This document shows positions 1-38,199 of a stretch of 38,199 nt of DNA, piece after piece. Source of the stretch: a virus; IMG/VR virus record IMGVR_UViG_3300046171_000315, positions 1 to 38,199 of that record; one strand, given 5' to 3'. Numbering within the stretch: the stretch's first letter is position 1; the number at the start of each line of letters is the position of its first letter. A program made the translations under genes and the position numbers. The notes under the pieces were generated by a model. The model made no database searches, was not told the origin of the DNA, and saw only the letters and a program-made list of their open reading frames with translations.

Positions 1-2
1 CC

Positions 3-317
3 ACAGATATGTCAAATGTTCTCACGAAGACTCCGACAGTTATTCAGATTGCGGATGAAGTTCAACAAACAACAAGAAAGGCTCTTGGGAAGTTTGTTGG
101 GATTAAATTCTTGCCAAGCATTCTTTCACAAATCGAGGGAACACTTGCTATGACAATGAAAGAATTTATTCGTAAAGAGGTCATCACTGCTTACACAGGG
201 ATCAAGGCAAATGTTTCACCTGATGATCCAACGGTAGCAGAGGTTGAGGCATATTATCAGCCTGTTTTCCCATTGTTGTATCTTGTCGTAACCTTCAATA
301 TGAGAGCAAGTCTCTAA
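3..317 (+). CDS. Tail sheath protein, C-terminal fragment (5' end outside window)
   Basis: The reading frame is open to the left edge and the ATG at 9 has no visible ribosome binding site, so this is most likely the end of a longer gene. About 104 codons are visible. The pattern is that of contractile tail sheath C-termini: a helical stretch (IADEVQQTTRKALGKFVG), a segment resembling the sheath region that follows the core helices, then ITAYTGIKANVSPDDPTVAEV and a final beta strand ending FPLLYLVVTFNMRASL, like the C-terminal arm that interlocks neighbouring sheath subunits. Its place just upstream of the tail tube gene matches myovirus tail order. The identification rests on pattern recognition and position only, because the conserved sheath core is not in the window. 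A hairpin terminator follows the stop codon. Confidence 0.65.
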   Translation, partial: TDMSNVLTKTPTVIQIADEVQQTTRKALGKFVGIKFLPSILSQIEGTLAMTMKEFIRKEVITAYTGIKANVSPDDPTVAEVEAYYQPVFPLLYLVVTFNMRASL

Positions 318-343
318 AAAAAGTTGCTCTCAGAGTCTTGAAC

Positions 344-376
344 GGGGTATTGTGTCATAGGCACAATGCCCTTTTC
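344..376 (+). terminator. Hairpin terminator after the sheath gene
   Basis: GGGTATTGTG (345-354) pairs with CACAATGCCC (362-371) over 10 bp with one G-T wobble and a 7-nt loop, and is followed directly by TTTTC. It sits 27 nt after the sheath stop and just before the ribosome binding site of the next gene. It could act as an intrinsic terminator, or as a 3'-end stabilising or processing structure that sets different expression for sheath and downstream genes. Confidence 0.6.
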
Positions 377-394
377 ATATTAGGAGAATAAATT

Positions 395-586
395 ATGAGT
401 GATTCAGTAAAAGATCGAGTAGCCGTGCTTGTCGCAACACTAACAACTGCTCTCGAAGATGCAGAGAAATTTTCAGATAAGAAAAACAAAGCCGCAGGAA
501 CTAGAGTTCGTAAAGCCCTTCTAGATGTTTCCAAGTCTTGCAAAGACATTCGACAACAAGTCACAGATGAAAAGAACGCAGAATAA
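395..586 (+). CDS. Histone H1/Hc1-like small protein (copy 1)
   Basis: A 63-aa protein with a clear AGGAG ribosome binding site about ten bases before the ATG. Residues about 24-55 (EKFSDKKNKAAGTRVRKAL, then an LDVSKSCKDIRQQV-type helix) match the pattern of the Hc1 histone-H1-like family of Chlamydiae and Bacteroidetes, whose core reads roughly K-x-N-K-A-A-G-x-R-x-R-K-x-L followed by K-x-x-R. Family members bind DNA and condense nucleoids. This copy lacks the long Lys/Ala-rich tail of chlamydial Hc1, and its net charge is only slightly positive by my count, so DNA binding is inferred and not shown. It stands alone between hairpins, between sheath and tube genes, next to a second gene of the same type. 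It could instead be a small structural helical-hairpin protein. Confidence 0.6.
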   Translation: MSDSVKDRVAVLVATLTTALEDAEKFSDKKNKAAGTRVRKALLDVSKSCKDIRQQVTDEKNAE

Positions 587-609
587 ACTCTTTATTTTTA
601 TCTTGTGGG

Positions 610-640
610 TAAGGTGGCTTAGTGTCACCTTATTTAATTT
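610..640 (+). terminator. Hairpin between the two H1-like genes
   Basis: TAAGGTG (610-616) and CACCTTA (626-632) form a perfect 7-bp stem with a 9-nt loop, followed by TTTAATTT. It lies 24 nt after the first H1-like gene and just before the GGGAGG ribosome binding site of the second, so it may be a weak terminator or an mRNA-processing or stability element. Confidence 0.45.
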
Positions 641-652
641 AGGGAGGTTGCT

Positions 653-871
653 TTGTTTTTAGAAATTCGTGTTCTTTCGTGCATAGAAAGATTGAAGTCC
701 GTTTCAAAAGAAATTCGTTCCTTCGAAGATCCTGCTTTGAAAAGCACAGCAGCAGGTAAGAGAGCAAAAAAAGAACTCATTGCAGTGGAAAGAGAAATCT
801 TATCTATCCGACAAGAGTTGATGGAGATAAGGCGGAATAGGGTAGCCACAGGGGAGAAGAAGGCATTGTAA
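653..871 (+). CDS. Histone H1/Hc1-like small protein (copy 2)
   Basis: A 72-aa protein. The start is TTG at 653, chosen because a strong GGGAGG (642-647) lies 5 nt upstream and no ATG in this frame is better placed. The central part, KSTAAGKRAKKELIAVEREI followed by LSIRQEL, repeats the A-A-G-x-R-x-[RK]-K-x-L and I-R-Q-x pattern of the gene just upstream, and both have one preceding helix. The two are therefore probably diverged tandem duplicates of an Hc1/H1-like domain. Function is inferred from the family only: nucleoid or DNA binding, or a structural helical hairpin. The stop codon is part of a strong hairpin. Confidence 0.5.
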   Translation: MFLEIRVLSCIERLKSVSKEIRSFEDPALKSTAAGKRAKKELIAVEREILSIRQELMEIRRNRVATGEKKAL

Positions 872-903
872 GATGTTTTCAATAAACATCTTATATTCTT
901 ACT
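869..903 (+). terminator. Strong hairpin starting at the stop codon of H1-like copy 2
   Basis: TAAGATGTTT (869-878) and AAACATCTTA (884-893) form a perfect 10-bp stem with a 5-nt loop, followed by TATTCTTACTTT. The TAA stop is the base of the stem. This arrangement fits an intrinsic terminator or a 3'-end protecting structure, isolating the small gene from the tail tube gene. Confidence 0.55.
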
Positions 904-910
904 TTATTTA

Positions 911-945
911 CAAGGGATAGACTTGTCCCTTTGTTGGTAATTTTT
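911..945 (+). terminator. Second hairpin with T6 tract, ahead of tail tube gene
   Basis: AAGGGA (912-917) pairs with TCCCTT (926-931) around an 8-nt loop. The stem can extend outward with a bulge (CA with TG), and a T6 tract follows about ten bases later. Two stem-loops in one 88-nt gap suggest transcript-end control just before the highly expressed tube gene. The distance from stem to T tract is longer than in a textbook terminator. Confidence 0.35.
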
Positions 946-959
946 TCAAGAGGTGTTTA

Positions 960-1361
960 ATGGCTGCTCCATCAAGTGGATTTACGAACCCCGATAATAC
1001 TCCTGCTAATGGAGTACAAGGTTCTTCTTATATTTATGAATACGGAACAACACCGAATACTCGTGTTGCGATGTCTCAAAAAATTCGATTGCTTACTCCT
1101 GCCTATGGTGGCGGACAAGCATTATTTCAAATTGGTTTGGTGGCAGATTTCAGTGCTTCTCAATCAAAAGGTAATGAGCCTGTTCGAGGAATTGGTTTTG
1201 GAGACCACATTGCGGAGATAGTTCCTACGGTCACAGATCCTGTGGAACTGTCTATTACACGGTCATTAATGTATCTCTCTAATCTTTGGCAAGCGACAGG
1301 CTATGCAGGTGGTATCGATGGTGCGGTTCGCTCTTTGAAACATCACAGGTGGCCCCTTTGA
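960..1361 (+). CDS. Tail tube protein, 5' segment (continues after a +1 frame change)
   Basis: Starts at ATG with AAGAGGTG upstream. The product (MAAPSSGFTNPDNTPANGVQ...) is rich in beta strands and small residues and contains GIGFGDHIAEIVPTVTDP, then a helical stretch ending AVRSLKHHRWP, where this frame stops at TGA 1359-1361. The coding sense continues in the next frame as FDLEHQLVFSTLVDMDL. Joining at CCC|TTT gives a 272-aa protein, a reasonable size for a tail tube or tube-like virion subunit. Its place after the sheath and before the assembly-chaperone-like genes and tape measure is the main functional argument; I recognise no diagnostic motif. Simple stop readthrough is excluded because a second TGA follows one codon later. 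Confidence 0.65.
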   Translation: MAAPSSGFTNPDNTPANGVQGSSYIYEYGTTPNTRVAMSQKIRLLTPAYGGGQALFQIGLVADFSASQSKGNEPVRGIGFGDHIAEIVPTVTDPVELSITRSLMYLSNLWQATGYAGGIDGAVRSLKHHRWPL

Positions 1362-1362
1362 C
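1347..1362 (+). other. RF2-like +1 frameshift site in the tail tube gene
   Basis: In the frame of the 5' segment the sequence reads AGG TGG CCC CTT TGA C. The bacterial prfB signal reads AGG GGG TAT CTT TGA C. Both have a Shine-Dalgarno-like hexamer, exactly three nucleotides, then CTT TGA C. The alternative slip is CCC to CCC on the C4 run (1353-1356), giving WPFDLE instead of WPLDLE. A one-base insertion error in the C4 run would look identical. Confidence 0.5.
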
Positions 1363-1779
1363 CTTGAACATCAGTTGGTTTTCTCTACTCTTGTAGATAT
1401 GGATTTATATGGTGGTGAGAATGCCAACAAAGCAACAGGCGGTGACGCTTCTTCAGGTTTCCACTCAGGACATAAAGCATTGACATACCCCAAGTTACAA
1501 GGGCATTATGGTGATAACCCTGCTCACAGTATTCTCATCACTATGTATGAAGCCTGTTGGTGGACATCTTGGGATCTTACAAATCAAACAGCAGATGGTG
1601 GTGTTCTTCAAGAAAGTGGTTCAGCAGCAGTAACAGATGTTCATGACTATGCTTCTGTTTATGGCGAATTCCTTGCTAGTGGTAATGACCCAACACTTGG
1701 TCAGTATGGTTCTATCCGATACGGTTTCAGTGAAGAGCAAGGGGATGCTGCAAGATCGATTGGGGCAGTTACTGAGTAG
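1357..1779 (+). CDS. Tail tube protein, 3' segment (reached by +1 frame change)
   Basis: About 140 residues in the +1 frame, from FDLEHQLVFSTLVDMDL to GAVTE. The first possible starts in this frame (such as TTG 1375) have no ribosome binding site and would lose residues that read naturally onto the upstream segment, so this is best taken as the second half of the tail tube protein and not as an independent gene. It contains a Gly/Asn/His-rich loop (GGENANKATGGDASSG) and two Trp-rich stretches (EACWWTSWDL). The frame is clean to the TAG stop. It would be non-functional alone. Confidence 0.6.
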   Translation, partial: FDLEHQLVFSTLVDMDLYGGENANKATGGDASSGFHSGHKALTYPKLQGHYGDNPAHSILITMYEACWWTSWDLTNQTADGGVLQESGSAAVTDVHDYASVYGEFLASGNDPTLGQYGSIRYGFSEEQGDAARSIGAVTE

Positions 1780-1793
1780 GGTATTATATTCAC

Positions 1794-1808
1794 AGGTCAC
1801 CTTGACCT
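1794..1808 (+). other. Short inverted repeat after the tail tube gene
   Basis: AGGTCA-CCT-TGACCT forms a 6-bp stem with a 3-nt loop, 15 nt after the tail tube stop. A weakly T-rich TTGTTTAG follows. It may be a minor transcript-end hairpin or a protein-binding dyad. Evidence is limited to the symmetry and its place in a non-coding gap. Confidence 0.3.
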
Positions 1809-1902
1809 TGTTTAGATGTAAATGCAAATATATACACACATACAACACTTCTTACCAAAAAACCAACATGCAAATGTTTGGATAATATGTACGACAAATT
1901 TA

Positions 1903-1910
1903 TATAAATA
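1903..1910 (+). promoter_or_regulatory. Possible late promoter (TATAAATA) before tail-assembly genes
   Basis: TATAAATA, identical to the T4-type late promoter -10 element, lies in the 190-nt gap 1780-1970, about 60 nt before the start of the next gene. This is the largest plus-strand gap, where a promoter would be expected, after a probable transcript end. The 8-mer would be expected about once by chance in an AT-rich window of this size, and I cannot tell whether this phage encodes a T4-like late sigma factor. The rest of the gap is AT-rich with no clear ORF. Confidence 0.3.
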
Positions 1911-1970
1911 AAATGTATCTCTTCTATACAAAGTCAAAGTTTCCTGAAAATCAAACATTAGGAGAATTTG

Positions 1971-2963
1971 ATGTTGAATCTATCACAATTAAAACAAGCC
2001 CTTGAGCCAATAAAACAACTATCCCTCGCAGAGGATTCTCTAACCTTATCAGGTGTGACGATATATGTTCGTATTTTGAATCCGAAGCAGGACTTCAAAG
2101 TACAATCTCTTTCTCAGCAAGTCTTAACGGACTTCTCTGAGGATGATGCACAGGCAGACCGAACCAAGATCCTTGCGTACTTGGATGAGTTTCGTGCATT
2201 GACCCTTTCGATGTGCATTGTTCAAATCAATGATTTGGATTTGAGAGAAGCAGCCTACATAGAAACAGGGGAAAAGTTAGAAAACGGAACGCCCATCAAA
2301 ATCACAAAAGAACAAGCCTTGAGGGATATTGTTTCAGAGTGGAATCGCCCAATGCAGATTGCGGTTTTGGATTGCTATAATGCTCTTGTGACAAAGATAG
2401 AAGAGGAAACAGGCACAAACATTGAGGGGGAGTTTTCGGACAACCAATCAGAGTTAGAATATTTGAGGGGTCGTGTTCAAGAGTTGGAAAGACAGAACGA
2501 GCAAAAGGTCTTAGAGCAAACACATAATGTCCAACAAAGATTTAGAAGTGTTGTGGAAAGCAGCAAGACCGTAGACAACCAAGATCAAATAGAAGATTTT
2601 GCAGGCAAGAGTTTGAAAAAAAGAGAGCAGATATTCCCTGATAAGGCTGCACCTCCGCAGGCACAAACAATTCCTCAAGCACCCTCCCCAAGTTCAAGTT
2701 CAAATACAAATCCATCGCAACAAGAGCAAGAATCTCTTGTGCTTCCGGAAGAGAGTCCTGAAAAAGAACAAGAAGAATCGGTGTTCTTTCAAGATCAAGA
2801 GTTCCCCCCTGCTCCGAAATCAGTTGAGAAGAAAGATGGGATAGATGTTTATAGGCTTCCCTCTCAAACCTTAGAAGCCGCAACAGTATCTCCACAAAAA
2901 CAACCTCAAAAGAGAGCACCTATACCTAGTTCAAGAAATCCTCGTTTCAAACCACCTCAATAA
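1971..2963 (+). CDS. Putative tail assembly protein (chaperone-like) with disordered C-terminus
   Basis: A 330-aa protein. ATG 1971 is preferred over TTG 1968 because AGGAG (1960-1964) lies 6 nt before it. The first ~160 residues look folded and begin with a strand-turn-strand pattern, SLTLSGVTIYVRILNP, that is closely echoed in the next gene. Residues about 170-200 are charged and coil-forming. The last ~110 are low-complexity, rich in Pro, Gln, Ser and Glu (for example SPSSSSNTNPSQQEQE), and likely disordered. In many tailed phages two genes between tube and tape measure encode tail assembly chaperones that keep the tape measure soluble; position and the shared N-terminal pattern suggest that role. 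I cannot name a family. It is separated from the next gene by 12 nt. Confidence 0.5.
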   Translation: MLNLSQLKQALEPIKQLSLAEDSLTLSGVTIYVRILNPKQDFKVQSLSQQVLTDFSEDDAQADRTKILAYLDEFRALTLSMCIVQINDLDLREAAYIETGEKLENGTPIKITKEQALRDIVSEWNRPMQIAVLDCYNALVTKIEEETGTNIEGEFSDNQSELEYLRGRVQELERQNEQKVLEQTHNVQQRFRSVVESSKTVDNQDQIEDFAGKSLKKREQIFPDKAAPPQAQTIPQAPSPSSSSNTNPSQQEQESLVLPEESPEKEQEESVFFQDQEFPPAPKSVEKKDGIDVYRLPSQTLEAATVSPQKQPQKRAPIPSSRNPRFKPPQ

Positions 2964-2975
2964 TGAGGTTTTTTG

Positions 2976-4016
2976 ATGGAAAAGCCTTACGATGATATTC
3001 GAACCTTAATAGAAAGAGGATTCTTAACGCACAATATTACTGTTCGTGGTGTTCCTATTACTATTCGATCCTTGTTTCCTTCGGAAGCAAAGGAAGTTGT
3101 TCTCCAATCGCACGGAGGCAGTGTTCAGACATACAAAGACTATATCGTAGCCCGTAGTTTGTATATGGTCAGAGGTTTTGTGTTGTCTCAAAAGCACGTT
3201 ACTTTTGATCTCTTTTCTATGGTGTCTGAAATGCCTTTACTTGTTCGGCACAGGCTATTCAGTGAACAGCAAGGTCTAATGCATCGATACGCTAAGTGTT
3301 TTCTCTTAGTGGAGGCATTTTCTTATGAACAGGAGTCTAGGACACTATGGTACACACAAGGAAGATCACTGAATGATAATCCGTTTGGTCGATTCAATGG
3401 TATTCAAGGTATTTGGAGGTTGTATAATCTCTATGAGGATATGCGAGAAGACTATGAAGCCTCTTGGAATAATACAAAGTTCTTAGGCTCGGCTTTTTCA
3501 CCAAAAGGTCTGAAGAAAATCTATGAGAAGGACAAACAGCAAAAGAGATCCGACAAGGCAAATCGAGAAAAGGTTATCAGAGAAGGCATTGCTAAGTACG
3601 CAGGCAATTATGTAGAAGAGAGTGAGGAAACACAACGAACCCCCATAATGGTTTCTGCAAAGACCGAAAAGGAATTGATGGAAGAGTACCACCGATGGGT
3701 TCGTGGTGAGAAAGACGCACACGATCTGCTTGTTGAGGAATATAAACAAAAGATCAAAGGGAAGATGTCCGATGAGAAGAAAAGTTATGAGCAAAAAATA
3801 CAAGATTTGGAACACCTTCCCGAAACAAGAGGGGTCTTTTCCGCCACAGAGGTGGCTACAAAGGAACAATTAGCGGCAGCAGGGTTCAAGAAAAAGGTTG
3901 GAACTATACAAGGAGAATCTCAACGAAATCGTCTATATAACAGATATCTTGAAGCCGATGAAGTACACGGAGACTTTGTTGTCGGAGAAGATGGCAAGGT
4001 TCAGATTAGGAGGTAG
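2976..4016 (+). CDS. Putative tail assembly protein, second of a pair
   Basis: A 346-aa protein. ATG 2976 is chosen over TTG 2973 because GAGGT (2965-2969) is 6 nt upstream. The N-terminus has NITVRGVPITIRSLFPSEAK, matching the G-V-x-I-x-x-R-x-L-x-P pattern of the preceding protein. A central region with Trp/Tyr-rich segments (GIQGIWRLYNLYEDMREDYE) is followed by a Lys/Glu-rich helical region (about 170-290) and a basic end. It ends two bases before the tape measure gene. Together with the previous gene it occupies the usual tail-assembly-chaperone slot, but the proteins are longer than typical chaperones and the role is inferred from position. No frameshift linking the pair is visible. Confidence 0.45.
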   Translation: MEKPYDDIRTLIERGFLTHNITVRGVPITIRSLFPSEAKEVVLQSHGGSVQTYKDYIVARSLYMVRGFVLSQKHVTFDLFSMVSEMPLLVRHRLFSEQQGLMHRYAKCFLLVEAFSYEQESRTLWYTQGRSLNDNPFGRFNGIQGIWRLYNLYEDMREDYEASWNNTKFLGSAFSPKGLKKIYEKDKQQKRSDKANREKVIREGIAKYAGNYVEESEETQRTPIMVSAKTEKELMEEYHRWVRGEKDAHDLLVEEYKQKIKGKMSDEKKSYEQKIQDLEHLPETRGVFSATEVATKEQLAAAGFKKKVGTIQGESQRNRLYNRYLEADEVHGDFVVGEDGKVQIRR

Positions 4017-4018
4017 GT

Positions 4019-6610
4019 GTGAGAAATAGAACGAGTGAGTTGCAGAACTTATTAAGAAACCTACCTGCTGAAATGCAAGCCATTGAGTCTTCCCTTCAAA
4101 AGAGTTACAACGGACTACAAAGGTCTATTGCCACCGCAGGTAAGACAGGCAAAATTCGTGAGATGCAAGAAATCCGACATATGAATCGGACAGCAAAGAT
4201 GGCACAAGACCTTCAAAAGAAACTTGGTCGAGCCGCATCGCAGAGCGATAAAAACAGAATTATCGCTGAGTACAAGCAAAGGTTTGAACACGAAGATAAA
4301 ATTGCTGAAATGAGGTTGAAGGCACACGAAGATGTCGCCACTCAAATGGACAATGACTTAGAGGAGTATGTAAAGAAATATAAGTCAGGCTTGTTGGAAG
4401 GGGCTGAGAATGCAGCAGACGCACTCGGAGAGGGTTTTGATAACCTACAAAATAACCTGAAAAACCTAGATATAAAAGGTCTAGGTGGAATGATGAAGGG
4501 AGGAGGAAAAGGTCTTCAAAATATGGGCGGTGCTATGGGCGGCAACATGGGCAAGATGGTTGCAGGTCTTGGTAAGGTTGTTGCAGGATTGGGTGCTGTA
4601 GTTGGAGTTCTTGGTGTTTTTGCGGCTATTATGAAACAAGCCGATGATGCCGCAAAAGAAATGAATAGTCAGATTTTATCAGGAGTCAGTGTTTTTGATT
4701 TAGGTATCGCAAAGACAGGAGAACTTTCAAATCAATTGCACGAAATGAGGCAGATGTCTTATGATGTGGGATCTAAATTTAGATTGGCAGGACAAGATGT
4801 AGCCACCTTGCAAAATGAGTTCCTTAAGGCAGGTATGACTCTGAAAGAATTTGGACAGTTTGCGAATGTTGGCGAATACAACATGTTGGGAATGCAAATG
4901 GCTCTTGAGCAAGTGTTGTCTACCTCTCGTCTCTTAGGGATGGAGCAAAGCGAATTAGCCCAACAGTATGTTTCGATGAACGCTGACTTTGGTATGGATA
5001 TGGAGCAGATAGGGAACGCTTTCAGAGATATCTATACCGCTGCAAATTTATCAAGCATTGGAACACAAAAGTTTATGTCGATGATTACACAGGCGACAGG
5101 AAACTTGGCGTTGTTCAACATTGACTTTAATGAAGCCGCTGCTTTAGCCTCAGAGTTCATCGAAACATTGGGTGAAGAAGGTGCGAGCCAAATGCTTTCC
5201 AATCTTGCAGGAAAGTTCGGAAAAATGGGATACGAAGAAAGAAAGAGGATGGATTTGCTTTCAGGAGGAGGTCTTGGTCGAGGTGTTCGAGCAGGAATGA
5301 ATGCTCAGGCGGCTTTATTGGAATCAGGTTCAGGGGGAGATATCATTGCAGATGCCCTTGATAAGGTCGGCTTTGGTGGGGAAAATCTAGCCGATGCTTT
5401 GATGAAAATGAATGCCAAAGAACAAAGAGAACTTGTTAACACCGCAAAAAATATGGGTCTTGGGGATGAGCAATCTCGAAAACTTTCACAAGTGTCCTTT
5501 CAAGCCAATGCTCTTCAAACAGATGCCACAAAAGGTGCAAAGGGTATGGACTTGGGTTCGACTCTTGCGGTTATGCAAGAGGTCGCTAATAACTTTGGTG
5601 GGGGTGATATCCGTAAGGCGGCTTTCACAAATATGGCGGCACTTGAGAATGTCACAGGTATGCAAGGGGAAGAGTTAGATAACTATATGCAAATGATTGA
5701 CAGTATGCGTGGTCAATACGAAGATTTGCAAAGCATACAAGAAGTTGGGATAGATGCAGCCGCAGCAGAGAGGGGAATGTCAACAGCGGACTTGGAGAAA
5801 ATGATCCAAGAGAACTACAAAGTCACATTGGAGGATGGAAAAATAAAAAATTCAGTGACAGGGCAGCAGGTGAAAGGGTTTACGGATTATCTTGCTCAAA
5901 TGGCTATTGAGCAAGATGAGAACATAGCAGAACAAATGACTTTGGAACAGCAGTTGGCTCAAGAAGCCGTAGCCGAGACTCGCTCTTTGAGTGCTATTTT
6001 AGACAATACCGTATCAGGTATTCTTGATAATATTTACAATCTACTTTCAAGTTGGACACAATCTATTTTGGGTCTAGATGAAAATGAAGCCCGTGTTCAA
6101 GCAGAATTTATGCAAGAAAGAGAACAGAATATACAAGCCTACACAGATCAGGCTAATGAGGCGGATGATAAATTACGGGATCTTCGCAAAGCAACACAAG
6201 GTCGAGACATGACAGAGGCAGAGAAGGCTTATGAATCCGACTTGACAAGACAAAAAGATTACACAAAGGACAGAGCGAAAAAAGAAAGATACCTAATGCG
6301 TACAGGTTTGTCACGACTACCTTTTGACGCTCCCGATAGTAAGGATGAGTTGGAAAAAGACCTCCTAGCAGACAAACAAACACGACAGATGTTAGGTGTG
6401 GACAAACAATACGAACAGGCGAAGATGGATTCCTCCAACGCATGGGATTATACGCTAACAGGGCAAATCTATCAATATTTCAGCGGTGAGAATCATGCTC
6501 AAGCAGCAAATACGATGCAAAGAGATGTTTTTGCAGGAGCACACACCCCCAAGGGGAGAGGAGGGTTTTGGTCGAGATTTAGAATACTACAAATCCCTCG
6601 AAAGAGATGA
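4019..6610 (+). CDS. Tail tape measure protein, 5' segment (continues after a +1 frame change)
   Basis: GTG start at 4019 with AGGAGG 5 nt upstream. The protein is almost entirely helical with coiled-coil stretches (residues 1-130), a Gly/Met-rich segment, then a hydrophobic helix at about 175-205 (VVAGLGAVVGVLGVFAAIMK), as is usual for tape measure proteins. Long helical repeats rich in Met, Gln and Ala follow. The frame stops at TGA 6608-6610, but from about 6551 coding sense passes to the +1 frame: HTP continues as RGEEGFGRDLEYY. The rejoined protein has 1067 residues; tape measure length scales with tail length, and this would imply a tail on the order of 150 nm by the usual proportion. 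It lies directly after the assembly-protein pair, as expected. Confidence 0.85.
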   Translation: MRNRTSELQNLLRNLPAEMQAIESSLQKSYNGLQRSIATAGKTGKIREMQEIRHMNRTAKMAQDLQKKLGRAASQSDKNRIIAEYKQRFEHEDKIAEMRLKAHEDVATQMDNDLEEYVKKYKSGLLEGAENAADALGEGFDNLQNNLKNLDIKGLGGMMKGGGKGLQNMGGAMGGNMGKMVAGLGKVVAGLGAVVGVLGVFAAIMKQADDAAKEMNSQILSGVSVFDLGIAKTGELSNQLHEMRQMSYDVGSKFRLAGQDVATLQNEFLKAGMTLKEFGQFANVGEYNMLGMQMALEQVLSTSRLLGMEQSELAQQYVSMNADFGMDMEQIGNAFRDIYTAANLSSIGTQKFMSMITQATGNLALFNIDFNEAAALASEFIETLGEEGASQMLSNLAGKFGKMGYEERKRMDLLSGGGLGRGVRAGMNAQAALLESGSGGDIIADALDKVGFGGENLADALMKMNAKEQRELVNTAKNMGLGDEQSRKLSQVSFQANALQTDATKGAKGMDLGSTLAVMQEVANNFGGGDIRKAAFTNMAALENVTGMQGEELDNYMQMIDSMRGQYEDLQSIQEVGIDAAAAERGMSTADLEKMIQENYKVTLEDGKIKNSVTGQQVKGFTDYLAQMAIEQDENIAEQMTLEQQLAQEAVAETRSLSAILDNTVSGILDNIYNLLSSWTQSILGLDENEARVQAEFMQEREQNIQAYTDQANEADDKLRDLRKATQGRDMTEAEKAYESDLTRQKDYTKDRAKKERYLMRTGLSRLPFDAPDSKDELEKDLLADKQTRQMLGVDKQYEQAKMDSSNAWDYTLTGQIYQYFSGENHAQAANTMQRDVFAGAHTPKGRGGFWSRFRILQIPRKR
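6546..6552 (+). other. Probable +1 frame-change point in the tape measure gene (C5 run)
   Basis: Frame 1 reads CAC ACC CCC AAG GGG; frame 2 reads ACA CCC CCA AGG GGA. A proline tRNA on CCC (6548-6550) slipping one base forward to CCA would give HTP-RGEEGFGRD and open the frame to 7223. CCC followed by A is a known type of +1-prone context. The alternative is one extra C in the C5 run through sequencing or mutation. Confidence 0.5.
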
Positions 6611-7223
6611 AAAACATCAAGCAGCAATAGAAGAATTTGAGAAGAAGAACGAAACGGTTCAAGAGAAAATAAAGCAGAAAACAGAGGCAGGTGTTGATGC
6701 TACCGAAGCAGTAGAAGAAGCCATCCGAGAAGCGAGTATGAGGGAGGAGATATATCAAAGTGCTGTTTTGGGTGGAGTCAAAGGGAGTAAACTCACTGAT
6801 GCCATAACAAATGAATTAGATGGCACAAACAAGAAGGCTGTTGATAATTTAGTTAGTGCGAGAAGGACAAAGGTTGAGGCTCTCGACATGACTACAGGGA
6901 AAGAGCAAAAGACGAGATACAATGAAATGGTCGACAGGCTATTTGCAGCAGGGTATCTGCAAAACACTGACCTGAAAGTTCCTGTTGAGGACTTCATTTA
7001 TCGTGGTGGGGCAATGGGAGGAACTATTACACCCATCCACACACAAGATCAGTTCTTGGGTATGAAGCCCAACGGACCTGTCGATAAGGCAATGGGCAGT
7101 GGTGGGGTAACCGTTATCGTTAATGTTCAAGGGGATGCCAATGCCTCGACCATAAATAGAATCACAGCAGCAGTAACTTCTCCGAAAGTCTTGGACAAGT
7201 TAAGGGGGAAACGTAGAAAATGA
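6552..7223 (+). CDS. Tail tape measure protein, 3' segment
   Basis: About 223 residues in the +1 frame. They start in a charged coiled coil (RDEKHQAAIEEFEKKNETVQ) and end with a pattern common at tape measure C-termini: VEDFIYRGGAMGGTITPI, a D-Q-F-L-G-M-K-P-N-G-P stretch, then a small beta module (GGVTVIVNVQGDA) and a basic helix. That module normally caps the tape measure near the baseplate, so this is the true C-terminus. Upstream starts in this frame (such as ATG 6486 region) have no ribosome binding site. The stop overlaps the ATG of the next gene (ATGA). Confidence 0.75.
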   Translation, partial: RGEEGFGRDLEYYKSLERDEKHQAAIEEFEKKNETVQEKIKQKTEAGVDATEAVEEAIREASMREEIYQSAVLGGVKGSKLTDAITNELDGTNKKAVDNLVSARRTKVEALDMTTGKEQKTRYNEMVDRLFAAGYLQNTDLKVPVEDFIYRGGAMGGTITPIHTQDQFLGMKPNGPVDKAMGSGGVTVIVNVQGDANASTINRITAAVTSPKVLDKLRGKRRK

Positions 7224-7816
7224 GAATACCTAGTGCTTTTGAACACCCTAATGATGAATACAATGGTCTTGGCAGAAAGCCTGTTGTACTTGATGTTCTT
7301 GCTCCTGATCGACAGACGAGTATGCTGCCTGATGATTTGAAGTTTGTGTTTCACGTTAATCCCAATGACTTGGGGATTAATTACGCCAAAGATGTTTCAA
7401 GAATACAAACAATGGGTGGGTTTGTGGAACAGGTGTGGGGTGATGCCGCTCAAGAGATTTCTATGTCTATGAACAGTGGTGCATTTATTAGACCTTTTAC
7501 AGGACTTAGTTCAATTACCAATCCTGATTTCAAGGGAACACGAAGGGAAACTATCGCTTACGATAAATATTTAGATCTTCTTGCTTTGTTTCACAGTAAT
7601 GGGATGGTCTATGGGGTGAATGGGCAGGTTATACAAGCAGGCATCATTTCTTTGTATTTTGATGATGCTTTTTACTATGGTTGGTTCTCTTCTTTTACTG
7701 TCAGTGAGAGTGCGGAGTCCCCTTTTAAGTTCGACCTTCAAGCCACCTTTACTGTTGATAAGGAAGAGCATTTATCTTTCCTCCCTCACACGGAAATCAC
7801 ACAGAGGGTATTCTGA
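7220..7816 (+). CDS. Putative tail-end/baseplate protein A (paralogue of next gene)
   Basis: A 198-aa protein translationally coupled by ATGA overlap to the tape measure and by TGATG to the next gene. It contains FHVNPNDLGINYAKDVSRIQ, GGFVEQVWGDAAQEISMSMN, a helix near YLDLLALFHSNGM, and a C-terminal strand pair YYGWFSSFTVSESAESPFKF. All four blocks recur in the same order in the following protein, so the two share one domain. The context between tape measure and hub suggests an initiator or hub-adjacent baseplate protein, similar in place to T4 gp53/gp48-54-type or distal-tail proteins. No family assignment is possible by eye. Confidence 0.55.
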   Translation: MRIPSAFEHPNDEYNGLGRKPVVLDVLAPDRQTSMLPDDLKFVFHVNPNDLGINYAKDVSRIQTMGGFVEQVWGDAAQEISMSMNSGAFIRPFTGLSSITNPDFKGTRRETIAYDKYLDLLALFHSNGMVYGVNGQVIQAGIISLYFDDAFYYGWFSSFTVSESAESPFKFDLQATFTVDKEEHLSFLPHTEITQRVF

Positions 7817-8919
7817 TGAGCAAGAAACAAACAGCAAATGGTCAAGTGAACACTAATGCAAACACACAATCGGCAACTAATAGTGGTTCTCAGAGCGGTG
7901 TTGCAGTGGGGGAGTTCACACATGCTTATGATCCAATGGCGAATGATAAGCAAACACCCACTTGGAATGACATTGCTACAGGGCGTAGGATGGCTCTTTC
8001 CTATGAGCCGCAAACAGGACAACCTATTGATGGTGGGTCAGAGCAATTACGCAATTTCTCCCCATTTACTTTAACTTTTGTATTACCTGATGATCTACAA
8101 GACACATTCAATCAATTGAATGTCAATGCAAAACAAGTGACCATTTTAGAGGGAGAGCGAGAAATAAATGAGGATAGTCTTTTTGCTATTCAATCTGCGT
8201 ATGACAATACCACAGGACTAGAATCTTTAAATTATGTAGAAACTTATTTAAATGAGGCGGCTTTTCAACAGTTCAGTAATCCCGATCCTGAGGTTGCTTT
8301 CGTTGGGACTATACAAGTAGTAAATTACGTAACACAACTACTTCAACTGCTCAAAACACCCAAATTACAGGTGTTGGTGAATCCTGTTTCTATGTCCATC
8401 ACTTACACGAAGGTTCAGGAGTTTAATGCAAGGACTCGTAAGAACAGGATCTTCAGGGCTTGGGGGGAAGAACAGCCTACCATAACATTTAGTTTCACCA
8501 CAGGAGGCTTTATCGCAGGACAGGAGCGACACTTTTGGTCTTCTGTTGAGAACACCCCATCAGGGTTACAATATGCAAGCAAGAAGCGATCTGCGGCTTG
8601 GCAAAACTTTATGAAGATATTCCATATATATCAAAATATGGGATTGTTTTATGACACAGTTTTTGACACAGAAGCCCATCTTGGTGTGGGGGGTTTGAGA
8701 ATTGATTATGACCAAATGGCTTATTATGGGATGATTGAAAGTTTTGATTTCACTTATGATGCTGAAAGTCCCAACAGGCTTGCCTTTGAGGTTTCTTTTA
8801 TTGTTTCCAAGATACTTGATTTATCGGAGTCTTCCAACATAGTACTTCCTCAGAGAAACCCTCACAAGAACGAAGAACGGGTAGGCAATAGTTTTCTTAA
8901 TCTTGTGGAGGGCTTATGA
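7816..8919 (+). CDS. Putative tail-end/baseplate protein B (paralogue of previous gene)
   Basis: A 367-aa protein. The first ~40 residues are Asn/Gln/Ser-rich and probably disordered. From about residue 190 on it repeats the previous protein's blocks: LVNPVSMSITYTKVQEFN, a G-E-E-Q-P-T-I-T-F-S-F strand, a helix at WQNFMKIFHIYQNMGLFYD, and YYGMIESFDFTYDAESPNRL, ending in a beta strand. It is thus an enlarged version with an extra N-terminal ~180 residues. The stop overlaps the start of the hub gene by ATGA. A role at the tube-baseplate junction is inferred from order and from the paralogy. Confidence 0.55.
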   Translation: MSKKQTANGQVNTNANTQSATNSGSQSGVAVGEFTHAYDPMANDKQTPTWNDIATGRRMALSYEPQTGQPIDGGSEQLRNFSPFTLTFVLPDDLQDTFNQLNVNAKQVTILEGEREINEDSLFAIQSAYDNTTGLESLNYVETYLNEAAFQQFSNPDPEVAFVGTIQVVNYVTQLLQLLKTPKLQVLVNPVSMSITYTKVQEFNARTRKNRIFRAWGEEQPTITFSFTTGGFIAGQERHFWSSVENTPSGLQYASKKRSAAWQNFMKIFHIYQNMGLFYDTVFDTEAHLGVGGLRIDYDQMAYYGMIESFDFTYDAESPNRLAFEVSFIVSKILDLSESSNIVLPQRNPHKNEERVGNSFLNLVEGL

Positions 8920-11900
8920 GCATAAAGAACAGACCTTTTAAGGGAACTTGGACAGAAAGCGTTTCCAACAAGGAAACACGAAGACACGTTCCTGATGTGA
9001 TTGTAAATTTCAATGGCGAGCCGAGTGTTCCTTCTTGTGCAGGGTGCTCAGGCAGGATAGATATGCAGGATTTCATTACGAGTGTTTCTGTTTCGAACTC
9101 AACGGATACCAATCCTGCCAACGCAAGTATCTCTATGTCTATTCCAACGAACAGGTATGCCTGTTTATTTAGAGACAATAAGTTCGTTCTCCAAACAGGG
9201 ATGGAGGTGCATATTTATATGCGAGGTTTTTTCTCGGCTACTGAACTTATCTTAGGGCAAGGGGATAAAATAGCAGATAAGACTATAAACCTTAATTCGA
9301 TTCCTATGAAGCCCTACTATCAAGTGTTTCACGGTGTGGTCACAGAAACAAGTTTTAATTTTGGTGGTGGGTTTTACGAGGCATCTTTGACTTGTAATGA
9401 CTTGCTTCATTTTTGGCAGTATCAAAACATCAACACAAATCCTTCTTATTTAGGAACTCGTCTTGAAGGAAATAAGACAACATTGAATTATACAGGGCAC
9501 AAGTATACAAGAAGAAACGCTTACCATATTATATTTGATATGTTCGTTTCAAGGCATGGGGATGCAGGGGCACAGGATTTTTATCTTTCGGATTTTACAA
9601 ATACAGGTATTAAATCCGATGTTTTTCAAGATAGTTTTTGGGATGTTGCAGGTTGGTATTGGCAAAGAAGGTTCGAGCAACCAATGTCCAAATTAAAAAT
9701 GCACGGAGCAGATGGAAGACAGTTCACTACTCTTGAGGCACTTGCGGTGGCTGATCCTGCGTTGCTCTCTAAGCAAGGGAATGAAGAAACAAAGGATTGG
9801 CTTGCTTTGGGAGAGGGTCAGGCATCCTCTACGGACACCTTGCTTTCCAAAGTCGTGGCTATTCTTCGAGCACAGAATCCTGACTATGTGTTTCCTGTTT
9901 CCTCTCTTTATTATGTAGAGCAAGCCGCTTTTGTTAGGATAGGGAAAGACAATGATGGGAACACCACCTATACATATCAAGGTATGAAAGGGAACAACGT
10001 TGCGGCTCAAACAGCCTTTGCTCTCGATGTTAGTGCTATCGGCTCGGTGAATATTTTTGAAGCACAGATGACAACAAAGATGGACTTGGCGAGTACTGTT
10101 ACGCAGGAGTGTGGCTTTGAGTTCTATATAGATATGAATGGGGATTATGTTTTCAAGCCTCCCTTTTACAACTTGGACACAAGTGATAGTCGTGTTTACA
10201 CAATAAAAGCCATTGACCTTATATCCTTTGATAACTCAGAGTCAGAACCTTCTTGTACAGTAATGAAAGGGACAGCAGGGTACTTTGGGAATATGACTTC
10301 TATGCTCTCCGCAGAATATGAAAACAGAGGAATGTATGTCGATTGGAAATTGGTAGCCAAGTATGGTTGGCGAGAGTCAGACTTCCAATCGACATTTTTG
10401 AATGACCCCAAAAGTATTTATTATGCTTGTATCAATAGAATGTATCTTGAAAATAAAGAGATACAATCAGGGAGTGTTTCAATACCCCTCCGACCTGAAA
10501 TGCGGATGGGTTACCCTGTTTATATCGAGCCTTTTGATTGTTTCTATTATGTCAATAGTATTTCCCACTCGTTTTCTTTTGGTGGCGAATGTACCACTGA
10601 CTTGGGGTTGATAGCCAAGAGAGCCAAGTTCTTTCCTCCTATGAAAGTCTCAGAGGGCATTCCCACAATAGAAGACGTGGACTTGGAGAATATTTATAGA
10701 ACATCAAGACCTCTCTACACAAGGAACAAAGAGGGACTTCCTATGCTTATGGGACTCCCTAATGTTGTTATGGCTCTTGATCCATCGCTATTAAACCCAA
10801 TGTGGATATCAGCAGGGGAGATTACTTCAGATTTTTTGAACAAAGCCCTAAATATAAAAGGATTGTCTGTAGGAGGGAACAACTACGAGCAAATAAAAAC
10901 CTTTGTTGGCACGATGGTGTCAGAAGGGTATTGCACCCTAACAAGTACCACATCATCTTCGAGTTTAGACCACGTTGTTTTTCACAATGGAGGGCAACAG
11001 ACGAACCCTCTCTCATTTCAAACTATATTGAGTTTTTTTCAAACTCTTTATAACGAAATAGAGGTCGCAAAGACAACTACAGATAGTGGTTGGAAAAAAG
11101 GTTCATTCAATCTTTTCAATGACTTATTCAAAGACCCAAATACTAATGCTTATGACTATGGGAATGGAGGAGCAACTCTCGAACTTTTTGTAAAATCTCT
11201 CGATAGATTTCGGTCACAAAAGGTGAGTGCTTTTGGGGGAGAAAGAAGTCCTGCGGATAATTATCTTGCTTCCCTTCAATTTATGAAATCTTCTTTTCGA
11301 CCTGATGACCAACATCCGGGATCTTACCGATATTACTCAGATGCAATGCCGAATACTTTATCAAATCACGGAATTCTTCAAGGCATGGTTGATGCCACTC
11401 AAGCAGAGGTTTCTGTAACTGTCGGAGGGCAGGTGGTATCCACTTTCGTAGATACTTTGCGAAGTCCAATACCTCTTGAAGTTCCTGTCTTAACTACAAA
11501 AGTAGTTCCTATGGCAGATGGGTCTCTTCAAATAATTGACCCCAACACACCTGAGGGTCAAAAACAAAGCCGCAGCATCATGTCAACGAAATATGGTTTT
11601 CGCATTATAGCCCCTCCTAGTGAAGCAAGGAAGACAGCAGGGGTCGGATTAGAGAAGGGTTTTCAGCGACATTGGTTTATTTATTTGCCCTCATCGAAGA
11701 TAACTCGACTCACTTTTGGTGTTCCAAGATTACAATCTTTTTCGAGTTCTGTGTATAAGATTCCAATTACAGCGTCAGATTGGGACTATTCTTCTCCAAA
11801 CCTGACAAAGTATTTTTGGAATCCCCTTCGTGCTTCTTTATTTTATGTGGGGGATAGATCTTTTCGACAAAATCGAACTGAGACCCTATCTCGTATAGGA

Positions 11901-13361
11901 GCAGGGGGCTATGTGGGTTCAGGGAACACTATCTTCGAGGTTATGTGTGAAGCACTAAATACACATTTTCCTGATAATCAATTGTTTGTTGCAGCACAAC
12001 TTGCTCTTTTCAAGGAATTAGGCGAAACGCTCTTTACCTCATCATTCGAACCTAATTATCAAATAGATGGTGGAGGGGATCGGGAGGTTCTCAGACAAAC
12101 AGATGGCTCTATATGGGATGCTAACTACCAAACTACGCACAAAATAGTACAAATATTCGTTACTCAAAACGCTCTTGATGGAAAGTTTAGCACCGATGCC
12201 ACTTTGACAGAGGGTGAGAAAGCCGTTTATGGATTGACTCACAGCCTTTTTCAGATTTTTAAGTCAACTTATGAGGGCGTTCACAAGGCAGAGCACGCAA
12301 AGATTTTCGACGCTCTCAACGGTAAAAATATTAATATCGCTGATGCCAAAACTGCTATGGCGGAGGTTGATGCAAAATTAGTAGACTTTCAAAAGCGTTG
12401 GAAGAACTTCTTAAAGGATGCTGCGTACTTTGCGTTTTCGTTGCCGAAGGCGTATAAGAGCAGGATAGACTCCTCTTACGATATAGATGAAAATGAGGCT
12501 TTCGACAAGTTTGTGGAAACAGCACTCAAGGGGGGATACCCCAATAATACTCCAACAACGCAAATGAACCTTCAAAAAACAGTAGAGGGTGAGCCTTACT
12601 TTTCCCCAATCTTCCCTGTTTCGGACAACAAAGGCTTTGAGCATTTTGGTGTTTATTCCTATGGAAGAGATTACAACCTTGCCTCTTTCTCAGCGGTTAC
12701 CAATGCCCCTCCTGATCTATGGGCAAACCTCACTCCTGTGGAAATGGAAAATTTCTTAGCAGCCTTCAAAGCAAACTCAGGGGGTGATGTTAAAACGGTG
12801 CTACTTAGAACTTATCAGAGTAAAACACTGACAGAAGCAACTCGCAGCAAATTAGATCAGTTGTTAGCCGATAGTGTTGTTGCTTCCACTCCGCCCCCTG
12901 ATGGATTTACAGAGCAAACATATCGCCCTGTTGTTTTAGAAAATATAAAGCAAGACCGTAATAATGCTGCTGCGGTATTTAATAAACAATTCTCCAACGA
13001 TATCATTTCCAAATCAAAGCAATACGGTGCTACGATCTCTGCGGAAAATATTCCGATATCCCTTGCCCAACTAGACCAAGAGTATTCTCCTTTTCAGTGT
13101 AGTGGTGCGGCAGGTTCTGTTGCTTTGGATAAGAGTTATGGCTTTTTGGTTGTGGGAACTTCTAACATAGACCTTGTTGAGGATGGTCTTGATGTTGCCT
13201 CTTATGTCAAAGACATATCAAGAGCGAGTGTGCAAGATTGGACAACTAGGACAGGAGGCTCTTCGAGGAAATTTCTTTCCGAACTCTATTGGTGGCGTTA
13301 CGTTGGGAGATTTCAAAAAAATCGGAAATCAATTCAGCAATATTCCTTCTCAAATAGATGA
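8916..13361 (+). CDS. Giant baseplate hub protein (gp27/gp44/gpD-like N-terminus)
   Basis: 1481 aa in this frame. The N-terminal ~570 residues resemble baseplate hub proteins of the T4 gp27 / Mu gp44 / P2 gpD class: an opening strand set (IDMQDFITSVSVSNSTDTNP), GMEVHIYMRGFF, a second barrel beginning FHGVVTETSFNFGGGFYEAS with LLHFWQYQNI, and a later PLRPEMRMGYPVYIEPFD strand. A CxxC pair (SCAGC) lies near residue 45. The remaining ~900 residues are unassigned, mixed alpha/beta, with no lysozyme or peptidase motif I can see. Typical hubs are 350-550 aa, so this is an outlier. The frame ends at TGA 13359-13361, but coding sense seems to continue in the next frame to 13437. Confidence 0.75.
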   Translation: MSIKNRPFKGTWTESVSNKETRRHVPDVIVNFNGEPSVPSCAGCSGRIDMQDFITSVSVSNSTDTNPANASISMSIPTNRYACLFRDNKFVLQTGMEVHIYMRGFFSATELILGQGDKIADKTINLNSIPMKPYYQVFHGVVTETSFNFGGGFYEASLTCNDLLHFWQYQNINTNPSYLGTRLEGNKTTLNYTGHKYTRRNAYHIIFDMFVSRHGDAGAQDFYLSDFTNTGIKSDVFQDSFWDVAGWYWQRRFEQPMSKLKMHGADGRQFTTLEALAVADPALLSKQGNEETKDWLALGEGQASSTDTLLSKVVAILRAQNPDYVFPVSSLYYVEQAAFVRIGKDNDGNTTYTYQGMKGNNVAAQTAFALDVSAIGSVNIFEAQMTTKMDLASTVTQECGFEFYIDMNGDYVFKPPFYNLDTSDSRVYTIKAIDLISFDNSESEPSCTVMKGTAGYFGNMTSMLSAEYENRGMYVDWKLVAKYGWRESDFQSTFLNDPKSIYYACINRMYLENKEIQSGSVSIPLRPEMRMGYPVYIEPFDCFYYVNSISHSFSFGGECTTDLGLIAKRAKFFPPMKVSEGIPTIEDVDLENIYRTSRPLYTRNKEGLPMLMGLPNVVMALDPSLLNPMWISAGEITSDFLNKALNIKGLSVGGNNYEQIKTFVGTMVSEGYCTLTSTTSSSSLDHVVFHNGGQQTNPLSFQTILSFFQTLYNEIEVAKTTTDSGWKKGSFNLFNDLFKDPNTNAYDYGNGGATLELFVKSLDRFRSQKVSAFGGERSPADNYLASLQFMKSSFRPDDQHPGSYRYYSDAMPNTLSNHGILQGMVDATQAEVSVTVGGQVVSTFVDTLRSPIPLEVPVLTTKVVPMADGSLQIIDPNTPEGQKQSRSIMSTKYGFRIIAPPSEARKTAGVGLEKGFQRHWFIYLPSSKITRLTFGVPRLQSFSSSVYKIPITASDWDYSSPNLTKYFWNPLRASLFYVGDRSFRQNRTETLSRIGAGGYVGSGNTIFEVMCEALNTHFPDNQLFVAAQLALFKELGETLFTSSFEPNYQIDGGGDREVLRQTDGSIWDANYQTTHKIVQIFVTQNALDGKFSTDATLTEGEKAVYGLTHSLFQIFKSTYEGVHKAEHAKIFDALNGKNINIADAKTAMAEVDAKLVDFQKRWKNFLKDAAYFAFSLPKAYKSRIDSSYDIDENEAFDKFVETALKGGYPNNTPTTQMNLQKTVEGEPYFSPIFPVSDNKGFEHFGVYSYGRDYNLASFSAVTNAPPDLWANLTPVEMENFLAAFKANSGGDVKTVLLRTYQSKTLTEATRSKLDQLLADSVVASTPPPDGFTEQTYRPVVLENIKQDRNNAAAVFNKQFSNDIISKSKQYGATISAENIPISLAQLDQEYSPFQCSGAAGSVALDKSYGFLVVGTSNIDLVEDGLDVASYVKDISRASVQDWTTRTGGSSRKFLSELYWWRYVGRFQKNRKSIQQYSFSNR
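13315..13321 (+). other. Possible +1 slip site in the hub gene (A7 run)
   Basis: Frame 1 reads TTT CAA AAA AAT CGG; skipping one A gives TTT CAA AAA ATC GGA AAT. The product then runs WRYVGRFQK-IGNQFSNIPSQID and ends in an acidic tail at 13437, total 1506 aa. A7 is long enough for transcriptional slippage as well as sequencing error. This is the weakest of the four frame changes because only 38 residues are gained and the crossover point is ambiguous. Confidence 0.35.
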
Positions 13362-13437
13362 GGCAGGAGAGAATCTTTCTAATGCCATAGACAATGCTTT
13401 TGGTGGAGATGAAGAAGATGAAGAAGATGAAGACTAA
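13321..13437 (+). CDS. Possible C-terminal extension of the hub protein (+1 frame)
   Basis: 38 residues: an amphipathic helix (SQIDEAGENLSNAIDNAF) followed by GGDEEDEEDED and TAA. It fills most of the otherwise unused 100-nt gap before the next gene, whose ribosome binding site (GAGGT) comes only after this stop. It has no start signal of its own. The codon pattern and amphipathic character favour real coding, so I take it as an extension of the hub protein, with moderate doubt. Confidence 0.4.
   Translation: MGNQFSNIPSQIDEAGENLSNAIDNAFGGDEEDEEDED
13408..13434 (+). repeat. Three tandem 9-bp units encoding an acidic tail
   Basis: GATGAAGAA, GATGAAGAA, GATGAAGAC in direct succession encode DEE-DEE-DED in the +1 frame of the hub extension. 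Such repeats expand and contract easily by replication slippage. If the extension is translated, the hub ends in nine acidic residues. Confidence 0.8.
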
Positions 13438-13461
13438 TCCTTTTATATTGTGTGAGGTAGT

Positions 13462-14538
13462 ATGAGTTTTGATTTTCAAATAGCCTTTCCCTGTCCTCAT
13501 CTTATACAAGAAGAGCGAGTTCCTCTTGATTCAGATCGAAGAGGTATGTTGATTTCTCAACCGATTGCCTCTTCAGGAACGGTTCGAGTGTTGGTGGATG
13601 ATACCTTTGTTGTGCCTTCAAATGGTTTGAGTACAAATGCTGTCCTTCAAAGTTCTAAGTCAGGGGCATATCGAATACCAAAAAATGAAACAACACTTAA
13701 AGTTTCTTCTCTAACTGAAACAAGCACCATAGAACTTTCAACTTCAAGATCGATTTCTACAGACAGTCTTGTAAAGATACTCAACGCAAAGTTTACCACT
13801 ATTGAAGCCGTTAATTTTAATGGGCATTTGATGCTTAAAGAAGGGATGTCTTTTGGAAAGCAGAGTCGACTTTTTGTAGAAGGGTCTGCAAGAGACACAT
13901 TGGGCTTTGGTTTTGTTTCAAGTGCAAGAGGGAGGCAATTGTATCCTGCTTGGAGATTAGAAAAAGTGGAAGGAACTATCAACGAAAGATATCCGAGATT
14001 TGTGTCACCCTTAAAGAATAATCCCATTATAAAGGTCACATACACAACCCCTGCTGAGAGGTGTTTACGTTGTGGTGGTTCTTTTGTTGAAAATGATTTT
14101 CGCATTGATAGTAACGGTGATCTGCGAACGATTTCAAATCATGATCTGTTGTATCAGATTTGTATGAAAGCCATCTTGACAGAGAAGGGATCTAATCCTT
14201 TTTACAAGTATTATGGAACTCCTTTGATGGAGAGCATAGGCAGTAAAGCCTTGATGGGTATAGGCAATTTCTTACGCTTTGAGGTAGATAGAACTCTTAA
14301 GTTAGTACAAAAAGCACAAACCGCCCAAGCAAGATATCAAACGATTTCATTTGAAGAACGGCTTTTGAATGTTTTGAATATTGCAGTAATACAACACGAG
14401 TCTGATCCCACTGCTTTTTTAATAGATGTCACCGTACAAAGTGCTTCTCAAAAACCCATTTCTTTGTCAATCGTATACACTGCCCCAAGTGCAGTTGCAT
14501 TGGCAGGTTCAAATGGCTTATCTCTTGGAGTTAAATAA
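13462..14538 (+). CDS. Baseplate wedge protein with gp25-like C-terminal domain
   Basis: 358 aa, ATG with GAGGT 5 nt upstream. The C-terminal ~150 residues fit the gpW/gp25 (T4 gp25-like) wedge family: ISNHDLLYQICMKAILTEKG, a Y-Y-G-T-P-L-M-E-S-I-G loop, a long helix, then FEERLLNVLNIAVIQHESDP and terminal strands. In T4, gp25 links sheath to baseplate and starts sheath assembly. The N-terminal ~190 residues are an added beta-rich domain, and a C-x-x-C (ERCLRCGGS, about residue 198) sits between the two. T4 gp25 is about 130 aa, so this is a long, two-domain form. The stop overlaps the next start (TAATG), and the order gp25-like then J-like is the conserved wedge order. Confidence 0.75.
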   Translation: MSFDFQIAFPCPHLIQEERVPLDSDRRGMLISQPIASSGTVRVLVDDTFVVPSNGLSTNAVLQSSKSGAYRIPKNETTLKVSSLTETSTIELSTSRSISTDSLVKILNAKFTTIEAVNFNGHLMLKEGMSFGKQSRLFVEGSARDTLGFGFVSSARGRQLYPAWRLEKVEGTINERYPRFVSPLKNNPIIKVTYTTPAERCLRCGGSFVENDFRIDSNGDLRTISNHDLLYQICMKAILTEKGSNPFYKYYGTPLMESIGSKALMGIGNFLRFEVDRTLKLVQKAQTAQARYQTISFEERLLNVLNIAVIQHESDPTAFLIDVTVQSASQKPISLSIVYTAPSAVALAGSNGLSLGVK

Positions 14539-17500
14539 TGACACCGACAACACTAGGCTTTGATGGAAAATACCGAGAAAGGTTTTTATTCAATACCACA
14601 ATAATGGATCAATTTTTTACAGGGGTTCTTCCTCCAAACACAATCGATGTGCAGGTTTCTATAAGAGGGTCTTCTTATGCCTCCAATCCTGACTTAATCG
14701 TATTCGAGGATACCTCTTGGTCATTCCCCAACCCAAGTGTGTTTCCTGATGGGTTTGAACTATTAGATGGTGAAAACACTATCTTGATTAGGGCTATTTT
14801 GGCTAATGGTGATGTAACTCCTCCCTGTGAGATACGAGCCATTCTTGCAAAGGAATCAAGCACTTCTCTCGTTGCGGAAGTACCCACCAATATTTCTCTT
14901 GTCAGACACAACACCCACACAACAATTTTGTGCGATGGTGTTTCATCGGCAATAGGGTACAACTTTTATGCCTCCTTAACCTCAGGAGGAGGTTCCTCAG
15001 GGTATGTGAGATTAAATGCCAACACTGTAATATCAGGGACAGACGTCCGAGAAGAAACCTCTTTATTTTCGGTGGAGGCAGAAGAGGACATCTTATTAAA
15101 TTCGGATGGAACGCACTTGGCAGATCCAACATTTATTGGTGTGTCAACGCAGCAAAAAAATCAATTAGGAATTAATCTTAAAGAGACTTTGGTATCCCAA
15201 GTAGAAGTTCCTGAATCTACAAGCACCGTAAAAACTTCTGTTTCCGTATCTTCAATTGATATCAAACAGAGGTTTTCCTTTGACCATTATCGAAGCGGAG
15301 GAGCGACCACCGTTCCTGCAACAATACCAAATGCTTCTTTCTCTGCTCTTCTTGACTCTGACCTTTTGTATTATGTGATTACTGCCATTTACTTTGACCT
15401 TGACTTGAATTTGCAATTTGAAAGCCCCTTCTCTGTGGAAGTTGTGGGTAGTCCATTAGGCATCACAACTTCTATTGTGAGCCTGCCAAGAGTCACAAGA
15501 CAGGACATTCGTAATAATTTTATTGGAGATGTTTTAAGGGCACACCCTGACCTAAGAGTCGAACCGAATTCTGTTTTGTCGGATACTGTAATACAACCCT
15601 TTTCTACTGAGGTCGAGAGAGTTCGATTTATCATTGACTTTATGCACAGATCTCAATCCTTCTCGACTCTTCTTGTTTTAGATGATCCTTCAAATTCAGG
15701 AGAGTCCCAACCTTTCGTAGATTCCTCTTACAAACAAGCCCTGCAAACCTCTTTTAACTTATCAAATGGGCAACAAGTACAAGCCTTGATAGACTCTTTG
15801 TTTGAGCATAGAGCATCGAATTATGGAATAGAAAGGCGATTAGGGCGGAGATCTATTGGAAGAGTCACGCTGTTTACAACAACAAGCCCTTCAAGAACTT
15901 TGTTTGTACCAAGCGGAACTTTCATTTCATCTCGGTTTTATACAACACAGCCCGTATCGATGTATGTGAATCAGTTAGCCTCCTACTACAATCCATCTCT
16001 CAGACGATGGGAGGTGGAGGTTACCGCTGAGTCGGTTGAGGTTGGCACACAAGGGAATGTTCTCGAAGGAGGGGTGAGTGGCACAGTATTAGGGTTGAGT
16101 GTGGTAAACGGCTCGGCTTTCTTTGGAGGGCAGGACAGAGAAACAAATGCTCAATTAGCCCGAAGGACAATGAATTCATTAGCAAGTGTGGATACAGGAA
16201 CAGAAAGAGGGTACTTGCAATTGGCAGCCGATATCGTTGGTGTTCGGAATGTCCAAGTAGTTCCATCAGGGCACGCTTTAATGCAAAGGGATCTTGACGA
16301 TTCAGGAGTGCATAGAGGGGGCAAGGTTGATCTATGGATTAGGGGGTCGAGTTTTTCTCAAGTCACAGACAATTTTGCTTTTCAATATACTCTTGCTAAA
16401 GACATTCAATTTGAGATAGTGGGGTCTCCTTTGAACCTGATATTTAGGGCATCGGACGATCTTCTTTCAGAGAGCACCCCTATACTTGAAATGTTGCAGG
16501 ACACAACAGCAGAACTCTCTTTCCGAAATGCAAGTACAGGGCAGACGTTTGATTTGACAGGTGTTGTTGTTCTTTCTTACAACACTATTCAGTTGTCCTC
16601 TAGTGTAGACCAACCGAATTTTTCTTATGGGGATGTCCTGTTTGGGGATTACAGAAGGTTAGATGGGTCATCTTTTACTTTTACAAGACAGCCTGCACAG
16701 GAGATAATTTCTGTTGTTGGGACGATAAGTGGGTCTTTGCCCACAAGTTCTTTTGAGTTGGTGACACCTACTGCTCCTCTTGATAAAGGTTCTTCTATTC
16801 AAGCAGGCTCTTACTTAAATATAATTGGTTACACAAACAGCAGTGGGGCGAGAGTGCCCTCAGGACAGGCGATTGTTGTTTCTAATGAAAGCCACGTCAT
16901 TATGGGAGGCTATTCAGAGTACTTGAATAACTTGGGCATAGACTCCTTGACCGTTGTGGTAACAAGTCCTGATGGTCTGACTACTTATAGATCTCCAAGC
17001 CATTCGAGCGGTATTTCTGACTACACCTTTGTAAGGGGCAGCGAATCAACACCGCTTGCTATAAAGAGAACTGATAACAGCGAAATCAAGTCAGGAAGTA
17101 CGGTTCTTGTTTCTTACCAACACGATGAAAATTTCACAGTGACTTACACAACCAATTCTTCTGTTATTGCAATACAAGAAAGCATAAATACAAAGAAGCA
17201 TGTCACTGCTGATGTTTTGGTAAAAAGTTCTGTTGAAGTGCCTGTCGACTTGGAGTTATCGGTTGCTTTAGTGTTGGGAGCAAGCCCTGCTACCGCAGAC
17301 AGGGCTATTCGTACCAACCTTGCAAACTTTTTCAATAACTTGAAAGCAGGAGATCCTGTCAGACAATCGGATATCGTGGACATCGTAGATTCTTCTGAAG
17401 GGGTTTCTTATGTCGTAGTTCCGATTTCTCGAATGACAAGGCAAGAGGGTTCTCTAGTTGTTTCCGAAACCTTATCTGTTTCGCAAAACAACGATGTTAT

Positions 17501-18089
17501 TTATCTTTCGGGAATGTCCAATAATTTGGTGAGTGTGTATCTAGTACAAGACTCTCTTTTCTTTCCTACTTATGACACAGGAGGCTTAGACAAAGACTTT
17601 AGGGGGGTTTACATCAACGACTCTCTATTGGTGAATGTTGAAAGATTGTCCTCAACCGCAGAAAATGTGTCTAGTGCTTCGGCTCTTACATCTGCTCCCA
17701 ACCGTTCTTATATTGTGGGTAATGAAGGGGCGGTCATCTTAGGGTACACGGATGACCAAACCTTGATTGATCAAGGCTACACCGATATCTTTGCTCGCCA
17801 AGATTACAGGAAAAGTTTGACCCAAAACCGAGTTCTTGTTTCCTGTGCTGCTAGTGAAGATATTACAACAAAGAATTTGAAGGTCACCTATTACGTTTCT
17901 TATGACAGAGGTGTCAGAAACCTTGACCCCATAGAGGTCGAGTACCACACATTGGGGGAACTAACTGTTACATACGATGAGGATGTTGCCTTACAAAGTC
18001 GAAGCCTCTACTCAGGTTCAGGCGGTGGGTCATCGGCAAGTGGCTCAAGTGGTTATAGTTCAGGCGGATCTTCATCAGGAGGTTACTAA
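14538..18089 (+). CDS. Baseplate wedge protein, Baseplate_J/gp6-like
   Basis: 1183 aa. After ~400 residues of beta-rich N-terminal modules (including an Ig-like LVAEVPTNISLVRHNTHTTI segment) comes a typical Baseplate_J core at about 430-585: FVPSGTFISSRFYTTQPVSM, EVEVTAESVEVGTQGNV, NAQLARRTMNSLASVDTGTE, then VRNVQVVPSG. The C-terminal J module is at about 880-970: KSSVEVPVDLELSVALVLGA followed by a G-D-P-V-R-Q-S-D-I-V-D-I-V helix and SYVVVPISRM. T4 gp6 and P2 gpJ carry the same core and form the wedge dimers that clamp the hub. A ~300-residue insertion separates the modules. The last ~25 residues are almost only Gly, Ser and Tyr, probably a flexible tail. Both ends overlap neighbouring genes by TAATG. 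Confidence 0.85.
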   Translation: MTPTTLGFDGKYRERFLFNTTIMDQFFTGVLPPNTIDVQVSIRGSSYASNPDLIVFEDTSWSFPNPSVFPDGFELLDGENTILIRAILANGDVTPPCEIRAILAKESSTSLVAEVPTNISLVRHNTHTTILCDGVSSAIGYNFYASLTSGGGSSGYVRLNANTVISGTDVREETSLFSVEAEEDILLNSDGTHLADPTFIGVSTQQKNQLGINLKETLVSQVEVPESTSTVKTSVSVSSIDIKQRFSFDHYRSGGATTVPATIPNASFSALLDSDLLYYVITAIYFDLDLNLQFESPFSVEVVGSPLGITTSIVSLPRVTRQDIRNNFIGDVLRAHPDLRVEPNSVLSDTVIQPFSTEVERVRFIIDFMHRSQSFSTLLVLDDPSNSGESQPFVDSSYKQALQTSFNLSNGQQVQALIDSLFEHRASNYGIERRLGRRSIGRVTLFTTTSPSRTLFVPSGTFISSRFYTTQPVSMYVNQLASYYNPSLRRWEVEVTAESVEVGTQGNVLEGGVSGTVLGLSVVNGSAFFGGQDRETNAQLARRTMNSLASVDTGTERGYLQLAADIVGVRNVQVVPSGHALMQRDLDDSGVHRGGKVDLWIRGSSFSQVTDNFAFQYTLAKDIQFEIVGSPLNLIFRASDDLLSESTPILEMLQDTTAELSFRNASTGQTFDLTGVVVLSYNTIQLSSSVDQPNFSYGDVLFGDYRRLDGSSFTFTRQPAQEIISVVGTISGSLPTSSFELVTPTAPLDKGSSIQAGSYLNIIGYTNSSGARVPSGQAIVVSNESHVIMGGYSEYLNNLGIDSLTVVVTSPDGLTTYRSPSHSSGISDYTFVRGSESTPLAIKRTDNSEIKSGSTVLVSYQHDENFTVTYTTNSSVIAIQESINTKKHVTADVLVKSSVEVPVDLELSVALVLGASPATADRAIRTNLANFFNNLKAGDPVRQSDIVDIVDSSEGVSYVVVPISRMTRQEGSLVVSETLSVSQNNDVIYLSGMSNNLVSVYLVQDSLFFPTYDTGGLDKDFRGVYINDSLLVNVERLSSTAENVSSASALTSAPNRSYIVGNEGAVILGYTDDQTLIDQGYTDIFARQDYRKSLTQNRVLVSCAASEDITTKNLKVTYYVSYDRGVRNLDPIEVEYHTLGELTVTYDEDVALQSRSLYSGSGGGSSASGSSGYSSGGSSSGGY

Positions 18090-18322
18090 TGTCTAATCCC
18101 TATAAAACAGGAATCACTCAAAACCCAAGCCCTTTGCAGGAAGAGGGTCATGACTTTGAAAAGAAAGTTCAAGCAGAAGCCGAATATATAATGAAAAGAT
18201 TTTTGGTAATGCTTCCGAGCAACTATGTGGCACAGAAGACGGACCTTTCTATACCCTGCAATTCAAGGCAATGGCAGAGGCACTTGCGAGAGTTCAAATC
18301 TCTGTTCAGCAAATGGGCTTAG
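18089..18322 (+). CDS. Baseplate wedge/tail protein, 5' segment (continues after a -1 frame change)
   Basis: Starts at the TAATG overlap with the J-like gene. Residues 1-38 (MSNPYKTGITQNPSPLQEEG ... AEYIMKRF) read as a normal N-terminus, but beyond the T5 run at 18200-18204 this frame gives unconvincing protein and ends at TAG 18320-18322. The neighbouring frame carries good coding sense from about 18160 onwards with no usable start. Joined at the T5 run, the protein has 422 aa. A separate 77-aa protein is possible but less likely. Confidence 0.5.
   Translation: MSNPYKTGITQNPSPLQEEGHDFEKKVQAEAEYIMKRFLVMLPSNYVAQKTDLSIPCNSRQWQRHLREFKSLFSKWA
18199..18205 (+). other. Probable -1 frame-change point (A TTT TTG)
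   Basis: Frame 1 reads AGA TTT TTG GTA; frame 2 reads ATT TTT GGT AAT. A -1 slip, or one missing T in the run, gives KRFFGNASEQLCGTEDGPFY. A TTT TTG is not a perfect X-XXY-YYZ heptamer because the first base is A, so efficient ribosomal slippage is uncertain. T5 is also a simple target for indel error. Confidence 0.4.
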
Positions 18323-19356
18323 ACTCTGCTTATGAATTTACAAGACCTGAACTTATGTGGCAAATACTTGGCTCTATGGTGTTCCCTAAGATAACGGAAA
18401 ACCTAATGCAACCACCCATTGTAGAAGGGGATGTTCCTTATCGAGATTTTTTGAAGCAGATGGTCATTCTTCTTTTGCAAGGTTCAACGAAGAACTCAAT
18501 TCAAACAGGTGCAGGATTATTGACCGATGCTGATGTCACTGTCATAGAAAAATCTATCGCATCTTCTCTTGAAGATTCCGCTTGGGGACTTGAAGATCAA
18601 TTCACTTTTGAGGTCAATGTTGAAAAGAATGGTGGAACAGAGTTCCCTGACAAACCTTTTGATCTCCTTTACAATGTTTCTGTTATTCTCGATGCTCTTA
18701 AACCTGCCCATACACTCTTTGAGTATCGGCATATATTTCGTGAGGTTTTTGGAACTTTCTTCCAAGACGAAATGTTTCTCCAACAGGACATTTATTATTA
18801 CGATGACTTTCGTAAGTATTGTCTTGGATTGAAGAACATATCAGGCTCAGGGTATATCCTATCCAATAGACAGTATCTTTCAGACCCTCTTCGCTCGTTT
18901 TCTAGTGTTCAAAAAGGCAGCACCCTTTATATAGGAGATGTCCCCTACGAGGTTGAAAGTAGTCACCATTTTATCGGAGGGGATGATACCGCTCGGTACT
19001 ACACAACAAGCCCCACAGGACTACAAGGGTTGGCTACTGTCGAAGGATCAGTACTAACAGACCCTTGTCAAGATTGGTCGCTTGCCGCAGAGGGAGAGAT
19101 TCTTACTTTCCAAGAGGGTATCAATGTGGGGGCTGCATACCGCTTACAAGATGTTTTAGGTTCGAATGGGGGTAGTGTTGGCTTCGTTAGCGGAGGGGGC
19201 ACACAGGTGCGGATATGCCCCTCTATTGTCAAAGTCACGACAAGGCTGCCTGTTGCATCAGGTACTGTGTCTTATACAATAACATTGGACAGATTAGGGG
19301 TGAAGGAAGTGAGAGAAGTGTCCAATGAAGATGTCTCCCTTCAATGTTATCTTTGA
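18202..19356 (+). CDS. Baseplate wedge/tail protein, main segment (gpI/wedge position)
   Basis: About 384 residues from GNASEQLCGTEDGPFYTLQF to the TGA at 19354. ATG 18271 is the first ATG in this frame, but starting there would drop the coherent TEDGPFYTLQFK segment and it lacks a good ribosome binding site. The N-terminal part is helical (MAEALARVQISVQQMGLD, YEFTRPELMWQILGSMVFP), the middle is mixed, and the last ~130 residues are beta-rich (SRQ/SNRQYLSDPLRSF onward). Following the J-like gene, it occupies the place of tail protein I or another wedge component. Function is inferred from order only. Confidence 0.6.
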   Translation, partial: FGNASEQLCGTEDGPFYTLQFKAMAEALARVQISVQQMGLDSAYEFTRPELMWQILGSMVFPKITENLMQPPIVEGDVPYRDFLKQMVILLLQGSTKNSIQTGAGLLTDADVTVIEKSIASSLEDSAWGLEDQFTFEVNVEKNGGTEFPDKPFDLLYNVSVILDALKPAHTLFEYRHIFREVFGTFFQDEMFLQQDIYYYDDFRKYCLGLKNISGSGYILSNRQYLSDPLRSFSSVQKGSTLYIGDVPYEVESSHHFIGGDDTARYYTTSPTGLQGLATVEGSVLTDPCQDWSLAAEGEILTFQEGINVGAAYRLQDVLGSNGGSVGFVSGGGTQVRICPSIVKVTTRLPVASGTVSYTITLDRLGVKEVREVSNEDVSLQCYL

Positions 19357-19398
19357 TAATTCCTTTATATTTCTGATTTGTAAAAAAGCGAGGTAAAT

Positions 19399-20451
19399 AT
19401 GCAAAGTCGGGTTTCGCTATTGGCAGATCGATACATGATACGAAAAGCCTGTGAGATAGCCTATTCAGACATCACAAAAATACGAACAGCCTCTCTGAGC
19501 AAAAGAGCACAGAGAGTTCGGTCAGAGTTTTCTGTGGAGTTGTTAGAGGCATTCGCTTATCCTTTTGTGGGAAGAATAGCCGCAAAGGGCATTGGAGTAA
19601 AGGATATTGCCAAGAAGGTTAAGGATATTTGGGGTGCGTTCAAAAAAGCCCCTAAGTATTGGAACAAATTCAAAGAGATGTTGGGCATTAAGTCCAAGAA
19701 TATTGTTGGTCTTATTGCTGAATTGCCAAAGAAACTTATGGGTTTTTTTAAGCAGGGCATGAAAGCAATAGGAACAGCCACCAAATCTCTTGTGAAATCA
19801 TTGGGAGACTTCGTTAAGATTTTTGCCGCTATTTCATCAAAGACAGCCATTTTCAATCAGTTGATGGAAAAGATAATGCCTTTGTTGAAGAATAATCCTG
19901 CTACTTTATGGGTGACAGAGAAAATAGACAAAGCCACAAACACTGCTAAGAACTTTCTCAGCAAGGTAAATCTTGGTCAGGGCAGTGGAACAGCCCTAGA
20001 CTTCTTCAAGGGCATTCTTGATTGGCTTTTGAATAGCAAGGTCTCTAATGCTTTAGGAACTCCTCTCAAAGCCTATGTGTTTTTTAACATTTGGATTAAT
20101 GTGACCGAGATTTCTTGGGACTTTACAGGGATAGCAAAAGGGATGTTGGGTTTGATATCTTGGAATGAACTCTTTGCTTCTTTGCCTGAGAGTGGTGTTG
20201 GATTTGTGATTTCTTTAATCTTAGGAGCAGCCTTCCCAAGTATCGCTCTATTCGGACCTTCGGCAGGCTCAATCCTTACAAAGATAACGGGCAATTGGTT
20301 GATGTTTGTCGCCCCTGTTTTCCAAATAATGATAATGGCGAAGGAGAAATTAATTAAATATGGCAAAGGGGTTGTAAAGTTCCTTTGGGATAAGATTGGT
20401 ATCGACGATTGGCAAGAGCAGGGTCTGCCTGAGTCATTATCCTTAGCCTAA
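19399..20451 (+). CDS. Virion-associated protein with hydrophobic C-terminal helices
   Basis: 350 aa, ATG with GAGG about 6 nt upstream. The N-terminal half is basic and helical with repeated Lys-rich amphipathic segments (IAAKGIGVKDIAKKVKDIWG). The C-terminal part has two or three hydrophobic stretches long enough to cross a membrane, near residues 225-255, 265-290 (GVGFVISLILGAAFPSIALFG) and 300-315 (LMFVAPVFQIMIMA). There is no signal peptide. A protein with this layout in a baseplate operon could be an injected or pore-forming virion protein or a membrane-docking component. I recognise no family. Confidence 0.5.
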   Translation: MQSRVSLLADRYMIRKACEIAYSDITKIRTASLSKRAQRVRSEFSVELLEAFAYPFVGRIAAKGIGVKDIAKKVKDIWGAFKKAPKYWNKFKEMLGIKSKNIVGLIAELPKKLMGFFKQGMKAIGTATKSLVKSLGDFVKIFAAISSKTAIFNQLMEKIMPLLKNNPATLWVTEKIDKATNTAKNFLSKVNLGQGSGTALDFFKGILDWLLNSKVSNALGTPLKAYVFFNIWINVTEISWDFTGIAKGMLGLISWNELFASLPESGVGFVISLILGAAFPSIALFGPSAGSILTKITGNWLMFVAPVFQIMIMAKEKLIKYGKGVVKFLWDKIGIDDWQEQGLPESLSLA

Positions 20452-20505
20452 TCAATAACTTGTCTATAGAACCATCCTTTTTGAAAATGTTTATTGGAGT
20501 AACAG

Positions 20506-21936
20506 ATGCCTAAGTCAAATAGAAGAATCTCTCGCCAAAATGATTGTATGCTAAACAAAATAGAGATTGTGGATGAAAGCACCTTATTCGGAATAGGTAT
20601 GATGGCGGCTCTCGTGATGAAAGGTTACGATGGGAATGGCGACCTTGCTGTTGAATCCGCAAAGTTTGTTTATGATGTGTTGCAAAGTTGGGACGACGCA
20701 CAAGCGGAATTCGATGATATGGCATCCGCCATTAATAAGAAAAACAGGCAAGGATTTTTGGACTCTTTTGTTAGTTACACTGAGTCAGAGAATGACCTAA
20801 TTGATGCTTTGGAAGATGTTTCTGAGGTGTTTTCTCATACGAATTTTTCTTTCGATCAAGATGTTTCTGACATAGATACCATGTACGAAGAGTTGGATTC
20901 TTTTACCGATGGGAACAAGTTGATGGGGCTTTTCACTGTTCCTGCGGAGGTTGCAGAAGCGAAGAAGGAAAGAGAAGATAAGAACAAAGCACTGAAACAA
21001 ATGAGAGAAGACTTTGAAGCATTGCAAGATGACCTCGATGATGTTCAAGCAGATATGGCAGTGAAGATTTTTGATTTTTATGACCTCTCTGTTGATGTTC
21101 GATTACAAACCGCTCTCAACGAAATCAAGAGAGAACTTGATAGTGTAAAGGCAGAGGAAGCCGACACGGTAAAAACCCTTAAAAAATTGAAGAAGCAAAA
21201 AGGTCGTGCAAGTAAAAAAGAAAGAACACGAATCAACAAACAAAGAGCCAAGTATCAAGATGAACTCTTAGATATACAGAGCCGTATCCCCTCCTTGAGC
21301 AAGCCTGATGTCGAAGAACTTACAGCGATAGCAGAAGAGCAGAATGCCACTGCCGCAGCAGCCTTGAAGAGTGCGAGAGCAGAGAGAGAACGTTTGTTGA
21401 AGGAACAGAAAGAGTTGCTTTCTGAGATTGATGAAGCAACAGAATTGTTAAGAAACTCAGGCTTAGGTTTGATTCTCAATACAGATGAGAATGGGGATAC
21501 AGAAGCCTTACAGCAATTTCTGACCTTCGAAGGAAAACGCAGCAATGTTTATGATGCTGCGAAGAAGAAACTTAAATCCTTAGCGAAACTCATCAAGAAT
21601 GAGCAGAAAACTTTGAAGCCTTTGAGCATAAATGTTCCTTATCTTGATGCCTGCCTTCTACTCCATAACTATTCCAAGAAGGATTACCCTTTGACAGCCC
21701 TCAGAACTTTTTTACAAAGAGCCTTGTTGGGACAAAGATGCTTGTCGAGAAAGGATTGGAACGATTCTAATATGATGGACAAGTCTTATTGGGACAAAAA
21801 GATAAAAGAGGTCAGATCTTTTTATGATGGCAGGTACGGATCACACGCAATAATCGCAGAAGCCATCATCGACCAAACGAAAAAGACTCCTCCTAATTTC
21901 CAAGCCTATCTCAAAGACCCTAAGAGACTGCGGTAA
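20506..21936 (+). CDS. Coiled-coil protein of unknown function
   Basis: 476 aa. ATG 20506 has GGAG (20496-20499) 6 nt before it. Residues about 155-185, 205-265 and 275-315 are strongly charged, heptad-like helices (KALKQMREDFEALQDDLDDV; LKSARAERERLLKEQKELLS) that should form long coiled coils. The C-terminal ~150 residues are a compact globular-looking domain with NVPYLDACLLLHNYSKKDYP and several Trp/Tyr. I do not recognise a family. Its place in the late operon after the baseplate genes suggests a virion or assembly protein. Confidence 0.55.
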   Translation: MPKSNRRISRQNDCMLNKIEIVDESTLFGIGMMAALVMKGYDGNGDLAVESAKFVYDVLQSWDDAQAEFDDMASAINKKNRQGFLDSFVSYTESENDLIDALEDVSEVFSHTNFSFDQDVSDIDTMYEELDSFTDGNKLMGLFTVPAEVAEAKKEREDKNKALKQMREDFEALQDDLDDVQADMAVKIFDFYDLSVDVRLQTALNEIKRELDSVKAEEADTVKTLKKLKKQKGRASKKERTRINKQRAKYQDELLDIQSRIPSLSKPDVEELTAIAEEQNATAAAALKSARAERERLLKEQKELLSEIDEATELLRNSGLGLILNTDENGDTEALQQFLTFEGKRSNVYDAAKKKLKSLAKLIKNEQKTLKPLSINVPYLDACLLLHNYSKKDYPLTALRTFLQRALLGQRCLSRKDWNDSNMMDKSYWDKKIKEVRSFYDGRYGSHAIIAEAIIDQTKKTPPNFQAYLKDPKRLR

Positions 21937-21967
21937 TACAACAATGAAAACAATAAAGGAGCGAATT

Positions 21968-22429
21968 ATGGACCCGATTACAATAGCAATACTCGCATTT
22001 TTAGGTGGGAGTTTGGTTACAGGTGGGACTATCTTTGGTATTCAGAAAGCCAAAGAGGATAAGATACAAGAAACAACTGAGTTGGTAGCGGCTATCGGTC
22101 AGTTGAAAGATCAACTCGGAGAGGGACAAAAACAGGTGATGATAAACCTGACAGATGAAGACCTCTTGAAAGATGCTTGTTCCACTGACTATATCAAAGA
22201 GCAAGGAGATAGTCTTTGCAGAGAGATGTTCTGTCGTATGCAGAATAGAGGACTTGATAAGGGTGCAACACAGGCAGAGTGCGAGAATATTAGCCATATC
22301 ACCAACAGCAAACACAGATTGGAAACTTGTATGCCTTATTGGGGTGAAGACACCATCTTAGAAGATGGCGGCTTCAATAAGAATAGCAAGTATGCCATTT
22401 GTATGAATGTGTTTGAGAGCAGAGAATAG
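21968..22429 (+). CDS. Small membrane-anchored protein with six-cysteine domain
   Basis: 153 aa if started at ATG 21968, preferred to ATG 21944 because AAGGAG (21956-21961) lies 6 nt before it. Residues 3-25 (ITIAILAFLGGSLVTGGTIF) form one transmembrane helix, followed by a charged stalk and a ~90-residue domain with six cysteines (DACST, SLCRE, MFCRM, AECEN, ETCMP, AICMN). An even number of cysteines behind an N-terminal anchor suggests a disulfide-bonded domain outside the cytoplasm, or a metal site. It could be a membrane-docking, lysis-related (spanin-like) or virion protein. No lipobox is present. Confidence 0.55.
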   Translation: MDPITIAILAFLGGSLVTGGTIFGIQKAKEDKIQETTELVAAIGQLKDQLGEGQKQVMINLTDEDLLKDACSTDYIKEQGDSLCREMFCRMQNRGLDKGATQAECENISHITNSKHRLETCMPYWGEDTILEDGGFNKNSKYAICMNVFESRE

Positions 22430-22438
22430 GAGTCTTTG

Positions 22439-25414
22439 ATGATAAAAGTTTTTGTAAATGGAAAGAAGAACCCAAAATTTACAGCAGCCTTTAAGAGTTT
22501 AGAGCAAACAGTAAAAGGAAGTAAAATACGTTCTTTGAAGAAGATCCGTGTGGATTTTAATGTCACTAGAGAAGAAATAGTAGGAGACCCTGTCACCGTA
22601 GATATGAAAGACAATACAATCACGGTTTCCTTATCAAAAGTTCCGACACAGAAAGCGATTGTTCCTTTGACTTGTTTGCTTTATGCAAAGGCTTTGTTGC
22701 AGATAGGGGCTAACAATTCTCTGTGGAAAAAACATTTTCAAGTAAATAAGTCCCTTATCAAGCCTTACTTGCGTTCTTTTTCTAAGGTTGTTGTAAAGTA
22801 CAAATCTCTTTTCATAAATGACAAACTCAGTATGATGGGGCTTGCTGTGGCTTTGTTTCGATACAAAGTTTTCTTAGAGGGAGCACTCAGTGGAGACGAT
22901 GTTAAATTATTCAAGAAAACTTTTTTGCCATTCTTTGAAGATGTCTTTGATGAAGATGACTCAGAGCCTCTACAAACAAGTCGTCTCGATGCCCTAACAA
23001 GTGAAGTTCAAAAATACGCTTCTTTGCCTGAGAAAGTATTATCGACAGCAGCAGTAGATAAGTATCTACCAAGTGATCGTCAGATTAGTCGCCTTGCAGA
23101 TGAAGAGGATTTAATAAGTTTTGTCAATAAAGAGTTAAGAGACCTCCCTGCCACTGATCTTCTAGAAGCATTAGAAGATGAGAACTTTATGGATGTAGTT
23201 GTTGAAAAGATAGACATGACTCAAGTCAAACTGTTTATGCAAGAAGTTTTGGGGGAGCAGGACACAAGAAAAGAAGGGGATAAAGAAGTTGAGTTCGATC
23301 CTCTAGAGGGGAAAGAAAAAGCATCGCTAAAATTTCAGAGGGAGCAAGCAAATTGCCTCTCTGCTCTTGCAAACGTTTTTGGAGGAGGAGCACCCCCTTC
23401 AAGTAGTGCCTTTGACAAGACAGCCCCTGTAGAAGAACTTATTGGGAACAACCCTCGCTTCATACAATCTTTGGATGAACAAGCCAAAGAAATGACCTCC
23501 TATGTTGGAGCATCGAATGTGGATGAGAACACGAAAGCCTATTGGAAAGGACTTTTTGAAAAATCCTATGGTGGCTCAGAAGAGTTTGATAAAGCCTTCG
23601 GCACTCTTCCTGTGGGGGAACATGCAGGGGGTTATGATTGGTATGCCTCAACCTCTGCCTTATTGGAAAAGTTTAAGGTTGTTTTGTCACGAAACAATAT
23701 GACAGAAGCAGACACAGGGGAGTACTTTGAGGCTGTGAAAACTGCATTAGAACCTCCTGTGCCTGATCCTGATACCCCTGTCATCACAATGGGACCAATC
23801 AAAGGGGCATCACGTGCTCGAAGTAAGATATTAAAGTATGATCAGGACATCTCTCAGTTAGGGGATATAGTTCGATTTACTGTTGTTGTTGATAATGACC
23901 TTAGCAACTTCAATGAGGTTTTTCGTCAGATAGAAGAAACCTTTGGTGCGATGGATGTGAAAGTTGCCTCTCAGATTGAGAGCAAGTTCAATAGCCCCAC
24001 CCCTGTTGGGTATGGGGACATAAACTTTTCGGTATTTTTCGAGAACTTAGGGCTTGCAGGAGAGGTTCAAATAACAACACCTGCAATGGCAGCAGCCAAG
24101 AAGCAATATCATGTTCTTTACGAAAAGACTCGTAACATAGAAGCCCTTGCCTCTGCTGTCAATCAGATTTTCAATTCAGACACGAAAGGGTTTTCTTTAT
24201 TGAAGGCATTGGTCGCTGTTCGCCAAGACCTTGTAGACAAAGCAAAAGATGCGGACAAGGCTCAAATGAAGGCTGAGTTTAAGCGTCTTATCTCTCCCAT
24301 ACAAAACATAGACACTGCGAAATTAGAAACCATTGCCTATAAAGATATGGACACAGAGGGGTTATCTTTATTTGGGAGTGTTGACCAAAGTTCTTTGGCA
24401 CAAGCAATTAAGGTTTATTCTAATAGTTTTCTTAGCCTTGATGACCTAGCAGATTTTGAGAATAATTGTCGAGTACAACTTGATGGTTACAATGAGGCAA
24501 GAGGTGTTATGAGTCTTGCCCCCCACGAGTCTACTAAGATGCTTCTCAGAACTTCTATGCAAAATGGAAAGGTTGTAATCAATTCAAAAATCCAAGCGAA
24601 GATAGAAGAGGTTCTTATTTCTAAGAACCCTGAACTAAAAGGTAAAGCCTTAAAAGATGCAATGATGAAAGAATTACTCAAGAGAGACTTCAATGTGAAG
24701 GACTACACTCCGAATGATTATGACTTTGCAAAGCAGGCTCGTAAAAAGCAAGGGTCACTTATTGGGGGGTTCTATATGATCGAGGGCATCCCTTACTCTT
24801 GGGATGGTTTTGGAGCATTGCCTAAGTTCTTTACAGGAGCGAATCCAAGAGGTTGTGTTGATTATGAGGTTTCAGAATTTCTAGTTAAGGCACGACCTAT
24901 TACAGAAGATGTGTTTCATAATAGAGTAGCGGAATTGACCTTAGAGCAAGCAGAGAAAAGAGAGAAGAAAATTGCTATGGCAGAAAACATTATTGAGGCT
25001 ATTGCAGATAAGCCCAATAAAACAGCGAGCCTTCGTAGTCAAGTGATTAGGCTTGCCCACGCAAAGCCTAAACTGAGAGGTCATTTGCTTCCTTTGTTGA
25101 AAGAAGCGAAAGATTACTCAGCAATCTTTGATAAACTGAGTAAGGGTAAAAAAATCCAAGTGGCTCTTACGACTTACGGAATGTCAAGCGGACAGGGGGT
25201 CTTTGATGGTCAACTACACGATTTCGTTGTTGGTCGTTCTTCTTACTCAAAGAAATGGGGTGTCGAGAGTAAAGTTCTTATTCCTGTAATAGATGGCACA
25301 CCAAAACCTGCTCGCAATAAAGCGAACAAGATTGTTATGATGCGAAGAGCCAATGGAAATGTGTCGGTTGCTTTTGGTGATATGGCGACCAATCTCATTA
25401 ACCTTCGTTTGTGA
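22439..25414 (+). CDS. Large late-operon protein with internal RelA/SpoT-like region
   Basis: 991 aa. ATG 22439 is chosen over TTG 22436 because AGGAG (22428-22432) is 6 nt upstream. The N-terminal ~370 residues are unassigned and mostly helical. Residues about 450-570 follow the RelA/SpoT synthetase pattern: a basic KGASRARSK segment (455-463), LGDIVRFTVV with D476 and R479, then VGYGDINF (Y525), EVQITTPAMAAAKKQYHVLY (E542, Q544, H558). The family normally has G-Y-x-S-x-H and E-x-Q-I-R-T, so some key positions differ and activity is uncertain. Near 864-890 lies LRSQVIRLAHAKPKLRGHLL, followed by a ~100-residue C-terminal module. It is the last gene of the plus-strand operon, ahead of a strong terminator. 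Confidence 0.6.
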   Translation: MIKVFVNGKKNPKFTAAFKSLEQTVKGSKIRSLKKIRVDFNVTREEIVGDPVTVDMKDNTITVSLSKVPTQKAIVPLTCLLYAKALLQIGANNSLWKKHFQVNKSLIKPYLRSFSKVVVKYKSLFINDKLSMMGLAVALFRYKVFLEGALSGDDVKLFKKTFLPFFEDVFDEDDSEPLQTSRLDALTSEVQKYASLPEKVLSTAAVDKYLPSDRQISRLADEEDLISFVNKELRDLPATDLLEALEDENFMDVVVEKIDMTQVKLFMQEVLGEQDTRKEGDKEVEFDPLEGKEKASLKFQREQANCLSALANVFGGGAPPSSSAFDKTAPVEELIGNNPRFIQSLDEQAKEMTSYVGASNVDENTKAYWKGLFEKSYGGSEEFDKAFGTLPVGEHAGGYDWYASTSALLEKFKVVLSRNNMTEADTGEYFEAVKTALEPPVPDPDTPVITMGPIKGASRARSKILKYDQDISQLGDIVRFTVVVDNDLSNFNEVFRQIEETFGAMDVKVASQIESKFNSPTPVGYGDINFSVFFENLGLAGEVQITTPAMAAAKKQYHVLYEKTRNIEALASAVNQIFNSDTKGFSLLKALVAVRQDLVDKAKDADKAQMKAEFKRLISPIQNIDTAKLETIAYKDMDTEGLSLFGSVDQSSLAQAIKVYSNSFLSLDDLADFENNCRVQLDGYNEARGVMSLAPHESTKMLLRTSMQNGKVVINSKIQAKIEEVLISKNPELKGKALKDAMMKELLKRDFNVKDYTPNDYDFAKQARKKQGSLIGGFYMIEGIPYSWDGFGALPKFFTGANPRGCVDYEVSEFLVKARPITEDVFHNRVAELTLEQAEKREKKIAMAENIIEAIADKPNKTASLRSQVIRLAHAKPKLRGHLLPLLKEAKDYSAIFDKLSKGKKIQVALTTYGMSSGQGVFDGQLHDFVVGRSSYSKKWGVESKVLIPVIDGTPKPARNKANKIVMMRRANGNVSVAFGDMATNLINLRL

Positions 25415-25556
25415 AACCCACAAGGTTGTAATTACTTGAAATAAAATAGATAAAAAGTAGCAACTTTGATTTATTGGCGGTATTAAACAACATAGTAATT
25501 TTATCTTATTCTATATTATCTTCGGGTTGGGTTTGTCTTTCAGACCCAACCCTTCT
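25415..25556. terminator. Convergent intergenic region with 12-bp terminator hairpin
   Basis: The 142-nt gap between convergent operons is AT-rich and non-coding. GGGTTGGGTTTG (25524-25535) pairs with CAGACCCAACCC (25541-25552) over 12 bp (one G-T wobble) around loop TCTTT, followed on the plus strand by TTCTTTAT. This is a good intrinsic terminator for the plus-strand operon. On the minus strand the stem starts 4 nt after the stop codon at 25557 and is followed by an A/T-rich but not T-run sequence, so it may be bidirectional with weaker action there. Confidence 0.8.
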
Positions 25557-26405
25557 TTATAGGGCGGTGTAAGGGTATTTCTCGCTCTCGGCATCTTCAA
25601 AAACATTGATGTAGAAAGTCCTCAAAGCAATCCCTTCATCCTGCTCAAAGCCCTCTATGTCTATATCAGTTCTATCATACAATCGAGGCTCTTCAGGGTC
25701 ACTGTTAATAGGGATATCTTTGGAGTTGTGCCAAAGAATTCTGTCTATGGATGCTATGTTGTACAGGTTTGTGAACTCTATTTCGGAAGTACCTCCTCTA
25801 GCCATTTCGATGTACATTTTTTCTTTGATTAGTTGCTCTCTTAGATCGCACAATTTGATAATCTTTTCTTCTATTCTGTTTCTCTTTGCTTTAATTTCCT
25901 TTTCAATTGAGAATCTAATTTTCTGTATTCTCGAACTTATCGTTCGAGTCTGTTCTTGTGGCAGTTCTGCCTTCCCAACCTTCCAATAATAGTGTTTGTC
26001 TAATCCTACCCAATTTCCTGTGAATACTGTTTCCCCTGCACTACCTGATAAAGGCGTAACTAGCCCATCAAGAGGATGTTGGGATAGGGGGTCATCTTCT
26101 CCATTCTGAGAGATTAGGGAAGAGTCTAAGAACATTGAGATATCTAGTATATTACCTCCGTGTGCTACGTAAGCCATACATAGTTTGTGGAGGGAAGTGC
26201 CTTCTTTGACATAAACACCCTCTCTTTTTTGAGTAGGAACATTATTTTGATTCTTTTCATAGAAGACAGTCACTTTCCCAATAATATTTACTTGTCGGTC
26301 TATCTCTCCCACTCTTCTATCAAAGTCTTGGTGTTCTTCAAGAGCAAACTTTCGGAAGGCTTGCCACGAACCCCTTCTGAAAAGGGATATCCATCTGAAA
26401 GACAT
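25557..26405 (-). CDS. Virion-type protein of unknown function, last of the minus operon
   Basis: 282 aa. ATG at 26405 has a perfect AGGAGGT just upstream and overlaps the stop of the preceding gene (TAATG). The N-terminal ~40 residues are basic and aromatic (MSFRWISLFRRGSWQAFRKF), followed by a beta-rich region, then a helical coil at about 155-205 (ISSRIQKIRFSIEKEIKAKR), and an acidic C-terminal part. No catalytic motif or membrane segment is visible. The close coupling to the 818-aa and giant genes suggests a component of the same virion structure. I do not recognise a family. Confidence 0.5.
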   Translation of the reverse strand: MSFRWISLFRRGSWQAFRKFALEEHQDFDRRVGEIDRQVNIIGKVTVFYEKNQNNVPTQKREGVYVKEGTSLHKLCMAYVAHGGNILDISMFLDSSLISQNGEDDPLSQHPLDGLVTPLSGSAGETVFTGNWVGLDKHYYWKVGKAELPQEQTRTISSRIQKIRFSIEKEIKAKRNRIEEKIIKLCDLREQLIKEKMYIEMARGGTSEIEFTNLYNIASIDRILWHNSKDIPINSDPEEPRLYDRTDIDIEGFEQDEGIALRTFYINVFEDAESEKYPYTAL

Positions 26406-28861
26406 TATTTACCTCCTGTAAATAATTGACCAAGAAGGTCAAGCAAAACTGTGGGAACACCCCCTGCGACCAATACCATACCAATCGAATAGGATTGACT
26501 TCCATCAGGGGGTTGGTCTGAGGAGGAAACAAGTTGATTCAACAGTTCACCATTTCCTGATCCCACGTGAATGAGCATATCACAAGGAAAATCGAAAGTT
26601 ATCTCCATATTCTTAAGTGCTTCAAGAACTCTATCAATGAGAGCGATAATCTCTTGTATTTGTAAAATCTTATCTTCTATTTGAGCGATGGCTTTCTTAA
26701 TCTTCTCTCCAAATCCTTTGAGTCCTTCTTCTAAGTCTTCAAAGAATTTGATAGATTGGAGGAGAAACTCTTCAAGAGGGGGTATGCCATTTTCGAGAAA
26801 TCGAACATTGCTCCAAAACCCTAACACCGAGTTGTTCATATCTTGTTTGCAGAAACTTAAAAACTCGTATGAATCTCTTACAGCAACAAACACGGACTCA
26901 CCATTTCCTACATTTGTTTTTGTGCCTCCATAGTAAAGAACTAATGCTGCCCAATCAAGGTTGTTGAATCTTTCGCTAGAAGCAATATTCAAATCTACCT
27001 CTGTTGAAGCATATGCTGTGGCGTGCCAACTTGCTTTCACAGGGTGTATAGGCTCGTTCGTTTTTCTATCTAACAAGACCGCAAAGATTCTTTTTTCACT
27101 ACTCGTTTTTGTTTTTTTATGATCTGAGCGTGCTGCATCTAATATTTCTTCTTCTGTGGACTTCCAATAAGGTTGTTTATAATTAATAAACAGCCCTGAA
27201 TTTTCTGACTCATCATCAAACACCTCAATTTGAGAATTGCTTCTTACGGAAGAATATTTATCTACCTGTGAGAGCAAACCCGCAGGGAAATCTTGAGAAA
27301 GTTTCCTTGCTAAGGATTTGATCTTAGCCTTGACCGTTTTTCGGTATTCCAAAGAACTACGTCTTTCGTACTCTCTTTGATAAGCAGAGTGTGCTTCTTG
27401 ATCGATATCTGACTCCACACCGAAAAATAAATTAGATATGTACTGTCCTGTATCTGCGTAGTTATTTAACTCCACCCCATCGTTTGGGATATATTGGAGG
27501 AAATCAGTAAGAAAAGCACAAGTCAGGGCTGCTTCTAAGGTCTCAATCAACAGTTCTTCTTGTGAAGATAGTCCATTGGCTTTTGCTGTACTAGAATAAG
27601 CAGGACTAAAGGGGGCTTCGTAGTCATAGGGCTGTAAAAATATGGTGTTAGCAGTCTCTTCTATCTCTCCTTTAACCAAATTGAGGGGAAAGTTATAAAG
27701 TTCGGTAGAAAGCCCCATATTCGCTGTTTGTTGTATAAACTTAGCATCTGATTTTTTTATAGCGGTAACTCTGAAATAAACTTTTTTAAGATCTGTTTCC
27801 TCTACTGTTCCATCAGGGAGTATGTTGTATCCTTTTGGGAGTTCACTGAATGGAATGGTTATTGTGTGGGTCTTTTGAGAAAGGGCAAGTCCAAAAGTTT
27901 TCATGAATACATGCTTTCCTGCATCCACAACATCAGAGGGTTTTATTCTGACAACATCCATAGGATTTCTGAGAAAGAAATTTTGTCTTTGTTTTAACGA
28001 TGCTTTGTTATTGGTGCTGTTGGTTTCACTATCTTCGATAGTTCCTGAGAACCACCGAGCATTGGTGGTTTGTTTTCCACTACGATAAAGACCCTGCTTC
28101 TTTTTCTGTTTGTTCGTCCCTGCTTGGTTTTTTACAGGCAAAACATTTTCTGAGTATCCCATTAACAACCCATTCTCGAAGGAGGACATTTCAACAAGAA
28201 ATCCCCCTATATTTGGAGATATGGCAGAACCTCGTGGAGCGAGATGAAGAGGAAAAGAAAGTTCTACTTCTTTTTCTGTGATGTTGTACTTTGTCAAGAG
28301 GCTCTCTTGATTTCTGACAAGCACCTCTACTTCGCCTATTGAGGGCAGTTCTTTCATAGGAACTTTTTTGTCCAAATTGAAAAGCCCTAATATTAACTTG
28401 AGTACTTTTACTATAGGGTCGATCCCTTCAATAAAATTCGTGCTTGCATAAAGATAAATAGCAATTGCCCCTGATGCTTTGAAATCAGGTTTCATTGCAT
28501 CAGGCATAAGCCATCTTTCTATCATTCTGTTTTGAAATCCAACATAACCACCCTTCAAAAGGTCATAGTTTTGAGTAGCCACCAAACCGAAGTCAGTTGC
28601 TACGTAAATTCCGAGTTGATCAAGGTCGGTCAGTATTCCTTTTAGCAGCCTAATGATTGTTTGGAGAAGGGCGAGCATAGGGTCAAGGAGGCTCGTGATG
28701 AAGGCTTCTACAAACTCAAGGATCTCTAATGTAACGTTCAAGATACTATTGATGAGTTCGAGGAAATCCTGCATAGGGTCAATGACCGCAGACAGATCAA
28801 TAGGGATTGGTTCTGTCTTAGGAGTTCGAATCCATCGGTTCTCTTCTATTAAACTAGGCAC
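26405..28861 (-). CDS. 818-aa virion-type protein with amphipathic helical ends
   Basis: GTG start at 28861 with a G6 run acting as ribosome binding site; it overlaps the 79-aa gene by 8 nt. Residues about 20-95 (DPMQDFLELINSILNVTLEI and onward) and about 670-760 (IKKAIAQIEDKILQIQEIIA) are long amphipathic, hydrophobic-heptad helices. Between them lies a ~550-residue mixed, beta-rich region with Thr/Asn/Gly-rich loops. The C-terminus is Gly/Val-rich (SIGMVLVAGGVPTVLLDLLG). Such helical ends around a beta body could mediate oligomerisation or membrane contact. I recognise no family; a virion role is inferred from size and context. Confidence 0.5.
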   Translation of the reverse strand: MPSLIEENRWIRTPKTEPIPIDLSAVIDPMQDFLELINSILNVTLEILEFVEAFITSLLDPMLALLQTIIRLLKGILTDLDQLGIYVATDFGLVATQNYDLLKGGYVGFQNRMIERWLMPDAMKPDFKASGAIAIYLYASTNFIEGIDPIVKVLKLILGLFNLDKKVPMKELPSIGEVEVLVRNQESLLTKYNITEKEVELSFPLHLAPRGSAISPNIGGFLVEMSSFENGLLMGYSENVLPVKNQAGTNKQKKKQGLYRSGKQTTNARWFSGTIEDSETNSTNNKASLKQRQNFFLRNPMDVVRIKPSDVVDAGKHVFMKTFGLALSQKTHTITIPFSELPKGYNILPDGTVEETDLKKVYFRVTAIKKSDAKFIQQTANMGLSTELYNFPLNLVKGEIEETANTIFLQPYDYEAPFSPAYSSTAKANGLSSQEELLIETLEAALTCAFLTDFLQYIPNDGVELNNYADTGQYISNLFFGVESDIDQEAHSAYQREYERRSSLEYRKTVKAKIKSLARKLSQDFPAGLLSQVDKYSSVRSNSQIEVFDDESENSGLFINYKQPYWKSTEEEILDAARSDHKKTKTSSEKRIFAVLLDRKTNEPIHPVKASWHATAYASTEVDLNIASSERFNNLDWAALVLYYGGTKTNVGNGESVFVAVRDSYEFLSFCKQDMNNSVLGFWSNVRFLENGIPPLEEFLLQSIKFFEDLEEGLKGFGEKIKKAIAQIEDKILQIQEIIALIDRVLEALKNMEITFDFPCDMLIHVGSGNGELLNQLVSSSDQPPDGSQSYSIGMVLVAGGVPTVLLDLLGQLFTGGK

Positions 28862-29093
28862 TAGACCCCCCTTTTTTATGCTTTTGTAGTTTATCCTCTA
28901 AGTCCATGAGTTCTTTTTGGAGGTTTTTGTTTTCTATCTCTAGCAAGGCTCGCAGTTTCAAAAACATTTCTGTCTGTTGCTTCACAAAATTGCCCTCTAC
29001 CTTCACGGTCTTAGGTTCGCTACGCATATGCTTCCCTATGCGTAACTCTGCTTCGGCTAATTTTCTTTTGATCTCTTCTAGTTGGTCTTTCAT
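28854..29093 (-). CDS. 79-aa coiled-coil protein
   Basis: Starts at ATG 29093, overlapping the stop of the giant gene by ATGA, and ends inside the next gene. Two heptad helices (QLEEIKRKLAEAELRIGKHM and KLRALLEIENKNLQKELMDL) flank a short VKVEGNFVK strand. It is probably a small oligomerising linker or chaperone between the giant and 818-aa proteins. Its 3' end carries A6G6, which also supplies the ribosome binding site of the next gene. The two reading frames differ by one, so slippage there could fuse the proteins, but normal coupling explains the layout. Confidence 0.55.
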   Translation of the reverse strand: MKDQLEEIKRKLAEAELRIGKHMRSEPKTVKVEGNFVKQQTEMFLKLRALLEIENKNLQKELMDLEDKLQKHKKGGSSA

Positions 29094-32000
29094 AATTTAC
29101 TCATACTTTCTTCAATTACAGAGAGAACCTCTTCCTCAGAAAGATTTCTTTCAAGAAGTTCTTGTGCGAATTGTGCTTTCCTTAGTGTACCGTTCCCTTT
29201 ATTGGTTCTAAAATTAATCCACGTGTACCTTAGGTTTCTCAATAGATCTGAAAAATCAAGTGTTTCATCAATGCGATCTATCTGAAGAGGTCGTCCTGAT
29301 GATAAGGAATAGCCAACAACATTTCGTTCGATGGAAGTGTAGGGGTCTGAACTGCCATAGGGGGTCAAATAGTCAAGTCTTGTGTCTTGACACCAATTTC
29401 TTCTGTCAAGTATCGAGCAGCAATCGGATGTGTTCAAGAAGGGAGAACTGAGGGTTTCCCCTGACAAAGAATACACTAATTCATTTGAGATAACCCCTAG
29501 CCCTCTGTCAGTGTCTGTTGGGTCATTCAACTCAGAGATATGTTCTTCTTTTTGAAAGTCGTGATAAGAACCCTTCTTCGTCTTCTTTGTTGGAGATTGT
29601 AGTTCTTCAATCCAAGACAACACTCTTTCCCTTTGAAAAAGAGAGTAGTCCAACATTTGATCCGAGAACAGACCTGTCGGTCTTATGACAGTGTAGGAAA
29701 AGGGTTGGATAGAAAAGTAGTTCCCTTTAAATGAACCTGAGCCATCAGCAACTTGGGTGGGTCTCAGATCATTTTGTCCCTCTGCTTCCCCATCAACACC
29801 AAGTTCAGACACGAGAGGCAATACCACAAAATCTTGGTAAGTAGCGGCACTACCAAAGATAACAGGGGATACTCCGCTTCCTGCGTACTCATGGGTAGGC
29901 TCAATCTCAACAACACCATCTACGACTTCTACTACACGATAGAAGCCCCTGTTGTCATCCAACTCTGAAGGTCTCCCTGCATCATGTTCGGTTCGGTTGG
30001 TTGTTCCTTTATCCCCAAAAGGTCGTGTTCCTTTTTCATCAGAAAGAGTCAGAGTTCCTTGTGGGTCTATCAAAATAATGTCCCCCTCCTGAACAGAGGC
30101 GAATGTTTGGTTGTCATCTTTCAAGAAGTTTCTTTGCTCTACTTTTCCACTATTCCCTTGAACAAGAATCTCATCAACGAGCATACCCTTTAATTCTTCG
30201 TGTGATTGTTCAAGGGGTATCATCGGTGTTCTGAGATAGACCTCAAACGTGAAATCCTGCGGTGCTGTGAGAACAAGGCTGCTTCTGATGTATGGAGGGG
30301 CTATGGCAAGGGTTGTATCAGACAGAACCTCTTCAACAAGAACCTCTTCAACGAGTTCCCCTGCACTGTTTATAATTCGCACGAGGTCACCGCTATTCAC
30401 ATTCACAAGTTCGTCAGTGAAACCGCCAAGTTGTGTTCCATTAGAAATGATGGTGTCCGCTGTGGTAGTAGAAAGCATTTCGCATCTTCGTGTTTCATAA
30501 ACAAAAGGAAGCCTTTTGATGGTGTCGTCTATTTGTTCTGTAGAGCCATTCCATCGTCTAACTCTCGACACCTCAAACTGAACTTGCTCATAGTCTTGTG
30601 TTCCTGAGGTCGCTGTGCTTGCACTTCTCATTCCAATGCTTGTTAAGGAATGAGTAGCATCGACAACTTTTTCTTCTGTGCCGTTCAAGTCCAATGCTTG
30701 CAAAGGAATAGAGGGTTCGAAGAAGATGCCCCCAAGAGCCTTGAAGATGATATCAAAGGTGTCTGTAATATCGAGCCAATCTAGTCCTGAGATAGCGTTC
30801 CAATCAACACCTGATATATCTATGTGGGTGCAAACATTGTCATAGATGACCGCATCGGGGTCACCGTTGTAATCCTCTGACGATATCTTTGGCTCGACAT
30901 GAACACCGATTTGGTTTCCTGTGGGTGATGCAACAAGATCAGTTCCTACGGTGTATGCAGTTCCCGAAATAGTGATTGTGTAAAATCCACCTATTGGAGG
31001 AGTCGGCATTGTGGGATCATCAGGAAAGCCTACCATATTGCTGTGTTCCCAAACAGTTGGGAGATAGGACATTCCTGAGCACCTTTTTCCAACAAGAGGA
31101 GTTAGGGGATCACTGTACGCAGTTCCATCGGCATAATCTATGGAGGTGATAGTGAACTCAAGCCCTTCTTCCACAACACTTTGGCTTGAGTATGCTACCC
31201 TAATTGTATTTGATAATGTTGGGAGAGCATCTGTTAATATGTACAAGTACCCACTAGAAGAAAACCCGTTTCCTGTGGGGGAGGAGGGTATCAGGTAGCA
31301 TCTTCTGAGAACCACTTTGCTATTTGATATGGTCTTGACCTTAGGAAGAGCCACACCTAAACCCTTCTTGCCTGAATCATCGACATTGAAAGAGTTTGTT
31401 TTGTCTTGAAACCATTGAGCGACATCGTTTTCTACTGCGTGTCGTACAAGATAAGTGCCTGCTTTGATAGCCCCAAAAGTATCTCCTGCTCCTCCGATAA
31501 CATTGGTTGAGTGTTTTATGTGAACAACATCCCCTTTGATGATTTTACTTAGTTGTCCATTGGTAACGGTGGTGTCGAGAGTATCCGCAACAGTGGCAAC
31601 ATTTTCTAAGTAATCCCCTATGATAGCAGGGAAGGTATCGTAGGAGAACCCTGAGCCGCTACATATTACGCCTGTTTCATCTTTTGTTGAACCTGCTAGC
31701 CCTGCGAACCGAATACTTTCCCCTGTAAGTTCAATATTTCCTTGTCCTTGATTGGGAAGGGTTATCGTGTTCTGTTGTATGAGTTCTTGTGTGAAAAAGA
31801 ATGGGAGGGAGTTGTTTATATTGTCGATGTTATTCAAAGATAAAGTGTTTCCTTGTGACTCTATATCCCTTGTTTCGAGTGTCGTGTTCAACACAAGAAC
31901 TGCCTTAGGGTGTTCAAAGTCTTTCTCTCGCATCTTTCTGAAATCAAATTCACTTGTGAGTTGACATCTGTTAGGGTAATGGCTGATTTTGTCGCCATTA

Positions 32001-35000
32001 TATTCTGTTGTGTTTGTGAAGGGGTCTTCGTTGGCGAAAAGGCTAATAGCAAAGTCAAAGAACTTGTTGGGGTCACCACCCACAGGTAGTCCAAGAGTCA
32101 CAAAGTCAAACCAACCTGTGAGTCCTGTAAAGGTGATGATTTCTTCTGTGGGGTCTATCGTCATTGTGACAATAGGTGAAGAGCCTCCTATGTTTGCACT
32201 AAACAAGTATCTATCCCAAGATACAGTAGGATTTAAGTCGTGATAAATAGAGATTGTTTCAACAACAGCCCCTGTAGTGTGTTCTATTATCTTAATTTCT
32301 ATCGCATTTCGATTGCCTCCTGTGACAGGCTCTAGGTTGGTATTCAAAAAGTCCAACCAACCTGATAATTGGAATCCACTAATGCTCGATATATCAAAGG
32401 TTGTGTCAACACCATCATCAAGAACAACCAACCCATTGAGGCTGTCTCCTCCTCCATCGGTTGCGGTGGCGATATGCACAGCAAAGTTTTGCATTTCATA
32501 TCGAACAAGACTTCCTGATGTTGTAGAGGTGACAAGTCTTGGAAATTGTACCAAACCTTGTTCCATTCTCCCCACAGAATGAATTCCTCTCCAAGACTTC
32601 GGATCAAGGTCATCGGCTTCTACCAACACGAAATCTCCTTCTTTTAAGTCACCCAATCCTGTTCGAGGGGTGTAACTACCTGCGGTGGCTATCGGAGTTA
32701 ATTCAACGTTCGTTTCAAGACCTTTTATTGAGAGTATTCCATCACTACCCATCCGTTCATTCGGATAAACGGAAGATGTAGTATCAAAGTTGTCTTTGGC
32801 GAATATTTTTTCAAATTCCTTTGCAACATCCCCCAAGATAGAAAGTTCTGTTTCCCCTCCTCTGAGGTATGGGATAGCGAAGTCTCCTGTGTCATCTTTT
32901 TCTTCGCCTTTTAGAGCAGGGAGTTGGGCAGGCTTTATGTCTGTGTTTGAGAACTCAACGAGAGCCTCTATTTTTTGCAAGGGCTTTGGTGGGTCTTGTA
33001 ATGTGAATTTTAATAAATCAAATACAGGAAAGAACCCCGTTGCATCTTCTGCCGTTTGTCTCGTCTTATCAAATAGTTCTCCTGTTTTTAAATTCTTGCC
33101 CAAGTCATTCCAAGAGAAAGCATCAGAGGCTTGCATAACGGTTATTTGCTGCTCAAAGTCTGTGACCTCTGTTATTTCAGAACCCCCTGAGTTTATGTTG
33201 GTGGGTACTGCTCCTGTGATGGTATCCCCTGATCTTATTTCAAGGGGTTCTTCTGTGAAAATATCAAGCAGGTCATCGATAGAAGAAATTGCTGTTTCGT
33301 CTATCTTCATAAATGTGTAAATACACCCTTCGATTATTTCATCTATGAACACCCCACTGCCATCTGCTGTTCTAACAAATTTAGTGTGTCCGTTAGGTCT
33401 TCCCAATTCAATCTGATCTCCTCTTTCAAAGGGCGGTGTGGATAAATCATAATCGCCTGTCGATAGGTCTATTAAGTCGCCCCCATTGACCAACAGGCGG
33501 CTTGTGTCAGGTATCCCTTCACTGTCCATAGGAAAGTCCTTGATAAGCAAGGGAGTGGCTATTATGGCAGGCTTTGTACCTATTGCTGTGCCAAGAGCCG
33601 CATCTATATCAGGAAACCCCTCTGCTCCAAAAGCAACAATTCTAAATCGAGGTTGTCTCTTAAATATCTCGACGCTTGATATGTTGGCGATCTGCCCTAA
33701 AGCAGGGTTTTCAAGAGCACCTATTTGAGATCCTTTAGTTCGATATACTACTTCTTCTATGACTCTTCCTGCGGTGTAGACTCCCCCTTCTCCATAAAGA
33801 CTTTCTAGTGTTCCTGAGAACAGGGTCGAGAAAGCAGTGGTTCTCTCAGGAAAAAGTCTTGATAAAGGGTGCGTTTCCCCCATATAAGCGTACTTCCCAA
33901 CAGATCTCAAAGGAAAGAGTCGCATACGCTTTCTGCCAACGAGGACTCTATCATCTATGTCATTTCGGATATATTTCTTTTGTTTCAGAATGAACTCGTT
34001 TAGTTCATTCATATCGGTGAAATCCCCTTCAAGAATATTATCGGTTGTTAAAACCGCAGAAGATGGATCTATGATTGAGTCCGACTCCAATAGAGGTATC
34101 CTTGACAAGGAAAGAAGCCTTCTTTGTTTATTGAAGTAGATATTCCAAGTGTTGCGAGGATTGTATATACCTGAGAAGGGGTCTTCGTAGCCAACAGGGG
34201 TGTAGTCTTCGTCTCTTCCTACGAAGAATTTGAACTTCCCATCTCTATCCCCAATAAAGCCACCCACGATTGTTTCACGGATTTGCTCATACCCTCGAAT
34301 GATTTGATTGTACAAATCAATGAAAAGCCGAGCCACTTGATCTTCTCTGAGTGCCTTTTGCAATTCTCCTCTGCTGTCCAAAGAACCTTTTTCGTGGTTA
34401 GAGGTGCTAAAATTAAAGATAGAATTTGATCCGCTGTGGGCAGAGGTCATTGAAGAAGAAAATTCTCTTGCAACTTCACCCATATAGACAGGATTTGGGA
34501 TGACTCTTGAGAAAAAGTTGTCAGGATTGTAATGCTTAAATCTTGCGTGAATCACTCCCTCAGAAAAAGGAATGATAGCCGACATATACCTCCCTGCAAT
34601 CACAGGAACGATGAGGTTTCCGTTCTCCATTTTTGGCGAAACATTTCTCCTAACTACGGAGTAAAAGTACAACCTTTCGTTTCGATTTATCCCATCCAAG
34701 AACAGTGTCTTGAAAGAGACTACCCCTGTAGCAGGAGACACCTTGTAGTCGATATCTTCAATGAGTGTTCTAGCAGGCTGCTCAATGCCATTGGTCTGAG
34801 AACCTGCTAAGACAAGTTCAAAAGGCTTATCGCTAACAAAGGGTTTGACTAAAAAATCTATTCCTTTTTCAAAATAAACAGGTCGAGTAGAAATCCTCAA
34901 GGTGTCTTCGCTTCTTTCGTAAGCAGTAATGAAAATGGATTGCATACTAACGTTAGTGAAGTTCCCATCATCTGAAAGTTCGACATCTTCTACGAGATAG

Positions 35001-38000
35001 GGGTCTCCTGATAATTCAAAGATGTGATTAACGGTCAAAGATTCTGTATGGTTTCCTTTCAAGATTATTTTATTCATTCCTTTGTCAATATTTTCAAAAG
35101 GGATGTGGTTGGCATCATACCAAAAACCATTGTTTTCATCTACGCTCTTGTCAGTAAGGAACATGGGTTGTTCTGATGCAGGAGCATTCGAGCCGTGCTC
35201 TTGTGTGGTGGTCGGTGTGAAGGACACCGTAGTAAACCCTGCTTCGTGATTCGCTGATGTGATGTAAAAGCAGCCCCCATCGACAAACAACATTTTTCCT
35301 TGTGTAAATTCAGATGTTCTGTCCCCTGTGGCTACAAAGGTTGAACTATCTATTTCTAACTTGAAGGGTGGTCGCCAAATTGGAAAACTTGGAGTCTTGT
35401 AAGAACGTCCTTCCCCTGAACTTTCGTAGGCAAAGTAATTCACTTGAACGGTTTTTCCATCCTCAACAGGTGCGATAAAGTTTAGAAGATTGTTATCAAA
35501 GTCAATCGTGACCTCTGTTGCTCCCAAGTTCATTAACTTTGCCCCCATCCAAACACGAGTTGTCGCCTCTCGATCTATCGTTCTATTCTCGGCATTGAAG
35601 GCATATGTGTGTTTGTCTACTCTTGTGGTAGATTGGAGTTTATAAGAAACGGTCAATCGTGCTTTCGTTTGTATGGGAAGGTTATTTTCATCTAGTTTCC
35701 TCGTGCCATCAGTATTTGCAAGAAAATAGTCGACCTCCACCTGTTTGTTCTTTTTCAAAACCTCATTGAAAGAAACATTTCCTGTTATTGGTGCTACTGT
35801 CACATCAACATTTGTTACATACTCTTCAATTAGATAAACTGTGCCACTAATGCCAACAGGGGAGTATAAAGAAGATACAGTGGTTTGAAAGTGTTCGGTG
35901 TCTCTGAACTGTTGGAGGTATAAAACCTCTTGTCCTCCAAATTGAGCAAGAAGCCCTTCTCCAAATTGAACCTGCCCCTCTATTCCTGATCCGTATTCCC
36001 CTACCTCAACAACATCTCCTGATAAAGGATTGGTGAACGTAGAAACAAGACTAAGATTTCCTAAGGTGTGTGAATACTCTGTTGTGCCTACTCTAAGAGC
36101 AAAACAGTTCTCTTGTAGGTACTCATCAATGGGCACAATGATGGCATTGTTTGCAGCAGAACCTAATTTTTCAGAAGAAAGAATTGTAATAGAGTACTGT
36201 TGGCTTCCCACTTGTACAAAGAAGTTTCTTCCACTATTCAAAACCTCCCCTCCCTCATAGGAAAATATATCTCCTGTTCCCCCTGCCTCGCCTAAGTTAG
36301 AAAGAACACGAACCTTAAAAGGCTCTTCTTCAAGGTGTGTTGTTGGTACAAATATCTTGTCACAAACAAGGCTTGGGTCGTAGGTGTTTTCATCAATGCC
36401 CTCAAATAGCGTCCAAGAGGTGTTGGTTGTAGAAACCAAGAAAGGGGGTTTTACTTCAAAGGATAAAGGGTTGGTTTGATTCACTTGCGTGATAAAATAT
36501 GAACCTTTGTTATCCCCTGACAATATTTTCAATCTTTGTCCGACTTGGACATTTGTGTATTCCATTGATTCTTGGAAGGTGTTCCCTGAGCAAGATCCCC
36601 TAGCACCCTCTGCTAATTCTTCATTTTGAATATCGATTAGTTCAAGAAGACCTTGTTGCCCATCTCTTAATAAATAATCAATCTCATTTTCAAGAACACT
36701 AAACCCCGATCCATTTTCAGAGAGAGCAATGTATGATCCTAATTGAGACAACATTGCTTGTGGTATGACAGGAGCAGTAAGGTCAAAGGTGTTTCTTTCT
36801 CGCAATACTTGAGTCGCTTGCAGGTTGTTGAATGCAACCCAAATAAAGTTTTCTTGAGGGAAATTATGTACGATATCAACATAGTTCCTTAAAGGGGTGG
36901 TTTTCAATCCCAATGTTTTTGTGAAAAAGATATTGGGTAAGAACCCTATCTCATCTTCAAGCGGTACTTTGTCCAAGTTCTGAAAGTAGAAAGCAGCAGG
37001 AGCACCGATACTCGTGGAGACTTGTCCGATTTGTTTGAAATCACAAATCCCTTTTTCTCTCGATTTATCTTTTGGTGATCGGAACATTCCAAAAGAAAAA
37101 CCACTGTCGTTCAGATAAGAAATCCCTTGCGTGGTATCAATGACCCATCCTGCATTAAAACCCAACGAGCCGCACCCTGTTAGATTCCTATCAGCGTATG
37201 TTCCTGATGTGAGTCCAAATCCGATTTCAATACGACCTTCTAACGAGGTTGTTTCAATACAGAGATAGTCTCCCACAACGGAGAACTTGCCATCTCCACT
37301 AGCAAACAGTCCCGTTTCTGTGTTGAGGAGGTTTGCCATATCTCTTGCAGAGTATGTTCCACTTGAAGAGCATGTCCAACTGTATGTATTCAAAGTTCCG
37401 ACAGCATTTTTAATAGCAAAGACGAAAACATCTCCGAATCTAACTGTATATGTATCTTTTCTTCTTGAGGGCATTACACAAGAAGAAAAGGTTTTCGCAG
37501 GGGTAAGATCTGCTTGTATAAAGTAAAGAGTTTCATTCCCAAGATTCTTTAAGTCCCGATTAGATAGAAATACTTTTCTTGAGTCTAGGGCAACATATGC
37601 TGTTCCTCTTTTCCTAAAAAATCCAAAAGGAATATCTTCTTCTCTAGTTTCAACAACCACGTCACGAAGAGCGAAAGAGCGACAAAAGAAAAAGAAATCC
37701 CCAATACCTCCAAGTTTCTTTTGTATTCCCATAAAAGGTCTTTCTGTGATGGGGGTTGTAGGGGTAGGAGTTATTCCTGTGCCATCAGGGGTTTTCAAAA
37801 ACCCTGAGGTGCGAAGATTCCCCTGATCAGCAAAAGGAATTGAAAAGTAATCATCGGTTTGGGTGAGGGCTACAGGGTTTGCGGTTTCGATTGGTTGTGT
37901 GCAAAGAGAGACCCCCTCATAAACAACATCCGCTCCAACATAGTTCAAATCAAACAGGTCAGATGTTTGATCAACTTTGCTCAGTAGATCATTGTGGAAT

Positions 38001-38199
38001 TTAATTTTTCCTGTACTTGTACACCAACCAAAGGTTTTTTCATTTGGTATTACAAGAGCATCTAGTTCGATCTCTGTTTTTACAGGTAGGGCATATAAAT
38101 GTTTTCGATTGCCTATTTTCACCATAGGTCTTTCAAAGATGCTTGGTATCGGACATAAAAAGTGAAAGAGGTCGGTTAACTTTCCTATAATTCCATTTG
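29090..38199 (-). CDS. Giant beta-rich virion protein, over 3000 aa (5' end outside window)
   Basis: From the first in-window ATG (38125) to the stop it has 3011 residues, but the frame stays open to the right edge and upstream codons read like protein (LTDLFHFLCPIPSIFERP), with no ribosome binding site at 38125; the true start is probably beyond the window. It is mainly beta-strand with Gly/Asn/Thr loops and no transmembrane segments. Repeated modules are visible: PITGNVSF / SPATGVVSF type strands near residues 775 and 1125, and SGWLDF, TGWFDF and SGLDWLDI near about 1920, 2005 and 2450. Many EGD-[FI]-[IV]-L-[IV]-type strands recur. A giant fibre, baseplate or collar protein is likely; I recognise no enzyme motif. 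Confidence 0.7.
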   Translation of the reverse strand, partial: NGIIGKLTDLFHFLCPIPSIFERPMVKIGNRKHLYALPVKTEIELDALVIPNEKTFGWCTSTGKIKFHNDLLSKVDQTSDLFDLNYVGADVVYEGVSLCTQPIETANPVALTQTDDYFSIPFADQGNLRTSGFLKTPDGTGITPTPTTPITERPFMGIQKKLGGIGDFFFFCRSFALRDVVVETREEDIPFGFFRKRGTAYVALDSRKVFLSNRDLKNLGNETLYFIQADLTPAKTFSSCVMPSRRKDTYTVRFGDVFVFAIKNAVGTLNTYSWTCSSSGTYSARDMANLLNTETGLFASGDGKFSVVGDYLCIETTSLEGRIEIGFGLTSGTYADRNLTGCGSLGFNAGWVIDTTQGISYLNDSGFSFGMFRSPKDKSREKGICDFKQIGQVSTSIGAPAAFYFQNLDKVPLEDEIGFLPNIFFTKTLGLKTTPLRNYVDIVHNFPQENFIWVAFNNLQATQVLRERNTFDLTAPVIPQAMLSQLGSYIALSENGSGFSVLENEIDYLLRDGQQGLLELIDIQNEELAEGARGSCSGNTFQESMEYTNVQVGQRLKILSGDNKGSYFITQVNQTNPLSFEVKPPFLVSTTNTSWTLFEGIDENTYDPSLVCDKIFVPTTHLEEEPFKVRVLSNLGEAGGTGDIFSYEGGEVLNSGRNFFVQVGSQQYSITILSSEKLGSAANNAIIVPIDEYLQENCFALRVGTTEYSHTLGNLSLVSTFTNPLSGDVVEVGEYGSGIEGQVQFGEGLLAQFGGQEVLYLQQFRDTEHFQTTVSSLYSPVGISGTVYLIEEYVTNVDVTVAPITGNVSFNEVLKKNKQVEVDYFLANTDGTRKLDENNLPIQTKARLTVSYKLQSTTRVDKHTYAFNAENRTIDREATTRVWMGAKLMNLGATEVTIDFDNNLLNFIAPVEDGKTVQVNYFAYESSGEGRSYKTPSFPIWRPPFKLEIDSSTFVATGDRTSEFTQGKMLFVDGGCFYITSANHEAGFTTVSFTPTTTQEHGSNAPASEQPMFLTDKSVDENNGFWYDANHIPFENIDKGMNKIILKGNHTESLTVNHIFELSGDPYLVEDVELSDDGNFTNVSMQSIFITAYERSEDTLRISTRPVYFEKGIDFLVKPFVSDKPFELVLAGSQTNGIEQPARTLIEDIDYKVSPATGVVSFKTLFLDGINRNERLYFYSVVRRNVSPKMENGNLIVPVIAGRYMSAIIPFSEGVIHARFKHYNPDNFFSRVIPNPVYMGEVAREFSSSMTSAHSGSNSIFNFSTSNHEKGSLDSRGELQKALREDQVARLFIDLYNQIIRGYEQIRETIVGGFIGDRDGKFKFFVGRDEDYTPVGYEDPFSGIYNPRNTWNIYFNKQRRLLSLSRIPLLESDSIIDPSSAVLTTDNILEGDFTDMNELNEFILKQKKYIRNDIDDRVLVGRKRMRLFPLRSVGKYAYMGETHPLSRLFPERTTAFSTLFSGTLESLYGEGGVYTAGRVIEEVVYRTKGSQIGALENPALGQIANISSVEIFKRQPRFRIVAFGAEGFPDIDAALGTAIGTKPAIIATPLLIKDFPMDSEGIPDTSRLLVNGGDLIDLSTGDYDLSTPPFERGDQIELGRPNGHTKFVRTADGSGVFIDEIIEGCIYTFMKIDETAISSIDDLLDIFTEEPLEIRSGDTITGAVPTNINSGGSEITEVTDFEQQITVMQASDAFSWNDLGKNLKTGELFDKTRQTAEDATGFFPVFDLLKFTLQDPPKPLQKIEALVEFSNTDIKPAQLPALKGEEKDDTGDFAIPYLRGGETELSILGDVAKEFEKIFAKDNFDTTSSVYPNERMGSDGILSIKGLETNVELTPIATAGSYTPRTGLGDLKEGDFVLVEADDLDPKSWRGIHSVGRMEQGLVQFPRLVTSTTSGSLVRYEMQNFAVHIATATDGGGDSLNGLVVLDDGVDTTFDISSISGFQLSGWLDFLNTNLEPVTGGNRNAIEIKIIEHTTGAVVETISIYHDLNPTVSWDRYLFSANIGGSSPIVTMTIDPTEEIITFTGLTGWFDFVTLGLPVGGDPNKFFDFAISLFANEDPFTNTTEYNGDKISHYPNRCQLTSEFDFRKMREKDFEHPKAVLVLNTTLETRDIESQGNTLSLNNIDNINNSLPFFFTQELIQQNTITLPNQGQGNIELTGESIRFAGLAGSTKDETGVICSGSGFSYDTFPAIIGDYLENVATVADTLDTTVTNGQLSKIIKGDVVHIKHSTNVIGGAGDTFGAIKAGTYLVRHAVENDVAQWFQDKTNSFNVDDSGKKGLGVALPKVKTISNSKVVLRRCYLIPSSPTGNGFSSSGYLYILTDALPTLSNTIRVAYSSQSVVEEGLEFTITSIDYADGTAYSDPLTPLVGKRCSGMSYLPTVWEHSNMVGFPDDPTMPTPPIGGFYTITISGTAYTVGTDLVASPTGNQIGVHVEPKISSEDYNGDPDAVIYDNVCTHIDISGVDWNAISGLDWLDITDTFDIIFKALGGIFFEPSIPLQALDLNGTEEKVVDATHSLTSIGMRSASTATSGTQDYEQVQFEVSRVRRWNGSTEQIDDTIKRLPFVYETRRCEMLSTTTADTIISNGTQLGGFTDELVNVNSGDLVRIINSAGELVEEVLVEEVLSDTTLAIAPPYIRSSLVLTAPQDFTFEVYLRTPMIPLEQSHEELKGMLVDEILVQGNSGKVEQRNFLKDDNQTFASVQEGDIILIDPQGTLTLSDEKGTRPFGDKGTTNRTEHDAGRPSELDDNRGFYRVVEVVDGVVEIEPTHEYAGSGVSPVIFGSAATYQDFVVLPLVSELGVDGEAEGQNDLRPTQVADGSGSFKGNYFSIQPFSYTVIRPTGLFSDQMLDYSLFQRERVLSWIEELQSPTKKTKKGSYHDFQKEEHISELNDPTDTDRGLGVISNELVYSLSGETLSSPFLNTSDCCSILDRRNWCQDTRLDYLTPYGSSDPYTSIERNVVGYSLSSGRPLQIDRIDETLDFSDLLRNLRYTWINFRTNKGNGTLRKAQFAQELLERNLSEEEVLSVIEESMSKL

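What the first reader, a model, noticed from the sequence alone, without database searches (positions are those of the whole stretch)
23780..24190. RelA/SpoT-like region inside a 991-aa late-operon protein
The order basic patch, L-G-D-I-V-R-F, V-G-Y-G-D-I-N, E-V-Q-I-T-T and a later Y-H-V-L-Y mirrors the (p)ppGpp synthetase fold (R/K patch, D-x-x-G-x-R, G-Y-x-S-x-H, E-x-Q-I-R-T, H). D476, Y525, E542 and Q544 are kept; the H of the G-Y motif is N and the IRT is ITT. An alarmone or pyrophosphokinase-type domain (as in toxSAS/CapRel toxins) in what looks like a virion-module protein could be an injected effector of host metabolism, or a decayed binding domain.
Basis: partly seen in the sequence, partly recalled or inferred. 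Interest (0 to 1): 0.7.

Follow-up and report, generated by a model that had tools for sequence, protein, structure and literature searches.

The report
Phage tail-operon alarmone synthetase
The last gene of this giant-phage tail operon carries a real, intact-looking relative of the enzymes that make bacterial alarm nucleotides (ppGpp/ppApp), joined to a short sorting-like tag found on many other proteins of related giant phages, so it is probably an effector aimed at the host cell.

Summary
Residues ~445-570 (window ~23771-24148) of the 991-aa protein at 22439-25414 form a RelA/SpoT-type synthetase (SYNTH) domain. The best PDB sequence match is the (p)ppApp synthetase Tas1/Apk1 (E 2.4e-4). 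A profile built only from Vibrionaceae/Shewanella exported alarmone synthetases finds it at E 3e-13 (Z=1e6); the best of 2000 shuffles scored 280. The AlphaFold model (pLDDT 78) matches only alarmone synthetases at Foldseek E<0.001. The H-to-N change that looked like decay is the Apk1/exported-synthetase state (Apk1 N370). The protein keeps 15 of 19 near-invariant family columns but only 8 of 80 variable ones, so it looks maintained. The gene ends a contractile-tail operon, just before a strong terminator. In a syntenic 289-kb phage this slot holds different genes. Residues 863-890 match a ~27-aa tag, mostly N-terminal, found on 104 ORFs of related huge-phage contigs; two other such phages carry a tagged SYNTH protein. 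RelA/SpoT domains in phage polyvalent and MuF proteins are already published. New here are the divergent carrier, the tail-operon cargo slot and the tag. Enzyme activity, product and packaging are inferred, not shown.

The parts
22439..25414 (+). 991-aa protein, last gene of the tail operon (ATG; AGGAG at 22428-22432)
23738..24298 (+). RelA/SpoT-type synthetase (SYNTH) domain, profile envelope; core ~23771-24148
23801..23827 (+). syn1 basic patch K455, R459, K463
23864..23881 (+). syn2 DIVRFT (catalytic D476; R479 aligns with Apk1 R330)
24008..24025 (+). syn3 GYGDIN (Y525, D527, N529; N529 aligns with Apk1 N370)
24062..24079 (+). syn4 EVQITT (catalytic E542, Q544; E542 aligns with Apk1 E382)
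24107..24121 (+). YHVLY (invariant H558 and Y561)
25025..25108 (+). shared ~27-aa tag ASLRSQVIRLAHAKPKLRGHLLPLLKEA (residues 863-890), internal here
25109..25411 (+). C-terminal module behind the tag, function unassigned
25524..25552 (+). terminator-like hairpin, 12 pairs, then T-rich tail; end of the operon
13462..22429 (+). upstream tail/baseplate genes of the same co-directional run (baseplate proteins 13462-14538 and 14538-18089; conserved 161-aa gene 21944-22429)

Best explanation
The 991-aa protein is a host-directed effector of a huge contractile-tailed phage, in a cargo slot at the end of the tail operon. Its SYNTH domain moves pyrophosphate from ATP to the 3' position of a nucleotide, making (p)ppGpp and/or (p)ppApp, which would stall host growth or drain ATP/GTP early in infection. 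The tag marks the protein for sorting, most likely into or onto the virion for injection. Shown here: homology, fold, retention of active-site residues, operon position, payload swap at the slot, and a tag that is shared and under selection. Inferred: catalytic activity, nucleotide acceptor, packaging and injection.
For: Sequence: Tas1 best PDB match, clean profile E 3.4e-13. Fold. Active site: 15/19 near-invariant columns kept against 8/80 variable ones; the N529 state as in Apk1/SaEAS. Context: tail operon and terminator; syntenic phage G007 has other genes in the slot, one tagged at both ends. Tag: all 20 records searched carry it; tagged proteins match effector-like families (2H, ART-PolyVal, ParB nuclease, RelA_SpoT, WGR, DUF2958) whereas untagged neighbours match methylases, capsid and metabolic enzymes. 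Tagged SYNTH proteins also in G001 and G008.
Against: No activity, proteomics or isolate. PF04607 score is below the curated cut-off. The domain lies on a very long branch. In the window the tag is internal, behind the domain, not at the N terminus. Residues 1-430 are unassigned. No immunity or hydrolase gene was found nearby, which an enzyme made in the producing cell might need.
Confidence: 0.55

Rival explanations
1. An active alarmone synthetase that works inside the producing cell late in infection (to slow host functions or exclude rival phages) and is not packaged; the tag is a sorting or interaction signal unrelated to virions.
For: Same domain and active-site evidence. No packaging data. 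Tags also occur internally and at C termini, and tagged genes are spread over the genomes.
Against: Position in the tail operon next to baseplate genes; effector-like content of tagged proteins; published precedent for virion-linked RelA domains is by association with MuF and polyvalent proteins (PMC5512222, PMC5576092).
Confidence: 0.25
2. A catalytically dead synthetase fold used to bind nucleotides or as a structural piece of the tail or baseplate.
For: Long branch; R526 of GYR is G, and the conserved P535 and L534 are changed; gene lies among tail genes.
Against: All invariant charged and catalytic residues are kept; syntenic phages lack the domain at this slot, which argues against a needed structural part.
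Confidence: 0.12
3. A tRNA pyrophosphokinase of the FaRel2/CapRel kind, blocking translation by modifying tRNA 3' CCA ends.
For: CapRel and FaRel2 chains are also among the structural matches (VIA Z 9.6 and 7.1).
Against: Sequence and fold rank Tas1, SaEAS and SAS enzymes higher; the syn2/syn3 residues are of the Apk/exported-synthetase type.
Confidence: 0.06

Closest known systems
Tas1/Apk1 (T6SS (p)ppApp synthetase) and exported alarmone synthetases (SaEAS, VpEAS/RelV)
   Same: SYNTH fold; syn2 with R, syn3 with N (N529 = Apk1 N370), catalytic D and E; best sequence and fold matches
   Different: 22-30% identity, very divergent; no T6SS domain or signal peptide recognised; embedded mid-protein in a 991-aa phage protein with an internal tag
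Phage polyvalent proteins with RelA/SpoT domains (Iyer et al. 2017, PMC5512222)
   Same: RelA/SpoT-type domain inside a large phage protein; tagged relatives carry other polyvalent-type domains (2H, ART-PolyVal, ParB)
   Different: Only one recognised domain here; tail-operon slot; marked by the shared tag; no metallopeptidase domain recognised
MuF polymorphic toxins with Apk2 domain (PMC12226406, PMC5576092)
   Same: Phage protein with an Apk-type synthetase domain, thought to enter with the DNA
   Different: No MuF domain; tail, not head, operon; no IapK/Aph1 immunity genes found
Bordetella phage PHB04 portal-adjacent protein (ATI15652.1)
   Same: 32% identity over the SYNTH domain, virion-module position
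   Different: Beside the portal gene, with an RSH-type hydrolase gene two genes downstream; carries no tag
T4 capsid-targeting sequence of internal proteins (my own knowledge)
   Same: Short, mostly N-terminal peptide shared by otherwise unrelated phage proteins
   Different: No sequence relation tested; cleavage and packaging not shown; this tag also occurs internally and at C termini

Membership tests
RelA/SpoT SYNTH superfamily (PF04607) | Significant profile similarity | tested here: met
   E 3.8e-6 in the window, clean family profile E 3.4e-13; Pfam curated cut-off itself not reached (17.8-22.3 of 27 bits)
RelA/SpoT SYNTH superfamily (PF04607) | Synthetase fold | tested here: met
   Predicted model pLDDT 78; all Foldseek E<0.001 hits are alarmone synthetases; VIA Z 13.4, rmsd 2.7, 162 residues
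RelA/SpoT SYNTH superfamily (PF04607) | Catalytic D, E and basic patch | tested here: met
   K455, R459, K463, D476, E542, Q544 kept
Apk1/exported alarmone synthetase (EAS) group | Apk1/SaEAS ATP-site residues R330/R124, N370/N169, E382/E182 | tested here: met
   R479, N529, E542 by alignment (residues from PMC12691689)
Apk1/exported alarmone synthetase (EAS) group | (p)ppApp or (p)ppGpp synthesis | not testable with these tools
   Needs an enzyme assay
Apk1/exported alarmone synthetase (EAS) group | Known export signal or secretion domain | tested here: inconclusive
   No known delivery domain in Pfam; the shared tag is a candidate only
MuF polymorphic toxin (Apk2) | N-terminal MuF domain | tested here: not met
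   No MuF match up to E 10 in Pfam
Phage polyvalent protein | Several distinct conflict-related domains in one phage protein, delivered with DNA | tested here: inconclusive
   One domain recognised, rest unassigned; delivery not testable here
toxSAS toxin-antitoxin module | Cognate antitoxin or hydrolase gene alongside | tested here: inconclusive
   No HD_4 hydrolase in the 38-kb record, G001 or G008, all possibly fragments; protein-type antitoxins not excluded

The most novel reading that the evidence does not exclude
A lineage of huge contractile-tailed phages uses a ~27-residue peptide tag to load a varied set of host-directed effectors, including alarmone synthetases, into its virions for injection, with swappable cargo slots such as the one at the end of the tail operon.
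Probability: 0.4. Interest if true: 0.85.

Novelty: new variant of a known kind. Interest (0 to 1): 0.6.

Why it matters
It would be a concrete case of a phage that may bring an alarmone-making enzyme into its host, turning a bacterial stress signal into a take-over tool. The associated tag offers a sequence handle for predicting which of the many unknown proteins of huge phages act on the host, a question that virion proteomics could then test directly.

Tried and rejected
Close-relative scans with the whole protein or the domain found nothing in viral contigs; a family alignment was needed. Weak tblastn matches to Pseudomonas portal and Gordonia minor tail genes (E about 2-10) were discarded as chance. 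The idea that the H-to-N change means decay was rejected. MuF membership was rejected. A linked HD hydrolase was sought and not found in the window, G001 or G008, although phage PHB04 has one nearby. The tag as a recent DNA repeat or mobile insertion was rejected: within a genome, amino-acid identity is ~0.8 but third-base identity at identical residues (0.33-0.49) is close to the codon-usage expectation (0.34-0.39). A tree did not place the window domain firmly because of its long branch. No held paper contains the string LRPHLLPLL; subscription papers outside the held library were not searched.

Full report
What was checked. The finding points to 23780-24190 inside a long + strand ORF. The ORF runs 22439-25414 from an ATG preceded by AGGAG; a TTG one codon earlier gives the tool's 992 aa.

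Is the similarity real? Pfam RelA_SpoT (PF04607) is the top family, at 17.8 bits for the whole protein and 21.4 bits for the isolated 200-aa stretch, below the curated 27-bit cut-off. A six-frame search of the window gives E 3.8e-6. phmmer against solved structures gives Tas1, the T6SS (p)ppApp synthetase, at E 2.4e-4. To avoid circularity I built a profile only from the Vibrionaceae/Shewanella exported-synthetase loci. It hits the window protein at E 3.4e-13 for a million targets; the best of 2000 shuffles of the same protein scored 280. A profile of PHB04-like phage proteins gives 1.3e-13.

Fold. AlphaFold2 with 11 aligned sequences gave pLDDT 65, with 33 sequences 78. All Foldseek PDB matches with E<0.001 are alarmone synthetases, led by the exported synthetase SaEAS (8vx3) and the B. 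subtilis small alarmone synthetases. VIA gave Z 13.4 (rmsd 2.7, 162 residues) to SAS1, about 11-12 to SaEAS and 10.1-10.4 to Tas1. TM-scores are modest (0.4-0.5), as expected for a model of this confidence.

Active or decayed? Columns at least 95% conserved among 31 relatives were scored without the window sequence. The window keeps 15 of 19, including K455, R459, K463, D476, G524, Y525, D527, E542, Q544, K554, H558 and Y561, but only 8 of 80 variable columns. MuF-linked Apk2 enzymes likewise have GxN where guanosine-type enzymes have SxH, but swapping these residues did not convert specificity (PMC12226406). The Vibrio family, which also has GYRDxN, includes an enzyme reported to make pppGpp (PMC12691689). 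The product therefore cannot be read from sequence. The window domain is divergent and its place in the tree is unsure.

Context. The window is the whole of a 38.2-kb virus record, a fragment of a contractile-tailed phage: a tail-sheath match at its start, baseplate proteins at 13462-18089. The SYNTH gene is the last of this co-directional run and is followed by a 12-pair terminator-like hairpin at 25524-25552 and convergent genes. The 1183-aa baseplate protein has 39-49% identical homologues in 11 of 20 related contigs, several of 250-500 kb. The closest, G007 (289 kb), is syntenic around the locus: the gene just upstream is 83.5% identical, and the convergent genes downstream are shared. In place of the SYNTH gene it has four different genes, one encoding a 565-aa protein with the tag described next at both ends. 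A second contig repeats the G007 arrangement.

The tag. Residues 863-890 (ASLRSQVIRLAHAKPKLRGHLLPLLKEA) match a ~27-aa peptide that opens many unrelated proteins of huge phage LR745208. A scan of viral contigs found 69 loci, and all 20 records searched carry 1-22 copies. Of 97 anchored copies 70 start near a Met, 24 are internal and 3 C-terminal; 104 distinct ORFs carry it in the sequences held. In one 1243-aa protein with three tags, the recognised domains lie between tags. In G001 a tagged module fused behind the SYNTH protein resembles the next, separate tagged ORF. Codon analysis shows selection on the peptide, not a recent DNA repeat. Tagged proteins match 2H phosphoesterase, ART-PolyVal, ParB-like nuclease, DUF2958, WGR and RelA_SpoT families; 42 untagged neighbours match methylases, capsid, NAD synthase, amidase and the like. 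These are small, family-level counts. Two tag-bearing records besides the window carry SYNTH proteins: G001 (740 aa, tags N-terminal and internal) and G008 (525 aa, tag near the N terminus), both downstream of the baseplate genes.

Mechanism. The best-supported reading is a host-directed effector: a SYNTH domain that makes (p)ppGpp and/or (p)ppApp, carried in a cargo slot of the tail operon and marked by a sorting tag, probably for packaging and injection. Activity, acceptor nucleotide, packaging and any tag cleavage are inference. The main rival is an active synthetase used inside the producing cell and never packaged.

Known versus new. RelA/SpoT domains in polyvalent and MuF proteins of phages, and the idea that they are injected, are published (PMC5512222; PMC5576092), as are exported synthetases with varied delivery domains (PMC12691689). 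What I did not find in the held literature is the tag or this tail-operon carrier. Hence: new variant of a known kind.

Noticed in passing
25025-25108 in the window; L020-L027, L108-L176: A ~27-aa peptide tag (consensus MTTLRSKLIRLAHENPELRPHLLPLLKEA) at the start, inside or at the end of at least 104 otherwise unrelated ORFs of huge-phage contigs; selected at the peptide level. No held paper contains the string.
   Followed up: partly
L002:11080-13345 (Bordetella phage PHB04, MF663786.1): A portal-adjacent SYNTH-domain protein is followed two genes later by an RSH-type hydrolase gene: a possible synthetase/hydrolase pair in a lytic-module position.
   Followed up: partly
L004:10642-12474 (Photobacterium plasmid pDA100): Two tandem genes for exported-type alarmone synthetases with signal-peptide-like N termini.
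   Followed up: no
L017:6747-11900 compared with L016:6747-10655: The same polyvalent-type protein is ~400 aa longer in L017, with an intein-like stretch (starts CVSPDTKIL, ends HNC) in its C-terminal part.
   Followed up: no
6486-6610 in the window: The end of the 863-aa ORF (4019-6610) and the start of the 245-aa ORF (6486-7223) overlap by 125 nt and may be one protein split by a frameshift, programmed or an assembly error.
   Followed up: no
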